DNA from: Dissulfurispira thermophila
GTDB taxonomy: Bacteria > Nitrospirota > Thermodesulfovibrionia > Thermodesulfovibrionales > Dissulfurispiraceae
Assembly: GCF_014701235.1 (NCBI RefSeq)
Contig: NZ_AP022873.1
Coordinates: forward strand, 558,001 to 622,000
DNA length: 64,000 bases
Direction of reading: 5' to 3'
The position numbers were made by a program, and so were the translations under genes. This document shows positions 1 to 64,000 of the stretch, piece by piece (position 1 is the stretch's first letter; the number at the start of each line of letters is the position of its first letter). The notes beneath the pieces are model-generated. The model was given only the letters and a program-made list of their open reading frames with translations, ran no database searches and was not told the origin of the DNA.

Positions 1-125
1 CTTAAAGAGGGCTCACGACCATTTAGATATGTATGGAGCGTTGTTGGAGGAATATCAAGTAGCCTTGCAAATTCTTTAAGGGTGCGATTGCCTTTTATTA
101 TCTTTATTCTTGTCTTGTGGTCCAT
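1..125 (-). CDS. HTH (XRE/Cro-like) regulator, N-terminal part
   Basis: The gene runs off the left edge, so only the first 41 residues are visible. They start MDHKTRIKIIKG and contain a clear helix-turn-helix: a LKEFARLLDIPPTTLHTYLN stretch followed by GREPS, the typical recognition helix and turn of lambda-repressor-like proteins. The ATG at 125 is preceded by GAGGTG on the minus strand. An inverted repeat lies about 20 bases upstream and could be its own operator. Effector domains and target genes are not visible. Confidence 0.7.
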   Translation of the reverse strand, partial: MDHKTRIKIIKGNRTLKEFARLLDIPPTTLHTYLNGREPSL

Positions 126-143
126 GTCTCACCTCTATTTGTT

Positions 144-165
144 ATTGTAAATTTTAGTTTACAAT
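144..165. promoter_or_regulatory. Candidate operator: 8-bp inverted repeat
   Basis: ATTGTAAA (144-151) and TTTACAAT (158-165) form a perfect inverted repeat with a 6-base spacer. It lies between the divergent HTH gene (start 125) and the haem-sensor kinase (start 256). Size, symmetry and AT-rich arms fit an operator for a small HTH dimer. Autoregulation, or control of the kinase, is an inference from position. Confidence 0.45.
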
Positions 166-255
166 TATGAAAATATTATGAATATGTGCTATTATTTAAT
201 TACAAAATATCATATAAGCTTATAAAAATCAATCAAAATAAGAATCAGGGAAGAT

Positions 256-1857
256 ATGAGAAGGATCTTTTTAATAATCTTTGGATTTTTTCTTGTTATT
301 ACTACTGCTGGGATGTTGTTTGTTGGTTCAAGACTTTTGGAGGTAAAGGAAAGATTTGTCTATTTATCTGATGCACAGAGGAGCCTTATTAAACGTTCAG
401 AATTAAGAGACATAATCCATGATCTAAAACATACAGCAATGGGTGAGAAGAGGTCTGCCATGCAGATTTCTGAGTTAAAATCAAGGGCAAAGACAGTTGT
501 TGGCGAGTGTTATGGATGTCATAACTCAGGGGATGTCTTTGGTTACATAAAAGGCATTGAAAATAAGATTTTGTTATTTGATAAGGAAATCTCAGTATCT
601 GACTTTTATCGCAGGCCAGAGAAAGTATTGTTCACTGTAAATTATATTGTCCCATTTGTTGAGACTTCATACACAAAGGCAAAACTGCTTGCAGACACCC
701 GGCTAAAAGAAACATATCAGATACTTGAGCATGCTAAAACGGCAGCTATTTTGGCTTCACTCGCTGGATTCTTCCTATTTGTTAGTTTTTCTGTTGTCTC
801 TCTAAAACGGGTCTCGAGGCTCGAAGCTGATGTGAAAGAAAGGGAAAGGGTGCTTCATGACTGGGCTGAGCAATGGCAGAGGACATTTGATTCTATACAG
901 GACATGGTCTTTATCATGGACAAGGACTGCAAGATTTCAATGATGAATGATATGGCAATGAAGGCATGCAGACAATGTTCAAAAGGTAAAGGCATAGATA
1001 CCTTTGATGATTTTATAAAAAAGACATGCCAGTCTGTATGCAGGGAAGGCAAGAGCAGAGAGATAGCTATTGGGGATAGTATCTTTACTGTTAGGTCTTT
1101 TAAAATGCACCCTGATGCAGATGATAAAGGATGCGTGCTTGTTATAAGAGATATAACATCTGAAAGGGAAAAGGAAATGAGGTTGATTCAGGCAGAGAAG
1201 CTGTCTGCACTCGGTCAATTGGTTGCTGGGGTTGCCCATGAATTAAATAATCCGCTTACAGCAATATCTGGTTTTAGCTATCTGCTGTCAAATACTGCAT
1301 CTGATAATAATATCAGGGATATTGCTGAAAAAATAAATAAGTCTGCTGAACGCGCAAGCGGCATTGTGCAGGACCTACTTGTATTTTCAAGGTCGCCTAA
1401 ATTAGAGAAAGCCCCTGTGAATATAGGGTATCTATTGAAAGAAGTAATTGGTATTGTTTCTGAGTCATTGAGTGCAAGCAAGATAGATGCATCAGTGAAA
1501 GTCTCTGATGATATTGTCGTGATGCTCGACAATGCACAGATGGAGAGGGTTTTGTTAAACCTCATAACAAATGCTATACATGCTATCAGAGATTCTAAAA
1601 AGGGTGACATGATAGTTTTAAAAGCCTATAAAGAAAATAATAGTGTATTCATAGAGGTGTCTGACAATGGTCCTGGTATCCCTGATAGTGTGATTCACAA
1701 GATCTTCGAGCCATTCTTCACAACAAAGGGATTCGGCAAAGGCACAGGTCTTGGATTGAGCATCTGCCATAACATTGTAAAGGCACATGGTGGAAATATA
1801 AGTGTAAAGAGTAGAGAAGGTGAAGGGACCACATTTATAATAGAGCTACCGTATTAG
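256..1857 (+). CDS. Sensor histidine kinase with periplasmic haem-c motif
   Basis: This 533-residue membrane kinase has a transmembrane segment at about 4-24, a periplasmic domain to about 162, a second transmembrane segment at about 163-183, a PAS-like domain (about 205-305), a HisKA domain with phospho-acceptor H328 (GVAHELNNPL), and a HATPase_c domain with DNGPGIPD and GTGLGL motifs. The periplasmic part carries CYGCH (C85, C88, H89), a covalent haem-c attachment motif, so it may sense redox state or a gaseous ligand. The PAS region has four cysteines (C238, C241, C258, C262) that could bind a metal. The RBS AGGGAAG precedes the ATG. No response regulator is adjacent. It is convergent with argF and overlaps its end by 12 bases. 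Confidence 0.85.
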   Translation: MRRIFLIIFGFFLVITTAGMLFVGSRLLEVKERFVYLSDAQRSLIKRSELRDIIHDLKHTAMGEKRSAMQISELKSRAKTVVGECYGCHNSGDVFGYIKGIENKILLFDKEISVSDFYRRPEKVLFTVNYIVPFVETSYTKAKLLADTRLKETYQILEHAKTAAILASLAGFFLFVSFSVVSLKRVSRLEADVKERERVLHDWAEQWQRTFDSIQDMVFIMDKDCKISMMNDMAMKACRQCSKGKGIDTFDDFIKKTCQSVCREGKSREIAIGDSIFTVRSFKMHPDADDKGCVLVIRDITSEREKEMRLIQAEKLSALGQLVAGVAHELNNPLTAISGFSYLLSNTASDNNIRDIAEKINKSAERASGIVQDLLVFSRSPKLEKAPVNIGYLLKEVIGIVSESLSASKIDASVKVSDDIVVMLDNAQMERVLLNLITNAIHAIRDSKKGDMIVLKAYKENNSVFIEVSDNGPGIPDSVIHKIFEPFFTTKGFGKGTGLGLSICHNIVKAHGGNISVKSREGEGTTFIIELPY

Positions 1858-2760
1858 GAATTCCAACAATGCCTTTTCAGTATGCAGCCTATTTTCTGCC
1901 TGGTCAAATACAGCACTGTTTGGGCTGTCCATGACCTCATCTGTTATTTCTTCACCTCTGTGTGCAGGCAGACAATGAAGTATAATGACATCTTTTTTTG
2001 CACATTGCAGCAGTTGGCTGTTTATCTGGTAATTCCTGAATTTTGACTTCTTTTTTTCAGCCTCTTCTTCCTGTCCCATGCTTATCCATACATCTGTATA
2101 AATAACATCTGCCATTCCCGCTGCCTCTTTTGGATTTCTGAGTATTATTATATCTCCCACATCTTTGCTGCCTCTTGCCCTGTCAAGTACATCAGGGTCA
2201 GGCTCGTAGCCCTCGGGGCATGCAATAGCTATATTCATGCCTGTCAGTGCTGCAGCCTCTATCAGAGAATTGGCTACATTGTTGCCATCTCCAATGTATG
2301 CAAGACGAATACCTTTGAGCCTTCCTTTTTTTTCTATTATTGTCATAATATCTGCAAGTGCCTGACATGGATGGTGTAAGTCTGAAAGGCCATTTATTAC
2401 AGGAACTGCTGCATGGGCTGCAAATTCCTCTATGGATGAATGTGAGAATGTCCTCAGAACTATTCCATTCAGGTACCTTGATAAAACCCTTGCTGTGTCA
2501 GCTATGCTTTCTCCTCTGCCCAGTTGTATCTCTTTAGGGTTTAGATATATTGATTGCCCGCCGAGTTGGTATATTCCAACTTCAAAGGATACCCGTGTTC
2601 TTGTTGAAGGTTTTTCAAAAAACAGCCCTATGCTTTTTCCTATTAATGGGCATTTGTTTTTATCAGCACCTGACTTAAGGTCTATTGCCCTTTTTATCAA
2701 GTTTTCTATTTCATTTTTTGATAAGTCCCATATTGAGAGAAAATCCCTTTTTTTATTCAT
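1846..2760 (-). CDS. argF: Ornithine carbamoyltransferase
   Basis: The enzyme condenses carbamoyl phosphate and ornithine to citrulline in arginine synthesis. At 304 residues it has the usual family length. Visible motifs are the carbamoyl-phosphate loop STRTR (about 54-58), HPCQ (about 127-130) and HCLPAHRGEE near the C-terminus, containing the ornithine-side cysteine. Its ATG overlaps the argD stop as ATGA, so the two genes are translationally coupled and transcribed leftward together. Confidence 0.95.
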   Translation of the reverse strand: MNKKRDFLSIWDLSKNEIENLIKRAIDLKSGADKNKCPLIGKSIGLFFEKPSTRTRVSFEVGIYQLGGQSIYLNPKEIQLGRGESIADTARVLSRYLNGIVLRTFSHSSIEEFAAHAAVPVINGLSDLHHPCQALADIMTIIEKKGRLKGIRLAYIGDGNNVANSLIEAAALTGMNIAIACPEGYEPDPDVLDRARGSKDVGDIIILRNPKEAAGMADVIYTDVWISMGQEEEAEKKKSKFRNYQINSQLLQCAKKDVIILHCLPAHRGEEITDEVMDSPNSAVFDQAENRLHTEKALLEFLIR

Positions 2761-3962
2761 TTGCTCAGCACCTCCTCAAGCACATCTATCAGATGGTCAA
2801 TATCTTTTTTTTCTACAATCAAAGGAGGGGTGAATCTCAGTACATTACCTGATGTGCAGTTTATCAACACTCCTTTTTCGAGGCATGCCTTAACAATAGG
2901 TGAGCCGTCTCCTGTTAATTCTACTGCAATTATGAGACCCTTCCCCCTGATGTCAACGATTTTTTCAGGGTAATAATCTTTAAGCTCAAGCAATCTTTTT
3001 ATGAAATAGGCACCCATTCTGTTGCAATTGTCAAGGATAAATCCATCTTCTAAAATCGTTTCTAAAGTTGCTATTGCTGCTGCCGATACCAGTGGATTAC
3101 CGCCAAAAGTGGATGCATGATTGCCGGGCTGGAATGAAGCTGCAACCTTTTCTGTAGCAAGCATAGCTCCTATTGGCACTCCTCCACCAAGCCCTTTTGC
3201 AAGGGTCATTATATCAGGTGTTATGCCATAATGTTCGTATGCAAAGAGTTTCCCGGTCCTTCCCATGCCTGTTTGAACTTCATCTAATATAAGGAGCAGT
3301 CCATTTTCATTACAGATTTCCCTGACCTCTTTAAAATAGTCATCAGATGGAACTTTTACTCCTCCCTCGCCTTGAATTGGTTCGAGCATAATAGCACAGG
3401 TATTTTTATTTATTGCAGACCTGAGAGCATTAATGTCATTAAATGGGACATATTTGAATCCGGGCACAAGAGGTTCAAATCCCTTCTGGAATTTCTCCTG
3501 ACCTGTGGCTGTTACAGTTGCGAGTGTCCTTCCATGAAATGAGTTGAGTGCAGTGATTATCTCAAATCTCTTTTCGTCAAAATGTTCTTTTGCATATTTC
3601 CTTGATAGTTTTATAGCAGCCTCGTTTGCTTCTGCACCTGAATTGCAAAAAAAGACCTTGTCTGCAAATGAGTGCGTGCATAAGAGCTTTGCAAGTTTTA
3701 TCTGGGGTTCTATATGATACAGATTTGATACATGAAGCAGCCTCTGTGCCTGTTTTTGTATTGCTACAACAACCTTTGGATGACAGTGACCAAGGACATT
3801 TACAGCAATGCCGCCAACAAAATCAAGATATTCCTTTCCATCAGCACTCCAGACCTTTATGCCGCGGCCTTTTCTGAGGACTAATGGCTGGCGGCTATAT
3901 GTATTCATCAGATAGCGATGTGAATCATCGAGCATATCTGCAATGATTTTCCGAGTTTCCAT
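2757..3962 (-). CDS. argD: Acetylornithine aminotransferase
   Basis: This is a PLP-dependent class III aminotransferase that converts N-acetylglutamate semialdehyde to N-acetylornithine. Visible features are the GGIAVNVLGH segment, CNSGAEANEAA phosphate-binding loop, LDEVQTGMGRTG with the PLP aspartate, and the lysine in MTLAKGLGGG that forms the Schiff base. I place the start at the ATG at 3962 (METRK) rather than 3977. Neither has a Shine-Dalgarno, but an extended -10 box (TGT-TATCAT) ends 5 bases before 3962, fitting a leaderless message. First gene of the argD-argF operon, divergent from cooC. Confidence 0.93.
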   Translation of the reverse strand: METRKIIADMLDDSHRYLMNTYSRQPLVLRKGRGIKVWSADGKEYLDFVGGIAVNVLGHCHPKVVVAIQKQAQRLLHVSNLYHIEPQIKLAKLLCTHSFADKVFFCNSGAEANEAAIKLSRKYAKEHFDEKRFEIITALNSFHGRTLATVTATGQEKFQKGFEPLVPGFKYVPFNDINALRSAINKNTCAIMLEPIQGEGGVKVPSDDYFKEVREICNENGLLLILDEVQTGMGRTGKLFAYEHYGITPDIMTLAKGLGGGVPIGAMLATEKVAASFQPGNHASTFGGNPLVSAAAIATLETILEDGFILDNCNRMGAYFIKRLLELKDYYPEKIVDIRGKGLIIAVELTGDGSPIVKACLEKGVLINCTSGNVLRFTPPLIVEKKDIDHLIDVLEEVLSK

Positions 3963-3967
3963 AGGAG

Positions 3968-4010
3968 ATGATAACATAAATCAAAAAATTGTTGGAAGAT
4001 ATGTTATAAT
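3968..4010. promoter_or_regulatory. Divergent extended -10 promoters of argD and cooC
   Basis: On the plus strand TGT-TATAAT (hexamer 4005-4010) ends 8 bases before the cooC ATG. On the minus strand TGT-TATCAT (hexamer 3968-3973) ends 5 bases before the preferred argD ATG. Neither gene has a ribosome binding site, so both transcripts would begin at or within a few bases of the start codon. No good -35 boxes are visible, which extended -10 promoters tolerate. Confidence 0.55.
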
Positions 4011-4018
4011 TTTTAACT

Positions 4019-4798
4019 ATGAAAATTGCGGTAACAGGCAAGGGAGGGGTTGGAAAGACTACACTTTCTGCTGTATTGAGTCATCTATTTTCTGCTGATG
4101 GTAGAAGGGTAATTGCTGTTGATGCTGACCCTGATGCTAATCTCGCACAGGCACTCGGTATTAAGGCATCTGAAATGGAAAAGATAAGGCCTATTGCTGA
4201 TATGCCTGAGTTGATAGAAGAAAGAACAGGTGCAAAACCCGGCAGTCTTGGCGGGATCTTCAAACTCAATCCAAGAGTGGATGATATCCCTGAAGAAATA
4301 GGTTATAGATTTAATGGTATCATTTTACTTGTGGCAGGCAGGTCAAAGGCAGCAGCATCAGGATGCTATTGCCCTGAGAATGTTTTGCTTAGAAGACTCT
4401 TGAAGCATCTTGTTGTAGAGAGACAAGAGGTTGTTATTGTGGACATGGAGGCTGGAATAGAGCATCTGACAAGAGGCACTGCAGAGGCCGTTGATGCATT
4501 TATAGTTGTGGTAGAACCCGGACAGCGGAGCATACAGACTGCTAATACAGTGAAAGAGATGGCAAAAGGACTTGGTGTGAAGCATGTTTTTGTTGTTGCA
4601 AACAAAGTCAGGAGTAATGATGATATTTCTTTTCTAATGGATCACATAAAGGATATGGAGTTTCTTGGTGCAATAAGATTTAGCCAATCTGTGATGGATG
4701 CTGATGTCAGGGGTGATTCACCATTTAATGCTGCCTCTGATGTTGTTGAAGAGATTGGCAGTATAAAGAAAAAATTGGTTGAATTGGTAAATCAGTGA
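4019..4798 (+). CDS. cooC: CooC-family ATPase for CO dehydrogenase maturation
   Basis: This is a 259-residue MinD/SIMIBI-class P-loop ATPase. The deviant Walker A motif GKGGVGKTT is at residues 7-15, VDADPDAN at about 34-41, and the CYC pair (C116, C118) characteristic of CooC follows. CooC proteins dimerise through these cysteines and deliver nickel to the carbon-monoxide dehydrogenase active site. No CODH gene lies in the window, so its client must be encoded elsewhere. Its position just ahead of folate C1 genes supports a Wood-Ljungdahl role. It is probably leaderless and directly abuts the next gene (TGA followed by ATG). Confidence 0.85.
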   Translation: MKIAVTGKGGVGKTTLSAVLSHLFSADGRRVIAVDADPDANLAQALGIKASEMEKIRPIADMPELIEERTGAKPGSLGGIFKLNPRVDDIPEEIGYRFNGIILLVAGRSKAAASGCYCPENVLLRRLLKHLVVERQEVVIVDMEAGIEHLTRGTAEAVDAFIVVVEPGQRSIQTANTVKEMAKGLGVKHVFVVANKVRSNDDISFLMDHIKDMEFLGAIRFSQSVMDADVRGDSPFNAASDVVEEIGSIKKKLVELVNQ

Positions 4799-5389
4799 AT
4801 GGCAAATAAAGAGAAGAATCTCTTAAGAAAAGAAATTCTGTATAAGAGGGATTTAATAAATAAGGAAATCAGGAAGGATAAAGACAGAAAGATAAAAGAA
4901 AGGCTGTTATCACTTTTTGAATTTGAGGCATCAGATAAAATTCTCTTATATGCCTCTTTTAGGAGCGAAGTTGAGACCTTTGATTTGTTAAAATATTGTA
5001 TTACGCATGGAAAGATTACTGCACTGCCAAAAGTTGACAAAGATCACAACGAGCTTAAAATTTACGAGGTGAAAGATACCAAAGACCTTGTTAAAGGTTA
5101 TCTCGGCATACCAGAGCCTGATGTTTCTGAAGATAGACTATTGAGTGTAGAGCATATGGATTTAATATTGGTGCCGGGTGTAGCATTTGATGAACATTGC
5201 AATAGACTTGGGTATGGCAAGGGTTTTTATGACAAATTATTAAAGGGAGTTAGGGATTTGGGATTAGGGATTGGTATTATTGCACTGGCATATGAAGAAC
5301 AGGTAGTAGAATCAATTCCTTCTGAATCTCATGATATAAGGATGGACAAGATAATAACCGATGAGAGGATTATAGAGTGTTATGGCTAA
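4799..5389 (+). CDS. fthC: 5-formyltetrahydrofolate cyclo-ligase
   Basis: This 196-residue protein of the MTHFS/YgfA family uses ATP to convert 5-formyl-THF to 5,10-methenyl-THF, rescuing a dead-end folate. Diagnostic segments are a lysine/arginine-rich N-terminal helix ([10 protein letters not shown]), LPKVD, and the C-terminal [25 protein letters not shown] signature. It begins directly after the cooC stop and overlaps folE by 8 bases, so cooC-fthC-folE appears to be one transcription unit. Confidence 0.92.
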
Positions 5390-5951
5390 TAAAATGGACA
5401 GCAAGAAGATAGAACAAGGCGTAAGATTGATTCTTGAGGGCATAGGTGAAGACATAGAGCGTCCTGGTCTTAAGGATACACCGAGGCGTGTGGCAAAGAT
5501 GTTTGCTGAGATATTTGCTGGGCTCCAAACCCTTGAAGAAGACCTACTTAAATCAATAGAGGGTGAAAATCATGATGAAATGGTTTTGTTAAAGGATATT
5601 CCTTTTTATTCTGTATGTGAACATCACTTACTGCCTTTTATTGGGAAAGCTCATATTGCTTATATACCGTCAGGAAAGATTGTAGGATTAAGCGAACTTG
5701 CAAAGGCTCTGGAATATCTTGCGAAGAGACCCCAGGTTCAAGAGCGACTGACAGCACAACTTGCAGACATGATTATGGATAGGCTTAAACCAAGAGGTTG
5801 CATGGTTGTTATAGATGCTGAACATTTGTGTATGAGTATGAGAGGTATAAAAAAACCCGGTTCAAAGACAGTGACATCAGCAGTGCGAGGAATATTCAGA
5901 AGCAAGCAGAGCACAAGGGAAGAAATGCTGGAATTGATAAAGAAACAGTAA
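5382..5951 (+). CDS. folE: GTP cyclohydrolase I
   Basis: The 189-residue enzyme converts GTP to 7,8-dihydroneopterin triphosphate, the first step of tetrahydrofolate synthesis. The zinc ligands are visible in [10 protein letters not shown] and in the later [14 protein letters not shown] segment. Length and end-to-end similarity match the homodecameric type IA family. It lies between the cyclo-ligase and folD, so folate synthesis and folate C1 chemistry are grouped here. Confidence 0.95.
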
Positions 5952-5985
5952 ATGAGCATAAACTAAATAAACAAAGGGAGGACAA

Positions 5986-6894
5986 ATGGCAGCAAAAATA
6001 ATCAGTGGTACAGAAATAGCAGCACAGATTAGAGAGGAATTAAAAAAGGAAGTCTCAGAGATGAAGGACAAGAGTGGCATTATCCCCGGGCTGGTAACGA
6101 TATTGGTCGGGAAGAATCCAGCCTCTGTAAGTTATGTGACAGCAAAACAGAAGACTGCACATGAATTGGGTTTTTATTCTATTCAGGATGACCAACCAGA
6201 AGATATATCAGAAACTGATCTGCTGAATCTTATTGACAAATATAATAAAGATCCAAAGATACATGGCATACTTGTGCAACTTCCTCTGCCAAGACATATT
6301 GATGAGAAAAAGGTTCTTAATTCTATCGACCCTGATAAGGATGTAGATGCATTTCATCCGGTTAATCTTGGCCGTCTTATGATAGGTGGAGATGAGGTCA
6401 AGTTTCTTCCTTGCACGCCCGCTGGTATTCAGGAATTGATTGTTCGTTCAGGCTTTGAAACATCAGGTGCAGAGGTTGTAGTTGTAGGACGCTCTAATAT
6501 TGTTGGTAAGCCAATAGCAAACATGTTGCTTCAAAAGGGCAAGGGAGCAAATGCAACAGTTACAGTTGTGCATACAGGCACAAAGGATATAGCATCCCAC
6601 TGCAAACGTGCAGATATTCTTATTGTTGCTGCTGGTGTCCCGGGACTGGTGAAGCCTGAATGGATTAAACCCGGGGCATGTGTTATTGATGTAGGTGTCA
6701 ACCGCGTTGGTGAGAAGATAAGTGAAAAGACAGGAAAACCTGTGCCAATACTGAAGGGAGATGTTGATTTTGATGCAGCAAAGGAAATAGCCGGGGCGAT
6801 TACCCCTGTCCCTGGCGGTGTTGGTCCCATGACTATCACAATGCTTATGAAGAACACGGTGAAGTCAGCAAAACTTCATGCAGGGATTAAATGA
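5986..6894 (+). CDS. folD: Methylene-THF dehydrogenase / methenyl-THF cyclohydrolase
   Basis: This bifunctional enzyme interconverts 5,10-methylene-THF, 5,10-methenyl-THF and 10-formyl-THF. At 302 residues it shows the catalytic YVTAKQK tyrosine-lysine pair, LVQLPLP, the VVVGRSNIVGKP nucleotide-binding loop and the C-terminal PVPGGVGPMT signature. RBS GGGAGG precedes the ATG. In this context it would feed the methyl branch of the Wood-Ljungdahl pathway with metF downstream and supply 10-formyl-THF to purH. Confidence 0.96.
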   Translation: MAAKIISGTEIAAQIREELKKEVSEMKDKSGIIPGLVTILVGKNPASVSYVTAKQKTAHELGFYSIQDDQPEDISETDLLNLIDKYNKDPKIHGILVQLPLPRHIDEKKVLNSIDPDKDVDAFHPVNLGRLMIGGDEVKFLPCTPAGIQELIVRSGFETSGAEVVVVGRSNIVGKPIANMLLQKGKGANATVTVVHTGTKDIASHCKRADILIVAAGVPGLVKPEWIKPGACVIDVGVNRVGEKISEKTGKPVPILKGDVDFDAAKEIAGAITPVPGGVGPMTITMLMKNTVKSAKLHAGIK

Positions 6895-6903
6895 TACATA
6901 ATC

Positions 6904-7068
6904 GAGCGATTATATATGATAGGCACGACTCAAAGTCTTTAAAAAGTGTTGTTTCAAGTGCAGCTATAAGATAATATATGTATCGCTCAAAAAGGATTCA
7001 ATATTGTAGAATAGGGATACAAGATAAATGTCTTTGCAAGTGCGGGGGTTAAAGTCTTTTCGCCGCAC
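6904..7068 (+). promoter_or_regulatory. folD-metV spacer with two stem-loop candidates
   Basis: The 203-base gap holds no gene. GAGCGAT (6904-6910) and ATCGCTC (6982-6988) are distant inverted repeats. GTGCGG (7040-7045) and CCGCAC (7063-7068) make a tighter hairpin 30 bases before the metV start. The second lacks a T tract and so is not a standard terminator. A leader regulatory structure is possible, but it matches no riboswitch class I recognise. Confidence 0.3.
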
Positions 7069-7097
7069 CTGTCATATATCTAATAAGAGGAGGAAAC

Positions 7098-7772
7098 ATG
7101 ATAATTACAAAAAAAAAGGATTTCCAAGAATTGATGGAAAACATAAAAGGCTATAAGAGCTTCTTCCTTATTGGCTGCTCTGAGTGTGCAAGCCTTTGTG
7201 GCACAGGCAGTCAAGAAGCAATAGATGCATTGACAGAGGCATTGAAGGCAGAGGGGAAAGAGGTTACAGGAGGTTTTGTTGCAAAGACAGGCTGTCAGGT
7301 TTTAGGAACAAAGACAGAACTGAAGCCATTTAAAGAACAGCTTGATAAGTCAGAGTGCATTCTTATTATGTCATGTGGTGCAGGGACTCAGGCTGCTACA
7401 GAGATATTTGAAGACAAGCCTGTATATCCTACAAATGACAGCTTATTTCTTGGAAATATGACAAGGTTTCAGATGTTTGACGAAAGATGCTCTTTGTGCG
7501 GCAAATGCATTCTTGACAAAACAGGGGGTATATGTCCTTTGACTGCATGCCCAAAGGGTATTTTAAATGGTCCATGTGGAGGATGTAAGGATGGTAAATG
7601 TGAGGTTAGCCCTGATATTAAATGTGCATGGGTGAGAATATATGAGAGGATGAAAAGGCTTGACAAGCTTCAGGAGCTTTGCGATAATGCACTTGAGGCA
7701 AAGGACTGGTCAGCAAGCATAAAACCGAGGACACTCGTTGCAAGACCACATAAGGAGGAAAAGAAGAAATGA
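7098..7772 (+). CDS. metV: MetV: cysteine-rich partner of methylene-THF reductase
   Basis: This 224-residue protein belongs to the family annotated as methylene-THF reductase C-terminal domain or MetV. In acetogens MetV binds MetF and connects it to electron-transfer modules. Cysteine clusters are visible near the N-terminus (CSECASLCGTGS) and in the C-terminal half (CSLCGKC, CPLTACPKG, GPCGGCKDGKC), consistent with Fe-S clusters and/or zinc. RBS AGGAGG lies 5 bases before the ATG. It overlaps metF by ATGA, so a stoichiometric MetVF complex is expected. Confidence 0.88.
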   Translation: MIITKKKDFQELMENIKGYKSFFLIGCSECASLCGTGSQEAIDALTEALKAEGKEVTGGFVAKTGCQVLGTKTELKPFKEQLDKSECILIMSCGAGTQAATEIFEDKPVYPTNDSLFLGNMTRFQMFDERCSLCGKCILDKTGGICPLTACPKGILNGPCGGCKDGKCEVSPDIKCAWVRIYERMKRLDKLQELCDNALEAKDWSASIKPRTLVARPHKEEKKK

Positions 7773-8650
7773 GTTTCAAGGATGCTTTAAATTCAGGGAA
7801 ATTTGTTGTTACAGCAGAGGTTGGTCCTCCAAAGGGCACTGATATAAAGGAGATGATTCATCATATCGAACTTTTGAAAGGTAAGGTTGATGCATTAAAT
7901 GTTACTGACAATCAATCTGCTGTCATGCGTATATGCTCAATGGCTGTATGCAAGATAGCACTTGAGCATGGAGTTGAGCCAATATTGCAGATGACATGCA
8001 GAGATAGAAACAGAATAGGTCTTCAGTCAGACCTTCTTGGTGCAAGTATTCTTGGAATAAAAAATGTCCTTTGTATGACAGGAGACCATGTGCTTGCTGG
8101 TGACCATAAGCAGGCAAAACCTGTTTATGATGTGGAGTCTGTGCAGCTTTTGAGAATTGTTGATTCATTGAATAATGGAAAAGATATGGCAGGCAATGAA
8201 TTGAAGGGGGCAACAGACTTTTTTCAGGGTGCTGTTGTAACGCCCGAGGCAAATCCTATAGAGCCACAACTTATAAAATTCGAAAAAAAGGTGAGGGCAG
8301 GCGCAAAGTTCTTCCAGACACAGGCAATTTATGATATAAATAAATTTAAAGAGTTTATGAGCTATGCAAGAAAATTTCCTGTTAAGATACTTGCAGGCAT
8401 TGTTGTATTGAAAAGTGCAGGAATGGCTAATTTCATAAATAATAATGTCCCGGGCATAAGGGTGCCTCAGGAGCTTATAGATGAATTAAAGGCTGCTGGC
8501 AAGGAAAAGGCGCTTGACACAGGGCTTAATATAGCAGCAAGACATATAAGGCAATTAAAACAAGAAAATATATGTGATGGTGTTCATATAATGGCTATCG
8601 GCATGGAAGATAAAGTGCCGATAATTATGGAACGGGCAGGACTGATATAA
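7769..8650 (+). CDS. metF: 5,10-methylenetetrahydrofolate reductase
   Basis: The flavoenzyme reduces methylene-THF to methyl-THF. It is 293 residues, with a TIM-barrel start (FVVTAEVGPPKGTD), LQMTCRDRNR, CMTGDH and the FFQTQAIYD segment that are typical of the MetF fold. Coupling to metV indicates the anaerobic, non-NADPH type rather than the E. coli type. With folD and cooC nearby, its likely job is the methyl branch of the acetyl-CoA pathway as well as methionine supply. Confidence 0.93.
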   Translation: MSFKDALNSGKFVVTAEVGPPKGTDIKEMIHHIELLKGKVDALNVTDNQSAVMRICSMAVCKIALEHGVEPILQMTCRDRNRIGLQSDLLGASILGIKNVLCMTGDHVLAGDHKQAKPVYDVESVQLLRIVDSLNNGKDMAGNELKGATDFFQGAVVTPEANPIEPQLIKFEKKVRAGAKFFQTQAIYDINKFKEFMSYARKFPVKILAGIVVLKSAGMANFINNNVPGIRVPQELIDELKAAGKEKALDTGLNIAARHIRQLKQENICDGVHIMAIGMEDKVPIIMERAGLI

Positions 8651-8651
8651 T

Positions 8652-8710
8652 CGTTCATGGTTTATTGTTTATACTCCTTTTGCTATGAACTATGAACGGT
8701 TAACTATAAA
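8652..8710. repeat. Heptad repeat forming a long hairpin
   Basis: CGTTCATGGTT (8652-8662) pairs with AACTATGAACG (8688-8698) apart from one G-U. The right side is a 7-bp periodic series starting CTATGAA, CTATGAA (8683-8696). It fills the metF-pilC gap and ends against the pilC RBS. It lacks a T tract, so it is probably not a simple terminator. Confidence 0.6.
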
Positions 8711-8721
8711 CAGGAGGTCGC

Positions 8722-9939
8722 ATGCCTACGACATTTAAATGGACAGGAAAGACCCTGAGAGGTGAACAAAAGAGCGGGGAGATTACTGCCAACACAAAGG
8801 ACGAGGTTATCTCTGCTTTAAGAATGCAGGGGATATTACCCACAGTTATTACAGAGACAGCACCGTCCAGAAAACTCTTTGGGCAAAAAAAACAGAAGAT
8901 TACTGATAAGGATATTGTTGTCTTTACCCGTCAGTTTGCTACAATGTTCATGGCTGGCATACCTATTGTTCAGGGTCTTGATATAATGTCAAAACAGTCT
9001 GAGAACAAGACGCTCGGTGCAGTTATTGCTCAAATAAAGGCAGATGTCGAGACAGGCACAACCCTTGCTGATGCACTTAAGAAACATCCGAAGATATTTG
9101 ATGACCTATATGTAAACCTCGTTGCTGCTGGTGAGGCAGGGGGCGTGTTAGATGCAGTGCTTATGAGGCTGGCAGGATATATAGAGAAAGCAATGAAGCT
9201 CAAAAAGAAGGTAAAGGGTGCAATGATATATCCTGCCATTGTTATATCTGTGGCTGTGCTTGTTATTGCAATAATCATGATATGGGTTATACCGATATTC
9301 TCTAAGATTTTTACAGAGATGGGGGCAAAGCTCCCTGCGCCGACAAGGAGTGTTATATGGCTGAGCAACTTTCTTGGTGGTGTAGGTGGGCTGGTGATAC
9401 TTATTGGCATTGTGGCAACTATCTTTGGAATAAAGAAATATAGAGGTACTGAGACAGGAAGGAAAAATACAGACAGATTTCTATTGAAGATGCCTGTTGT
9501 CGGAGATCTTCTCAGGAAAGTTGCTGTTGCAAGATTTACAAGGACACTTGGCACACTGATAAGCAGCGGTGTTCCAATACTCGATGGTCTTGATATATGT
9601 GCGAGGTCATCTGGGAATAAGGTTGTAGAGGAAGTGGTCTTTGAGGTCAAAAAGGAGGTTGCATCAGGAAAGACTGTTGCCGAGCCTCTTTCCAAGTCAG
9701 AGGTCTTTCCGCCTATGGTTACGCAGATGATAAATGTGGGTGAATCAACAGGTGCCCTTGACCAGATGCTTATAAAAATAGCAGATTTTTATGATGACGA
9801 GGTTGATAATGCTGTTGCAAACCTCACAACAATGTTAGAGCCCATGCTCATGGTATTTTTAGGAACAACTATCGGCTATATTGTAGTAGCCCTTTACTTG
9901 CCGATATTTAAGATGGGAGAAGTTGTTGGTGGCAAATAA
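8722..9939 (+). CDS. pilC: Type IV pilus inner-membrane platform protein PilC
   Basis: This is a 405-residue GspF/PilC-family protein of the pilus assembly platform, which couples the assembly ATPase to pilin extraction. Two T2SSF repeats are visible: one from about residue 72 (FTRQFATMFMAGIPIVQGL) and one from about 275 (FTRTLGTLISSGVPILDGL). They are separated by membrane segments near 170-190 and 215-235, with a last one near 375-395. RBS CAGGAGG is well placed. It stands alone, convergent with pilR; pilB and pilT are not in the window. Confidence 0.95.
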   Translation: MPTTFKWTGKTLRGEQKSGEITANTKDEVISALRMQGILPTVITETAPSRKLFGQKKQKITDKDIVVFTRQFATMFMAGIPIVQGLDIMSKQSENKTLGAVIAQIKADVETGTTLADALKKHPKIFDDLYVNLVAAGEAGGVLDAVLMRLAGYIEKAMKLKKKVKGAMIYPAIVISVAVLVIAIIMIWVIPIFSKIFTEMGAKLPAPTRSVIWLSNFLGGVGGLVILIGIVATIFGIKKYRGTETGRKNTDRFLLKMPVVGDLLRKVAVARFTRTLGTLISSGVPILDGLDICARSSGNKVVEEVVFEVKKEVASGKTVAEPLSKSEVFPPMVTQMINVGESTGALDQMLIKIADFYDDEVDNAVANLTTMLEPMLMVFLGTTIGYIVVALYLPIFKMGEVVGGK

Positions 9940-9943
9940 CTTA

Positions 9944-11287
9944 TTAATCTTTGAGTTTATATTTTGAGAGCCTGTATCTGAACTCCCTAAATGTCAAACC
10001 TAAAAGTTCTGCGGCCTTTGTCTTTACACCATTTGCCTTTTGTAGTGCTTTATTCAAGAGATCTTTTTCAATGGATGAGAGGTATTCGTTGAGATTTATA
10101 TTATTTTCTAATGAGGCATTTATTGTATAGCCTTGATTAACTACTACAGGGCATGATGTGCATTTAAGGCAGCCGTCTTCAGAAAGTATTACTTCTTTTT
10201 CGATTATGTTTTTTAATTCCCTTACATTGCCTTTTAGTTCATGCTGCATAATATAATTTACAAATGCAGGCTCGATTTTATGTATATCTTTTTGAAATTT
10301 TTTTGAGAATAGTTTTACAAAGTGATTAATGAGCAAAGGTATATCTTCTTTTCTATCCTTCAGGGATGGCAGACTTATCTCAAAGGTCGAAAGCCTGTAA
10401 TAGAGGTCTTCCCTGAATTCACCTTTTTCGATTGATTCTTTCAGAGACTTGTTTGTAGCAGCAATTATTCTTATATCAATATCTATTTCATTACTACTGC
10501 CTATAGGTCTAATTTTCTTCTCTTCTAAAAATCTTAATAGTTTTGCCTGAATCTGCAGAGGCATTTCCCCTATCTCATCCAAAAATAATGTGCCTCCATT
10601 TGCCTCTTCTATCAGCCCTTGCTTTGATGCATAGGCACCTGTGAATGCGCCTCTTGTATATCCAAATAGTTCACTTTCAAGGAGTTCTTCTGGTAAGGTT
10701 GCGCAGTTAATAGCAATGAACGGCATATCTGCCCTCGTGCTTTTTCTGTGTATAGCCTTTGCAACCAGTTCTTTTCCTGTACCGCTCTGCCCTGTTATGA
10801 TGACATTAGTGTCAAATGGTGCTATTTTTTCTATCATATTGAAGACTCTTTTCATTGCATCTGATTTGCCTATAATATCATGGTATTCATCAGCATATTG
10901 CTGGAGTTCCTTGACTTTTTTCTGGAGGGTTATCTTTTCTTTTATGTTCCTGATGATAACCCTTAATTCATCCAGGTTGAATGGCTTTGTTACATAGTCA
11001 TACGCACCCAACTTCATTGCAGCTATTGCTGTCTCTGTTGATGCAAAAGCAGTGATTATGAGCACAACTGTTTCTAAATTTTGTTTTTTTATTGTCTTTA
11101 GTATGTCTATACCCGAGCCATCTGAGAGACGAAGGTCTATGATTGCGATGTCATAATAATTTTCTTTTATTAAGTCTTCTGCATTAATTATATTTGATGC
11201 CTCATGGACATCGAACCCATCTTCTTTTAATAAGACATTTAATATCTTTCTGATATTTTGTTCATCATCGACAATCAATGCGCGCAT
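9944..11287 (-). CDS. pilR: Sigma-54-dependent response regulator PilR
   Basis: This is a 447-residue NtrC-class activator. The receiver domain has D51, the AAA+ domain begins near 140 with Walker A GQSGTGKE and the sigma-54 loop GAFTGA, and the C-terminal Fis-type HTH includes KTKAAELLGLTFREFRYRL. It is paired with the upstream membrane kinase and sits beside pilC and pilA, so the PilR assignment is strong. An unusual CLKCTSC cluster lies between the AAA+ and HTH domains. RBS GGGAGG is at the start. Its likely target is the pilA promoter, where TGTC-containing boxes and a sigma-54 promoter are seen. Confidence 0.9.
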   Translation of the reverse strand: MRALIVDDEQNIRKILNVLLKEDGFDVHEASNIINAEDLIKENYYDIAIIDLRLSDGSGIDILKTIKKQNLETVVLIITAFASTETAIAAMKLGAYDYVTKPFNLDELRVIIRNIKEKITLQKKVKELQQYADEYHDIIGKSDAMKRVFNMIEKIAPFDTNVIITGQSGTGKELVAKAIHRKSTRADMPFIAINCATLPEELLESELFGYTRGAFTGAYASKQGLIEEANGGTLFLDEIGEMPLQIQAKLLRFLEEKKIRPIGSSNEIDIDIRIIAATNKSLKESIEKGEFREDLYYRLSTFEISLPSLKDRKEDIPLLINHFVKLFSKKFQKDIHKIEPAFVNYIMQHELKGNVRELKNIIEKEVILSEDGCLKCTSCPVVVNQGYTINASLENNINLNEYLSSIEKDLLNKALQKANGVKTKAAELLGLTFREFRYRLSKYKLKD

Positions 11288-11296
11288 AAAACCTCC

Positions 11297-12499
11297 CTAA
11301 AATACAATGGTAAACCTCGCTCCGCCAATTGAAGACCTGTCAACAAAGATATTTCCTCCAAAGCTTGTTATTATCCTATACGCTATTGCCAGCCCCAAAC
11401 CTGTGCCGTTTGCCTTTGTTGTCACAAAAGGCTCAAATATCCTGTCCTTTATATCATCATCTATTCCTCTACCATCGTCTTCTATTTCAATTAAATATTG
11501 ATTAGCATTGTGGTTTTCTCTTGACTCCCAACTCATGATTTTTGAGTCCTGCCCTTTGACTTTTAATGAAATCCTTACCTCTGATTCTGCAGCCTCAATG
11601 GCATTTTTGATGATATTGTTTAGAGCTATTTCCATAAATGTTCTGTTTGCAACGATCTTTGCATTGTCTATCACATTTAATATTATTTTTTTATCACTGT
11701 AGTTGACTCCTGACTCTTGACTCTTAACTCTTGTGACCAGTGATTTTAGGGTTTCTGGTAAATCAACATCTTCCTTTGAGGCATCAGACGGTCTTGAAAA
11801 AAGAAGAAAATCATTAACCAGAGATGTAAGACGCTTTGTTTCTGTATTTAGCATATCAATGAATTCCTTGCTATTTCTTCCTTCATTTAAAAACTGCACT
11901 GCTGCAGAAATTGACGCAAGTGGATTCCTTAGTTCATGTGCTAAATCAGCGCTCACCCTGTAAAGCCTTTCATATCCCTTCATTTTTATTTTTTCTTCTT
12001 CAAGATTTTTTATATGCTGCTCTTGCCTTTGCATTTTTTGTTTTAGATTATCACCTGCGAGTGCTATAAGGGAAAAGGACAGAAAGTGCAGAAAGATATT
12101 AAGGATACTCTCTTTTTCTGCAATAATGCCATTTATATAATACGATGCCCCATAAAGCAATACAGAGGCGATTGGAAAGAGAAATATCTTTTTTGTTTTT
12201 ATTATGACAGATGAAAAAAAGATAGGAAATAGATAGAGAAGTGTCAGATATGAATAAATACTGAAACTAATGTGAACCATTGCTGATATAAATACAATAT
12301 CCAGGAGGAAATCAAAATAATGCATTTTTTTTGTAAAAACAACAAGCCTTAACAATGCTATGAAGCTATAGATAGCCAGTATAAACATTAAACGTGGGAT
12401 TGCATAAGGTAGTCCTACTATCTGAAATGAGATAAGCAATGCAAGTGCAAATATGAAACGACCAATCCTGTAATAGTTAAAAAATGACGACAAATACAT
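11297..12499 (-). CDS. pilS: Membrane sensor kinase PilS
   Basis: The first 155 or so of 400 residues hold about six hydrophobic segments, as in PilS. A short coiled-coil (QKMQRQEQHIKNLEEEK), a HisKA domain with H188 in LAHELRNPLAS and a HATPase_c domain with DDGRGID and GTGLGL follow. It lies 9 bases upstream of pilR on the same strand. Two 7-bp periodic repeats (11701-11735 and 11521-11562) are inserted in frame, near residues 255-266 and 313-326, the second within the ATPase domain. The start has no RBS; a promoter TTGACA-17-TACATT ends 9 bases before it, suggesting a nearly leaderless transcript. Confidence 0.88.
   Translation of the reverse strand: MYLSSFFNYYRIGRFIFALALLISFQIVGLPYAIPRLMFILAIYSFIALLRLVVFTKKMHYFDFLLDIVFISAMVHISFSIYSYLTLLYLFPIFFSSVIIKTKKIFLFPIASVLLYGASYYINGIIAEKESILNIFLHFLSFSLIALAGDNLKQKMQRQEQHIKNLEEEKIKMKGYERLYRVSADLAHELRNPLASISAAVQFLNEGRNSKEFIDMLNTETKRLTSLVNDFLLFSRPSDASKEDVDLPETLKSLVTRVKSQESGVNYSDKKIILNVIDNAKIVANRTFMEIALNNIIKNAIEAAESEVRISLKVKGQDSKIMSWESRENHNANQYLIEIEDDGRGIDDDIKDRIFEPFVTTKANGTGLGLAIAYRIITSFGGNIFVDRSSIGGARFTIVF
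11521..11562. repeat. In-frame heptad array inside pilS (ATPase domain)
   Basis: Six consecutive 7-mers such as TTGACTC, CCAACTC and TTGAGTC follow in exact register. On the coding strand they encode a polar segment (VKGQDSKIMSWES) inserted between two beta strands of the HATPase_c fold. Confidence 0.7.
11701..11735. repeat. In-frame heptad array inside pilS (between HisKA and ATPase)
   Basis: Five 7-mers in register (AGTTGAC, TCCTGAC, TCTTGAC, TCTTAAC and so on) encode the linker RVKSQESGVN. It is the same style of sequence as the array at 11521 and those in tmk and the large activase. Confidence 0.75.
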
Positions 12500-12508
12500 A
12501 TATAAGTT

Positions 12509-12589
12509 AATGTAAGCTAACTGACAAATTTTGTCAATCGGTGTGACAGGGATTGTCAGATGGAAAAGACAGGGCTTAATTGCTATAAT
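12509..12589. promoter_or_regulatory. pilS promoter and paired TGACA-N5-TGTCA boxes
   Basis: Two inverted repeats of the form TGACA-N5-TGTCA lie at 12522-12536 and 12544-12558, centres 22 bp apart (two helical turns). The first overlaps the -35 of a minus-strand promoter for pilS (TTGACA at 12532-12537, 17 bp spacer, TACATT at 12509-12514). On the plus strand TGC-TATAAT (12581-12589) probably serves the Uma2-family gene. The boxes contain TGTC, the core known for PilR binding in Pseudomonas, so autoregulation by PilR is a reasonable inference. Confidence 0.55.
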
Positions 12590-12618
12590 TCAATTAGAAA
12601 TTATGAGGAGGTGTTTTT

Positions 12619-13176
12619 ATGGCTGTGGCAATATTAGAAAAGACTAAAAAGCAATATACCTATGAGGATTATGCAAAGTTGCCAGAGGGTGCGCCTTATC
12701 AATTAATAGGAGGAGAATTAATTATGACACCATCACCTGTGCCTTATCATCAGATAATATCAAGAAATATCGGATTTGAATTATTAAAGTTTAATGAACA
12801 AAAAAAGTCTGGAGAAGTTATTTTTGCACCAATAGATGTCTATTTATCAGAAACAGAGACCTATCAACCTGATATTATTTTTATCTCTAATGAGAGGCTT
12901 AACATCATTGGAGATAAAAAGATAGAGGCTGCGCCCGACCTTGTGATAGAGATACTATCTGAATCAACTGCATATTATGACCTGAAGCATAAAAAACGGA
13001 TTTATGAAAAATCAGGAGTAAAGGAATACTGGATAGTTGACCCTATGGAGAAGGGTATAGAGGTTTACGAGAATATAAACGGAGAGTTTAAAATTTATAG
13101 TCAGGCAATGGAAAAGGGCAGAGTAAATTCAAAACTCCTTGAAGGGTTTGAGGTGAAACTGGAGAAGGTTTTTTAA
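12619..13176 (+). CDS. Uma2 family (DUF820) restriction-endonuclease-fold protein
   Basis: This 185-residue protein has the Uma2/DUF820 architecture: a YEDYAKLPEGAPYQLIGGELIMTPSP-like start, then VYLSETETYQPDIIFIS with the catalytic-type aspartate, APDLVIEILSEST with the E-x-L pair, and KRIYEKSGVKEYWIVDP. These belong to the PD-(D/E)XK superfamily, usually multi-copy and of unclear role. RBS GAGGAGG. It stands between pilS and pilA and may simply be a mobile passenger. Confidence 0.85.
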   Translation: MAVAILEKTKKQYTYEDYAKLPEGAPYQLIGGELIMTPSPVPYHQIISRNIGFELLKFNEQKKSGEVIFAPIDVYLSETETYQPDIIFISNERLNIIGDKKIEAAPDLVIEILSESTAYYDLKHKKRIYEKSGVKEYWIVDPMEKGIEVYENINGEFKIYSQAMEKGRVNSKLLEGFEVKLEKVF

Positions 13177-13204
13177 TCCAAATTGCACAATGGTATCGCA
13201 CAAA

Positions 13205-13315
13205 TGTCACTTTTTTAAGACCCTGAAACAAGTTCAGAGTGACATAAACCGAGGCTTAGGGTGACAAAAGTAAGTGGGCGACAAAAAATTGCTGTTAAGA
13301 CGACAAATTTTGTCA
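13205..13315. promoter_or_regulatory. pilA: Upstream activator array for pilA (TGACA/TGTCA boxes)
   Basis: Boxes occur at 13205-13209 (TGTCA), 13240-13244, 13262-13266 (TGACA), 13279-13283 and 13301-13305 (CGACA), and 13311-13315 (TGTCA). The last two form CGACA-AATTT-TGTCA, sharing 13 bases with the pilS operator. Start-to-start spacings of 22, 17 and 22 put most boxes near the same DNA face. The array lies 70-180 bp upstream of the sigma-54 promoter, the usual distance for an NtrC-class enhancer. Confidence 0.6.
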
Positions 13316-13380
13316 GTATCTTTATAAAAATCAAATCTAAAAAATCCTTAAAAAACAATACAAAAAGATTTATATAAATC

Positions 13381-13397
13381 TTGGCATAAAAAGTGCT
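13381..13397 (+). promoter_or_regulatory. pilA: Sigma-54 promoter of pilA
   Basis: TTGGCAT followed by GTGCT gives the invariant GG (13383-13384), ten bases, then GC (13395-13396). This matches the -24/-12 pattern closely. Transcription would begin near 13407, leaving an untranslated leader of about 150 bases before pilA. Confidence 0.65.
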
Positions 13398-13465
13398 GAA
13401 GAATTATTATAAAGATTATCCGAAAAGATTTCATCTTGGCTTTAAAGAAAGGGGGTGGTGAATTC

Positions 13466-13507
13466 AGAAGGCTGGAGATAGGCTTAATGCTGAAGGCTGA
13501 AGAACAT
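13466..13507. repeat. Heptad array in the pilA leader
   Basis: Six 7-mers in register (AGAAGGC, TGGAGAT, AGGCTTA, ATGCTGA, AGGCTGA, AGAACAT) lie in the untranslated leader of pilA. The GGCTGA units match those at 55077 and 55912. Confidence 0.6.
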
Positions 13508-13514
13508 GGCAGTC

Positions 13515-13549
13515 TCCGCCATTGGCGGATGAAATCTCCTAATTGGAGG
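13515..13549 (+). promoter_or_regulatory. pilA: pilA leader hairpins, one covering the Shine-Dalgarno
   Basis: TCCGCC (13515-13520) and GGCGGA (13524-13529) form a perfect stem with a three-base loop. Just after it CTCC (13536-13539) can pair with GGAG (13545-13548), which is part of the pilA ribosome binding site GGAGG. Alternative folding could therefore modulate pilin translation. Confidence 0.4.
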
Positions 13550-13556
13550 GTTTAAA

Positions 13557-14009
13557 ATGTTTGAATTAATTCGTAGAATGAAGGAAAGGGATGAAAAGGG
13601 TTTTACACTTGTAGAACTGTTGATTGTCATTGCAATCATCGCAATCTTAGCAGCGATTGCAATACCGCAGTTTGCAAGTTATAGGGCAAGAGGTATTGAA
13701 TCATCTATGGTAGCTGATGCAAGGAATATTGCTACCTCATTGGAAGCAGCATTTGCTGATTGCCAAGCATATCCATCCCTCGCTGCAACTGCTGGTCCGG
13801 CTGCCCCAACACTAACTGCGCCTACTGGCTGCACTGCAACTATGCCAACTGTTAATATTAGCTCTGGCAATACTGTTACAGTTACAGGAGGAACAACTTT
13901 TACAATCACAGTGGATAATGCTAATGCACGTTCAGGTAGAAGTCCGGTAACAATGACAAATGCTGGTGGTGCTACTACATGCACATGGGCTGATGGTTCT
14001 AATTGTTAG
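13557..14009 (+). CDS. pilA: Type IV major pilin PilA
   Basis: A 15-residue positively charged leader ends in G15, followed by the prepilin-peptidase motif FTLVE (F16, E20) and the hydrophobic helix LLIVIAIIAILAAIAIPQF. The whole protein is 150 residues. The globular part is rich in Thr, Gly and Ala, with four cysteines (in DCQAY, TGC, TTCTW and the terminal residue C150) that could form disulphides. A strong sigma-54 promoter and activator array lie upstream and a strong terminator follows, so it is a monocistronic, highly expressed pilin. Confidence 0.95.
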   Translation: MFELIRRMKERDEKGFTLVELLIVIAIIAILAAIAIPQFASYRARGIESSMVADARNIATSLEAAFADCQAYPSLAATAGPAAPTLTAPTGCTATMPTVNISSGNTVTVTGGTTFTITVDNANARSGRSPVTMTNAGGATTCTWADGSNC

Positions 14010-14047
14010 TCTTATCTAAAGAAAGTGCTATGTTATGTTTTTACGAG

Positions 14048-14073
14048 GGGGCGTTTAAAACGCCCCTTTTTTT
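14048..14073 (+). terminator. Rho-independent terminator of pilA
   Basis: GGGGCGTTT (14048-14056) pairs with AAACGCCCC (14058-14066) and is followed directly by seven T residues. Confidence 0.93.
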
Positions 14074-14101
14074 GTGAGTGCGCCTGCCAGGACGCACTCA
14101 C
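14074..14101. repeat. Second perfect hairpin after pilA
   Basis: GTGAGTGCG (14074-14082) and CGCACTCAC (14093-14101) form a 9-bp stem with a 10-base loop. There is no T tract, so it may stabilise an mRNA end or be a dispersed palindrome. Confidence 0.55.
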
Positions 14102-14145
14102 TTGGAGGTGAAAGTCCTCATCTTTCTTTTTTAAAAGAAACTTTA

Positions 14146-14304
14146 TGATATAATTTCCTTATGATAAAGAAAGAAATATTTAAAGAGATAATTACTCAAT
14201 TCCACGCAGATCCCATAAGAGATGTTAAGAAGCGTGACATCGCCCTTCATATCAACTCGGGGGGCACTTGGTATGGACATATTTACCAGTCAAATAAGAT
14301 TTAA
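14146..14304 (+). pseudogene. Truncated start of an ATP-binding (AAA-type) protein
   Basis: A 47-codon reading frame (14161-14304) begins MIKKEIFKEIITQFHAD and continues PIRDVKKRDIAL. This resembles the first 35 residues of the common AAA/DUF4143-type ATPases, in which a Walker A motif should follow soon, but here the frame ends in unrelated sequence. An extended -10 box TGA-TATAAT (14146-14154) ends 6 bases before the ATG. It is most likely a deletion remnant that kept its promoter. 14305-14371 shows nothing further. Confidence 0.5.
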
Positions 14305-14371
14305 CCTCTTGATAAAACATTTGTTATTCAATAAACTAAAAATTATCTAAAATCTTTCCCGGGGGATAACG

Positions 14372-17300
14372 ATGTATTTCATCGGACTTGATGCCGGTTC
14401 AGTGGCTGTCAAGATTGTTGTCCTTGATAAAGAGGGCAATAAAGTTGAAGGGCATTATGCAAGGCATTATGGCCATCCTGTCAGAATAACAATTAAACTT
14501 CTAAAAGAAATCCAAGAGAGATTTCCTGAAAACTCTCTTTCTGTTACTGGTTCTGCAGCCAAGGCTATTACCTCTACATTGAATATAAAACCTATCAATG
14601 AAGTTGTTTCACAGTTTTATTCCATTAAAAAATTATTCCCTCATGTTAATACTATTATTGAGCTTGGGGGAGAAGATTCTAAGCTTATTATCCTTGAAAA
14701 TGGCACAATAAAAGATTTCTCTATGAATTCTGTGTGTGCTGCTGGCACAGGTTCTTTCCTTGAGCAACAAGCAGAGAGATTGAGGCTCAGCATAGAGGAA
14801 TTCAGCGAGATTGCTGCTAAGTCAAAGAGACCTTCTAAAATTGCTGGAAGATGCAGTGTCTTTGCTAAATCAGATATGATACATCTCCAGCAGATTGCCA
14901 CGCCTATTGAAGATATTATATCAGGATTATGTTTTGCAGTTGCAAGGAATTTTAAGGGGACTATTGCAAAAGGTAGAGATTTGAAAGAGCCTGTTTCATT
15001 TCAAGGTGGGGTCGCTGCCAATAAAGGAATGGTAAGGGCATTTAAAGAGGTTTTTGAACTCGATGAACTCTTCATTCCTCCTGACTTTGCATTTATGGGG
15101 GCAATTGGTGCTGCTCTGAAGAATATAGATGACGGCATTGTAAATACTTTTAATCTAAAAGATTTAGAGCAATCCCTTTCATCTACACAGTTCTCAGAAA
15201 AAGGTCACGCACCTTTAATATCAGAAGGGGATGGATTTTTTGAAAGACACATTAAAAACACTCAAGAGTCAAAAGTCAACAGTCAAGAGTTGAAGGATAA
15301 GAACAAAGATGTATCATGCATTACGTATTACGCATCACGGCATTTAAGGGCTTATCTCGGCATTGACATTGGCTCTATCAGCACAAATCTTGCTGTGATT
15401 GATGAGGAAGGAAACCTATTATCTAAACGTTATCTCATGACCGCTGGGAGACCCATAGAGGCAGTGCGCCAGGGGCTTAAAGAGGTTTATTCAGAAATAG
15501 GAGATAGGGTGAGCATAGTAGGTGTTGGGACTACAGGCTCTGGAAGATATATGATTGCAGATTATGTTGGTGCTGATATTGTTAAAAACGAGATCACTGC
15601 ACAGGCAACCGCTGCAATATTTATTGATCCAGAGGTAGATACTATATTCGAAATAGGAGGGCAGGATTCAAAGTATATCTCAATAAAGGATGGTATTATC
15701 GTTGATTTTGAGATGAATAAGGCATGTGCTGCTGGAACAGGTTCTTTTTTAGAGGAACAAGCTGAAAAGCTGAATGTTTCCATAAAGAATGAATTTGCAG
15801 AGTGTGCTTGCAGATCAGAAAATCCTTGCAGACTCGGAGAGCGGTGTACTGTATTTATGGAAAACAGCTTAATGGCTAACCTTCAGAGAGGGGTTGATAA
15901 AAACGATCTCCTTGCTGGATTAGCATATTCTATTGTGCAGAATTATATAAACAGAGTTGTAGTGGACAAACCTATTGGTGAGAATATCTTCTTTCAGGGA
16001 GGTGTTGCATTTAATAAGGCTGTTGTTGCTGCATTTGAAAAATATGTTGGCAGGAGAGTGACTGTTCCTCCAAATCACGATGTCACGGGTGCTATTGGCA
16101 TGGCACTTATTGTTAGAGATTATATGAAAAGACAGAAGTCAGAAGACAGAGGTCAGAGGACAGAAGAAATAGAAACTAAATTTAAGGGATTTGATCTCTT
16201 AAAGAAGCCATATGAGATAAGCTCTTTTGAATGTAAGGGATGTCCTAATATCTGCGAGATAAACAAGGTGAAGGTTCAGGGTGAGGAAGGCTATCTCTTT
16301 TATGGCGGGAGGTGCGAGAAATATGATGTAAGACGCGCTCATAAGTCAACACTTCCAGACCTCTTTGCATTCAGGGAGGAGATCCTGTGGAAGGCACATA
16401 ATCAGAGGGCAGAAGACTATAAGCAGAAGATAGACAAAAAAAGTATTGCAAGAATCGGAATTCCATATATATTTTTCTTTCATGACTATTTGCCTTTTTG
16501 GTCAACACTTTTGTGGGAGTTGGGTTTCGAGGTTGTTGTTTCTCCAAGGACAAACAAGCATATTATAAATCTTGGAGTTGAGAATGTTATTTCAGAGGCA
16601 TGTTTTCCTGTGAAGGTTGCTCATGGGCATATCAAATGGCTCAAAGATGCTGGTGTAGATGCTATCTTTATCCCAAGTTTTATAAATATAAATCAAAATG
16701 GAGACGAATATAGTCGTGGATTATCATGTCCACATGTTCAGACAATACCTTATGTTTCGAGGGCTGCTATCAGGGATATGAAGACAATTGCCCCTGTTAT
16801 TGATTTTGGTCCTGGCATGGATTATATCAGGAAGGAATTAAAAAGGTCTTTAAGTGGATATGGAGTTAGAGATAGAGATATTAAAAGAGCAATCAGAATT
16901 GCCCAATTCGCTCAGAATGAATTTCAGAAGGCAATAAAGGGAAAAGGTGAAGAGATACTAACAAAGCATAATCCCATAATCGTTATTATCGGTAGAGCCT
17001 ATAATGCATTTGATTCTGGCGTAAATCTTGACATACCAGAAAAACTCTCAAGCATAAATGTTATTTCAATACCTATGGATATGCTTCCGCTTAATAATGA
17101 GAAGTTGATGGACACATGGCCTAATATGTACTGGAGATCAGGACAGAGGATTTTAAAGGCAGCTAAGATTGTGAGAAGTATGCCTAATCTTTATGCAATT
17201 TACATTGGGAATTTCTCGTGTGGTCCTGATTCCTTTATTCTTAAATATTTCAAAGAACAGATGAATGGAAAACCATTTTTACATATAGAAATAGATGAAC

Positions 17301-18655
17301 ATAGTGCAGATGCGGGCGCAATAACTAGATGCGAGGCATTTCTGGACAGCATTGAACAGCAGCGAAGCGGTAACTCGTGGAATCGGAGAGACAGAGGAAG
17401 GAAGACAGAAGACAGAGGACAGGCTGAAGGCTTAAGGGTAAAGGCTAAATATTTAAAAGCGTTGAAAAAACGCACTATTTTTATCCCGCGTATGGCTGAC
17501 CATGCACTTGCACTTAAAGCAGCCTTTGAATACTGCGGTGTTTCTGCTGAAGTGCTTCCTGAATCAGACAAGGAATCTATAGACATTGGAAGGAGATATG
17601 TATCTGGCAAGGAATGCTATCCATATCTTGTAACAGCGGGCGATATGCTTAAAAAGGTATTTTCACCTGATTTCAAACCTGATATGTCAGCATTCTTTAT
17701 GCCGTCAGGCACTGGGCCATGCAGATTTGGGCAGTACAATGTATCACATAAACTCATACTCGAAAATCTCGGGCTGAATGAAGTCCCTATATTTGCACCA
17801 AATCAAGATGTCCAGTTTTACAGGGATCTTGGCATTGTTGGAAAGGATTTTTCTCTGAAGGCATGGGAGGGGATTATTGCATATGAATTACTTATAAAGT
17901 GCCTTCATGAGACAAGACCTTATGAAAAAATAAAGGGTGATACTGACATGCTCTACAATTTTTATTGCGAAAAGATTTATCAAAGCCTTGTCGGGAAAAA
18001 TGGTGATATGATAGATCTTTTAAGGAAGATGAAGCACGATTTTCTATCTATTCCAAGAGATAAAGAAAAAAGGCCTATTATAGGTATTATAGGAGAGATA
18101 TTTGTTAGGTCGCATAGATTTTCTAATGAAGATCTGATAAGAAAGATAGAAACACTCGGAGGAGAGGTCTGGCTTACTCCAGTAGAGGAATGGATATACT
18201 ATGTAAATACTGTGTCTTTCAGAAAAGCCTTGATAAAAAAAGACAGGTCTGCTATGATGAATATCTTCCTTAAGAGGTTTTTTCAGAAAAGAATCGAGCA
18301 CAGATTTGCTAAACCATTTAAAGGCTTTCTGAAAACTCTAAGGGAACCTGAAACTAAGGAGATATTGGCAAAGGCTGCGCCTTATATTCATGACTCATTT
18401 GAAGGAGAGGCTATATTGAGCGTAGGCAAGGCAATAGACCTTATTGAGAAAGGCGCATCAGGCATAATTAACGCCATGCCTTTTGGCTGCATGCCTGGCA
18501 CTATAGTTACAGCACTGATAAAGGCTGTAAGCAGAGATTACGGTGTGCCGTATATAAGCATTCCATATGATGGAATAGAATCTCCATCAACATGGCTTCA
18601 AATTGAGGCATTTATGGAAGGTATAAACGACAAAGATAGAGGAATGAGGAGGTGA
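14372..18655 (+). CDS. Giant 2-hydroxyacyl-CoA dehydratase activase-like protein (double BcrAD/BadFG ATPase + DUF2229)
   Basis: The protein is 1427 residues. Two tandem ASKHA ATPase domains are present: about 1-255, starting YFIGLDAGSVAVK with CAAGTGSFLEQQAERL, and about 325-585, starting AYLGIDIGSISTN with CAAGTGSFLEEQAEKL. A cysteine-bearing segment (FECKGCPNICEI) and a DUF2229/dehydratase-like region fill the rest (about 675-1420). Family members hydrolyse ATP to push an electron from a [4Fe-4S] cluster onto a partner such as 2-hydroxyglutaryl-CoA dehydratase or benzoyl-CoA reductase. Single-chain forms of this size are widespread, but their substrate is unknown. Three heptad arrays lie in linkers. 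No dehydratase gene is nearby. Start: ATG after GGGGGATAAC. Confidence 0.85.
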   Translation: MYFIGLDAGSVAVKIVVLDKEGNKVEGHYARHYGHPVRITIKLLKEIQERFPENSLSVTGSAAKAITSTLNIKPINEVVSQFYSIKKLFPHVNTIIELGGEDSKLIILENGTIKDFSMNSVCAAGTGSFLEQQAERLRLSIEEFSEIAAKSKRPSKIAGRCSVFAKSDMIHLQQIATPIEDIISGLCFAVARNFKGTIAKGRDLKEPVSFQGGVAANKGMVRAFKEVFELDELFIPPDFAFMGAIGAALKNIDDGIVNTFNLKDLEQSLSSTQFSEKGHAPLISEGDGFFERHIKNTQESKVNSQELKDKNKDVSCITYYASRHLRAYLGIDIGSISTNLAVIDEEGNLLSKRYLMTAGRPIEAVRQGLKEVYSEIGDRVSIVGVGTTGSGRYMIADYVGADIVKNEITAQATAAIFIDPEVDTIFEIGGQDSKYISIKDGIIVDFEMNKACAAGTGSFLEEQAEKLNVSIKNEFAECACRSENPCRLGERCTVFMENSLMANLQRGVDKNDLLAGLAYSIVQNYINRVVVDKPIGENIFFQGGVAFNKAVVAAFEKYVGRRVTVPPNHDVTGAIGMALIVRDYMKRQKSEDRGQRTEEIETKFKGFDLLKKPYEISSFECKGCPNICEINKVKVQGEEGYLFYGGRCEKYDVRRAHKSTLPDLFAFREEILWKAHNQRAEDYKQKIDKKSIARIGIPYIFFFHDYLPFWSTLLWELGFEVVVSPRTNKHIINLGVENVISEACFPVKVAHGHIKWLKDAGVDAIFIPSFININQNGDEYSRGLSCPHVQTIPYVSRAAIRDMKTIAPVIDFGPGMDYIRKELKRSLSGYGVRDRDIKRAIRIAQFAQNEFQKAIKGKGEEILTKHNPIIVIIGRAYNAFDSGVNLDIPEKLSSINVISIPMDMLPLNNEKLMDTWPNMYWRSGQRILKAAKIVRSMPNLYAIYIGNFSCGPDSFILKYFKEQMNGKPFLHIEIDEHSADAGAITRCEAFLDSIEQQRSGNSWNRRDRGRKTEDRGQAEGLRVKAKYLKALKKRTIFIPRMADHALALKAAFEYCGVSAEVLPESDKESIDIGRRYVSGKECYPYLVTAGDMLKKVFSPDFKPDMSAFFMPSGTGPCRFGQYNVSHKLILENLGLNEVPIFAPNQDVQFYRDLGIVGKDFSLKAWEGIIAYELLIKCLHETRPYEKIKGDTDMLYNFYCEKIYQSLVGKNGDMIDLLRKMKHDFLSIPRDKEKRPIIGIIGEIFVRSHRFSNEDLIRKIETLGGEVWLTPVEEWIYYVNTVSFRKALIKKDRSAMMNIFLKRFFQKRIEHRFAKPFKGFLKTLREPETKEILAKAAPYIHDSFEGEAILSVGKAIDLIEKGASGIINAMPFGCMPGTIVTALIKAVSRDYGVPYISIPYDGIESPSTWLQIEAFMEGINDKDRGMRR
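15260..15339. repeat. Two in-frame heptad arrays in the activase (linker 1)
   Basis: First a series ACTCAAG, AGTCAAA, AGTCAAC, AGTCAAG, AGTTGAA (15260-15294), then GCATTAC, GTATTAC, GCATCAC (15319-15339), each in 7-bp register. Together they encode about residues 297-323 between the two ATPase domains. Confidence 0.75.
16129..16163. repeat. In-frame heptad array in the activase (linker 2)
   Basis: Five exact-register 7-mers: AAGACAG, AAGTCAG, AAGACAG, AGGTCAG, AGGACAG. They encode the charged linker RQKSEDRGQRTE just after the second ATPase domain. Confidence 0.8.
17388..17450. repeat. In-frame heptad array in the activase (linker 3)
   Basis: Nine consecutive 7-mers in one register pass from the GACAG type (GAGACAG, AAGACAG, AGGACAG) into the GCTGAAG, GCTTAAG, GGTAAAG, GCTAAAT type. 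They encode a charged linker near residues 1006-1026. One array contains two otherwise separate unit families. Confidence 0.8.
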
Positions 18656-18659
18656 TGTT

Positions 18660-18752
18660 GTGGGTAATGTTGTAAAATGGCGCAAGAAAAAGATGCGTAA
18701 ACATAAACACAAAAAACTGCGCAAAAGGACAAGGGCTCAGAGAAGACGGTAA
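18660..18752 (+). CDS. bS22-like / AURKAIP1-COX24 domain small ribosomal protein
   Basis: A 30-codon gene starts with GTG at 18660, behind a near-perfect Shine-Dalgarno AGGAGGTGAT that overlaps the stop of the activase gene. The peptide starts VGNVVKWRKKKMRKHK and ends RKRTRAQRRR, so more than half of its residues are Lys or Arg. This matches the short bacterial family annotated AURKAIP1/COX24 domain, related to mycobacterial ribosomal protein bS22 and mitochondrial mS38, which sits deep in the 30S subunit near the decoding region. Gene finders usually miss it because of its length and GTG start. Confidence 0.8.
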   Translation: MGNVVKWRKKKMRKHKHKKLRKRTRAQRRR

Positions 18753-18802
18753 ATAGTTTAAAGTATTTTAAGCAGTTTAATTAGTTCAAATAGGAGCCAA
18801 TC

Positions 18803-19006
18803 ATGAAAGATATAATTGCTTTAAAAGAAAGACTTGGTCTTGTGGAGCAAGAACTGAAGACCCTTACAGATAAAGTAACAAAATTGGAGAGGGATTTGAA
18901 GGAAATCCATGATATTAAGTCAGAGATAAAAGGTATAAAGGTTTTTCTTGGAAGGGTTTACCCTGAGTTTAAAACTCAATTTCCTGATATACTTAAAAAA
19001 TTATAG
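18803..19006 (+). CDS. Small coiled-coil protein, function unknown
   Basis: A 67-residue protein is built mostly of one heptad-patterned helix (LKERLGLVEQELKTLTDKV, then LERDLKEIHDIKSEI) ending in VYPEFKTQFPDILKKL. RBS AGGAG lies upstream. It follows the bS22-like gene by 50 bases. I recognise no family. A coiled-coil dimer is the only supported statement. Confidence 0.6.
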   Translation: MKDIIALKERLGLVEQELKTLTDKVTKLERDLKEIHDIKSEIKGIKVFLGRVYPEFKTQFPDILKKL

Positions 19007-19008
19007 GA

Positions 19009-19869
19009 TTAATCAAATCTCGTGATCATGGCTCCTATAAATGGCATTTCTTTGATATAGTCTCTGAATAGGATTTTTTTTACAACACCTCCCTTGTCTT
19101 TTGTGCCTCCTGCATGAATCAAATAAATATTTCTGCTGTCTATTTTTATTATTCCGATGTGTCCCACTATCTCTCCTGCAGTTCTTTTGTCAATGGCCTT
19201 TACAAAAAATATAATATCACCACTTTTCAATTCCTGCATTTTTCTTATAAGTTCTTGCACAGGGAGTATGTCAATAGAGTCTAATCCTCTTGAGCCTTTT
19301 ATTTTTATTGTTTTACCTATATTATGAGTTATATTTTCTCCCCACTTGCCGCTTAATATCATGTCTTCGCCGTATTCAAACCGTCTGTCGTAGTTGACCA
19401 CTCTGTTGTTTTTTATAATGCCTTTTGAGTGAAATCTCTTATCTAATGCAATATTAATTGCATTATTATGGTCATTGCTCAAAGCAAGTTCTACTGCCCT
19501 GAATGTAAGATACATGCAATCAACTCTTTCATCTGATACAATAACTCCTTTAGTAACATATTCACCTTTTGGGTCAGTATCATAAGGGGTGCCTACAAAT
19601 CTTTCTGCCCAAAATGCTATCCTCTCACCAATAGGTTTGTCCTTGAGTCTTGATTGCAGTGAAGTGACTTCTTCATTTGTAATAGCAAAGCAGATAGGGA
19701 CAAAAAATATATCATACGAATAAAATAGTGAAAGTGCTGCAAATAGCAGATAGCAAATTATTATCGTTAGATAATAGTGGTCAGTAGATAGTAGATAATA
19801 GGGTGAAGTCTGGGCTGTGGATATTTTTTGCTTATGTCTTGTGCCGATAAGTTGGTATATAAGTTTCAT
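19009..19869 (-). CDS. DUF1460 / NlpC-P60-like cysteine hydrolase
   Basis: This is a 286-residue (from ATG 19869) predicted peptidoglycan amidase-like protein. After a hydrophobic segment (IIICYLLFAALSLFYS) comes FVGTPYD, the catalytic-cysteine region VDCMYLTF, and a later HIGIIK segment supplying the histidine, as in NlpC/P60-type hydrolases. An ATG at 19884 is in frame, but an extended -10 box TGG-TATTAT ends 5 bases before 19869, favouring a leaderless start there. A heptad array (19767-19808) encodes part of the N-terminus ahead of the membrane segment, so the true secretion signal is uncertain. Confidence 0.7.
   Translation of the reverse strand: MKLIYQLIGTRHKQKISTAQTSPYYLLSTDHYYLTIIICYLLFAALSLFYSYDIFFVPICFAITNEEVTSLQSRLKDKPIGERIAFWAERFVGTPYDTDPKGEYVTKGVIVSDERVDCMYLTFRAVELALSNDHNNAINIALDKRFHSKGIIKNNRVVNYDRRFEYGEDMILSGKWGENITHNIGKTIKIKGSRGLDSIDILPVQELIRKMQELKSGDIIFFVKAIDKRTAGEIVGHIGIIKIDSRNIYLIHAGGTKDKGGVVKKILFRDYIKEMPFIGAMITRFD
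19767..19808. repeat. Heptad array in the DUF1460 N-terminus
   Basis: Six 7-mers in register: TTAGATA, ATAGTGG, TCAGTAG, ATAGTAG, ATAATAG, GGTGAAG. They code for a tyrosine-rich stretch (PYYLLSTDHYYL) before the transmembrane helix. Confidence 0.65.
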
Positions 19870-19887
19870 ATGATATAATACCATATG
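19867..19887. promoter_or_regulatory. Overlapping divergent -10 boxes and start codons
   Basis: The 21 bases from 19867 to 19887 are nearly palindromic and contain both start codons and both -10 boxes. On the plus strand TGA-TATAAT (hexamer 19874-19879) ends 5 bases before ATG 19885. On the minus strand TGG-TATTAT (19875-19880) ends 5 bases before ATG 19869. The two hexamers share five base pairs, so polymerase cannot occupy both at once. Confidence 0.55.
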
Positions 19888-20898
19888 TCAAAAATTATAA
19901 GACCCTTTTCCACAACAGGTATTGGCAGCCTCCCTCACAAAAATCCTGAGGATGCCTGCAGACTTATACTCAAGACATTTGACATTCCTTTTTGGCCGCA
20001 GTTGCCCAAAATTTCATTTAGAGAGTCTATGATCATCCAGTATTCAGAAGGAATGCCTTATATAAGAATAAATGAAACAGAAGGAGAGGCATGGGTTATC
20101 AGGGATGGAAGCGACGAGCTTGAGAGGTTTTATGAATCATATGCAGAAAATACAAAGATAGCCATATCTGAAGATTATGCAATAGGATTACATACTTTTT
20201 TACGAATGATAAAAGGAAAGAGATTTCAGATATTGAAGGGACATATTACAGGACCTATTACTTTTACGCTTGGATTGAAAGACAATTACGGCAGATTGGT
20301 ATATTTTGACGAGGAGCTGCGAGAAATCGCATCCATGCTGTTGAAGGCAAAGGTTAGGTGGCAGATAGATCTATTAAAACAACATTCTGATAATGTTATT
20401 ATTTTTATCGATGAGCCGATTCTTTCGGCAATAGGCAGTTCATCATATCTTGGCGTTGACAACAATGAGGTCATAAGACTGCTCAAAGATATGGTATCTG
20501 TAATTGAATTGGCAGGTGCAATATCTGCAATACATTGCTGCGGTAGAGCAGACTGGCCTATGGTGATTAAAAGTGGGGCACAGATATTGAGCTTTGATGC
20601 CTTTGAATATTTCGATACTCTTGTCATATATTATGAAGATATAAGAGATTTTCTTGAAAAAGGCGGATACCTTGCATGGGGCATTGTACCAACATCTGAT
20701 GCTATCAGTTCTGTGGATGACATGTATATCTATAAACTAATGAATGCACACCTTAAAAAATTATATGAACATATACCTTTAGAACTCGTTAGTTCTCGTA
20801 TCCTTCTTACTCCTTCATGCGGCACGGGTTCAAGGAGTATAGATGAGACTATTAAGGTATTTCAGTTAATTATGAGATTGAAAGAGGCGATGGCATGA
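19885..20898 (+). CDS. Cobalamin-independent methionine-synthase-like (UROD/MetE superfamily) methyltransferase
   Basis: A 337-residue single-barrel protein begins TTGIGSLPHKNPEDACRLIL, the start seen in short archaeal-type MetE-like proteins. Zinc-ligand candidates are HCCGRADW near residue 215 and PSCGTGSRS near residue 312, matching the His-x-Cys...Cys pattern. It may transfer a methyl group to homocysteine or to a corrinoid-linked substrate, but short MetE homologues are not all methionine synthases. It is probably leaderless. It is coupled to tmk by an ATGA overlap. Confidence 0.75.
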   Translation: MSKIIRPFSTTGIGSLPHKNPEDACRLILKTFDIPFWPQLPKISFRESMIIQYSEGMPYIRINETEGEAWVIRDGSDELERFYESYAENTKIAISEDYAIGLHTFLRMIKGKRFQILKGHITGPITFTLGLKDNYGRLVYFDEELREIASMLLKAKVRWQIDLLKQHSDNVIIFIDEPILSAIGSSSYLGVDNNEVIRLLKDMVSVIELAGAISAIHCCGRADWPMVIKSGAQILSFDAFEYFDTLVIYYEDIRDFLEKGGYLAWGIVPTSDAISSVDDMYIYKLMNAHLKKLYEHIPLELVSSRILLTPSCGTGSRSIDETIKVFQLIMRLKEAMA

Positions 20899-21560
20899 GG
20901 GAAAATCAAAAATCAAAAGTCAGAAGTCAGGAGTTAAAAAAAGGCATCTTTATATCATTTGAGGGCATAGAAGGCACGGGAAAGACTACTCAGGCAAAGC
21001 TTCTATCAGAACATCTTACAAAGAAAGGCTATAAGGTGATATTGACTCATGAGCCGGGTGGAACAGTTATAGGCAATAGAATTCGTGAAATACTTCTTCA
21101 TGTGGATCACAGGGAGATGTCTTATATGACAGAACTTCTTCTGTACAATGCAGCAAGGGCACAACATCTTTCTGAAAAAATAATCCCAGCCCTTAATGAA
21201 GGATATATTGTAATTACCGACAGATTTACTGATTCCACTACAGCATATCAGGGTTATGGACGTGGTATTGATATGCAACTTATAATGTCAATTGATAGCA
21301 TAGCAACTGGTGGAATCAAGCCTCATCTTACTGTGCTATTTGATCTGGATGTCGAGATTGGATTAAAAAGAAATAAGGGTATAAATAAGGTTGACCGTCT
21401 GGAACTTGAGGATATAGAGTTTCACAAAAAGGTCCGTGAGGGATATTTGAAAATAGCAGAAGCAGAATCCGAAAGAATAAAGGTTATTGATGCATCTCTG
21501 CCTTTAGAGATAGTTGCTCAGAAAGTCGAGGAGATAGTTAAGTGGCGATTAGAGATATAA
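20895..21560 (+). CDS. tmk: Thymidylate kinase
   Basis: The enzyme phosphorylates dTMP to dTDP. At 221 residues it has P-loop FEGIEGTGKTTQAKLL, the DR(Y/F) motif in TDRFTDSTTAYQGYGRG and a short lid. The first 16 residues are an extension encoded by a heptad array placed right behind the start codon. The normal protein would begin at KKGIFISFEG. It overlaps the previous gene by 4 bases and holB by 19. Confidence 0.93.
   Translation: MRENQKSKVRSQELKKGIFISFEGIEGTGKTTQAKLLSEHLTKKGYKVILTHEPGGTVIGNRIREILLHVDHREMSYMTELLLYNAARAQHLSEKIIPALNEGYIVITDRFTDSTTAYQGYGRGIDMQLIMSIDSIATGGIKPHLTVLFDLDVEIGLKRNKGINKVDRLELEDIEFHKKVREGYLKIAEAESERIKVIDASLPLEIVAQKVEEIVKWRLEI
20901..20935. repeat. Heptad array at the tmk start
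   Basis: Five 7-mers in register: GAAAATC, AAAAATC, AAAAGTC, AGAAGTC, AGGAGTT. They encode NQKSKVRSQEL at residues 4-14 of thymidylate kinase. Confidence 0.8.
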
Positions 21561-22543
21561 TTGGTCAGGATAGGGCTTTAAGGATACTTCTTGGGACACT
21601 CAAAAGAAATAGGGTGCCTTCCTCTATCCTTATGTCAGGAGATTCCGGTATTGGTAAGAAACTCACAGCAATAAATTATGCCAAGGCTATTAATTGCTAC
21701 GAGCCTGTTGATTTTGACTGTTGTGATAAATGCCCATCATGTAAAAAAATAGACTCATCAATACATCCTGATATTTTAATCGTTACACTTGAAAATGTCG
21801 AAGATATATTCTCTTTAAAGCCAAAAGAAGGCAAGGATAAACATAGATATGAATTTCCAATCGAATTTGTAAGAAAATTAGAAGAAGTTATTTACTTAAA
21901 ACCATATGAAGGCAAAAAAAAGGTCATTATAATAGATGATGCTGATGCCCTGAATATTTCTGCTGCAAATGCCTTTTTAAAGACCCTTGAAGAACCACCA
22001 CCAGATAGTCTTATAATTCTCATATCTTCGAATCCTGAAGGGCTGCCTGATACTATCAGGTCGAGGTGTGTAAATGTCAGGTTCTATCCATTGTCTGCTA
22101 ATGCGTGTAGAGAAGTGATTTTAAGAAACAAGGATTTTACAGATATTAGTTCTATTTTCAATCTATTCATGGGGAGACCGGGTCTTGCAGCATCAAAAGA
22201 TTTCATAAAAGAAATCGAGAGGTTTACAGAACTATTGAATAATATGATTTATGATAAATCAAAAGATATATGGTTCGATAAAGGAGAAATCAAATCATGG
22301 CTTGAAATGGCACTTATACTTCTTAGGGATGTGGCTATTTATAAAATTACAAAAAGCAAATCATATTTGATATTGGATAATAGGCAATTAGTAACAGGTA
22401 ATAAGCAGAAGCTCAATGATATTATAGATTTGTATAAGGACATACAGAGGTTGAGAGATATTGCGGATTTTAATCTCAATAAATCTATAACATGGAATTA
22501 TGTAGCAAGTACTTTGAGGGACTTTGTCTCTCAAACTCCCTAA
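21542..22543 (+). CDS. holB: DNA polymerase III delta-prime subunit
   Basis: This clamp-loader AAA+ protein has 333 residues. The P-loop region is MSGDSGIGKKLTA, the zinc cluster CCDKCPSCKK is at about 57-66, Walker B is VIIIDDADALN, and the sensor region includes LEEPPPDSLIILIS. The P-loop is non-canonical (a delta-prime trait). It loads the sliding clamp with tau/gamma and delta. The gene overlaps tmk by 19 bases. A heptad array (22380-22407) encodes residues 280-289, and a palindromic repeat forms its last codons. Confidence 0.88.
   Translation: MAIRDIIGQDRALRILLGTLKRNRVPSSILMSGDSGIGKKLTAINYAKAINCYEPVDFDCCDKCPSCKKIDSSIHPDILIVTLENVEDIFSLKPKEGKDKHRYEFPIEFVRKLEEVIYLKPYEGKKKVIIIDDADALNISAANAFLKTLEEPPPDSLIILISSNPEGLPDTIRSRCVNVRFYPLSANACREVILRNKDFTDISSIFNLFMGRPGLAASKDFIKEIERFTELLNNMIYDKSKDIWFDKGEIKSWLEMALILLRDVAIYKITKSKSYLILDNRQLVTGNKQKLNDIIDLYKDIQRLRDIADFNLNKSITWNYVASTLRDFVSQTP
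22380..22407. repeat. Heptad array inside holB
   Basis: Four 7-mers in register (ATAGGCA, ATTAGTA, ACAGGTA, ATAAGCA) encode NRQLVTGNKQ in the C-terminal domain. The array is short and divergent. Confidence 0.5.
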
Positions 22544-22622
22544 ATAAAAATTGAACTCCTTTTTTATTAGGGTTTTAAAGGGACTTTGTCTCTTTAAGCT
22601 TTGAGGGAAGAAGTCCCTCAAA
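22513..22622. repeat. Cluster of three palindromic elements after holB
   Basis: Three hairpins follow one another: TTTGAGGGA/TCTCTCAAA (22513-22535, inside the holB 3' end), TTAAAGGGA/TCTCTTTAA (22575-22597) and a perfect TTTGAGGGA/TCCCTCAAA (22600-22622) that abuts the ricT RBS. They share the core GGGACTTTGTC or its inverse. A 27-base stretch (22559-22585) recurs exactly at 43634-43660 after rlmB, marking a dispersed REP-like family. Confidence 0.75.
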
Positions 22623-22633
22623 AGGAGGTATAA

Positions 22634-23548
22634 ATGCCGGATGTTGTTGGTATAAGGTTTAAGAATTGTGGGAAGATATATGACTTTGAGGTTAACGGCA
22701 TAGATATAAAGAATGGTGATTCTGTGGTTGTAGAATCAGACTTTGGACTTAGTATCGGCAAAGTAGTAATAGAAAGACATTTTATAGAAACTCCTGAGAG
22801 GGAATTAAAAAAGGTTATTCGCCGTGTTTCGGATGAAGATATTAAGGCTGCAGAAGAAAACAAAAAGATTGAAAAAGAGGCAAGGGATTTTTGTGTAGAG
22901 CGAATATTGGCGCGCGGGCTTCAGATGAAGCTTGTTGGGGCAGAAACAACCCTTGATAGGAAAAGGATAATTTTTTATTTCACAGCGGATGGTAGAATAG
23001 ATTTCAGGGAGTTGGTAAAAGACCTTGCCGCACGATTTAAGACAAGGATTGAAATGAGGCAGATAGGAGTAAGAGATGAGGCAAAACTTATAGGCGGCCT
23101 TGGTGTTTGTGGTAGGGAATTGTGCTGCAATACATTCCTTACTTCTTTTGAGCCAGTGTCAATAAAAATGGCAAAAAAACAAGAGTTGGTGTTAAATGTC
23201 AGCAAACTCTCGGGTCTTTGTGGCAGACTTATGTGCTGTCTGAGGTATGAATATGAAGGCAGTCTGGATAGTATTTCATCTGACGATGAGATGCCAATAG
23301 AAAATGAGGAATTGTACGAAAGAGATACAGTTACAGGTATTTCTGCTGTCCTTTCAAAATTGGTTCAGAGTGATACAATTGAGGAATTTGTTGAGACTTC
23401 ACCCATTGATATTTCAGGTGCTGATCTCAAAGACAAGACTAATGAACAACATAAATCAGAACATACAGAGCATAAACAGATAAGGCATAATCAAACTGAA
23501 GAAAGGCATAAAAAAATCAGGCATAAGAGGAGACATTTCAGGAGATGA
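22634..23548 (+). CDS. ricT: PSP1-domain protein RicT (YaaT)
   Basis: This 304-residue protein of the PSP1/YaaT family has the diagnostic cysteine motifs CGRELCCNTFL and CGRLMCCLRYE. In Bacillus, RicT with RicA and RicF forms an Fe-S complex that affects RNA processing; outside Firmicutes the role is less clear. The last 50 or so residues are a His/Lys/Glu-rich tail (KSEHTEHKQIRHNQTEERHK) of low complexity. RBS AAAGGAGG. It lies in the holB-ricT-metG order common in bacteria and overlaps metG by ATGA. Confidence 0.88.
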   Translation: MPDVVGIRFKNCGKIYDFEVNGIDIKNGDSVVVESDFGLSIGKVVIERHFIETPERELKKVIRRVSDEDIKAAEENKKIEKEARDFCVERILARGLQMKLVGAETTLDRKRIIFYFTADGRIDFRELVKDLAARFKTRIEMRQIGVRDEAKLIGGLGVCGRELCCNTFLTSFEPVSIKMAKKQELVLNVSKLSGLCGRLMCCLRYEYEGSLDSISSDDEMPIENEELYERDTVTGISAVLSKLVQSDTIEEFVETSPIDISGADLKDKTNEQHKSEHTEHKQIRHNQTEERHKKIRHKRRHFRR

Positions 23549-25494
23549 CCCGATTTTATGTGACAACACCTATCTATTATGTAAATGATATACCACATAT
23601 TGGGCATGCATATACCACTATTGCGGCTGATATTCTTGCAAGATATAATCGTCTTAAAGGCAAAGAAGTTTTTCTTCTGACAGGAACAGATGAGCATGGA
23701 CAGAAAGTTGAGAAGGCTGCAAAAGAAAGAGGTAAGACACCAAAAGAGCATGCTGACAGCATGGTCGATAATTTTAAAAATCTCTGGAAAAAATTGAATA
23801 TATCTAATAATGCATTCATTCGCACTACTGATGACGAACATATTAAAACAGTTCAGTGTCTCTTACAGATTCTCTTTGACAAAGGAGAAATACAGAAAAG
23901 AAGTTATGCTGGATGGTACTGTGTGCCTGATGAGAGATTCTGGACAGAAAAAGATTTGATACAGGGCAATTGCCCTGATTGCGGAAGGCCTGTTGACCAA
24001 ATACAGGAGGAGAACTATTTTTTTCTCATGTCAAAATATCAAGAAAATTTAATAAGGCATATAGAACAAAACCCTTCTTATATACTTCCTGAGACTCGTA
24101 GAAACGAGGTCCTTGGCTTTTTGAAAAATAATACACTTGGAGATTTATGCATTTCCAGACCAAGGCAGAGGCTTTCATGGGGTATCCCCCTGCCTTTTGA
24201 TAATAGTTTTGTCACATATGTATGGTTTGATGCACTGGTGAATTATTATTCTGCAACAAGGTATCTCGCTCCGGGAGACAGAAGACAGGAGACAGAAGAC
24301 AGAGGACAGAATTGGTGGCCTGCAAATCATCATATAATCGGCAAGGATATTCTTACGACCCATGCAGTTTATTGGTCAGCCATGCTCATGGCATTGGATC
24401 TCCCTTTGCCTCATAATATTTTTGCTCATGGGTGGTGGACAGTTGACGGTAAAAAGATGTCTAAATCTATTGGCAATGTCGTTGACCCAAATGCAATGGC
24501 TGATAAATATAGTGTTGATGCATTTCGATATTTTCTTTTCAGAGAAGTGCCTTTTGGTCTTGATGGTGATTTTTCAGAAGATGCATTAATAAGGCGTATA
24601 AATACAGACCTTGCAAATGACCTTGGAAATCTTTTGAGTAGATTTCTGACGATGGCGGAAAAGTATTTTCAAGGAAAGATTGATTTTATTGATAGCAAAG
24701 ATGAATTTGTAGAGAAGTGTATTAAGACAAATGAAAATATTCATAGGGAAGAATATTGGCTACGATTGAGCTTTAACTTGATACTGGAAAATATCTGGCA
24801 AATGATTAGTGATGCAAACAATTATATTGCTCAGAAAGAGCCTTGGAAACTCGCTAAGACCAATTTAGAGGAACTTAAAATTGTCATATATAATATCTGG
24901 AATTCTCTGAGACTTATTGCACAGACTATTTATCCTTTTATGCCTGATACAGCAGAAAAGATGTGGAAACAACTCGGGCTTAAATCATTAAAAGAAGAAG
25001 TGATATTTCAGTGGGAATGGAGTCATAACTATGAGATAAAAATCTCAAAAGGCGAGCAGCTTTTTCCGCGCATAGAAAAACAATATAAAGCAGAAGACAT
25101 AACACAGAAGGATGTTTTTACAGATAAAAAATTAAAGGAGGAAAAGAAGAAAGTGACAGAGGGTGTTAAAGAATTAATTGCCATAGATGATTTTGCAAAA
25201 GTTGAATTAAAGGTTGGTAAGGTTATTAGTGCTGAGAAGGTTGAAAAATCAGAAAAGCTGCTAAGACTTAAGGTTGATATAGGAGAGGAAAGGCAGATAG
25301 TCGCTGGCATTGCAAAGTCTTATACACCTGATGACCTTATTGGTAAAAAAATTGTTGTAGTCACAAACCTTAAGCCTGCAAAGCTTATGGGTATAGAGTC
25401 ACACGGCATGCTCCTTGCTGCTACAGATGATGAAGGAAGACTTTCTGTTCTTACGCTTGACAGAGAAGTGAAACAAGGGGCAAGGGTGAAGTAG
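23545..25494 (+). CDS. metG: Methionyl-tRNA synthetase
   Basis: This class I synthetase has 649 residues. The HIGH motif appears as PHIGHAYTT near residue 18, a two-cysteine zinc knuckle CPDCGRP near 145, and KKMSKSIGN near 303. A C-terminal Trbp111-like tRNA-binding domain spans about 545-649 (FAKVELKVGKVISAEKVEKS). A heptad array (24275-24309) inserts GDRRQETEDRGQN at about residues 244-256 inside the catalytic domain. It is expected on a surface loop because the enzyme must remain active. Confidence 0.95.
   Translation: MTRFYVTTPIYYVNDIPHIGHAYTTIAADILARYNRLKGKEVFLLTGTDEHGQKVEKAAKERGKTPKEHADSMVDNFKNLWKKLNISNNAFIRTTDDEHIKTVQCLLQILFDKGEIQKRSYAGWYCVPDERFWTEKDLIQGNCPDCGRPVDQIQEENYFFLMSKYQENLIRHIEQNPSYILPETRRNEVLGFLKNNTLGDLCISRPRQRLSWGIPLPFDNSFVTYVWFDALVNYYSATRYLAPGDRRQETEDRGQNWWPANHHIIGKDILTTHAVYWSAMLMALDLPLPHNIFAHGWWTVDGKKMSKSIGNVVDPNAMADKYSVDAFRYFLFREVPFGLDGDFSEDALIRRINTDLANDLGNLLSRFLTMAEKYFQGKIDFIDSKDEFVEKCIKTNENIHREEYWLRLSFNLILENIWQMISDANNYIAQKEPWKLAKTNLEELKIVIYNIWNSLRLIAQTIYPFMPDTAEKMWKQLGLKSLKEEVIFQWEWSHNYEIKISKGEQLFPRIEKQYKAEDITQKDVFTDKKLKEEKKKVTEGVKELIAIDDFAKVELKVGKVISAEKVEKSEKLLRLKVDIGEERQIVAGIAKSYTPDDLIGKKIVVVTNLKPAKLMGIESHGMLLAATDDEGRLSVLTLDREVKQGARVK
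24275..24309. repeat. In-frame heptad array inside metG
   Basis: Five 7-mers in exact register: GAGACAG, AAGACAG, GAGACAG, AAGACAG, AGGACAG. It is the cleanest example in the window, inside an essential gene with the reading frame preserved. Confidence 0.85.
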
Positions 25495-25502
25495 AGAAAA
25501 AT

Positions 25503-26186
25503 ATGTCTGAACAAAAGATAAAACACTGGCCTGAGAACGAGAGGCCGAGGGAGAGGCTTATTAAATATGGTGCTGAGAGTCTTTCGGATGCGCAACTCCT
25601 TGCAATTATTCTACGAACAGGTAGCGAAGGAAAAGGAGTATTAGACCTCTCAATATCACTTATTGATGTATTCAAAAACCTGAGAAATATAGATGCTGCA
25701 TCAATATCAGAGCTTTCCTCTATGAAAGGTCTCGGTATCGCAAAAATCGCCCAGATCAAGGCAGCCTTTGAACTCGGGAAAAGATTAATGAGAGAGTCTT
25801 CTGATGGCAAACCTGTATTTTATTCGAGCCATGCCATTTACTCTTATTTTGCTCCGAGGTTTAAAAATCTTAAAAAGGAATTTTTTATAAGTGTTCTTTT
25901 GGATGTAAAAAATAGGCTTATAAGGGAGTGCAAGATTTCTGAGGGAACACTTACTAATTCTATCATACATCCAAGGGAGGCATTCAGAGAGGCAATAAAA
26001 GAATCAGCAGCATCTATTATATTTATTCATAATCATCCAAGTGGTGACCCTACACCAAGTAGAGATGACATTGCAATCACTGAAAGATTAAAAAACACAG
26101 GGGACATAATTGGTATAAATGTACTTGACCATGTGATTATAGGTGATGGGAAATATATAAGCCTTAAAGAGAAAGGCGTATTATGA
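25503..26186 (+). CDS. radC: RadC-family JAB1/MPN metallo-domain protein
   Basis: A 227-residue protein has an N-terminal helix-hairpin-helix region (MKGLGIAKIAQIKAAFELG) and a C-terminal JAMM motif HNHPSGDPTPSRDD coordinating zinc. The family name is historical; a direct role in recombination repair is not established. It begins 8 bases after metG. Confidence 0.92.
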   Translation: MSEQKIKHWPENERPRERLIKYGAESLSDAQLLAIILRTGSEGKGVLDLSISLIDVFKNLRNIDAASISELSSMKGLGIAKIAQIKAAFELGKRLMRESSDGKPVFYSSHAIYSYFAPRFKNLKKEFFISVLLDVKNRLIRECKISEGTLTNSIIHPREAFREAIKESAASIIFIHNHPSGDPTPSRDDIAITERLKNTGDIIGINVLDHVIIGDGKYISLKEKGVL

Positions 26187-26225
26187 TAAAATAACTCATA
26201 TCAATTTAGTTTAAGGAGGTTAGCC

Positions 26226-26390
26226 ATGCCAGCATATGATTACAAATGCGATAAGTGTGGAGAGACCTTTTCTTTGATTATGAGTATTAGTGAAAAGGAG
26301 ACAAAGAAGGTAAAATGTCCTAAGTGTAAGAGTGTGAAAGTTAAGCCTGTCTACTCAGGATTTTTTGCTGTAACATCAAAGAAGTCATAA
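26226..26390 (+). CDS. FmdB-family zinc-ribbon protein
   Basis: A 54-residue protein begins MPAYDYKCDKCGETFSL with a second pair CPKC at about 32-35, giving the four-cysteine FmdB-type zinc ribbon. RBS GGAGG. Family members are proposed regulators or chaperone-like proteins near C1-metabolism genes, but no function is firmly known. Its stop codon lies in the left copy of the direct repeat flanking the MITE-like element. Confidence 0.85.
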   Translation: MPAYDYKCDKCGETFSLIMSISEKETKKVKCPKCKSVKVKPVYSGFFAVTSKKS

Positions 26391-26550
26391 ACTAAATATA
26401 GGGTTTCACAAAATTAAAAAATTCCCTCTCCCTTTTGGGGAGAGGGGTAGGTTGAGGGGTAAATTGCTAAGCAAGCCTAAAAATGCTATGTCAAATAAAT
26501 CAATAAAATCAAAGGATTACAAATTTTGTGAGACCTACATAAACTAAATA
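26386..26550. mobile_element. MITE-like element with terminal inverted repeats and flanking direct repeats
   Basis: GGTTTCACAAAATT (from 26402) and its near-exact inverse ending at 26535 (AATTTTGTGAGACC, one mismatch) bound a 134-bp non-coding element. Inside is the palindrome CCCTCTCCC/GGGGAGAGGG. The 13-base sequence CATAAACTAAATA flanks it on both sides (26386-26398 and 26538-26550), as a target-site duplication would. No transposase is present. Confidence 0.6.
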
Positions 26551-26562
26551 AATTAGGAGGAT

Positions 26563-28113
26563 GTGATGATTAAAAGAGCACTTATTAGTGTATCTGACAA
26601 GAGAGGGATTGTTGATTTTGCAAAGGAATTGTCTTTAATGGGTATCGAGATACTTTCAACTGGAGGTACTGCAAAGTCACTTCGTGATGCCGGTATTGCA
26701 GTTACAGAGGTGTCTGATTATACAGGATTCCCAGAGATGCTTGATGGCAGATTGAAAACCCTTCATCCAAAGATACACGGAGGTCTTTTAGCAAGGCGCA
26801 GTAATGCTAAGGATATGGATGATATACAAAGGCATGATATTAAGCCGATAGACATGGTTGTTGTTAATCTTTATCCCTTCGAGGAAACTATTTCAAAGCC
26901 GGGCGTGACTTTTGAAGACGCAATTGAAAATATAGATATAGGTGGTCCCACAATGCTAAGGGCTGCATCAAAGAATTTTCAGGATGTTATAGTAGTTGTT
27001 GACCCTGATGATTATCCAAAGATAATAGATGAAATAAAGTCATCTAATGGTGATATAAGTAGAGAGACAAGGCTCAATCTCGCAAAGAAGGTCTTTGCCC
27101 ATACAGCAAGGTATGATGCTCTTATTGCTGATTATTTGACAAGTATAATAGAAAAGGAACCTTATTTTCCTGAATATCTCACCATACCTCTTAAAAGGGT
27201 TTCTGTTTTAAGATATGGTGAAAACCCGCAGCAGAAGGCAGCAATATACAGAGAGAGAAATAGTGGCATTTCTCTGCCTGATGCAAAAGTGCTTCAGGGC
27301 AAGGAGATGTCTTTTAATAACTACCTTGATGCACACTCAGCACTTATGCTTATAGTTGAGTTTGATAAAAAGGCATGCGCAATTATAAAGCACAATAATC
27401 CATGTGGGGTTGCGATTGGTAATACCGCCAGAGAGGCATATAAAAAGGCAGAAAAGGCAGACCCTATTTCAGCATTTGGTGGGGTTGTTGCTTTCAATAC
27501 AGAGGTCGATGCTGATGCTGCAAAGGAAATGGTAGAGTTATTTCTTGAGGTTGTTATAGCGCCATCTTTCACCAGCGATGCCCTTGAGATATTTTCTAAA
27601 AAACCAAACATAAGGCTTCTTGAGCTTTCTAACATGCTCGAAAAGAAAAAAGCTGCTTCATGGGATATGAAGAGAATTGCTGGAGGCATGCTTGTTCAAG
27701 ACTGGGATTATTCTGATGAGGATATTATGAAAATGAAAGCTGTCACAAAGCGTCAGCCTACGGAAGATGAACTCGAAGCACTCTCATTTGCATGGAAGGT
27801 CTGTAAACATGTCAAATCCAATGCCATTGTCTATGCATTTAAAGATAGGACGGTTGGTATAGGAATAGGTCAGACAAAAAGAGTTTACTCTGCAAAGATA
27901 GGCGCGATGAATGCAACAGAACCGATAAAGGGCTCCGTTGTGGCCTCTGATGGATTTTTCCCTTTCAGGGATGGCATAGATGTCCTTCATGAAATGGGTG
28001 TTACTGCTGTTGTTCAGCCTGGTGGCTCTGTTAAGGATAATGAGGTTATACAGGCAGCAGATGAATATGGCATGGCTATGATTATAACTGGGACAAGACA
28101 TTTCAGGCATTAA
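26563..28113 (+). CDS. purH: Bifunctional AICAR transformylase / IMP cyclohydrolase
   Basis: It catalyses the last two steps of IMP synthesis using 10-formyl-THF. At 516 residues, the MGS-like cyclohydrolase domain (about 1-140; [29 protein letters not shown]-like region) is followed by the transformylase domain with KHNNPCGVA and FRDGID. RBS GGAGG precedes two adjacent ATGs. The folate branch at 4-7 kb would supply its cofactor. Confidence 0.96.
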
Positions 28114-28171
28114 TAATTAAAAAGTTGTGCTATATATTTTGAAATTTTAGTAAAGAATCTTAGGGACTTAT

Positions 28172-29065
28172 ATGAGGTCATTTAGAGAGATAAAATTGCA
28201 TTACAATTTCACAGAAGAAGATGAAAAAAGACTTATTTCTTTACAAGATACAATGACATCAAATGTGGATAAGGCAATGGATGCCCTTCATTCATGGATA
28301 TTGCAGACAAAACAGGCTGCATCTTTTTTTACAGAAGAACGTAAGAAGTCGCATATATTTGGTGCTCAAAGAAAATGGTTTTTAGATCTTTTCAGTGGAA
28401 GCTATGATAACAAGTATTATGAAGACTTGATAAAGATAGGGCAGACCCATATGAAGAATCTTGTAGATGCTCATTTCATGAACCGTGCTGTGAATATAAT
28501 AAGGAATTTTTGCATCAATATTATTAACGGTCAGATTGATGATATGGATGAGCGAGCAAGGCTTCTTATTTCTATCGAAAAGATACTTGATATAAATCTC
28601 GATATAATTACATCCTCCTATATAGAGGAAGAATTGAGAACTTACTCCTCTGCATACAGAGTGAGAAATGCACTGATAAGTTTTTCAGAGCGATTTTCGC
28701 AGTCAATGAATCTTGTCCTTATACTTGCACTCATAGGGCTTACACTTGGGGTGATTGGTCTATTTGCTTATGATGTAAAAAATCTTGTTACAGATAGTCT
28801 TGAACACGGCATTATCTCTGCTCTTGGTTCAATGCTGATATTGTGGGTAATGATAGAACTCATGAATACAGAAATAGCACATCTAAAAGGAGGAAGATTT
28901 CACATCAGCGTTTTTATAGGAGTTGCCCTTGTCACAATTATAAGGGAGACAATGATCGCAACGCTCAAACACGAAAAACCAGAGACCATATACTATCTCA
29001 TTGCAGCCATACTTGTTATTGGTTTTGTTTACTGGCTCGTAAAAAGAACGGAGGATAAAGGATAA
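28172..29065 (+). CDS. Protoglobin sensor fused to a PsiE-like membrane domain
   Basis: In this 297-residue protein, residues 1-160 match the globin-sensor/protoglobin fold, with the proximal-histidine region [20 protein letters not shown] (H93) and a preceding FLDLFSG-type helix. Residues about 175-295 contain four membrane helices with [12 protein letters not shown] and IRETMIAT, the pattern of phosphate-starvation-inducible PsiE proteins. A haem gas sensor wired to a membrane domain is implied. PsiE's own function is unknown. It lies between purH and purD, with a one-base overlap to purD. Confidence 0.75.
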
Positions 29066-30333
29066 TGAAGATTCTTGTCATAGGAAGCGGAGGAAGAGAG
29101 CATGCCATTGTATGGAAGCTTGCACAGTCAAGACAGGTAGATAAAATATACTGCGCTACAGGTAATGCTGGGATAGCAGAAATAGCAGAATGCATTGATG
29201 TTGATGTAACAAATTTCGATGCCCTACTTGATCTTGTAAAATATGAGTGGATAGACCTTACCATTGTTGGTCCTGAGGAGCCTCTTTCAAAGGGCATTGT
29301 AGACGCATTTGAAAAAGAAGGCAGAAGAATAATCGGTCCAACAAAAGCAGCAGCACAGCTTGAGTCGAGCAAGGTCTTTGCAAAGGAGTTTATGAAGAGG
29401 CATCGCATACCTACTGCTGAATATAAGGTATTTACATCTTATCTCCATGCAGAGGACTATGTAAGGATGAAAGGTGCCCCTATTGTTATAAAGGCGGACG
29501 GACTTGCTGCTGGCAAAGGGGTTATTGTTGCATCTACCGTGGATGAGGCTATAGATGCATTGAGGCTTATCATGAAGGAGAGGGTATTCGGCGAGGCAGG
29601 CAATAAAGTAGTAGTAGAAGAATGTCTTAAAGGACAGGAGGCATCATTTATGGTCTTTACGGATGGAAAGACCATTGTTCCAATGGTAAGCTCTCAGGAC
29701 CATAAAAGGGTTTTTGATAATGATAACGGTCCTAATACAGGTGGGATGGGCGCGTACAGTCCTACTCCTGTAATTACAGAGGAAATACAATCTGCTGTTA
29801 TGGATACAATAATGAGGCCGACAATCGAGGGATTAAGAAGCGAAGGTATAAAGTACAAAGGGATCCTGTATGCGGGTTTAATGATTGATAATGGTCAGCC
29901 AAGTGTCCTTGAATTTAACTGCAGACTTGGAGACCCTGAGACACAGCCAGTTTTATCAAGGCTTGATACGGACATTATGGATATTTTTATGGCAGTAGCT
30001 GATGAAAAACTCTCATCCATTGATATTCAATGGAAGAAAGAGGCTTCTGTATGCGTTGTGATTGCATCAGGTGGATACCCCGGTAGATATGAGAAAGGAA
30101 AGATTATATCAGGTCTTGATGAAGTAAAGGCAATGGATGGTGTCATGGTCTTTCATGCTGGCACTGCATTTAACAACAATGAGATAGTTACAAATGGTGG
30201 GAGGGTATTAGGTGTAACAGCGCTTGGCAGAGATATAAAAGATGCAAAAGACAGGGCATATGAAGCTATTAGAAAGATACATTTTGAAGGTATGCACTAC
30301 AGAAAAGATATTGCAGATAAGGCTTTACTATAG
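29065..30333 (+). CDS. purD: Phosphoribosylamine-glycine ligase
   Basis: This is a 422-residue ATP-grasp enzyme that forms GAR in purine synthesis. Visible motifs are [14 protein letters not shown], the [18 protein letters not shown]-grasp loop, [21 protein letters not shown], and [11 protein letters not shown] with metal ligands. It is coupled to the upstream protoglobin-PsiE gene (TAATG). Confidence 0.97.
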
Positions 30334-30336
30334 AAG

Positions 30337-31197
30337 ATGAAAACCCATCTTGATTGTTTCCCTTGTTTTCTGAGGCAGACATTGATTGCTGTCAGACTTG
30401 GCACAAAGGATGAAATAACTCAGGCCAATGTGTTGAAGTCAGTGCTGGATGAGATTAAGGCAACAGATATGTCTATGCCTCCTGCATATTCTACAACATT
30501 TCTTCACAGAAAAATAAGGCAACTTCTTGGTAAAGACCCTTTTAAAGGGATAAAGTCTGAGTACAATCAGATAGCACTTGGCCTTTATCCTGAACTTAAA
30601 AAGAAGGTGTATAACAGCCGGGATCCTTTATGGACTGCCGTAAGACTTGCTATTGCTGGAAATGTTATAGATTTCGGTATATTTACATCTGTTGATATCA
30701 TAGGGACAATAGAAAAAGCATTGCATAATCCACTCGCCATTGATGAATACAAATCCTTTAAAGATGCAGTGGAGAAAAACTCCGAAATTCTTTATCTGCT
30801 TGATAATGCTGGCGAAATATTATTCGATAGGATTCTCATTGAGATTTTAACAGGGATGGGTAAGAAGGTCAGGGCTGTTGTAAAAGGACAAGCTGTATTG
30901 AATGATTCAACGATTGAGGATGCTAAAGAAGCTGGTCTTACTGATATCTGCGAAGTAGTTGACAATGGGTCTGATTGCATAGGTACTATACTGGAGTTTA
31001 CATCTCCTGAATTTAACAAAGATTTTAAAAGCTTTGAACTTATAATAAGCAAGGGTCAGGGTAATTTCGAGACCCTATATCTTCCTGAAATTATATCAGA
31101 CAGTCAGGATATTTTTTTCCTTTTCCAGTCGAAATGTGATGTGGTCTCTAAAGAACTCGGGCTTTCAAAGGGTTCTATGCTCTTGATGAAGGCTTGA
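30337..31197 (+). CDS. DUF89 family damage-control phosphatase
   Basis: This 286-residue protein begins with the family signature MKTHLDCFPCFLRQTLIA (C7, C10), and contains LLDNAGEILFD with the metal-binding Asp/Asn pair and a later ISKGQGNFE. DUF89 enzymes are metal-dependent phosphatases acting on damaged phosphometabolites. The exact substrate is not predictable. It sits 3 bases after purD, so co-transcription is likely. Confidence 0.88.
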   Translation: MKTHLDCFPCFLRQTLIAVRLGTKDEITQANVLKSVLDEIKATDMSMPPAYSTTFLHRKIRQLLGKDPFKGIKSEYNQIALGLYPELKKKVYNSRDPLWTAVRLAIAGNVIDFGIFTSVDIIGTIEKALHNPLAIDEYKSFKDAVEKNSEILYLLDNAGEILFDRILIEILTGMGKKVRAVVKGQAVLNDSTIEDAKEAGLTDICEVVDNGSDCIGTILEFTSPEFNKDFKSFELIISKGQGNFETLYLPEIISDSQDIFFLFQSKCDVVSKELGLSKGSMLLMKA

Positions 31198-31243
31198 ATT
31201 ATAAAAGCTTATAAAACGATAAAAAACTTAAACATCAAAAACC

Positions 31244-31272
31244 TTGACATTTAAACATGATTGGTTTAAGAT
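31244..31272 (+). promoter_or_regulatory. Sigma-70 promoter of atpB-atpE
   Basis: Consensus -35 TTGACA (31244-31249), a 17-base spacer and -10 TAAGAT (31267-31272). The predicted start near 31279 leaves a short leader with the GAGGAGG RBS before the GTG start of atpB. Confidence 0.7.
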
Positions 31273-31302
31273 AGCTTTTAATTTTCTCAGAGGAGGCTTG
31301 CC

Positions 31303-31980
31303 GTGGAAGCACCAACAATATTACATGCAGTAATGCCTAATATTCCGCCCTATGTTTCTTATTCATGGCTTGCAATGGCTATTTTAATAGTTACAGCCCT
31401 TGCTGTTAAGAGCAAACTGAGTCTTATTCCATCAGGACTACAAAACTTTATGGAGGTTGTTGCAGATTTTGCATTGAATCTATCGCGAAATAATATAGGT
31501 CATCACTGGGGTGATAAGTTTTATCCGCTTATTGGAACAATTTTCATTTATATTTTGACATGCAACTTTATGGGGTTGATTCCTGGTTTTGAAGCGCCTA
31601 CAGGCAATATAAATGCTACTGCCTCAATGGCTGTACCTGTATTTTTTATCTACCAGTTTTACGGGATTAAGGTTCACGGCATAAAATATTTAAATCACTT
31701 TCTTGGTCCAATGAGGTCAATATATGCCCTGCCTCTTATGATAATGATGTTTTTTATAGAGGTTATTGGTCATCTTGTGAGACCTATTACACTGTCTGTA
31801 AGGCTTTTTGGTAACATGATGGCAAAACACATGCTTTTGATGATACTCGGTTTATTGGTTCCTGCTATTGTGCCGGTTGCTATACTTGGACTCGGTGTGC
31901 TTGTAAGCATTATTCAGGCCTATGTTTTTGCACTGCTGGCAACATTGTATATTGCTGGAGCAGTCGAAGAGGGCCATTAA
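31303..31980 (+). CDS. atpB: F0F1 ATP synthase subunit a
   Basis: A 225-residue membrane stator protein has five or six hydrophobic helices. The essential arginine lies in PITLSVRLFGNMMAKH, and the last helix (IIQAYVFALLATLYIAGAVEEGH) is typical. GTG start with RBS GAGGAGG. The F0 genes a and c stand apart from the F1 operon, which is not in the window. Confidence 0.94.
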   Translation: MEAPTILHAVMPNIPPYVSYSWLAMAILIVTALAVKSKLSLIPSGLQNFMEVVADFALNLSRNNIGHHWGDKFYPLIGTIFIYILTCNFMGLIPGFEAPTGNINATASMAVPVFFIYQFYGIKVHGIKYLNHFLGPMRSIYALPLMIMMFFIEVIGHLVRPITLSVRLFGNMMAKHMLLMILGLLVPAIVPVAILGLGVLVSIIQAYVFALLATLYIAGAVEEGH

Positions 31981-32011
31981 TATAATCTCTAAAGAAAGGA
32001 GGGAATGAGCA

Positions 32012-32365
32012 ATGAAAAAGATATTCTCTTTTATGTTACTTGTATTGATTGCAATTGCACTGCTTGCACCGGTTGCCTTTGCTGAAGAGGCTGCCAAGGC
32101 ATCAGACACAGGCGCTGCAAAACTCAGCTATTATGGGATGGCTGTTTTAGGTTCAGGCCTTGCAATTGGTCTTGCTGCTTTAGGAACTGGAATTGGTCAG
32201 GGTATCGGCTTAAGGGGTGCAACAGAAGGCGTAGCAAGAAACCCAGGGGCATCTGGTAAGATTACAACAACTCTTATCATCGGTCTTGCAATGATCGAAT
32301 CACTTGCTATTTATGCCCTTGTTGTTGTTCTTATCGTTCTTTTTGCAAATCCTTTCAAACTTTAA
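32012..32365 (+). CDS. atpE: F0F1 ATP synthase subunit c
   Basis: This 117-residue proteolipid is longer than usual because of an N-terminal signal-peptide-like segment ([20 protein letters not shown], then VAFAEEA). Two helices follow, with the polar loop ARNPGASGK and the ion-binding glutamate in [11 protein letters not shown] glutamine in GTGIGQGIG and the serine after the glutamate resemble part of the sodium-binding set, but the usual following threonine is leucine, so ion specificity stays open. RBS AAGGAGG; terminator downstream. Confidence 0.92.
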
Positions 32366-32391
32366 TTTTTTACTACATTTCATAAGAAAGG

Positions 32392-32423
32392 CGGGGACTC
32401 CTATTGGGGTCCCCCATTTTTTA
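32392..32423 (+). terminator. Terminator after atpE
   Basis: GGGGAC (32393-32398) pairs with GTCCCC (32409-32414), followed by a CATTTTTT run. It also overlaps the end of the convergent nucleotidyltransferase gene. Confidence 0.85.
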
Positions 32424-32822
32424 ATGATTATTTCTAAAATAGGATGATTTATATTTTTCAGGATGAAATGATGAAAGCCTTACAACCTTGCAGTCCGGAA
32501 ATCTCTTTATTATCTCTTCTTCTGAAACTCGCTGGTCATATCCAAGTGCCACAACATCAGGCTTTATCTCTTCTAATATCTGGAAAAGATCGGTATCAAG
32601 ATTTCCAAGAACTACCATATCGGGTATTCCTGTATCTTCGACATTATTTCGCCTGAGTCTTTCATTGTGGGTAGGAAGAAATCCTTTAATTCTTTTTACT
32701 GTTTCATCTCTTGCAACAATCACGATAAGTTCATCACCGAGCGATTTTGCCTGTTTTAGAAAATCTATATGCCCTTTGTGTAGATGGTCAAAAGTCCCTG
32801 CACAGACCACTTTTTTCTTCAT
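32421..32822 (-). CDS. RibL-like FAD synthetase / cytidylyltransferase-fold protein
   Basis: A 133-residue nucleotidyltransferase has AGTFDHLHKGHIDFLKQAK (the HxGH motif) near the N-terminus and ALGYDQ plus VVRLSSF later. Overall layout and length resemble archaeal FAD synthetase RibL and glycerol-3-phosphate cytidylyltransferase more than bacterial RibF. It could transfer AMP or CMP to a phosphorylated substrate. A TGG-TATTAT box ends 7 bases before the ATG and no RBS is seen, consistent with a leaderless message. Confidence 0.75.
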   Translation of the reverse strand: MKKKVVCAGTFDHLHKGHIDFLKQAKSLGDELIVIVARDETVKRIKGFLPTHNERLRRNNVEDTGIPDMVVLGNLDTDLFQILEEIKPDVVALGYDQRVSEEEIIKRFPDCKVVRLSSFHPEKYKSSYFRNNH

Positions 32823-32870
32823 GGATTAAATAATACCAAAATGCCCATTTCTTGACAATCCCACGATATG

Positions 32871-32898
32871 TTGACAGGATGGAAGTAGAATGTGTTAT
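32871..32898 (+). promoter_or_regulatory. Promoter of tRNA-Ala
   Basis: Perfect -35 TTGACA (32871-32876), 16 bases, then TGTTAT (32893-32898, four of six consensus bases). The predicted start is a few bases before the tRNA. Confidence 0.45.
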
Positions 32899-32911
32899 TT
32901 TATAACCATCT

Positions 32912-32984
<73 letters not shown>

Positions 32985-33073
32985 CTTTTATTATGCTGCT
33001 GCCCATTCCCTCTCTAAATCCAAATTTAGATCGCCGAAGAAATTATAAGGAAGTCAATGTGATTATGCTATAA

Positions 33074-33312
33074 TCTTTCAAGGGCTGGAAATGGACAGAC
33101 CATATAGGAATACAACTTGTTGAGAGAAAAATATCGAAAGAGCTGGTTGAAACTGCTCTTAATAATCCTGATAAGGTGGCAACTGGAAAGAAGAACCACA
33201 AAATCTATCAAAAATAATAGGCGATAAACTTATCAGGGTAGTAACGGAAGGCGACAGTCTTATAACTGTCTATCTTACAGACAAAATCAAAAAATATATG
33301 GAAGGGAATTAA
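33074..33312 (+). pseudogene. Broken DUF4258 toxin-like gene
   Basis: One frame gives a DUF4258-like start (WTDHIGIQLVERKISKELVE, then NNPDKV). At about 33213 a run of five A residues shifts it by -1 into a second frame ending RVVTEGDSLITVYLTDKI and stop at 33310-33312. There is no ATG, GTG or TTG in frame before the domain. A TGC-TATAAT box (33066-33074) ends 5 bases before an AAG codon (33080) that may be the mutated start. With two lesions it is probably dead. The neighbouring DUF2283 gene, the usual partner, is intact. Confidence 0.7.
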
Positions 33313-33315
33313 AAA

Positions 33316-33540
33316 ATGACAATACATTACTCTCATGAAGCAGATGCCCTATATATCAGGTTAAAGGAAACCGATATAGCCAACACCGATGAAATTACCG
33401 AAGACATTATCTTGGACTATGACAAAGACGGCAATGTGGTGGGCATTGAGATTCTTTCAGCCTCTGAGAAGGCTGACACCAAGCAGCTTATCATTCAGGC
33501 ATTTGATAAGGTAATGGTAGAGCAGCCTGTAACTGCTTAA
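33316..33540 (+). CDS. DUF2283 family protein (putative antitoxin)
   Basis: A 74-residue protein begins MTIHYSHEADALYIRL and contains DEITEDIILDYDKDGNVVGIEILSAS-like sequence, the signature of DUF2283. Such genes normally follow DUF4258 genes and are treated as putative antitoxins on the basis of neighbourhood. RBS AAGGGA. It remains intact although its partner is broken, the pattern expected when a toxin is lost first. Confidence 0.85.
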   Translation: MTIHYSHEADALYIRLKETDIANTDEITEDIILDYDKDGNVVGIEILSASEKADTKQLIIQAFDKVMVEQPVTA

Positions 33541-33557
33541 TATGCTTATTTTTTCAA

Positions 33558-34088
33558 TCACTCATTTACTGTATTTATCACACATACTGCCTTTTGCAAT
33601 ACCTCTTCATCCGATTCAGGGACTATTGGTTTCCATTCAGCATATGGAGATTCTGATTTTGCCAATAGATTGCCGTCTTTTGTGTAATCTGCTTCTGATA
33701 ATAATCGAGACATCTTATTAGAGCAGTTTATTTCTTTTAAGAAGATCGTGTATTCATAATTTTCGTATCCCTTTACAGACAATCCGAGTTTTTTATTTGT
33801 ATATATCTGGTAGTTTCTACCTCTTTCATCCTTACTTACACGCTTTGTCCATACTGTTACTATTTTTTTTCTAAAAATATCAGCGATCAATTTCAAGGGA
33901 TCTGGCTTATCCATATCATAGTAAAAATAAAAATCTTGATTCTCGGCATAGAGTTTCCAGTCTGCTCCATGTGCATAATCCAGGCAGAGAGCTATCATGC
34001 CAAGAGTTAAAATGATAATCCCATATCTTGATAATAATCCGATTTTTGTCATTATGTTAAGGCAAGCACTACCGCCTTCCTTTTTCAT
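33558..34088 (-). CDS. Secreted protein of unknown function
   Basis: A protein of up to 176 residues. After an N-terminal signal-like stretch (IIILTLGMIALCLDYAHG) it begins ADWKLYAENQDFYFYYDMD, resembling the surface-adhesin-E-like proteins common in anaerobes. The start could be the ATG at 34088, overlapping the upstream gene, or 34052 (MTKIGLL). No catalytic motif is visible. Last gene of a purL-hypothetical-hypothetical transcription unit. Confidence 0.6.
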   Translation of the reverse strand: MKKEGGSACLNIMTKIGLLSRYGIIILTLGMIALCLDYAHGADWKLYAENQDFYFYYDMDKPDPLKLIADIFRKKIVTVWTKRVSKDERGRNYQIYTNKKLGLSVKGYENYEYTIFLKEINCSNKMSRLLSEADYTKDGNLLAKSESPYAEWKPIVPESDEEVLQKAVCVINTVNE

Positions 34089-34287
34089 GTCTTTGACATT
34101 CGCTTATGATTTTTTTGATTTCCTCTGACTCCTTTGGGATTGTTCTTGTCCTTGCGCCTCTCTCGTATTGTCCTTCATACACATCCCAGTCACCATGCTG
34201 GTTAGCAACATATTTTACACCATCACATTCATAACAAGTAACATATATACCATTGTAGAAGGATTTTACAAGGGTCTTTTTAACCAT
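34069..34287 (-). CDS. Hypothetical 72-residue protein
   Basis: RBS GGAGG lies at a good distance and the gene starts 5 bases after the purL stop. The sequence (YVTCYECDGVKYVANQHGDW) has two close cysteines and aromatic residues. I recognise no family. Overlap with the next gene supports co-translation. Confidence 0.6.
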   Translation of the reverse strand: MVKKTLVKSFYNGIYVTCYECDGVKYVANQHGDWDVYEGQYERGARTRTIPKESEEIKKIISECQRHEKGRR

Positions 34288-34292
34288 TTCTC

Positions 34293-37200
34293 TTATACCT
34301 CCATTTCATATTTTTCTATGCACCAATTATATGCATTCTGGAACATCTTAAGCCATGGTGATGCTTTAATGTTTTTCTTCATATCTTCTGGCATCCATGC
34401 CCACTGCCACTTTAGGAATGCTCGCTCAGGATGAGGCATCATAGCAAGATGTCTGCCGTCAGGTGTACACAATGCAGCAATCCCAAGTGGTGAATCATTT
34501 GGATTAAATGGATACTTTTCTGTGAATTCTCCATTGTCATCTACATACCTGATAGGAGCGAGTTTTTTATCTATTACTTCATTCAGTATGTTCTTATCAG
34601 GGAAGTGTGCAAGCCCCTCACCATGTGCTATCCAGACTCCTAATACAGAATCTTCCATATCTTTTAACATTATCGATGGACTATCAATAATCTTTACTGT
34701 TAGAAATCTGGACTCGAATCTTCCTGATTTGTTATGTATAAATCTTGGTTGTATCCTGTCATCAATGCCTTGCCATGGCACCCAGCCTAACAGTGCCATT
34801 AACTGACATCCATTGCATACGCCGAGACTGAATGTGTCAGGTCTGTTGTAAAAATTATAGAACTGTTCATAGAGTCTTTTGTTAAATCTTATTGTTCCTG
34901 CCCAGCCCTTTGCAGAGTCCATAACATCTGCATAGCTGAAGCCGCCTACAAAGGCTATGCCCTTGAATTTGGAGAGATTTATCCTTTCATTCAGCATGTC
35001 TGTCATTGTTACATCCCATGGTTCAAATCCTGCCATATAAAAGGCTGAGGTCATTTCCCTGTCTCCGTTACTTCCTTCTTCACGAATTATTGCTACGATT
35101 GGTTTTTTATTTTTCTTTAAGATTATTTTAGGCGTCTCTACAGGTGTGAATGACACCTTGTATGAAGGTCCTGTCCTGTCATAAATGACATCTTTTTCTT
35201 CAAGGACACATTCAGGATTTGCCTGAAGCATATCTAATCGATGGCTGGTTTCCTCCCAGATTGACCTTAGTTTACACATATCTTCATCTAAGACAGTCAA
35301 GACTCTGGAGTCATGAGTCATGAGATTTATTTTGATTCTTTTTTCTGTTGAAGTTCTGCCGATAATCTGGTAAGGGATAGAGTAACTTTCAAGTATTGTG
35401 ACTATTGCATCTTCCTTATCAGCTATGTATTCTATGACCATTCCCAATTCTTCAGAGAACAGCAGTGCTATAACTTCATTTTCTGTCTTTTGTCTTAAAT
35501 CTATCTCTATTCCGCAATTCCCTGAGAATGCCATTTCCAGTAATGTTGTGATTAGCCCGCCATCGCTTCTATCGTGTCCTGATAATATGAGGTCTTTATC
35601 TATAAGTTTTTGAATTGCATTAAAGGCATCTTTCAATAATATTGTATTATCTACATCAGGGGATTCATCACCAATTTGTTTATAGCAATGTGCAATTGCA
35701 GAACCTCCAAGCCTGTTTTTTCCATTACCTAAATCAATATAGATAAGCCTGCTTGTGCCGGGTCTTTTGATATCAGGAGTAATGACTCTTGTTATGTCAG
35801 GACATGGGGCATATGCAGAGATCACAAGTGCTGGAGGTGATTTTACTATTTCTATTTCTCCTGATGGATGCAAAACCTTTGCTGCCATGGAAAGGCTGTC
35901 TTTTCCCCCATCAACAGCTATACCAAGTTCAAGCATGATGTCTCTCATGGCAATGGCTGCATCATAAAGATTTGCACCCTCACCCGGAAGTTTTGGTGCC
36001 CACATCCAATTTGCCGAGCACTTGATATCTCTGAGAGAGCTTATTTTTGCCCATACAATGTTTGTCAGTGCCTCACCCACACTCATTCTCGCCATTGCGG
36101 ATGGATTTATAAGACATTTTATTGGCTGCTCTCCAATAGATATGGCTGCCCCTGTAAGTCCAAAATGGCTCTGAGCTATGACAGCCACATCAGAGACTGT
36201 AAGCTGTAAAGGCCCGCAACACTGCTGTCTTGCTATCAATCCTGTAACAGATCTGTCAACCTTGTTTGTGAGGAATCTTTTTGAACCCACAGAGATGAGC
36301 CTTAATACCCTCTCAAGAGCGTCCATTACTGTCATGTTTTTAGGTAGATGTAAAGGTTGATTATGAGATGCAAGTCGCTCGAGATAAAAGGTCTTTTGAG
36401 GCATATCACCAAGTACTCTTTCAAGATTCAAGTTTTCTATGACTGAATTATCATTACTATCATAAAGCACGATGTAACCATCACCTGTTACCTCTCCTAT
36501 GATGGCAACTGGCACCTTTTCTCTCTCGCAGATATTTTTAAACATAGATATGTTACTTGAGTGTATGAGAAGGGCATCCTGCTCTTGATATTCTGCTCCC
36601 CATATCTCCATGACAGAAAGTGTGTTGTCACCTACTATAATCTTTCTGATGTCTATTTTTGCACCTGCTGGATGTATTATTTCTTTAACAACATTGCAGT
36701 TTCCACCTGCACCCTGGTCATGTATGCTGATAATAGGGTTTTTGTCGCCAAGCTCTACGCATGCCCTTATAACCCTGTTTAGCTTCTGTTCCATCTCTGC
36801 ATCTCCGCGCTGGACAGCATTGAAATCCAGTTCTTCAGCAAGTTCGCCTGATACAACAGATGATGCAGCACCTCCACCCATACCAATGCGGTATGCTGGG
36901 CCTCCTAACTTTACTACCACCATGCCTTTTTCAGGCAAACCTTTTTCTATGTGTCTTGCATCTATCTGGCCAATGCCGCCTGTGAACATGATGGGTTTTA
37001 TCCATTCTCTGCGCTCTCCGTCAGGGAGTTTTAGTCCAAACGACCTTGTGAAGCCTTGTATTATAGGCTCTCCAAACTTATTCCCATAGTCTGATGCACC
37101 ATTGCTTGCCTCTATTTCTATTTGAAGTGGTGAAGCAAGGTTTTTCGGATAAATAAAAGAACCATGTTCCCATGGTAGGGGATAATTTGGTATGAAAAGA

Positions 37201-38282
37201 TTGCCCACACAATAGCCTGCAGTCCCTGCAATAACAAGACTTCCTTTTCCTGTGGCATGGACATCTCTTATCCTGCCACCTGTGCCTGTTTCTGCACCTG
37301 GAAATGGTGCAACTCCTGTAGGAAAGTTATGTGTTTCAGCAGTAAAGATTATATGGTAAGTCGCTTCTGTCTTTTTGAAAGGAGATGGTCTTAGAGGGTT
37401 ATCAGGCAATATTGTATTTATAGTATAGCCTCTTATAGCGCTGGAATTGTCTTTAAAGGCAATGATGCTGTTACATGGATTTCTTCTGTATGGTTCTTTC
37501 ACTATCTGCATCAGGCTTTCAGGAATTTCTTTTCCATCAATAACGAGCTTGCCTCTGAAAAACCAGTGCCTTGAATGTTCGCTGTTTGACTGGCTAAGGT
37601 CAAAGCACTCTACATCTGTGGGATTTCTCTTTAGCTCATTTGTGAACAAGTTATAATAATAGTCTATATCCCAATCATCGAGTCCAAGTCCCAATTCTTT
37701 GTTAAGTCTGACAAGGGCATGTTTGCCTTCCTCGATTAAAGGAATTATTCTTACTGACTGTGGCTTTATGCCGGTCTTGAATGTTTTTAGTGGTTCAGGA
37801 TATAGACATTCTGTCATGCGGTCATGGATAAGTCCTAAAAATTGGTGAGGGGGTGAATTGGTGAATTGTTGAAGTGGGGAAGGGCAGATTAACTTATACC
37901 TCCTTGACCTCTCTATGCGGTTTATCTTGGTCAGTCCACATGCGTGACAGATTGAAACCGCATTTGTTGACCATGCAGTGGTAAAATTCATACGCGGTCC
38001 AACCTCAACAATAGTGTTGAGTGTTGGGACTTGAGTATTGAGCGTTAAGAAACTTGTATCAGAAAAATTATCTGGTTCAAAGGTTTCTGACAGAAGCCAT
38101 TTGAGTTTATTTAATTCATCCTCTGTGAGAGGCTCTGTAATTTCTATGTTAAAGCAAAACTCTGTTTCTATATCCTCAATATCAGGGATAATATTTTCTC
38201 TGATTGTTTTTAATAAGACAGACTTTTTATATGAAGAAATGGCAGGAATGCGATACAGATGCAACAGCCCATTTTCAGACAT
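34293..38282 (-). CDS. purL: Phosphoribosylformylglycinamidine synthase, single-chain form
   Basis: The 1329-residue enzyme converts FGAR to FGAM with glutamine and ATP. It includes the N-terminal PurS-like and linker domains, two AIRS-type halves (ETHNFPTGVAPFPGAETGTGG; ISIHDQGAGGN; DGGKDSLSM), and a C-terminal glutamine amidotransferase with nucleophile in GVCNGCQ and terminal MMPHPERAFL. This large form differs from the split PurL/PurQ/PurS system of many bacteria. Three periodic arrays (near residues 78-91, 132-147 and 987-997) add linker residues. RBS GGAG. Confidence 0.96.
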   Translation of the reverse strand: MSENGLLHLYRIPAISSYKKSVLLKTIRENIIPDIEDIETEFCFNIEITEPLTEDELNKLKWLLSETFEPDNFSDTSFLTLNTQVPTLNTIVEVGPRMNFTTAWSTNAVSICHACGLTKINRIERSRRYKLICPSPLQQFTNSPPHQFLGLIHDRMTECLYPEPLKTFKTGIKPQSVRIIPLIEEGKHALVRLNKELGLGLDDWDIDYYYNLFTNELKRNPTDVECFDLSQSNSEHSRHWFFRGKLVIDGKEIPESLMQIVKEPYRRNPCNSIIAFKDNSSAIRGYTINTILPDNPLRPSPFKKTEATYHIIFTAETHNFPTGVAPFPGAETGTGGRIRDVHATGKGSLVIAGTAGYCVGNLFIPNYPLPWEHGSFIYPKNLASPLQIEIEASNGASDYGNKFGEPIIQGFTRSFGLKLPDGERREWIKPIMFTGGIGQIDARHIEKGLPEKGMVVVKLGGPAYRIGMGGGAASSVVSGELAEELDFNAVQRGDAEMEQKLNRVIRACVELGDKNPIISIHDQGAGGNCNVVKEIIHPAGAKIDIRKIIVGDNTLSVMEIWGAEYQEQDALLIHSSNISMFKNICEREKVPVAIIGEVTGDGYIVLYDSNDNSVIENLNLERVLGDMPQKTFYLERLASHNQPLHLPKNMTVMDALERVLRLISVGSKRFLTNKVDRSVTGLIARQQCCGPLQLTVSDVAVIAQSHFGLTGAAISIGEQPIKCLINPSAMARMSVGEALTNIVWAKISSLRDIKCSANWMWAPKLPGEGANLYDAAIAMRDIMLELGIAVDGGKDSLSMAAKVLHPSGEIEIVKSPPALVISAYAPCPDITRVITPDIKRPGTSRLIYIDLGNGKNRLGGSAIAHCYKQIGDESPDVDNTILLKDAFNAIQKLIDKDLILSGHDRSDGGLITTLLEMAFSGNCGIEIDLRQKTENEVIALLFSEELGMVIEYIADKEDAIVTILESYSIPYQIIGRTSTEKRIKINLMTHDSRVLTVLDEDMCKLRSIWEETSHRLDMLQANPECVLEEKDVIYDRTGPSYKVSFTPVETPKIILKKNKKPIVAIIREEGSNGDREMTSAFYMAGFEPWDVTMTDMLNERINLSKFKGIAFVGGFSYADVMDSAKGWAGTIRFNKRLYEQFYNFYNRPDTFSLGVCNGCQLMALLGWVPWQGIDDRIQPRFIHNKSGRFESRFLTVKIIDSPSIMLKDMEDSVLGVWIAHGEGLAHFPDKNILNEVIDKKLAPIRYVDDNGEFTEKYPFNPNDSPLGIAALCTPDGRHLAMMPHPERAFLKWQWAWMPEDMKKNIKASPWLKMFQNAYNWCIEKYEMEV
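35290..35324. repeat. Heptad array inside purL (C-terminal half)
   Basis: Five 7-mers in register: AAGACAG, TCAAGAC, TCTGGAG, TCATGAG, TCATGAG. On the coding strand they encode the loop MTHDSRVLTVL. Confidence 0.7.
37841..37888. repeat. Octad array inside purL
   Basis: Six 8-mers in register: ATTGGTGA, GGGGGTGA, ATTGGTGA, ATTGTTGA, AGTGGGGA, AGGGCAGA. They encode a proline/glutamine-rich linker (SPLQQFTNSPPHQF). Confidence 0.75.
38008..38049. repeat. Heptad array inside purL (N-terminal part)
   Basis: Six 7-mers in register: ACAATAG, TGTTGAG, TGTTGGG, ACTTGAG, TATTGAG, CGTTAAG. They encode LTLNTQVPTLNTIV. Confidence 0.75.
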
Positions 38283-38362
38283 TTATATTCTCCATTTTTT
38301 TACTTCCTATTTGTTCTTTAAGCCTATTTTTTTATTATAGCATAACCCGTATCAGTCCAATA

Positions 38363-38584
38363 AAGGACAGAGAACAGAACACAGACTCTTATTTAGTGAA
38401 TCGGTGAATAGGTGAATAACACCCTTCACCATTTGTCATTCTGAGCGTAGCGAAGAATCTCGTTTTTTAAAACAAGCAATATCAAGGCATTAATAGGTTA
38501 TTTTGGACAGATGTGTTCAAAGTTTAAAATTCAAATTTGGTGCTTTAAGATTCAATATTTGAATTTTGAATTTTAAATCTTAAA
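38363..38584. repeat. Intergenic block of heptad/octad arrays and a dispersed repeat
   Basis: The 357-base gap between purL and the ASKHA gene is mostly repeats. It holds heptads AAGGACA, GAGAACA, GAACACA (38363-38383), octads TTAGTGAA, TCGGTGAA, TAGGTGAA (38393-38416), and a copy of the widespread CATTCTGAGCG/AGCGAAGAATCTC repeat (38438-38462). Nine heptads from GTTTAAA to TCTTAAA follow (38522-38584). No gene is seen. Confidence 0.7.
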
Positions 38585-38663
38585 TAGCCTGAAGGGCTAA
38601 CCTCCTTTCACTATTTTCTGAAATTCTGTCTTCTGTCCTTTGTCATATGTTAAAATATCACCT

Positions 38664-40544
38664 ATGGAATTAAGGCTTACATCTGATGAAGTTATAACAT
38701 TAAAGGAAAAAGAAGTTATCTATTCCGCATTGAAAAGATCAGGCATTTATCTTACAGCTTCATGCGGAGGTAAAGGCACATGCGGGAAATGCAAGGTAAA
38801 GATTATCAAAGGCAGTTGCAATGTAATTTCTTATGGAAAACTCACTCAAAAAGAGAGAGAATCAAATATAGTCCTCGCATGTCAGGCAATTCCAGAAGGA
38901 GATATTCTTATTGAAATACCCAAAGAGTCAAGGCTTGCAATAGGTGATAAAATTGCAATTGCAAGGACAAAAGACCTTGTTCATTACTTGAAATCCTATG
39001 GCGTTGATATAAACCCTGCAGTAAAAAGGCTTTATCTTGAACTCCCACCACCAACGATAGATGATAATATCAGCGACCTGGAAAGACTGAAGAGGTCATT
39101 GAATGAAAAAGGATTAAAAGATATGAGATTTTCTTACGGCTTTGTATCCACAATGGCAGATACCTTGAGGATTGCAAACTGGAATGTCGAGCTTACATAT
39201 ATCAGAGGAGATGACACCCGGTATGAGGCTATATTCCTGAGTCCGATAGATACATGTAACAGACGCTTTGGGCTTGCAGTGGATATTGGCACAACCACAG
39301 TAGTTGTATATCTTGCAAATCTTCTGACAGGAGAGATCATAGATATAGGCTCTACATATAACTCACAGATGAGATATGGTGATGATGTCATAACAAGGAT
39401 AGTGCATGCAACAGAGAGTAATGGTCTTGATGAATTAAGGGATGCAGTTGTCTCTGATATAAATACAATTGTGGATTCTTTGATGGCAAGGCACAGCATA
39501 CAATCATGCGAAATAGATGCTGCAACTATTTCGGGCAATACAACCATGTCTCATATATTCTGGGGACTCAATCCCGGCTCTATAAGAGAAGAGCCTTATA
39601 TTCCAACGCTTAATCGATTTCCTGAATGGAGAGGTGGTACAGCAAGACTTTCTATAAATCCGCAGTCGCCTGTCTATACAGTCCCTTGTGTTGCGAGCTA
39701 TGTGGGTGGAGATATTGTTGCTGGTGTGCTTGCATCAAAGATGCACAGAAATTCAGAGATAGCACTTTTTATGGACATAGGCACAAATGGAGAAATAGCC
39801 ATAGGCAATAATGAATGGCTAATGACAGCAGCATGTTCTATGGGTCCATGTTTTGAAGGAAGTGGCATCAGGTGCGGAATGAGGGCAACATCAGGAGCAA
39901 TAGAGTCAGTAAAGATAGACCCTCATACATATGAACCAAGTATAAGTGTGATTAGCGGAGGGCATCCTATGGGCATTTGTGGTTCAGGCATGATTGATGC
40001 TATATCAGAGATGTTTCTGACGGGATTGATAGACCAGAAAGGCAAGCTTGTGAAGGCAAAGACAGAAAGGATAAGAGAAGGAGAGGATGGATTAGAGTTT
40101 GTGTTATATTCAGACCTCACACACCATAAAGATATAGTGCTGACAGAGGTTGATATAGAAAACATAATCAGGGCAAAGGCTGCCCTTTATGCTGGCATAA
40201 AAACCCTTCTTACTGAAGTTGGACTTACTACAGATGCAATAGAAAAGGTTTACATAGCTGGAGGCTTTGGGAATTACATAAATATCAAAAAGGCAATAAT
40301 ACTTGGAATGCTTTTAGACATGCCAGAAGAGAGATTTGTATTTATGGGGAATACATCGATTACCGGTGCATATCTATGTCTGATGTCAGAGGAATTGAGA
40401 AGAGAGGCAGAAGACATAGCATCAAAGATGACTTATATAGAGTTGTCTGTTTATAGAAGTTTTATGGACGAATACATGTCAGCACTCTTTTTGCCTCACA
40501 CTGATATGAGCCAATTTCCAACGGTAACGGGTATGTTAAAATAA
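38664..40544 (+). CDS. 2Fe-2S/ASKHA (DUF4445) reductive activator of corrinoid proteins
   Basis: A protein of about 626 residues from the ATG at 38664. An N-terminal plant-type ferredoxin domain has CGGKGTCGKCKV plus a later cysteine (ACQAIP). A large ASKHA ATPase region begins near 205 (GLAVDIGTTTVVVYL, SGNTTMSH, GMRATSGAIE, GGFGNYINIKKA). This is the architecture of RACo and RamA, which reduce inactive cob(II)amide methyltransferase proteins using ATP. The upstream TTG at 38640 is in frame, but a TGT-TAAAAT box ends 7 bases before 38664, supporting a leaderless start there. Confidence 0.87.
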   Translation: MELRLTSDEVITLKEKEVIYSALKRSGIYLTASCGGKGTCGKCKVKIIKGSCNVISYGKLTQKERESNIVLACQAIPEGDILIEIPKESRLAIGDKIAIARTKDLVHYLKSYGVDINPAVKRLYLELPPPTIDDNISDLERLKRSLNEKGLKDMRFSYGFVSTMADTLRIANWNVELTYIRGDDTRYEAIFLSPIDTCNRRFGLAVDIGTTTVVVYLANLLTGEIIDIGSTYNSQMRYGDDVITRIVHATESNGLDELRDAVVSDINTIVDSLMARHSIQSCEIDAATISGNTTMSHIFWGLNPGSIREEPYIPTLNRFPEWRGGTARLSINPQSPVYTVPCVASYVGGDIVAGVLASKMHRNSEIALFMDIGTNGEIAIGNNEWLMTAACSMGPCFEGSGIRCGMRATSGAIESVKIDPHTYEPSISVISGGHPMGICGSGMIDAISEMFLTGLIDQKGKLVKAKTERIREGEDGLEFVLYSDLTHHKDIVLTEVDIENIIRAKAALYAGIKTLLTEVGLTTDAIEKVYIAGGFGNYINIKKAIILGMLLDMPEERFVFMGNTSITGAYLCLMSEELRREAEDIASKMTYIELSVYRSFMDEYMSALFLPHTDMSQFPTVTGMLK

Positions 40545-40547
40545 AAC

Positions 40548-40745
40548 ATGAGCGAATATTCAAAATTTGATTCAGGCGATAACACTGAATTCATCTGCCC
40601 TGCCTGCGGTGCTGTGCTTACAGACGAAGATCGCACAAAAGATGGTTGGAACTGCAAGTGTGGGGACTTTATCCCTGAAAACATGGCGATAAACCCTTAC
40701 AAAGGTATTTCAAACCAGCATAAACAAAATGCCGGATGGAGATAA
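40548..40745 (+). CDS. Small zinc-ribbon protein
   Basis: A 65-residue protein has FICPACGAVLT and a later NCKCGDF, giving a four-cysteine zinc ribbon. It starts 3 bases after the activator gene. TGT-TAAAAT within the end of that gene finishes 5 bases before the ATG, and no RBS is present, so it may have its own leaderless transcript. The function is unknown. Confidence 0.65.
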   Translation: MSEYSKFDSGDNTEFICPACGAVLTDEDRTKDGWNCKCGDFIPENMAINPYKGISNQHKQNAGWR

Positions 40746-40754
40746 TTCACACCA

Positions 40755-42887
40755 ATGGGTTTCTTGCGTGACATAAAAAGGGATTTAGAAGCAGTCTTTG
40801 AGTGTGACCCTGCTGCGCGCAGCACCATTGAGGTGTTCCTTACATATCCGGGTTTTCATGCCATACTTATTCACAGAGTAAGTCATGTCTTATGGAACCT
40901 CAAGATTCCTGTATTACCAAGGCTTTTATCTCATATAGCAAGATTCCTTACAGGCATAGAGATACATCCGGGTGCAAAGATTGGAGCCGGCTTTTTCATT
41001 GATCATGGGATGGGGGTTGTGATTGGCGAGACAGCAGAGATAGGAGAGGATGTTTTATTATATCAAGGTGTCACACTGGGAGGCACAGGAAAAGAAAAAG
41101 GCAAGAGGCATCCAACACTTGGAAATCATGTTGTTGTTGGTGCTGGGGCAAAGATACTCGGTCCTATAAGAATAGGCAATGGTGTCAAGATAGGAGCAAA
41201 TTCAGTTGTACTTAAATCAGTTCCAGACCATTCTGTTGTGGTTGGCGTTCCCGGCAAGATTATCAAAAAGAAGGTAATGCGAATTGTGCAAGAAGGCGTG
41301 GAGGAGGCACTTGACCATATAAGGCTTCCTGATCCTGTAGAGGAAGAAATATCAGAGCTGAGAGATTACATAGCAATACTCGAAAATAGGATGGACAGAT
41401 TGGAAGGAAAAGGAGGCAGCGTGAAGATATTCAATACAATGACAGGCAAAAAAGAACAGTTTAGCCCACTTGTAAAGGGAAAGGTTGCAATGTATGCCTG
41501 TGGTGTTACTGTATATGATTACTGCCATATTGGCCATGCAAGGAGTGCAGTGGTCTTTGATGTCATAAGGAGATATTTGAAATACAAGGGATTCGATGTC
41601 AAGTATGTAAGAAATTTTACTGATATTGATGACAAGATAATAAAACGGGCCAGTGAAGAAGGCATCCCATGGGATGCTGTCAGTAGAAAATACATCAATG
41701 AATACTACATTGACATGGATAGGCTTGGTGTTGCAAGGGCAGATGTAGAACCAAAGGCAACAGACCATATAAAAGAGATGATAGAAGTTATCAAGGCGCT
41801 TATTGAAAAAGGCTATGCATATGAGGTTTCAGAAGGAGATAATAAAAGCGTGTATTTTTCTGTAGATAAATTTCCTGAATACGGCAAGCTTTCGAAAAAA
41901 CAGCAGAAAGAACTTCTATCTGGTGCAAGAGTTGATGTGGATGAAAGGAAGAAAAGCCCGGTGGATTTTGCGCTCTGGAAGGCATCGAAAGAAGGTGAAC
42001 CCTGGTGGGATTCTCCATGGGGTAAGGGAAGGCCCGGCTGGCATATAGAATGCACTGCAATGGTAATAAAACATCTTGGTGAATCAATTGATATTCACGG
42101 AGGAGGTGCTGATCTAATATTTCCTCATCATGAAAATGAGATAGCTCAATCAGAGGCATATACAGGAAAGCCATTTGCAAAGTACTGGGTGCATAATGGT
42201 TTTATCACTATCGATAAAGAGAAGATGTCGAAATCTCTCGGCAATTTCTTTACTATAAGAGAGATTCTTGATAAGTATGATGCAGAGGTCATCAGGTTTT
42301 TTATACTTTCAAGCCATTACAGGAGTCCTATAGAGTTTTCAACCGAACAATTGTATGATGCTGAGGCTTCGTTGGAAAGGTATTACAGCACAGTTGCCAG
42401 GTGTGATGACTTCTTGTCCTATGCACCTGATACAGGCAAGAAAATCCCTGTGGCAGAACTTGAATCTGTGCTTGAGAAATTTATGGACAAGTTTGAAGAT
42501 GCAATGGATGACGATTTTAACACAGCACTGGCAATAGGCAATATCTTTGAGCTTGTAAGGGAAGTCAATAAATTCCTTGATTTAAAGCCATCAGGACAGG
42601 CAGCAAATGCACTCATAAAAAAGGCAATGGATATGTTTAAGACCGTCGGAGAGGTCTTGAATCTATTTAATAGGACGCCTGCTCAATGGAATATTGATTT
42701 ATTAAGGAGTAAGAAAATACCGCTCACTGAATCAGAAATACAGGATAAGATACAACAAAGAACAATAGCAAGACAGAATAAAGACTGGGCAAAGGCTGAT
42801 GCCATAAGAAAAGAGCTTGATGAAAAAGGCATAATACTGGAAGATAAAAAAGACAGAACTGATTGGAAGGTAAAGGTGAATGAGTGA
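40755..42887 (+). CDS. cysES: Fused serine O-acetyltransferase-cysteinyl-tRNA synthetase
   Basis: One open frame of 710 residues. Residues 1-222 are a CysE/SAT with left-handed beta-helix repeats ([37 protein letters not shown]) that makes O-acetylserine. Residues 223-710 are a complete CysRS with [18 protein letters not shown], the zinc-site [16 protein letters not shown] and [10 protein letters not shown]. No stop separates them. At the junction GGAGG-CAGC-GTG (GTG at 41421) could start a free 488-residue CysRS, so one gene may give both forms. An adjacent cysE-cysS order is common; an in-frame fusion is not something I know as usual. Confidence 0.85.
41409..41423 (+). promoter_or_regulatory. 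cysS: Internal ribosome binding site and GTG start for CysRS
   Basis: AAAAGGAGG followed by CAGC and GTG lies exactly where a normal CysRS begins ([12 protein letters not shown]). The spacing of 4 is short but workable. It probably reflects the ancestral separate cysS start. Confidence 0.5.
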
Positions 42888-43621
42888 AAGCAGAGTGGCT
42901 TTATGGCTTTAATCCTGTTCTGGAAGCCATCAGATCGGGCAGAAAGATAAAAACCATCTATATTTCTAAACAAAGACATGAGCATATAGAGAAAATTATT
43001 GAAATAGCAAAGGTAGAGGGCATTTGTGTAGAATTTGCTGAAAAAGACTTCTTTGATGTTAGATTTCATAAGGGGCATCAGGGTATTGCTGCAACTGTTG
43101 AGAAAAAGAGACTCTTAAGCATAGAGGAGATTTTATCTATCCCAGAGGAAAAAGGCGAAGCGCCATTTTTCCTTGTTTTAGACCTTATTGAAGACCCAAG
43201 AAATCTTGGAGCAATCTTAAGGATAGCAGATGCTGTGGGCATACATGGTGTAATATTTCAGTCACACAGGTCAGCAAAAATCACATCCACTGTTTGTAAG
43301 GCATCATCGGGTGCGATTGAATATGTTAACATTGCCGAGGTCGTCAACATAAAACATGCAATAGATAAAATGAAGAAATTGGATATTACAATAATAGGTG
43401 CAGAGGCTGGCTCAGGATTAACATATTGGGATATTGATCTAAAGACATCTTTAGCCCTTGTTATAGGTTCAGAGGGTCACGGATTGAGGAAAACTGTCAG
43501 GGATGCGTGTGACTTTGTAGTGAGTCTGCCGATGAGGGGAAAGGTGAATTCCCTTAATGTATCTGTTGCAACTGGCATATTTGCATACGAAGTTATAAGG
43601 CAAAGATCTTTAAAGGAATGA
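42884..43621 (+). CDS. rlmB: 23S rRNA (guanosine-2'-O-)-methyltransferase RlmB
   Basis: A 245-residue SpoU-class methyltransferase has an N-terminal substrate-binding domain ([19 protein letters not shown]) and a trefoil-knot domain with [27 protein letters not shown] and [16 protein letters not shown]. It methylates a 2'-hydroxyl in the peptidyl-transferase region of 23S rRNA. GTG start overlapping the stop of the cysE-cysS fusion, an arrangement often seen next to cysS. Confidence 0.93.
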
Positions 43622-43633
43622 AGGACTTTGTCA

Positions 43634-43672
43634 CTTTTTTATTAGGGTTTTAAAGGGACTGCATCCCTTTAA
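43634..43672. repeat. Dispersed palindromic element after rlmB
   Basis: This copy shares 27 identical bases with the element at 22559-22585 and ends in the hairpin TTAAAGGGA/TCCCTTTAA (43650-43672). It lies just after the rlmB stop. Confidence 0.75.
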
Positions 43673-43684
43673 TCTTGATTTTAA

Positions 43685-43743
43685 TTCCTGATATATTCTA
43701 TTCTTAATTGTTTTTTTTTAACATTAATTATATTTATCAGGAA
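43685..43743. promoter_or_regulatory. Inverted repeat ahead of the Hyf/Ehr operon
   Basis: TTCCTGATA (43685-43693) and TATCAGGAA (43735-43743) are perfect inverses separated by 41 AT-rich bases. The right copy ends 11 bases before the GTG of the first operon gene and overlaps its weak RBS AGGAA. A looping operator or a long hairpin is possible. Confidence 0.35.
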
Positions 43744-43754
43744 ATATTAAAAAA

Positions 43755-45797
43755 GTGATAACAGCTCTTAATATAACCGCAGTCTCTATTGTGCTTTTAT
43801 TTATTGCTGGATTATCTGCTCAAGTGTTGCGTCAGAACCAGAGACTTTTGATAAATGTATCATTTTCTCTTTCTGCGCTTGCCTCATTGATGGCACTGTT
43901 TGGAGGTATATGGACTGTTGGAAGTGGTGTTACAGAAAGAATAGTTCTCATGATCGGCCTCCCTGATCTGCCATTTCATCTCAGGCTCGATCCCCTATCT
44001 GGATATTTTCTTTCCATTATAGGTCTCCTATCATTCTTTGTCTCTATATATTCCACAGGCTATGTGAAAGGATTTCTTGGCCGTAGGTCTGTAACTCGTC
44101 TTGTTATCTTTTACTGTCTTTTTATTGCTGGCATGTTTATGGTAGTGCTTGCTGATGATGCCTTATTTTTTCTTATTTCATGGGAGGCCATGGCTGCAGC
44201 ATCTTATTTTTTAGTGCTTTATGAGGATGAAAAATCTGAAAATAGGAAATCAGCTTTTCTTTATATGGTTGTTGCACATATAGGCGCGGTAGCAATTTTA
44301 CTTTCTTTTGGCGTAATGGCTGGGTTTGCGGCGGGATTTGAGAATTTCAACGGCTTTACATTTGATGCCATGAGGCAGACGAGATTTCCGGGGCAATGGG
44401 CAACAGCAGCTTTTCTGCTTGCATTTTTTGGATTTGCTGCAAAGGCTGGTGTTGTTCCTCTGCATGTCTGGTTGCCCGAGGCACATCCAGTTGCCCCTTC
44501 TAATGTGTCTGCACTTATGAGTGGTGTTATGCTTAAGACCGCAATCTACGGCATTGTGCGGGTCACCTTTGACCTGCTCAATGTGTTCCCGTGGTGGTGG
44601 GGTGCTTTTGTGCTAATAGTCGGTATTATCTCAGCGGTTATGGGTGTCCTTTATGCATTGATGCAGCATGATTTAAAAAGACTCCTTGCATATCATTCTG
44701 TTGAAAATATTGGCATAATACTTATCGGTATTGGGCTGGCAATGATATTTAAATCATTCAATCTGCCAATGATGGCAGCCCTTGCCCTGATAGCTGGTCT
44801 GTATCATACAATGAACCATGCGATGTTTAAGGGTCTCCTTTTTATGGGGGCTGGAGCTGTGCTTCATGCAACCCACGAAAGGAATATGGAAGAAATGGGG
44901 GGGCTGATTCATCACATGCCGTGGACCGCTGCACTATTTTTAGTGGGATGCATTTCTATATCTGCGCTGCCTCCATTTAATGGTTTTGTTTCAGAGTGGC
45001 TCACATTTCAGGCATTTTTGCTTTCACCATCGCTGCCTATCCCTATGATAAAGCTGCTTATGCCAATGGGAGCAGCTCTTCTTGCGCTTACAGGTGCACT
45101 GGCAGCAACATGCTTTGTAAAGGCATTTGGAGTAACTTTTTTAGGACATTGGAGAGGGCATCATAAGCCTCATATTCATGAAGTTGATTGGTCAATGCGT
45201 TCTGCAATGTTTATGACTGCCCTTGTATGCTTGTTGCTTGGCATTCTGCCCACTCTCTATATCGAGTGGATGGATATACTGTCAGAACAACTGGTGGGAG
45301 CTAAACTCTCTGCGTCAGCAACTCTATCAGGATGGATGTGGCTCACTCCTGTATCTCCAGAAAGGGCATCATATTCAGGAATTGTAGTATTTACAGGAAT
45401 TTTGGCTATATATGTGATTGTCTATCTTATACTGCATGTTAACCCCGGTAAAATACACCGTGGACCGATATGGGACTGTGGTTTTGAGAAACTCACAAAC
45501 AGAATGCAATATAATGCCACATCATTTTCGATGCCTATAAGGAGGATATTTGGTTTTCTATTTAAGATAAAGGAAGAGGTAAGTCTTGTTCCCCAATCTG
45601 CTCATCCTGCATTTCCGAAGAAATTACATTATGAACTCAAGGTGCGGGACCGTTTCTGGAATTGGATTTATAAGCCTATTGCAGATGTGAGCTTCTGGTG
45701 CTCAAGGAAAGTTGGTATGCTTCAGCAAGGACGGATACAGGCTTATCTTATCTATTCATTTGTAACGATTATTTTGCTTTTATTTTTTACAAGGTAA
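43755..45797 (+). CDS. hyfB: HyfB/NuoL-like ion-translocating membrane subunit
   Basis: A 680-residue Mrp/NuoL-type antiporter-like subunit has about 16 hydrophobic helices. The conserved lysine and glutamate environment is visible (FISWEAMAAASYFLVLYE, FGFAAKAGVVPLHVWLPEAH, HDLKRLLAYHSVENIG). The position after the family name HyfB/HycC fits the operon order that follows. It would pump protons or sodium when driven by conformational change in the peripheral arm. GTG start with AGGAA. Confidence 0.88.
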   Translation: MITALNITAVSIVLLFIAGLSAQVLRQNQRLLINVSFSLSALASLMALFGGIWTVGSGVTERIVLMIGLPDLPFHLRLDPLSGYFLSIIGLLSFFVSIYSTGYVKGFLGRRSVTRLVIFYCLFIAGMFMVVLADDALFFLISWEAMAAASYFLVLYEDEKSENRKSAFLYMVVAHIGAVAILLSFGVMAGFAAGFENFNGFTFDAMRQTRFPGQWATAAFLLAFFGFAAKAGVVPLHVWLPEAHPVAPSNVSALMSGVMLKTAIYGIVRVTFDLLNVFPWWWGAFVLIVGIISAVMGVLYALMQHDLKRLLAYHSVENIGIILIGIGLAMIFKSFNLPMMAALALIAGLYHTMNHAMFKGLLFMGAGAVLHATHERNMEEMGGLIHHMPWTAALFLVGCISISALPPFNGFVSEWLTFQAFLLSPSLPIPMIKLLMPMGAALLALTGALAATCFVKAFGVTFLGHWRGHHKPHIHEVDWSMRSAMFMTALVCLLLGILPTLYIEWMDILSEQLVGAKLSASATLSGWMWLTPVSPERASYSGIVVFTGILAIYVIVYLILHVNPGKIHRGPIWDCGFEKLTNRMQYNATSFSMPIRRIFGFLFKIKEEVSLVPQSAHPAFPKKLHYELKVRDRFWNWIYKPIADVSFWCSRKVGMLQQGRIQAYLIYSFVTIILLLFFTR

Positions 45798-45838
45798 ATG
45801 ACTATGACAATAGGATATTTCATTACGGATTTAGGGAT

Positions 45839-46777
45839 ATGAGCGGTTTTATTATAGAGATATTACAAGTGATAATTCTTATAGGTCTTGCGCCAATGTT
45901 TGCGGGCTGGGTGAAGATGTTGAAATGCTGGTCTCAGGGGCGCTCCTCAGCCGGTGTTCTTCAGCCTTACAGAGATCTGTTAAAACTATTCTCTAAAGAT
46001 GTGATACTATCTGAAAATGCCTCGTGGATATTTCGATTTACTCCATATCTTGTCTTTGGCACAGTCGTTCTTGCCGGAGGCATTATCCCGATGTTATCAA
46101 CAGACTTGCCTTTGTCTCTTACCGCAGATGTAATTGTGCTGGTAGCTCTGTTTGCTATAGCCCGATTTTTTACGGCGCTGGCGGGAATGGATATAGGCAC
46201 TGCATTTGGTGGCATGGGTTCAAGCCGTGAGATGATGGTAGCATCTCTTGCAGAGCCAGCGATGTTAATGGCTATTTTTACTATATCCCTCGCATGTGGT
46301 TCTACATCACTTTCACACATTGTTGAGGTCATATATACCCCTGCAAGTATAGTTAAGCCATCCGTGGTATTTGCATTTATTTCCTTTGTACTTATCACAC
46401 TTGCTGAGACAGGGAGAATTCCAGTTGATAACCCGGCCACTCATCTGGAGCTTACAATGATTCATGAGGCTATGATCCTTGAATATTCAGGAAGACATCT
46501 TGCGCTTATCGAGTGGGCAAGCATGATGAAATTCTTTCTTTTTATGGCCATTGGTGCAGCATTATTTATGCCGTGGGGGATTGCATCTATTAACACGCCT
46601 GAATCTATACCTATGGCATTTGTCTATTTGATACTTAAAATTGGTGCTTCTGGCATTGTGCTGGTATTGATAGAGACAGGTCTTGCAAAGATGAGGCTTT
46701 TTAGGCTAACTGAATTTCTTGGTTCTGCCTTTTTGATGGCGACATTGGGTATGTTATCATTTTTTATTTTGGAGTAA
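45839..46777 (+). CDS. hyfC: HyfC/NuoH-like membrane anchor subunit
   Basis: A 312-residue NuoH/HycD homologue has eight or so helices. It carries the quinone-pocket loop region PVDNPATHLELTMIHEAMILEY, conserved between complex I and group 4 hydrogenases. I start at the ATG at 45839 (MSGFIIEILQ) because the longer frame upstream reads through the end of hyfB with no similarity. The subunit connects peripheral arm to pump modules. Confidence 0.88.
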   Translation: MSGFIIEILQVIILIGLAPMFAGWVKMLKCWSQGRSSAGVLQPYRDLLKLFSKDVILSENASWIFRFTPYLVFGTVVLAGGIIPMLSTDLPLSLTADVIVLVALFAIARFFTALAGMDIGTAFGGMGSSREMMVASLAEPAMLMAIFTISLACGSTSLSHIVEVIYTPASIVKPSVVFAFISFVLITLAETGRIPVDNPATHLELTMIHEAMILEYSGRHLALIEWASMMKFFLFMAIGAALFMPWGIASINTPESIPMAFVYLILKIGASGIVLVLIETGLAKMRLFRLTEFLGSAFLMATLGMLSFFILE

Positions 46778-46778
46778 T

Positions 46779-47444
46779 ATGAATTTGCAAACAGCAGCAT
46801 ATATAAACAGTTTTCTCGCAGCAGCAGTTCTTCTGACTGCTTTTGGCATGCTGGTGCAAAAAAGGATATACAGTTTGATACACCTGTTTGCATGGCAAGG
46901 ATTTTTTCTCTCTGTAAGCACTGCTATTGTAGGGTATGTAGCAAATAGGCACCATCTTTACATATCCTCGATCTTGACACTTTCCCTGAAGGTAGTCCTC
47001 CTGCCATACATCCTGTATGTTCTTATCGTTCGCTTGAAGATTCGTAAAGAAGTCGAGGCCATTGTCAACATCCCAATGACCATGTTGATAGGCATAGCCC
47101 TTGTTATATTTTCTTATCATTTAACTGCACCTGTCAGGGAACTTTCGACTTTAATTACGCGTTCAACTCTTGCTATTGCTCTTGCAACTGTCATGATAGG
47201 GCTGTTAATGATGATAACAAGAAGGCATGCAGTTACACAGATTATAGGTTTCCTTGCAATGGAAAACGGTCTATTTTTTGCAGCCACAAGTGCTACATAT
47301 GGGATGCCTCTTGTGGTTGAGCTGGGCGTTGCCCTTGATATTCTCATAGCTGCTTTTATCTTTGGCATATTCTTCTTCCACATACACACTACATTTGACA
47401 GTCTTGATGTTGAGCAGATGGCGAGACTGAAAGAGGGAGATTAA
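46779..47444 (+). CDS. hyfE: HyfE-like membrane subunit
   Basis: A 221-residue hydrophobic protein with six or seven helices matches HyfE, the NuoK-like subunit of hydrogenase-4-type complexes (residues near 155-200: ITRRHAVTQIIGFLAMENGL). The presence of hyfE marks the Hyf/Ehr branch rather than the simpler Ech type. Starts 1 base after hyfC. Confidence 0.82.
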   Translation: MNLQTAAYINSFLAAAVLLTAFGMLVQKRIYSLIHLFAWQGFFLSVSTAIVGYVANRHHLYISSILTLSLKVVLLPYILYVLIVRLKIRKEVEAIVNIPMTMLIGIALVIFSYHLTAPVRELSTLITRSTLAIALATVMIGLLMMITRRHAVTQIIGFLAMENGLFFAATSATYGMPLVVELGVALDILIAAFIFGIFFFHIHTTFDSLDVEQMARLKEGD

Positions 47445-47448
47445 AGAA

Positions 47449-48909
47449 ATGCAGACCAGTGCAATACTGCTTATATTATTGGGAACACCATTGTTTGCAG
47501 CAATTATTTTAGCCTTTGTCGGAGACAGGCGATTTGCTCCAGAGGTAAATATTGTAGGGTCTGCAGCTACTTTTGCAGTAGGGCTTGGCCTTGCTATGGA
47601 GGTCTATTCACGGGGACCAATGATAGCGGGTGGAAAGTTTTTCTTTGTTGATGCATTTAATATTTATCTTGCTGTCTTGACATCTTTTGTATCTATGACT
47701 ACGGCTATATTTAGCAGACGATACATGCGCAGAGAAAGGGAACACGGAAGGGTCGGGCACATAGGAATGCGTTTTTATCACGCCATGTTTCAACTCTTTA
47801 TATTTGCTATGCTTCTTTGTCTGTTAACCAACAATATCGGGGTCTTATGGATAGCAATGGAACTTGCTACACTCTCAACTGTACTGCTTGTATCGCTTTA
47901 TCGTACACCAACTGCAATAGAGGCAGCATGGAAGTACTTTATATTATGCGGTGTTGGAATAGCCCAGGCTCTTTTTGGAACAGTGCTGCTTTATTTTGCA
48001 GCAGAAAAAGTGCTTGGAGAAGGTGGGGAGGCACTGCTCTGGACGAGTCTAAGCCATGTGAGTGATAAACTTGAGCCGACAGTGCTTTCTCTTGCATTTG
48101 TCTTCCTGATGGTGGGTTATGGCACAAAGGTAGGACTTGTACCACTTCATAACTGGCTTCCAGATGCACACAGTGAAGGTCCCACCCCTATCTCTGCAGT
48201 GCTTTCAGGGCTTTTGCTCAATATTGCACTTTACGCACTTGTTAGGTGCAAGGTGCTTGTTGATGGTTCTACCCATTCGCATCATGCTGGAAATGTAATG
48301 ATGGGTTTTGGAGTTATCTCTATACTTGTTGCTGCTTTTTCTCTGCTCAGGCAAAAAGATATTAAGCGGATGTTTTCTTATTCATCCATAGAGCATATGG
48401 GAATAGCCACTTTTGCATTCGGCCTCGGAGGCCCGATAGCAACCTTTGGCGCACTCCTGCATATGCTTATGCACAGCCTTGCAAAATCATCCATATTCTT
48501 TACAGTTGGACATGCCTCACAGATGCACTTGACACAAGAGATGGATAATATCAGGGGGCTTTTTAAGGGCAACCCGCTTGTGGGGTGGGGGCTTATGTTT
48601 GGGGCAATGGCTATTGTAGGAATGCCTCCTTTTGGTGTCTTTACAAGTGAGTTTCTTATACTTACGGCAACTATGAAGGATGCCCCACTAATGACGCCGT
48701 TTCTTCTCCTCGGACTTGGTGTTGCTTTTGCAGCTATACTAAGAAGAGTGCAGCAGATGGTGTCAGGAGAGATACCAGAACATCAAAAATCAATGAAGGT
48801 CGCTCATGTTCCTGTGATACTTCATATGGCACTGGTGCTTATCATAGGAATATATCTACCTGACTTTCTTAATAGGTGGTTTCACACTGCAGTGGGGTTG
48901 TTGAAATAG
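47449..48909 (+). CDS. hyfF: HyfF/NuoN-like ion-translocating membrane subunit
   Basis: This is a 486-residue second antiporter-like subunit. The core helix motifs WIAMELATLSTVLLVSLYR, YGTKVGLVPLHNWLPDAHSE and KDIKRMFSYSSIEHMG carry the conserved charged residues. Together with HyfB it gives the complex two potential pumping modules. Four bases separate it from hyfE. Confidence 0.88.
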   Translation: MQTSAILLILLGTPLFAAIILAFVGDRRFAPEVNIVGSAATFAVGLGLAMEVYSRGPMIAGGKFFFVDAFNIYLAVLTSFVSMTTAIFSRRYMRREREHGRVGHIGMRFYHAMFQLFIFAMLLCLLTNNIGVLWIAMELATLSTVLLVSLYRTPTAIEAAWKYFILCGVGIAQALFGTVLLYFAAEKVLGEGGEALLWTSLSHVSDKLEPTVLSLAFVFLMVGYGTKVGLVPLHNWLPDAHSEGPTPISAVLSGLLLNIALYALVRCKVLVDGSTHSHHAGNVMMGFGVISILVAAFSLLRQKDIKRMFSYSSIEHMGIATFAFGLGGPIATFGALLHMLMHSLAKSSIFFTVGHASQMHLTQEMDNIRGLFKGNPLVGWGLMFGAMAIVGMPPFGVFTSEFLILTATMKDAPLMTPFLLLGLGVAFAAILRRVQQMVSGEIPEHQKSMKVAHVPVILHMALVLIIGIYLPDFLNRWFHTAVGLLK

Positions 48910-48911
48910 AT

Positions 48912-50477
48912 ATGCTCAAAGAGGCTATAGATAATATTTTAGGCACTTCAGCAGCATATACCGAACGGCAGTTCCCGCAATCGGTAGCATCATGCACTGT
49001 TCCGAGACAACGGTTTGTAGATGCAGCAAGGGCTATGAAAAAATCATATGCATTTCTTGCTGCTGAGTGGGCTACTGATGAAACACTGTTTGGAGGTGGA
49101 TTTGCTGTATATGCCTGCTATCGATGGGGTAGTGAGTACCTGATTGTGAGAACCGAGGTTCCGGTTGATGACCCTACATTCCCAAGCCTGACAAAGAAAT
49201 ATCTACCCGCCTATCGTTTTGAACGACAAATCCACAGTCTGATGGGTCTTGTTCCAGTTGGGCATCCAGATCTGAGGCCATGGATAAAATTTGAGGACTG
49301 GCCGCAAGATGCATATCCCTTAAGAAAGACCTTTGATGCTTTAAAACCAATGCCAAGAGTTGAAGGGCAGTATAAATGGACAAGGGCTTCAGGTGAAGGA
49401 GTTTATGAGATACCTGTTGGGCCGGTTCATGCTGGAATAATAGAGCCGGGGCATTTTCGTTTTCAGGCAGTAGGAGAAATGATACTGAATCTTGAAGAGC
49501 GTCTTGGATATGTTCATAAGGGTATTGAGAAGCGGTTTGAATCTCTTTCATGGCAAGATGGTGTAAAGTTGGCAGCAAGGGTGTCTGGCGATACCACAGT
49601 GGCACACAGCATAGCATATTCAATGGCAGTAGAGGCTATGACGCAATCTAATATCCCTGAGCGGGCACATTATCTGAGGGCGCTTTTTCTTGAAAGGGAG
49701 CGCATAGCAAATCACATTGGAGATATTGGAGCTATATGTAATGATGCCGCCTTTGCCTTTATGCTGTATCAGTTGATGAGACTTAAAGAAATACTTCTTC
49801 GCACTAACCATAGACTCTTTGGCCACAGATTTATCATGGACAAGGTTATACCCGGTGGAGTAAACATTGATATAGATGAAAATGGGAAAAAAGAGATTAT
49901 TAGTGAACTCGATATTGTATCAAGGGATTTTGAGAAACTTATCAACATCTATGATAAAAATTCATCTCTTGAAGACAGGGTAAGGGATACAGGTATTCTT
50001 CCCCCGGAAAAAGCCCGTGAACTTTGTGCAGTTGGTATTGTTGCACGAGCCAGTGGCTTGAATGTTGACTGCAGAGTGCAAAATCCATTTCCACCATATG
50101 ATCGTTTTGAGGTTAATGTGCCTGTCCTTATTTCAGGAGATGTGCATGCACGAGTATGGGTGAGGGTAGAGGAGATTAGGGAATCCATTCGGATTATAAA
50201 ATATATTCTTGAAAACATCCCGGATGGTAAATTGTCTACTGATATTACAAAGCCTCTGCCAGATACAGCGGGTTTCTCATCAGTTGAGGGCTGGCGCGGG
50301 GAGATTATCTACTGGGTTCAATCAGGACCTGATGGCGGGATAAACCGTTGCATGGTAAGAGACCCTTCCAGTGTCAACTGGCTTGGTCTTGAACAAGCAA
50401 TACATGGAAACATAGTCCCTGATTTTCCGCTTTGCAACAAGAGCTTTAATCAATCATATTCGGGGCATGACCTATGA
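48912..50477 (+). CDS. hyfG: HyfG-like NiFe-hydrogenase-related large subunit lacking NiFe cysteines
   Basis: A 521-residue NuoC-NuoD-like fusion (from the ATG at 48912; an in-frame GTG lies at 48876). The NuoC-like part spans about 1-145 and the large-subunit part begins near EIPVGPVHAGIIEPGHFRF. Where hydrogenases have RxCGxC it reads ARVSGDTTVAHS (S225, T228). Where they have DPCxxC near the C-terminus it reads FPLCNKSFNQSYSGHDL. All four nickel-iron ligands are therefore missing, so it cannot be a hydrogenase. This is the hallmark of energy-converting-hydrogenase-related (Ehr) complexes. Confidence 0.88.
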   Translation: MLKEAIDNILGTSAAYTERQFPQSVASCTVPRQRFVDAARAMKKSYAFLAAEWATDETLFGGGFAVYACYRWGSEYLIVRTEVPVDDPTFPSLTKKYLPAYRFERQIHSLMGLVPVGHPDLRPWIKFEDWPQDAYPLRKTFDALKPMPRVEGQYKWTRASGEGVYEIPVGPVHAGIIEPGHFRFQAVGEMILNLEERLGYVHKGIEKRFESLSWQDGVKLAARVSGDTTVAHSIAYSMAVEAMTQSNIPERAHYLRALFLERERIANHIGDIGAICNDAAFAFMLYQLMRLKEILLRTNHRLFGHRFIMDKVIPGGVNIDIDENGKKEIISELDIVSRDFEKLINIYDKNSSLEDRVRDTGILPPEKARELCAVGIVARASGLNVDCRVQNPFPPYDRFEVNVPVLISGDVHARVWVRVEEIRESIRIIKYILENIPDGKLSTDITKPLPDTAGFSSVEGWRGEIIYWVQSGPDGGINRCMVRDPSSVNWLGLEQAIHGNIVPDFPLCNKSFNQSYSGHDL

Positions 50478-50980
50478 TAAGAATTTTGCATCAAATATTC
50501 AGGACAGGTATTGTAACAGAGCCTCTATCACAAGTTATTGAAGAAGAAATAAAGGTGGTAGGTGCAAAGATTGAAGATGCAATAAAACAATGTTTTAGAG
50601 GCAGTCTTACAATAAGACAAGTTGATGCTGGCTCATGTAATGGCTGTGAGCTTGAAATACATGCAATGAACAACCCAATCTATAATTGTGAAAGATTTGG
50701 CATTCATTTTACTGCATCACCCAGATTTGCTGACATGCTACTTGTCACAGGTCCTGTTTCAAGAAATATGGAAGTAGCTTTATTGAGAACATATAATGCA
50801 ACACCCCCGCCAAAACTTGTAGTGGCTGTTGGTGATTGTGGATGTAACGGTGGAATATTTGGGGAAAGCTATGCATCCTTGGGCAGAATAGACAGGGTGA
50901 TCCCTGTGGATGTTTATATACCGGGTTGTCCACCCACACCGATAGCACTGCTGAAGGGAATACTAAAAGCATTAGAATGA
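50474..50980 (+). CDS. hyfI: HyfI/NuoB-like small subunit with N2-type cluster
   Basis: A 168-residue NuoB homologue. Cysteines C55 and C58 (SCNGCE), C122 (GDCGCNGG) and C152 (PGCPP) provide a complete [4Fe-4S] ligand set. The electron-transfer role next to the large subunit is therefore retained although the NiFe site is not. Overlaps hyfG by 4 bases, and its stop overlaps the ATG of a truncated downstream gene. Confidence 0.88.
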   Translation: MIRILHQIFRTGIVTEPLSQVIEEEIKVVGAKIEDAIKQCFRGSLTIRQVDAGSCNGCELEIHAMNNPIYNCERFGIHFTASPRFADMLLVTGPVSRNMEVALLRTYNATPPPKLVVAVGDCGCNGGIFGESYASLGRIDRVIPVDVYIPGCPPTPIALLKGILKALE

Positions 50981-51093
50981 GCATTGTAACAGAGATTAGC
51001 CGAGTTCTTAAGATTCTTCCATGCCTCCTCCCTGCCTTAGGTCTGATAATGTCTTATTTCCCTGTACCAGAGTCCTCTTCTAACTTCTTTTGA
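50977..51093 (+). pseudogene. Truncated seventh gene of the Hyf/Ehr operon
   Basis: An ATG overlaps the hyfI stop (ATGA), as for a coupled gene. The frame gives MSIVTEISRVLKILP and then loses plausibility, ending at 51093 inside the 3' end of the opposite-strand TPR gene. In related operons a NuoI/HyfH-type ferredoxin subunit may occupy this place, so its start could be what remains. The break lies near 51020-51045, where a different-looking cassette begins. Confidence 0.45.
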
Positions 51094-51713
51094 AGTTCAC
51101 TGGCGAGGCCCTCATCAATCTGCCTGAGTAGGTTATACTCTCTTTTGGCTGCAGCCCTTTCACCTTTCTTAAGATAAGCTATTCCCAGGTTGTATCGGGC
51201 GACACCGTATCTCGGCCGCAATTTAATCGCCTTCTTCAGGGCATTTATCTCCTCTGAGGTATTACCGAGTTTTCCGTAAGCTATTGCGAGATTGTTATGG
51301 GCAACGGCATAATCAGGCATTAGCTGAATCGCCTTTTTGAAAGACTTTACAGCCTTTTCGGGCTTATCTATACGATTATAGGCAGTACCCATCTTAAAGT
51401 AGGCATAACCCATATCAGGTTTAAGTTCAACAACCTTTTTAAATGCCTCAATGGCCTCGTTATACATACCACTACGGTCATAGAGGTCGGCGAGATGATA
51501 CCATAGGTCAGCATCAGCGGGATTAGCCTGTAGCTTCTTTTTCACCTCCTCAAAGACAGATTCATTTGTATAGGGATTGATGCGCTGAACTGCCCTCTCC
51601 TCTTTGGGTTGCTCCCTCTTACAGGAAAATAGGATGAGACCTGTCAATATAATGATGAAAACTACGATATATCTCTTCACCTTTTTTCTCCTTTTCTTGG
51701 AAAGATTATTCAC
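51054..51713 (-). CDS. TPR-repeat lipoprotein
   Basis: A 219-residue protein. A lysine-rich N-terminus, hydrophobic segment and lipobox LFSC (near residue 31) indicate a lipoprotein. Four or five tetratricopeptide repeats follow (ADLWYHLADLYDRSGMYNEA; MGYAYFKMGTAYNRIDKPEK; YAVAHNNLAIAYGKLG; YGVARYNLGIAYLKKGE). It overlaps the permease gene by 8 bases, so it probably assists that transporter. Confidence 0.85.
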   Translation of the reverse strand: MNNLSKKRRKKVKRYIVVFIIILTGLILFSCKREQPKEERAVQRINPYTNESVFEEVKKKLQANPADADLWYHLADLYDRSGMYNEAIEAFKKVVELKPDMGYAYFKMGTAYNRIDKPEKAVKSFKKAIQLMPDYAVAHNNLAIAYGKLGNTSEEINALKKAIKLRPRYGVARYNLGIAYLKKGERAAAKREYNLLRQIDEGLASELQKKLEEDSGTGK

Positions 51714-52914
51714 CCTTTCTAATAGCCATATAGGGATCTATACGACTTGCAGAATAGGCTGGCAATAGGGCAGATACAAAACCTGTTAATAGAGATAAAA
51801 GAATTATCCCCACTATCAACTCCATGAGGACTTCAGTAGAAGGAAACAGATAGGGAAGTTTCATGCTCTGTAATAATATGCCCTTGAAGGATCTGAGGAT
51901 AAAGGAACCTGCTGCAAGACCTATAATCCCGCCTGTCAGAGAGATCGCCATGGCCTCTGATAGGATCAACCTCAGGATATGCCATCTCTTTGCACCTATA
52001 GAGCGGAGGAGACCGAATTCCCTGAGTCTCTCGTTCACGATCATCGAGAAGGCAAAACCCATCATCAAAAGTGCAAGAATCCACAGGATAGCGCTTATGA
52101 TAATAACCCCTTTCACTAATCCCCTTAATTGTTTTCTCACTGTACTGATGACCTCATCAGAGGCCAGTGCCTTAACACCTGATACATCGTGTTCGATCCT
52201 TATGGAGACCCTATCAGGTGTATAACCCTCCTCAACCTGAACAAGGACTGCAGAAATCTTACTACTGTCGATATTTAAGGGCTGCATCGATTTCGTCTTT
52301 GAGGCCTCGGCCATCTTATAGGCAGCATCCATCGTCATAAAAACAGATTGATCAAAGAACTTCATCCCTGTTGGCTCCATCGTCCCAGCTACCCTGAAGG
52401 ATGTCCCGAAGAAGGGGATGGAATCACCAGCGACAATAGGGACTTCCCTGCCTGTTATAATCTCATCATCGGAAAGACCCTTTTTCAAAGTCTTTTCAAG
52501 CCATGGTGTAACAGTAAAATCTGTCCCTGGATCAAAGGCAATGAGGAAAACATCGACATTATAGCAACAAGTGAAAGAAGAAGGCTTAATAAAGAGCTGG
52601 GGCGATGCCTTATTTACACCCTCAACAGCCCTTACCTTTTCAATGGTATCAGCGCTCATATAAAAACTGGTAGGCTCTCCAGCAAGAAGGGCACTTTTTG
52701 CCTGTTGCTCATTACCTTCAGGAACGACAAGTATATCAGCACCGAGTCTGTAGGTGCCTATCTTTAAGGCATTCTGCATACTCGTTATGAAAAGGGTTGC
52801 AGCAAACAGAGTGGCCGTCACTACAGCAACGGCCAAGACAAGGAGGGTGCTCCTCACGACCTTTCTCTTCACATTCCTGAGGGCAAAAAGGTATATATTA
52901 AGACCTCTGGTCAT
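51706..52914 (-). CDS. FtsX/MacB-type ABC transporter permease
   Basis: A 402-residue permease has an N-terminal helix (about 18-45), a large periplasmic domain (about 50-260, VVPEGNEQQAKSALLAGEPT), three C-terminal helices with the FtsX motif LREFGLLRSIGAKRWHILRL, and terminal YSASRIDPYMAIRKGE. No ABC ATPase is in the window, so its partner is missing or distant. Codon use is richer in G+C-ending codons than in flanking genes. Confidence 0.85.
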   Translation of the reverse strand: MTRGLNIYLFALRNVKRKVVRSTLLVLAVAVVTATLFAATLFITSMQNALKIGTYRLGADILVVPEGNEQQAKSALLAGEPTSFYMSADTIEKVRAVEGVNKASPQLFIKPSSFTCCYNVDVFLIAFDPGTDFTVTPWLEKTLKKGLSDDEIITGREVPIVAGDSIPFFGTSFRVAGTMEPTGMKFFDQSVFMTMDAAYKMAEASKTKSMQPLNIDSSKISAVLVQVEEGYTPDRVSIRIEHDVSGVKALASDEVISTVRKQLRGLVKGVIIISAILWILALLMMGFAFSMIVNERLREFGLLRSIGAKRWHILRLILSEAMAISLTGGIIGLAAGSFILRSFKGILLQSMKLPYLFPSTEVLMELIVGIILLSLLTGFVSALLPAYSASRIDPYMAIRKGE

Positions 52915-52938
52915 CGATTATCTCCAGTAGTAGATGAA

Positions 52939-52960
52939 AGCGGGGGTATCGACCCCCGCT
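52939..52960 (-). terminator. Strong hairpin between beta-propeller gene and permease
   Basis: AGCGGGGGT (52939-52947) and ACCCCCGCT (52952-52960) form a perfect 9-bp stem with a four-base loop, followed by TTTC in the direction of transcription. It may attenuate readthrough from the beta-propeller gene into the permease. Confidence 0.6.
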
Positions 52961-52974
52961 ATTGCTGTCTTTAT

Positions 52975-54018
52975 TTATTTCTTCCAGTCCACCACAATGC
53001 CGCAGAGCAGTGGGGATCCCTGGTCTATGCGCACCTCTATTCCGTATTTACTATGGCAGCCATAACAGGCTGAGACCTTTTCAGTAATCTGCTTTGACTT
53101 CAGGTCCATAACAGCAAGGACGCTATCATTCTTATATGTCCTTGCAGCGAGGAGGACGCTCTTTCCATCAGGAGTAAACTCAAAATCATGGGGTCTTACA
53201 TCGTCAGGAAGGATTATGTGGTCAACGACCTTGTCAGTCTTCGTATCAATGACAACTATCTACGATTTATGGGTTCCTGGCTTCAATCCAGGATCGAACT
53301 CATTGGGTGCCGAGATCCAGAGGTGTCTCATGTCTGGAGCCATCTTTATCTGATGAATGAAGGTCATCTCAGGGTCTTTTATCTCTTTTATGGTCTTTTT
53401 TGTCTTCCAGTCGATAACATATACTATCCCCTGTGGCATATCAGAGACATAGGCTTTATCGAGGCCCTTTGTCCAGGCAATGCCGCACACAGCCTTTCCA
53501 ATAGGGAATTTATCGACTACCTTTAGTCCCTTTGGATCCCAGACATAGACATGACCATCTGCCATATCCTCAAGATAGATATTGCCGTCAGGTCCTACTA
53601 CTGCATCACAGAATTTCTTACCAACAGACATGGGCTTTGATTTCTCGCCTGTCTTCAGGTCATAGGTAACAACATTGCCATTCAGGAGACCAACAACCAG
53701 TTTCTTTCCGCCTCCTACAAGGGCGCTTCCATGGGTTCCACCAGACTTTTTTACCTTCTCAAACTCCATCCCTGCTATAACACCCTCCATCTCGGAGCCT
53801 GCCTCAGTAATAACGATCCTGCCCTTTTCAATGTCAGTAGGAGATTCCATCTTTGAGAGGTCTATTACAGCAAGGTGTCCACCATGGCCGGCTATGTAGG
53901 CTATGCCTTTAAAGGTTGTTTTTTTTGCTGCCTCAACTACCTTCCTATTGGAAACAGTCAGCACAGCAACAGCAGCAATTACTGCCACTGCAATAAAAAA
54001 CCATACTCTTTTCTTCAT
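52975..54018 (-). pseudogene. YVTN-type beta-propeller protein with C-terminal haem motif, interrupted by an in-frame TAG
   Basis: From ATG 54018 (RBS GGGGAGG) a signal-anchored beta-propeller runs 252 residues to a TAG at 53260-53262. The same frame then continues for 94 codons to TAA at 52975, with propeller-like sequence (IVVIDTKTDKVVDHIILPDD, FEFTPDGKSVLLAARTY) and a terminal ACYGCHSKYG, a haem-c attachment motif. A single nonsense change in a full 346-residue gene is the simplest reading; a base error or readthrough are alternatives. It heads the operon beta-propeller, permease, TPR. Confidence 0.75.
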
Positions 54019-54593
54019 CTTTCCTCCCCGTATTTAATTTTTTTTCTAATCAAAAACCGCACAACTCAACAATCCATCCTCTCATATATCACCTCCCTTC
54101 CTTCGGAGTTCCTTTTTAGTTTATTTTGTAAAAATACAATGTCTCATTGAGATTGTCAACTTGAATTTCAAAATTTAGGAAATCTGATAATATCCTGTCA
54201 ATCCTTTGTTATAGTGAGAAGGTCGGTCTTTTTACCTTTCATAAGGGAGAGGGCGGCGGAAATAGATATGGCTGTACCAGCAATAAAACTCGCGGCAGTT
54301 ATTATAATCCTCTGAAAGATGATAAGTTCCGTGGAGAGAGACCTTAGTAGGTTAAAGTCCTTTAACCCAAAAAATGCAGTTGAATTAGGCATGCCTGTAA
54401 AACTAAGCCAGTCAAGGCATTCTGGATTTGCTCATTATCAGAATTAATATTTATGCTGTTTTTGGTATTATCACCTCAGAGGTAGTAATGGGATTCACTA
54501 TTATTTGATACTGACTTCTGTCTTATGATTTACATCATAGCACCGACTTACCAATTAGTTGTATCCTGATAATAAAATCACAAAAATGGAGGT
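54019..54593. other. 575-bp mostly non-coding stretch with a weak minus-strand ORF
   Basis: The stretch separates the cassette from the Fe-S gene. A 64-codon minus-strand frame (54198-54392) encodes one hydrophobic helix (IIITAASFIAGTAISISAAL) after FGLKDFNLLRSLSTELIIF. It has no RBS and no family I recognise, and could be the tail of a decayed membrane protein. Otherwise only promoter-like AT-rich sequence is seen. Confidence 0.35.
54524..54539. promoter_or_regulatory. FNR/CRP-family binding site
   Basis: TATGAT-TTAC-ATCATA is a perfect inverted repeat with the FNR-type core TGAT-N4-ATCA. It lies 61 bases before the start of the Fe-S protein gene, a normal activator position. Anaerobic or redox control is inferred. 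Confidence 0.6.
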
Positions 54594-54599
54594 ATGGAT

Positions 54600-55037
54600 A
54601 TGATTAACGAATGTCCATCATGTTCAACGATTGGGGTTGTACAGGATACATCAGGAACTGATTATAAGCTCTCACATTGGCCTATACAGATTAAGCTTAT
54701 AGGGACTGTTGCACCTTTTTTAAACAATGCAGATTTACTTGTTGCTGCTGATTGCACTGCATTTGCGGGTAGTGATGTTTACAGAAACTGTATGAAGGAC
54801 AAAAAAGTCCTTATAGGCTGTCCTAAGCTGGATGACGCAATGTTTTATGTCGAGAAGTTTACAGAAATATTTTCTAATATCCCTATTCAGAAAGTTACAT
54901 GTCTGAGGATGGAGGTTCCATGCTGCGGTGGAATGACAGCGATTTTGAAAGAGGCAATAAATAGGTCTGGTAAGAATATACCCCTAACTGAAATGATTGT
55001 CGGCGTAAAAGGTAACCTATTAAAACAAGGTGAATAA
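54600..55037 (+). CDS. Cysteine-rich Fe-S oxidoreductase-type protein
   Basis: A protein of 145 residues from ATG 54600, chosen because GGAGG lies 7 bases upstream; the ATG at 54594 is too close. It begins INECPSCSTIG and continues with LSHWPIQIKLIGTVAPFLNN, LLVAADCTAFAG, GCPKLDD and MEVPCCGGM. This is the layout of the conserved proteins usually annotated as 4Fe-4S ferredoxin-like, but lacking the ferredoxin domain. About nine cysteines could bind a cluster. It is controlled by the FNR-type site. Confidence 0.75.
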   Translation: MINECPSCSTIGVVQDTSGTDYKLSHWPIQIKLIGTVAPFLNNADLLVAADCTAFAGSDVYRNCMKDKKVLIGCPKLDDAMFYVEKFTEIFSNIPIQKVTCLRMEVPCCGGMTAILKEAINRSGKNIPLTEMIVGVKGNLLKQGE

Positions 55038-55076
55038 GTGAAGAGGAGAGCGTCTTCGACGATTCAAATATAAATA

Positions 55077-55187
55077 GGCTGAAGGCTGAAGATAAAATCC
55101 AATCTTGAATTTTAAATCTTATTTACCCCCTAAAGCCTAAAGCCTATTTACAGCCTAAAGCCTAATTTGCGGGTAGTGATGTTTAAA
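55077..55187. repeat. Thirteen-unit heptad array plus a 21-bp copy of upstream coding sequence
   Basis: From 55077 to 55167 thirteen 7-mers follow in one register, drifting from AGGCTGA through CTTGAAT and TTTAAAT to AAAGCCT and GCCTAAA. Directly after it, 21 bases (about 55167-55187) repeat exactly an internal piece of the preceding gene (about 54763-54783, coding FAGSDV). Confidence 0.75.
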
Positions 55188-55193
55188 GACAGG

Positions 55194-56837
55194 TTAAGGT
55201 TGATGGTTACGGACTGTGGTTATTTTGATCAATGCCTTTATGACTTCAGGGTCATAATTGTTTGTTTCTTTTGCAATGGTTGATAGTGCCTGAAATGGTG
55301 TCATATGCGGCCTGTAAGGTCTATTTGTTGTAAGCAGATCATATGCGTCTGCAATGGCTGTTATCTTCCCAAAAAGTGGGATCTTGTCTCTTGTTATCTT
55401 TAATGGATAACCGTTGCCAGAGAGTTTTTCGTGATGGCATAATATGGCTGGATAAGACTCTTCGGGTATAGCTTTATGCATTTGCACTATCTTTAAGCCT
55501 TCTCTCACATGTGTTTTGAATATCTCAAATTCTCTCATGCTTAATCTCCCTTGTTTGTTTACTATGTCTTCGCTTATGGCGGTGTGTCCTATATCGTGCA
55601 AAAGTGCACCTATTGATAGTTTTTCGAGGGAGTCTTTGTCAAGACCTAATATAATGCCTATACCTATGCTTAATACAGCTACATTAATGGAATGGATATG
55701 TGTATAAAAATCACCGCTATTTAAAGAAAAAAGATTATAAATGGCTTCACTGTCTTTTAAGATGCTGCTCACAAGTTCAGTTGCAATAGAAATTACTTTA
55801 AGCATTTTATCGTTATTTTTAGGTTGCTCAAATACTTCATACATTAGTATTTTTGCACTTTCTTTGAAAAACAGAAGCGGATGAGGACAGAAATCAGAAG
55901 ACAGAGGATTAGGCTGAATGCCTGACGCTTGACGCTTGATGCACGATACTTGATGCATTATCTTACTATGGTATTTGTTGATGTCTGATTTTCTTATCAG
56001 GATATATCTGGTATTGAGTTTTTCTTCATCGACTGTGACTATTTTTTCAGGAGATGCCTCTATGAGAGGCTCATATATAAAGTCATTTACCATGTAAAGG
56101 CTAAAATCTATGTCTTTTATTTTTATCAAGACATTTCTGTCAACAAGATGATAGTTCTTTTTATTGAATGAATATTCTTTGAATGAGTAGTAATCATCTC
56201 TGTCAAAGACCTTTTGTTTTACTTTATTTTTGTCTATATAGTCATTGAATGCAGATAGTTCATCTGCTCTTATGTATATTCGTGATATACCATTGTCCTC
56301 AAAAAATTCTTGAGCGATACTGTCACACGGTAGTCCCTCCGGGAATAGATATTTCATGCCTTCTTTGTCTCGTATGAATATCTCAAATGGAAATGATGTG
56401 CCGTTAATAAGTCTGCTGACAGGTATATCAAAAAATTTTGTGTCAAAATTGAGCTGGCTTTTCTTTAATACTTCTCTTTCCCATTGAAAGACAAAGTTTG
56501 CTATCTTTTCTCTTATCCTATCACTTATGTTTATAAATTTGAGGAATGTCTGGTAATTATTATTTTTTGTCTTCTCTATTCTAAGCACTTCACCATAAAC
56601 CCAGAGGGTTATTTTTACAGGTATAGGAAGGGTCATTATGATTTCTAAGATATCGCCTTTGCTGTATTGCTTCAAGGATTTGAAGTTCATGCCACCGGCA
56701 CTTATGTTGACAATGAAGGGTTTTAGATCGCTGAATTCCTCTACCCTTGCAGCAACATGGTCTTTGAGGTGTGGAGGGACTGTATTTACCTTCATTGGTA
56801 TAATAGTATCTATCCTGAAATATTGTCTTTTAAACAT
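55194..56837 (-). CDS. PilZ-HD-GYP c-di-GMP phosphodiesterase
   Basis: A 547-residue protein. The N-terminal PilZ-like domain has FKRQYFRIDT and NISAGGMNF, matching the c-di-GMP-binding RxxxR/(D/N)xSxxG pattern. A middle region of unknown fold follows. The C-terminal HD-GYP domain (about 365-540) has HSINVAVLSIG, LLHDIGH, CHHEKLSGNGYP and ADAYDLLT. It would hydrolyse c-di-GMP under the control of its own PilZ domain. It is third gene of a kinase/regulator/HD-GYP operon. A heptad array fills residues 293-318. Confidence 0.88.
   Translation of the reverse strand: MFKRQYFRIDTIIPMKVNTVPPHLKDHVAARVEEFSDLKPFIVNISAGGMNFKSLKQYSKGDILEIIMTLPIPVKITLWVYGEVLRIEKTKNNNYQTFLKFINISDRIREKIANFVFQWEREVLKKSQLNFDTKFFDIPVSRLINGTSFPFEIFIRDKEGMKYLFPEGLPCDSIAQEFFEDNGISRIYIRADELSAFNDYIDKNKVKQKVFDRDDYYSFKEYSFNKKNYHLVDRNVLIKIKDIDFSLYMVNDFIYEPLIEASPEKIVTVDEEKLNTRYILIRKSDINKYHSKIMHQVSCIKRQASGIQPNPLSSDFCPHPLLFFKESAKILMYEVFEQPKNNDKMLKVISIATELVSSILKDSEAIYNLFSLNSGDFYTHIHSINVAVLSIGIGIILGLDKDSLEKLSIGALLHDIGHTAISEDIVNKQGRLSMREFEIFKTHVREGLKIVQMHKAIPEESYPAILCHHEKLSGNGYPLKITRDKIPLFGKITAIADAYDLLTTNRPYRPHMTPFQALSTIAKETNNYDPEVIKALIKITTVRNHQP
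55884..55960. repeat. Eleven-unit in-frame heptad array in the HD-GYP gene
   Basis: The register holds for 77 bases. Units pass from AGGACAG and AAGACAG through GGCTGAA to CGCTTGA (twice), TGCACGA, TACTTGA. It joins three unit families seen separately elsewhere, inside an open reading frame. Confidence 0.85.
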
Positions 56838-56839
56838 GA

Positions 56840-58225
56840 CTACACAGATTGCTGACTACTACTATTTTCCAGCCCGTATTTTTTCAGTTTTCTCCATAAT
56901 GATACACGGTCTATCCCGAGTATCTGTGCTGCAATGGTCTTATTACCACCCACTTCATTTAGCACCCACTTAATGTAAGCCATTTCCTGATCTTCGAGAG
57001 ATGGGATCTTGCCATCCTTTTTTCTAAATGTTCTTATGTTCAATTCTCGAAGGTCTTCGGGTAAATGGGCTATCTCTATAACATTTCCTGTGCAAAGAGC
57101 TACTCCTCTTTCTATTATATTTTCAAGTTCCCTTACATTTCCGGGGAAGTCATAATTCATCAGTAGGGCAATTACATCCCGGGATATGTCAGTGACATCT
57201 TTTTTCATAATGGCTGTATATTTTTTCAGGAAGTAATGGCTCAAAAGCGGTATGTCGTCTTTTCTTTCTGAAAGAGGTGGGATATAAAGTGATACAACAT
57301 TAAGCCTGAAATAAAGGTCTTGCCTGAATTGTCCGTTCTTTATAGCATCCTGAATATCTCTGTTTGTTGCAGCTATGAATCTTACATTTACCTTTATTGG
57401 CTTTGTTGCTCCGAGTCTCAGCACTTCCCTTTCCTGAATAACCCTCAATAACTTAACTTGCATGGATGGAGGCATCTCTGTTATCTCATCTAAAAACAGT
57501 GTCCCTTCAGATGCCATTTCTATTAGACCATTTTTAATTGTTGTTGCACCTGTAAATGCACCTTTTTCATGACCGAATAATTCATTACTCAGAAGTTCTT
57601 CTGTAAATGCACCACAATTAATGGCAAAAAAAGGTCTTTCTGAGCGATTGCTGTTGAAATGTATATATCTGGCAAGTAATTCTTTGCCTGTACCACTCTC
57701 TCCGCTTATCAGCACATTACAGTCTGTTGGGGCAATTTGTCTTGCTGTATCAAGAAGCCTTTGCATATTTGCATCCTGTGTAATTATCTTTACCTTTCCT
57801 TGATATTTTTCTATCTGTTCACGCAGATGGGCATTTTCTTTTTTAAGCCTTACTTTTTCGATAGCCTCTTTTACAACTTTCCTCACTTCATCGAGTTTGA
57901 AAGACTTGGCAATATAATAAAATGCCCCATGCTTCATTGCATCTACTGCTGACTGAAGTGTTGCATAGCCTGTTATCATTATTACCTCTGTATCAGGATA
58001 AAGCTCATGGCATCGCTTTAATATTTGCATGCCATCAACCTTTTCCATCCTCAAATCTGTAAGCACAACATCGAATGTTTGTTCATCTAATAATTTCAAG
58101 GCATTCTGTCCGCTCTGTGTTCCAACTACCTCATAGCCCTCCTTTTTCATGACATGTTCGAGGTTTTTAAGGGCAATCTTTTCATCATCTACTATTAGTA
58201 TCTTCGCATGATTTAGCATCGTCAT
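56840..58225 (-). CDS. Sigma-54-dependent NtrC-family response regulator
   Basis: A 461-residue activator. Receiver domain with D57 ([13 protein letters not shown]), AAA+ domain with [18 protein letters not shown] and FIAATNRD, and a Fis-type HTH ([21 protein letters not shown]). It overlaps the kinase stop by one base. The likely targets are the TTGC-N5-GCAA repeats upstream of the kinase and of the divergent TauE/Usp operon. Confidence 0.9.
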
Positions 58226-59709
58226 TACTCCTTTATCGGTAATCTTATCAAAAATTTTGTCCCTTTTCCTACCTTGCTGTCCACGGCGATGCAGCCGTCG
58301 TGCTCTTCTATGATTTCGTGGACAATGAATAAACCGAGTCCAGAGCCTTTCCCAACATCCTTTGTAGTAAAAAAGGGATCGAATATCTTGGGTAATAATT
58401 CATTTGGTATCCCGGCCCCTGTGTCTTTTATCTCGATGTCAACTGTATCTTCTTCAAGGGTACACTTGCCGCGGTATTTGAGGTAGTTGTATATCTCTGT
58501 TTCAGCCTTTATCTTATCAATTGCCCTTTGTTTCTGTGCTTTGATAGATATAGTGCCATCATCGGTGATGGATTCTATAGCATTTTTTATCAGATTCAGG
58601 AATGCTTGCTGTATTCTCTGTTTATCAGCAATTACATAAATATCATCAGATATATCTATATTTATACTCACTCTTGTCGGGACCTGTCCCTTTACAAATC
58701 TAATGGTTTCTTCCAATAGGATTTTTAGAGGAATCCTTTCTTTTTTGAACTTCTTATCGCGTGAAAATTCCAGCAATGAGCGGACTATATTTCGCGCCCT
58801 GTCTGTTTGCTCTTCTATCTGCGCTAAGAGTTCTTTTTTGTGTTCTATATCATTTTCATTGATCTCTTCTTTTAATATCTCTGTTGAAGTCGAGATATTT
58901 GATAATGGATTATTGAGTTCATGAGCAACACCTGAAAGCAGTGTCCCGAGGGATTTGAGTTTTTCAGATTGCACAAGATGTCTCTGCCTTAATTCCAATT
59001 CTCTGAGCATTTTGTTAAATGCATTGGTCAGTGAAACGATTTCTCGGTCTTTTGACCTTATCTGCAGACTTTCAAATTTACCATCAGCAATTATCTCCAT
59101 GCTGTTTTCGAGTTGCTTGAGCGGTCTTACAACCATTTTTGAAAGCACCTGACCAATAGCTATACCCAAAAGCGACAGGGACATAATTGACAGGATGAGA
59201 ATGCTTTGAGAATTATACAGCATTATCTGGAGATGTCTTCTTTCTGTCTTTGATATGTCTTCTGCTATCATTGTTATTTCTTTGCCTATTTTTCTTATCT
59301 TACCCTCTAATAGAGTTCTCTGAATGCTATGTATCTTGCTTGTGTCAGCATATTTTTTCATTGATTCTTTATATATTTTGAGATTATCTTTGAGTGATGA
59401 TATTTGCTCCACACTTGCAATTGTCTTAAAACCCTCGATGTTTTTTTCGAGTATTTCCTGAGCCTTTTTCGTAAATTCAATGGTTTCGTAATAATCCTGA
59501 TTTTGATTGTATAGAAAGTAATTTTTTTCGAATCTCCTGAATTCAAGTGTTGTGTCGAAAAACTCTGATATGGCCTCACCAAAAATTATCTTTTTCTCTA
59601 TGGACCTGAGCTCTATCAGTGTAAATACAGACAACCCTATGATTATGGCGAGTATTGAGTAGTAACCAAATGTAATCTTTTGCCTTATGCTTGCCTGATA
59701 TTTGAACAT
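58225..59709 (-). CDS. Sensor histidine kinase with HBM-like periplasmic domain
   Basis: A 494-residue kinase. Transmembrane segments at about 14-34 and 165-190 enclose an all-helical sensor with FRRFEKNYFLYNQNQ, resembling the HBM/four-helix-bundle ligand sensors. HAMP, HisKA (H263 in GVAHELNNPLSN) and HATPase_c (DTGAGIPNELL, GSGLGL) follow. The truncated kinase at 62847 has the same sensor motif. No RBS; TGT-TAGAAT ends 5 bases before the ATG, so it is probably leaderless. Confidence 0.87.
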   Translation of the reverse strand: MFKYQASIRQKITFGYYSILAIIIGLSVFTLIELRSIEKKIIFGEAISEFFDTTLEFRRFEKNYFLYNQNQDYYETIEFTKKAQEILEKNIEGFKTIASVEQISSLKDNLKIYKESMKKYADTSKIHSIQRTLLEGKIRKIGKEITMIAEDISKTERRHLQIMLYNSQSILILSIMSLSLLGIAIGQVLSKMVVRPLKQLENSMEIIADGKFESLQIRSKDREIVSLTNAFNKMLRELELRQRHLVQSEKLKSLGTLLSGVAHELNNPLSNISTSTEILKEEINENDIEHKKELLAQIEEQTDRARNIVRSLLEFSRDKKFKKERIPLKILLEETIRFVKGQVPTRVSINIDISDDIYVIADKQRIQQAFLNLIKNAIESITDDGTISIKAQKQRAIDKIKAETEIYNYLKYRGKCTLEEDTVDIEIKDTGAGIPNELLPKIFDPFFTTKDVGKGSGLGLFIVHEIIEEHDGCIAVDSKVGKGTKFLIRLPIKE

Positions 59710-59731
59710 GTTTTATTCTAACAACCTTATA

Positions 59732-59869
59732 TTGCAAAAAGCAACAATGTAAAAAAAGGTTAAGGTTAAGGTTGAGGTTAAGGTTGAGGAAAAAGCAGAG
59801 GTGAAGCGGTGAAAAAAGGTTGCAATATGCAACGAAAGACTGATTTTAATAAAAATCTTGCAACACAAG
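59732..59869. promoter_or_regulatory. TTGC-N5-GCAA operator repeats in the divergent region
   Basis: Two exact TTGC-N5-GCAA palindromes lie at 59732-59744 and 59820-59832 (the latter extended to GTTGCAATATGCAAC). A related CTTG-N5-CAAG is at 59857-59869. They lie between the kinase/NtrC operon and the TauE/Usp operon. A tract of hexads (GGTTAA, GGTTGA; about 59757-59790) separates them. They are candidate binding sites for the NtrC-type regulator. Confidence 0.5.
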
Positions 59870-59910
59870 AAAGTCCAATTAAAACAAATTGTTATAGTGA
59901 GTATTTTTAT

Positions 59911-59928
59911 TTGGCATGAAAGATGATA
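59911..59928 (+). promoter_or_regulatory. Possible sigma-54 promoter of the TauE/Usp operon
   Basis: TTGGCAT with GG at 59913-59914 is identical to the pilA -24 element. Ten bases on, the expected GC is GA, so the -12 element is imperfect. Position (about 50 bases before the first gene) and the nearby NtrC-type sites support it. Confidence 0.35.
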
Positions 59929-59965
59929 TATGAAAGGTAAAATCAACAGAGAGGAGGAGTGAAAG

Positions 59966-60133
59966 GTGAAGGGTTTAATGGAAAAGCTGGAGACAATATT
60001 CTCAGCCGTAACATTTGCTGAAGTAGGAGAGTATGAGACCGCAAGGCAGATGCTGAATGAAGCAGCAGAGGCTGAAAAGCCCAGTGTCAAATCTCAGGGC
60101 ATTCAGGTGCCGGCAACTGTAACTGAGTCATAG
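59966..60133 (+). CDS. Small protein, paralogue of the next gene's N-terminus
   Basis: A 55-codon gene with GTG start, 8 bases after AGGAGG. The segment SAVTFAEVGEYETARQML resembles SAISFAEEGEFNTAKEML at the start of the following gene, so the two share a helical module. It ends VKSQGIQVPATVTES. I know no function. Its place at the head of a permease/stress-protein operon suggests a regulatory or assembly partner. Confidence 0.6.
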   Translation: MKGLMEKLETIFSAVTFAEVGEYETARQMLNEAAEAEKPSVKSQGIQVPATVTES

Positions 60134-60141
60134 GACAGGTT

Positions 60142-60612
60142 ATGGCAAAGATAAGCAAGAAGATCGAAGACTTGATGTCAGCAATCTCATTTGCTGAAGA
60201 AGGTGAATTTAATACTGCAAAGGAGATGCTAAAAGAACAAAGAAGGGTGTTGCTGGCTGTGAAGAAAAAACAGATGGATAAGAGGACATTCAGATATGCC
60301 ATAAATGCCTGTAAAAGGATTGGTGCACATCTGGATATTCTCTATATCTCGCCTGATGAAGACATGGACCCAGTCCTCAAGGAATGCTTACTGGAGATAG
60401 ACAACGAGGGCATCAACTACAGATTGATGCGCAAGAGCGGATGCATAAAACAAGAAATAATAGAATACACAAATTCAAAAAAGGAGGTTATTTTTGCTAT
60501 TACAGAATCATTGAAAAACCTTGATGTTGACTGCAAAGCAAAAGGCAAGAGGCTTTCTGATGCATGGCAGAATCTCAAATGTCCTCTTGTTGTGGTTGAA
60601 GATGGAATCTGA
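60142..60612 (+). CDS. Usp-fold-like protein with N-terminal FAEEGE module
   Basis: A 156-residue protein. Residues 1-40 carry the helical module shared with the upstream small protein. Residues about 50-155 look like a degenerate universal-stress-protein fold (FRYAINACKRIGAHLDILYI, then LKCPLVVVEDG) without the ATP-binding G-rich loop. It starts 8 bases after its neighbour. A role with the membrane proteins and Usp encoded downstream is inferred. Confidence 0.6.
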   Translation: MAKISKKIEDLMSAISFAEEGEFNTAKEMLKEQRRVLLAVKKKQMDKRTFRYAINACKRIGAHLDILYISPDEDMDPVLKECLLEIDNEGINYRLMRKSGCIKQEIIEYTNSKKEVIFAITESLKNLDVDCKAKGKRLSDAWQNLKCPLVVVEDGI

Positions 60613-60635
60613 AGAAAAATAAAGGAGGAAAGATA

Positions 60636-60887
60636 ATGGGAAGTAATTATGGGAAGAAAAAGCCGATAGGGAGGATGATAATTATGGGGATTATCTCTAT
60701 AGCTCTTTACACAGCACTGTTGACGAATCAAGCTATTATTAACAATTATGTTGGAAGGGGAGGGATTTATGCGTTTCTACCAATAGTTATGGCATTTATC
60801 TTTTCCTTTGTACATGGAAATTTTACAGGTGATTTTTGGGCAGTTATAGGTGTAGAGGCTGCCAGGAAAAAGAAGGAGGTTAAATAA
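60636..60887 (+). CDS. Small two-helix membrane protein
   Basis: 83 residues with hydrophobic segments at about 14-33 (MIIMGIISIALYTALLTNQA) and 44-62 (IYAFLPIVMAFIFSFVHG). RBS AAGGAGG. It ends one base before the TauE-like permease, and small proteins of this type commonly precede such permeases, suggesting a subunit or assembly factor. Confidence 0.7.
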   Translation: MGSNYGKKKPIGRMIIMGIISIALYTALLTNQAIINNYVGRGGIYAFLPIVMAFIFSFVHGNFTGDFWAVIGVEAARKKKEVK

Positions 60888-60888
60888 G

Positions 60889-61977
60889 ATGCACGACATA
60901 GCACAGACAGTATCAAATTTTGTTGATCTCAACTGGATGAATATGACCTATCTCTTTCTGGTAGGTTTTGTAGGTGGCCTCGTAAGCGGGTTTATCGGTT
61001 CAGGCGGTGCATTTGTGCTTACGCCCGGCATGATGAGCATGGGTGTGCCAGGGCTTGTAGCTGTAGCATCGAACATGTGTCACAAGTTTCCAAAGGCACT
61101 TGTTGGTGCAATTAAGAGGGCAAAGTATGGTCAGGTGGATGTAAAACTTGGAATAGTGCTTGGTGTTTCTGCAGAGGCCGGGGTTTTGTATGGTGCTCAT
61201 ATTCAAGAGGGCATTAAAAAGGCATTTGGTGATGCTGGTTCAAATCTTTATGTTAGTGTTGCCTTTGTAGTGATACTTGCTGTTGTAGGAAGTTTTGTGC
61301 TAAGGGATGCATGGAAGACATATAAGTCTGGGGCTTCTAATGAAGCAGAGAAAGTCACAAAGATTGCTAAATGGGTGCAGTCAATTAACATTCCCGGTAC
61401 GATGGTTTATTTCAAAAGCCTCAATGCAAAGATTTCTATATTGTTTACTATTCCCCTTGGATTTGCTACAGGGATGCTTGCAGCAACAATTGCAGTGGGT
61501 GGATTTATAGGTGTTCCTTCTATGATATATGTACTTGGTGCGCCAAGCCTCATGGCATCTGCAACTGAGTTAGTAATAGCCTTTGTTATGGGATTAGGAG
61601 GTTCATTCAAATATGCAATGCACGGGCTGGTTGATATAAGACTTTCAATGATTATACTTGGCGGCTCTCTATTTGGTATTCAGTTAGGTGCTATTGGAAC
61701 GACATATGTAAAACCTTATATGATAAAGATGGTCATGGGTGTTATCATGGTGATAGTCCTATTCAGTCGTGCCTTAATGGTTCCTGTATATATGTCTCAA
61801 CTCAACTTGATTGGACAACTAAGTGAGACCACAATGAAGTCATTGAAGAGCACAAGCTTTGCTATCATGATATTTGCATTGGCACTTGGTGCATTTATAA
61901 TATTAAGGGCAATCTGGCAAGGGCGAAGGGCAGAAAAATTATCTGCACAGGAGGCAGTGATTCATGGTAAAGTATAA
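60889..61977 (+). CDS. TauE/SafE family anion permease
   Basis: A 362-residue protein with about eight to nine membrane helices. The family repeat GLVSGFIGSGGAFVLTPGMM appears near the N-terminus and GMLAATIAVGGFIGVPSMIY in the second half. The family exports or imports organosulphonates, sulphite or related anions. The substrate here is unknown, though a sulphur-oxyanion is plausible in this lineage. RBS AGGAGG. Confidence 0.87.
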   Translation: MHDIAQTVSNFVDLNWMNMTYLFLVGFVGGLVSGFIGSGGAFVLTPGMMSMGVPGLVAVASNMCHKFPKALVGAIKRAKYGQVDVKLGIVLGVSAEAGVLYGAHIQEGIKKAFGDAGSNLYVSVAFVVILAVVGSFVLRDAWKTYKSGASNEAEKVTKIAKWVQSINIPGTMVYFKSLNAKISILFTIPLGFATGMLAATIAVGGFIGVPSMIYVLGAPSLMASATELVIAFVMGLGGSFKYAMHGLVDIRLSMIILGGSLFGIQLGAIGTTYVKPYMIKMVMGVIMVIVLFSRALMVPVYMSQLNLIGQLSETTMKSLKSTSFAIMIFALALGAFIILRAIWQGRRAEKLSAQEAVIHGKV

Positions 61978-61979
61978 CC

Positions 61980-62846
61980 ATGAAAGATTGTAAAAGGAAG
62001 GTGAAGAAAATGTTAGTAGCAATTGATGGCTCTGAATCAAGTATGCATGCATTAAAGGAATCTTTCAAGCTTGCCAGAAATGAGAAGAGTTGGATAACCG
62101 TTGTTTCTGTGGTGCCTGAGTATAGAGGTGACCTCGACCTTGTAGCTGTTGGAAATATTATGTCCTCGATGAAGAAGCCGTGTGAAGATGCACTTCAAAA
62201 GGCTTATGAACTTGCAAAGGCAGAAGGTATCCTGATAAAAACTGTGTGCGAAGAAGGTGAGCCATATGAAAGGATTATTGATATTGCTAACGCTGAGAAC
62301 TGCGAACTCATTGTAATGGGTAGAAGGGGACTATCAAGACTTGAGAGAGTGCTCATGGGAAGCGTTACTGCAAGAGTCATAGGTCATAGTCCAATAGATA
62401 TTCTCATTGTTCCGCTTGATGCAGAAATAGGATGGCAGAGGATTTTGGTGGCGACTGATGGCTCTATATACAGTAAGGCTGCTGCTGATAGGGCATTGGA
62501 CTTTGCCTTTCAATATGGTGGACAACTTATAGTGGTCTCTGTTGTTGATGTGCCTATAGAATTTTATGGCGAGGCACCCGGTGCTGTGGAAGACCTGATA
62601 AAGAGGGCAAAGGAATATACAGAAGATGTGAAAAGACGGGCAGAGTCAGCGGGTATAAAAGCGGCAGTATTTGTAAGGGAAGGAGAAACCTATAAGACTA
62701 TACTTGATATTGCAAAAGAGCAGAATGCAGATACGATAGTAATGGGATCTCACGGAAGGACAGGATTGAAAAGACTCCTTATGGGTAGCGTAACAGAAAA
62801 GGTCATTGGTTATGCATCCTGTCCTGTGCTTGTGGTAAAGGGGTGA
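61980..62846 (+). CDS. Tandem universal stress protein
   Basis: A 288-residue protein of two UspA domains. Both have the ATP-binding signature G-x2-G-x9-G(S/T): GRRGLSRLERVLMGSVTARV near 110-130 and GSHGRTGLKRLLMGSVTEKV near 260-280. Start could be 61980 or the ATG at 62010 (MLVAIDGSES, behind GGAAGGTG). It follows the permease by two bases, suggesting energy- or ATP-dependent control of transport. Confidence 0.9.
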   Translation: MKDCKRKVKKMLVAIDGSESSMHALKESFKLARNEKSWITVVSVVPEYRGDLDLVAVGNIMSSMKKPCEDALQKAYELAKAEGILIKTVCEEGEPYERIIDIANAENCELIVMGRRGLSRLERVLMGSVTARVIGHSPIDILIVPLDAEIGWQRILVATDGSIYSKAAADRALDFAFQYGGQLIVVSVVDVPIEFYGEAPGAVEDLIKRAKEYTEDVKRRAESAGIKAAVFVREGETYKTILDIAKEQNADTIVMGSHGRTGLKRLLMGSVTEKVIGYASCPVLVVKG

Positions 62847-64000
62847 ATGTCACTTAAGAAAAAAATAACCATAAGTTTTTTAATCAGTGCGTTTATTATT
62901 GCCATACTCGCAACATTCGAATACATCAATTTCATTGAGATAAAAAAAGAGATAAGGAACCTCGAGCTTACTGACACAATAAGAAGCAAATCCCTTCAAT
63001 TGAGAAGGCACGAAAAAAATTTCTTCCTTTACTGGATGCCGAAAACTGTTGAGGAGTCAGGAGCTATTCATAAATATCTTAATGAGCTAAATGCTATTGT
63101 TGACAATAACCTTGCAAGCGATAAGACAGGCAAACTTTCCTATCTCAAGAAACGAATAAAGGAGTATGGCGAGAGATTCAATAAAATAGAATCTTCAGTA
63201 AAAGACCTGATAGAAGAGTTCGAAAAAATAAAGGACTCATATGCCAGATACTATAAATTCTTTCCGCTCATAGAATCGACCTTTCTGGAGAGGCCGCACC
63301 ATGCAGCGGAATTTTTAGAAAAGGTTTTTTTATTGCCGCCCAGGCACAAAATCATTACTGGACTCAGAGAGCTATATTCAGATATACAGATCCTTAGAAA
63401 AAACGGAGAAGATATACTTATCATCTCAAAGGATCTGGATAAGGTTGCCAGAGACAATGCAGAGAGGTTTATTCGTATATCGCAAATAGCAATTCTTATA
63501 GTCTTCCCCCTGTTCTTCATTGTGGGGATTGGAACTCTTTTTATTATAAGTAGCAATGTTGTCAATCGTCTGAGGCTGCTTATAAATATTGTAGAAGAAA
63601 CATGGAAGGGGGATTACTCTCATATACCTGTTTTGTCTCAGAAAGCAAGGTTTTTAGGAAATCTAAGGATTTTTAGCGGTGAAAGTGATGAAGTGGATAT
63701 TCTTATTAGAAAATTTAATGGCATGGAGAATGAACTATCTCAGAGAGAAGAAGAGCTCAACAGAAAAAATAAAGAATTGCTTCAGTCCAGGAAACTGGCA
63801 GCTATAGGGACACTGGCATCAGGTGTTGCCCATGAACTAAACAATCCCCTTAATAATATCTATATATCAGCACAGGTGCTTATGAAGGAAGTAGGCAGTA
63901 GTTGTTCTCTTACTGTAAGAGAGACAGTGAATGATATACTTGGTCAGACATTAAGGGTAAAGGGGATTGTGTCAGATCTCCTGGAATTTGCAAAAGGTAA
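62847..64000 (+). CDS. Sensor histidine kinase, cut by the window end
   Basis: An open frame of 384 codons runs off the right edge. Transmembrane segment at about 8-26, a helical periplasmic sensor with QLRRHEKNFFLYW (same motif as the kinase at 58225), a second membrane segment at about 209-235, a HAMP-like region, and HisKA with H329 in GVAHELNNPLNN. The ATPase domain is beyond the window. ATG follows the Usp stop directly, so it belongs to the TauE/Usp operon. Confidence 0.85.
   Translation, partial: MSLKKKITISFLISAFIIAILATFEYINFIEIKKEIRNLELTDTIRSKSLQLRRHEKNFFLYWMPKTVEESGAIHKYLNELNAIVDNNLASDKTGKLSYLKKRIKEYGERFNKIESSVKDLIEEFEKIKDSYARYYKFFPLIESTFLERPHHAAEFLEKVFLLPPRHKIITGLRELYSDIQILRKNGEDILIISKDLDKVARDNAERFIRISQIAILIVFPLFFIVGIGTLFIISSNVVNRLRLLINIVEETWKGDYSHIPVLSQKARFLGNLRIFSGESDEVDILIRKFNGMENELSQREEELNRKNKELLQSRKLAAIGTLASGVAHELNNPLNNIYISAQVLMKEVGSSCSLTVRETVNDILGQTLRVKGIVSDLLEFAKG

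Follow-up and report, generated by a model that had tools for sequence, protein, structure and literature searches.

Analysis of a 64,000-nt stretch of the Dissulfurispira thermophila genome, hereafter the window (bases 558001-622000 of a one-contig genome of 2,370,875 bases, labelled G000), points to a switch of type IV pilus control that we consider probable. In this switch a palindromic PilR operator would activate the sigma-54 promoter of the pilin gene pilA and repress pilSR, by means of a pilS -35 element embedded in the operator, with the pilSR mRNA being leaderless. TGACA-N5-TGTCA is the predicted PilR operator of this lineage, and phosphorylated PilR would occupy two such palindromes lying on the same helical face. 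From a position about 60-75 bp upstream, PilR would switch on the sigma-54 promoter of pilA. The palindrome adjacent to pilS would supply the -35 of a sigma-70 promoter (TTGACA-N17-TANNNT), from which pilSR would be read away from pilA, and PilR bound there would block RNA polymerase, so that pilSR is repressed. The pilS transcript would start at, or a few bases from, the start codon. A single operator would thus serve both activation and negative feedback. In the window, a Uma2-family gene would have split the shared region, leaving the pilS-side operator intact and pilA with a separate, weaker enhancer. We infer from the sequence that PilR is probably the binding protein and that its binding probably leads to repression of pilS.

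Genes and Layout of the Locus

The features of the locus are collected in Table 1. PilR has the architecture of an NtrC-type PilR, consisting of a receiver domain, a sigma-54 AAA+ domain with the GAFTGA motif (residue 213) and a Fis-type HTH. The hydropathy scan of PilS gave about six hydrophobic segments and its gene is adjacent to pilR, as in PilSR two-component systems, while the neighboring pilC-like and pilin genes place the pair in a type IV pilus cluster. The mature pilA product contains both E5 and P22, the pilin residues named in the available text of PMC6528607. Additionally, rpoN was found in the genome. Comparison with Geobacter relatives had been proposed in the first-pass annotation, but the nearest named relatives found were Nitrospirae MAGs; the closest named PilR (66% identity) comes from a MAG titled Nitrospirae bacterium. 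Concerning gene order, eight out of nine loci of the named collection with pilC next to the PilR match have pilC, pilS and pilR on one strand and in that order, and for this reason the divergent arrangement of pilSR looks derived in the family of the window. The ninth locus (L031) has the divergent layout as well.

Table 1. Coordinates of the genes and regulatory elements in the window.
Feature	Position	Strand	Remarks
pilC-like gene	8722-9939	+	adjoins pilR
pilR, NtrC-type response regulator	9944-11287	-	Pfam Response_reg, Sigma54_activat, HTH_8
pilS, membrane sensor histidine kinase	11297-12499	-	HisKA, HATPase_c; hydropathy scan
Putative pilS -10, TACATT	12509-12514	-	N17 from -35; nine bases, then ATG at 12499
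Palindrome 1, TGACAAATTTTGTCA	12522-12536		exact TGACA-N5-TGTCA with A/T-only centre; kept at 19/25 loci
Putative pilS -35, TTGACA	12532-12537	-	one base joined to the half of palindrome 1 that faces pilA
Palindrome 2, TGACAGGGATTGTCA	12544-12558		exact TGACA-N5-TGTCA
Uma2-family gene, between pilS operator and pilA	12619-13176	+	PF05685
Apparent dispersed-repeat material with boxes 1-3	13177-13278		partial copies at 200.0, 467.9 and 698.7 kb; not counted as operator
Degenerate first palindrome of putative pilA enhancer, CGACAAAAAATTGCT	13279-13293	+	4 mismatches; same relative place in G007, G008
Second palindrome of putative pilA enhancer, CGACAAATTTTGTCA	13301-13315	+	1 mismatch; gap of 66 bp to the -24 element
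Putative sigma-54 promoter of pilA, TGGCATAAAAAGTGCT	13382-13397	+	GG-N10-GC; similar elements before pilA in relatives
pilA, type IV pilin	13557-14009	+	PF07963 N_methyl

The Palindrome Pair at pilS

The pair of TGACA-N5-TGTCA palindromes at the pilS promoter is present as the first-pass annotation had claimed, with the starts of the two palindromes separated by 22 bp. Searching for pairs (spacing of 20-24, up to 2 mismatches in total) gave this single one in the window and none in each of 200 shuffles, hence the pair is far beyond chance. The annotation had named equal frequency at random intergenic sites as grounds for rejection. Single palindromes, unlike the pair, are only mildly enriched (55 in the window at up to 2 mismatches against a shuffle mean of 36; genome-wide, at up to 1 mismatch, 88 per strand against 54 for the reversed control). 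The genome contains ten distinct exact sites, two at pilS and eight elsewhere, and reading of the ORF N-termini beside these eight revealed no recognizable type IV pilus gene. Two exact palindromes, TGACACGAAGTGTCA and TGACACAAGATGTCA, flank a 562-codon gene (G000:C1 258898 and 260732; L124 2399 and 4233). The 13-base core announced for both sides of the region was also recovered, as the 13-mer GACAAATTTTGTC occurs in the genome exactly twice, once on the pilS side and once on the pilA side (reversed control, one occurrence).

Conservation was studied in a family sample of 31 genomes, which are related and do not represent independent samples. A PilS orthologue (E-value of about 1e-107 or lower) was found in 25 of them and the other six gave generic kinase matches only. 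The pair is located directly upstream of pilS in 19 of the 25 loci with an orthologue, spanning 11 genera, so the boxes are conserved in close relatives, as the first reading required. Palindrome 1 begins 22-27 bases from the pilS start codon in 17 of these 19 loci, and palindrome 2 is conserved with up to 3 mismatches. The spacing between the two is 22-24 bp in 17 loci and 32 and 35 bp in the other two, corresponding to approximately two or three helical turns. When spacing was fixed at 22 bp, the pair was detected in 10/31 family genomes at up to 1 mismatch, with one site per genome, and in 13/31 at up to 3 mismatches, where the reversed control reached 2/31. A pilin lies on the far side of the pair in 18 of the 19 loci (in G013 the contig ends there) and a TGGCAT-N6-TGCT-like promoter is found 61-85 bp beyond palindrome 2 in 14. 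Most relatives have pilSR divergent from pilA with the pair between them; in the window Uma2 intervenes, with separate sites for pilS and for pilA.

The pair is absent at pilS in all six loci where another gene stands beside pilS; since these family members have pilS without boxes, the predicted autorepression would not be universal. Two of these six genomes carry the element at pilA together with a sigma-54 promoter, namely G004, whose pair shows one mismatch at a gap of 74, and G003, with one exact palindrome at a gap of 63. No boxed pilin was detected among the pilins fetched from G001, G002, G005 and G030, some of these assemblies being partial. Counting sites at pilS and at pilA together, 21 of the 25 genomes that have a PilS orthologue carry the element, against 0 of 6 without (Fisher p 0.0003, relatedness ignored). 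G009 has no PilS orthologue; its 3-mismatch pair is not beside a pilin and was counted as absent, and likewise a second such pair in G027.

A Putative pilS Promoter Overlapping the Palindrome

A putative sigma-70 promoter of the regulator operon overlaps the operator. In 16 of the 19 family loci TANNNT stands 17 bp after TTGACA; with each of the remaining spacers between 8 and 23 it occurs in at most 4. The T that precedes TGACA at the -35 flank is present in 17/19, while the three remaining outer flanks of the palindromes have a T in 2, 2 and 3 of 19. Three of the 19 loci deviate: in G025 and G026 the -10 lacks its canonical opening letters, and in G014 the whole -10 is absent. The start codon is located 5-10 nt past the -10 in 17 loci (47 in L006 and 32 in L022), and a pilS transcript almost without a leader is therefore predicted; the PilS N-termini are similar at the start codon used. 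The first-pass annotation had left the choice between repression and autoregulation of pilSR. The overlap of the pair with the putative pilS promoter favors repression over an unspecified autoregulation.

A composite search of 395 genomes of the phylum, combining the pair with the -35 and -10 at up to 3 mismatches, gave matches in 11. Of these, nine belong to this family, a figure that undercounts it because the 22-bp spacing was required, and all nine are at pilS, while the two matches outside the family appear only at the 3-mismatch limit.

Separation of pilS and pilA by Inserted Genes

As had been noted earlier, Uma2 lies between the pilS operator and pilA, and comparison with relatives indicates that it is a lineage-specific insertion. 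Specifically, in G006, of the same genus, pilS, the pair, the sigma-54 promoter and pilA follow each other with nothing between. Uma2 is found in G000, G007 and G008; in G007 and G008 it is accompanied by two nucleotidyltransferase-HEPN-like genes, and G011 has a similar pair alone (names given by reading, without a profile). A role for Uma2 as part of the circuit was rejected in favor of that of a passenger, as it is missing in G006 and, elsewhere, other cassettes accompany it or take its place.

In these four genomes the pilS-side pair has 0 (G000), 0 (G007), 0 (G008) and 1 (G011) mismatches, and at least one further palindrome precedes the pilA promoter in every one of them. This is CGACAAATTTTGTCA in G000 (gap 66; a degenerate partner lies 22 bp upstream), TGACAAAAATTGTTA in G007 (gap 64, partner 20 bp upstream), TGACAATAATTGTCA in G008 (gap 73, partner 21 bp upstream) and TGACAAAAAATGTCA in G011 (gap 138, with an intervening REP-like element). 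Sites thus flank the inserted genes at either end. Read most simply, each promoter requires its sites, which speaks for an action of the pilS-side ones on pilS. Such natural insertions offer a built-in control, in which pilS and pilA have been parted and sites kept by both.

The region between the pilS operator and pilA (12559-13278 in the window) appears as a hot spot of insertion, also in L131, L132, L141 and L140, with genes named by reading, and an IS-like end was observed there in G013. Uma2 seems to have an extended -10-like promoter of its own, identified by eye (TGCTATAAT, 12581-12589, about 22 bp past palindrome 2), and PilR bound at palindrome 2 might touch Uma2 expression. A broader proposal, joining a hard-wired negative feedback of PilSR (the operator being the pilS promoter and the message leaderless) to operator control of the inserted cassettes, is distinctly unlikely. 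If true, toxin- or nuclease-like passengers (Uma2, nucleotidyltransferase-HEPN-like pairs) would come under pilus-sensing control.

The pilA Side

The sigma-54-like motif reported before pilA was confirmed, with like elements in relatives. Six boxes precede it (TGTCA 13205, TGACA 13240, TGACA 13262, CGACA 13279, CGACA 13301 and TGTCA 13311), two of them reading CGACA rather than TGACA. The first-pass annotation had presented them as one array; the letters and the 22/17/22 spacings stand, and the single unit was dropped for boxes 1-3, which appear to be parts of dispersed repeats. Partial copies of this material show 84% identity over 43 bases at 200.0 kb and 80-91% over 23-30 bases at 467.9 kb, the GACA end included, and a related hairpin is present at 698.7 kb. 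Box 3 shares no more than a 9-mer with that hairpin, so its assignment to the repeat is weaker than that of boxes 1-2. The counterpart of the degenerate first palindrome has 2 mismatches in G007 and 1 in G008.

An exact IHF-like site was seen in 2 of 19 spacers of the family and in 4 of 24 from elsewhere (shuffle mean of about 0.2 per set), and the version in the window is degenerate; being confined to a subset of spacers, the site was considered too weak for a general part of the system. Downstream of the promoter, a pilA leader hairpin of the form TCCGCC-NNN-GGCGGA was observed at 13515-13529 of the window and also in L002, L007, L012-L015, L017, L024 and L145. Its arms change in a matched fashion (CTGCC/GGCAG, CCCGC/GCGGG, CCGTC/GACGG), and it is perhaps an mRNA-protecting stem.

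Palindrome and Sigma-54 Promoter Across the Class

The suggested scan for TGACA-N5-TGTCA near sigma-54 promoters was extended to 230 genomes of the class, requiring a palindrome, a gap of 55-85 bp and a strict sigma-54 motif. It detected 81 sites in 66 genomes and none with the reversed pattern. Gaps of 59-65 (15 sites), 68-75 (54) and 80-83 (8) prevail, the values 55 and 57 are represented by one site each and 85 by two, and no site among the 81 has a gap of 66-67 or 76-79. The peaks at 61-62, 71-73 and 81-82 reveal helical phasing throughout the class; taking one gap per genome, R = 0.596 at a period of 10.5, a value matched by none of 20000 uniform draws. As helical phasing is not expected of an accidental motif, the gap distribution indicates that the class element is a genuine enhancer, of which pilins are the main but not the sole target class. 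A pilin follows in 18 of 30 readable class loci and is lacking in 12, L188 and L192 of which stop near the contig end. L173, L190, L193, L196 and L200-L202 combine a phased palindrome and a sigma-54-like promoter with no pilin downstream and can be listed as candidate regulon members. The gap of 66 bp before pilA in the window falls between the class peaks, at a value without class sites; pilA may be less strongly controlled in this strain.

Among 80 named PilR-like loci from other taxa, paired palindromes were present in only two, L036 and L049. In L036, which comes from a Myxococcota MAG, three TGAC-N7-GTCA-like units stand in tandem (11030-11076) some 0.2 kb before a pilin gene, possibly the same type of operator outside the phylum.

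Alternative Explanations

The pair could be an enhancer of pilA only, standing beside pilS through the common intergenic region and leaving pilS unregulated. Such an arrangement would agree with the palindromes that stay with pilA in G003 and G004 and with their absence at pilS in the six relocated loci. We nevertheless regard it as unlikely, given that the pilS pair is near perfect in the four genomes where pilA has been separated and has its own palindrome or palindromes, and that the -35/-10 registration (16/19) is tied to the palindrome. Enhancer action over 0.8-1.6 kb would account for retention of the pair, but not for this registration. The same embedded -35 bears on positive autoregulation, namely that PilR activates pilS from the operator. 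Promoter-near sites can activate, yet here the operator covers the -35 of a sigma-70-like promoter, for which polymerase exclusion is the usual outcome, and we attach hardly any credence to this version.

That the boxes are bound by a different enhancer-binding protein or repressor of similar specificity seems quite improbable. The TGACA/TGTCA halves are simple and the element precedes sigma-54-like motifs in the 12 of 30 class loci lacking a pilin, both of which would suit such a protein; on the other hand, the element tracks the PilS orthologue (21/25 against 0/6) and contains TGTC, a part of the known PilR core. Finally, the spacings of the six boxes before pilA could suggest one extended PilR array, a very improbable arrangement when boxes 1-2, and more weakly box 3, lie in stretches partially copied elsewhere in the genome and pilA of G007 has no comparable array upstream. 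The preferred reading is still that of one PilR operator which would activate pilA and repress pilSR.

Comparison with Known Systems

The system described here resembles PilSR-pilA of Pseudomonas, Geobacter, Myxococcus and Neisseria (Nps/Npa-pilE), as far as the available texts describe them, in having an NtrC-type PilR and a membrane kinase PilS (PMC6058289, PMC2725144, PMC6528607). A sigma-54 promoter of the major pilin with upstream activating sites is also common to those systems, in which PilR-type proteins activate pilA with sigma-54 according to the portions available (PMC6058289, PMC2725144). Unlike in the systems as covered there, pilSR is here divergent from pilA and a half-site of the palindromic pair would serve as the pilS -35. 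Feedback in other bacteria is exerted by the pilin, which is sensed by PilS, and control of pilSR by PilR is not described in the available text of these reports (PMC6058289, PMC6528607). PilR autorepression at pilS, or an operator shared by divergent pilSR and pilA, did not appear in the literature searched, which covered few subscription journals. In the proposed switch, PilR would restrain its own abundance by way of the -35 element. Apart from this, the switch would provide a sequence-level rule of pilus control, directly testable, for a phylum with hardly any genetics, and a candidate definition of the PilR site (palindrome plus phased sigma-54 promoter) that can be used in regulon searches.

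For NtrC (glnA) and NorR (norVW), operators are known that act both as enhancers and, over a sigma-70 promoter, as repressor sites; recognition sequences and targets differ from those presented here. PspF is not known to have a receiver domain or a partner kinase. Unlike with PspF, a whole two-component operon would be repressed in our case, and the -35 would be a half-site of a conserved palindrome. In E. coli, as reported in the accessible part of PMC3709507, PspF acts at shared sites, activating the sigma-54-driven pspA and repressing its own sigma-70 promoter, and the switch that we propose, on sequence grounds only, would similarly combine sigma-54 activation on one side with repression of its own sigma-70 promoter on the other. 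Judging from these comparisons, the parts of the system are ordinary, and their arrangement is new and well conserved.
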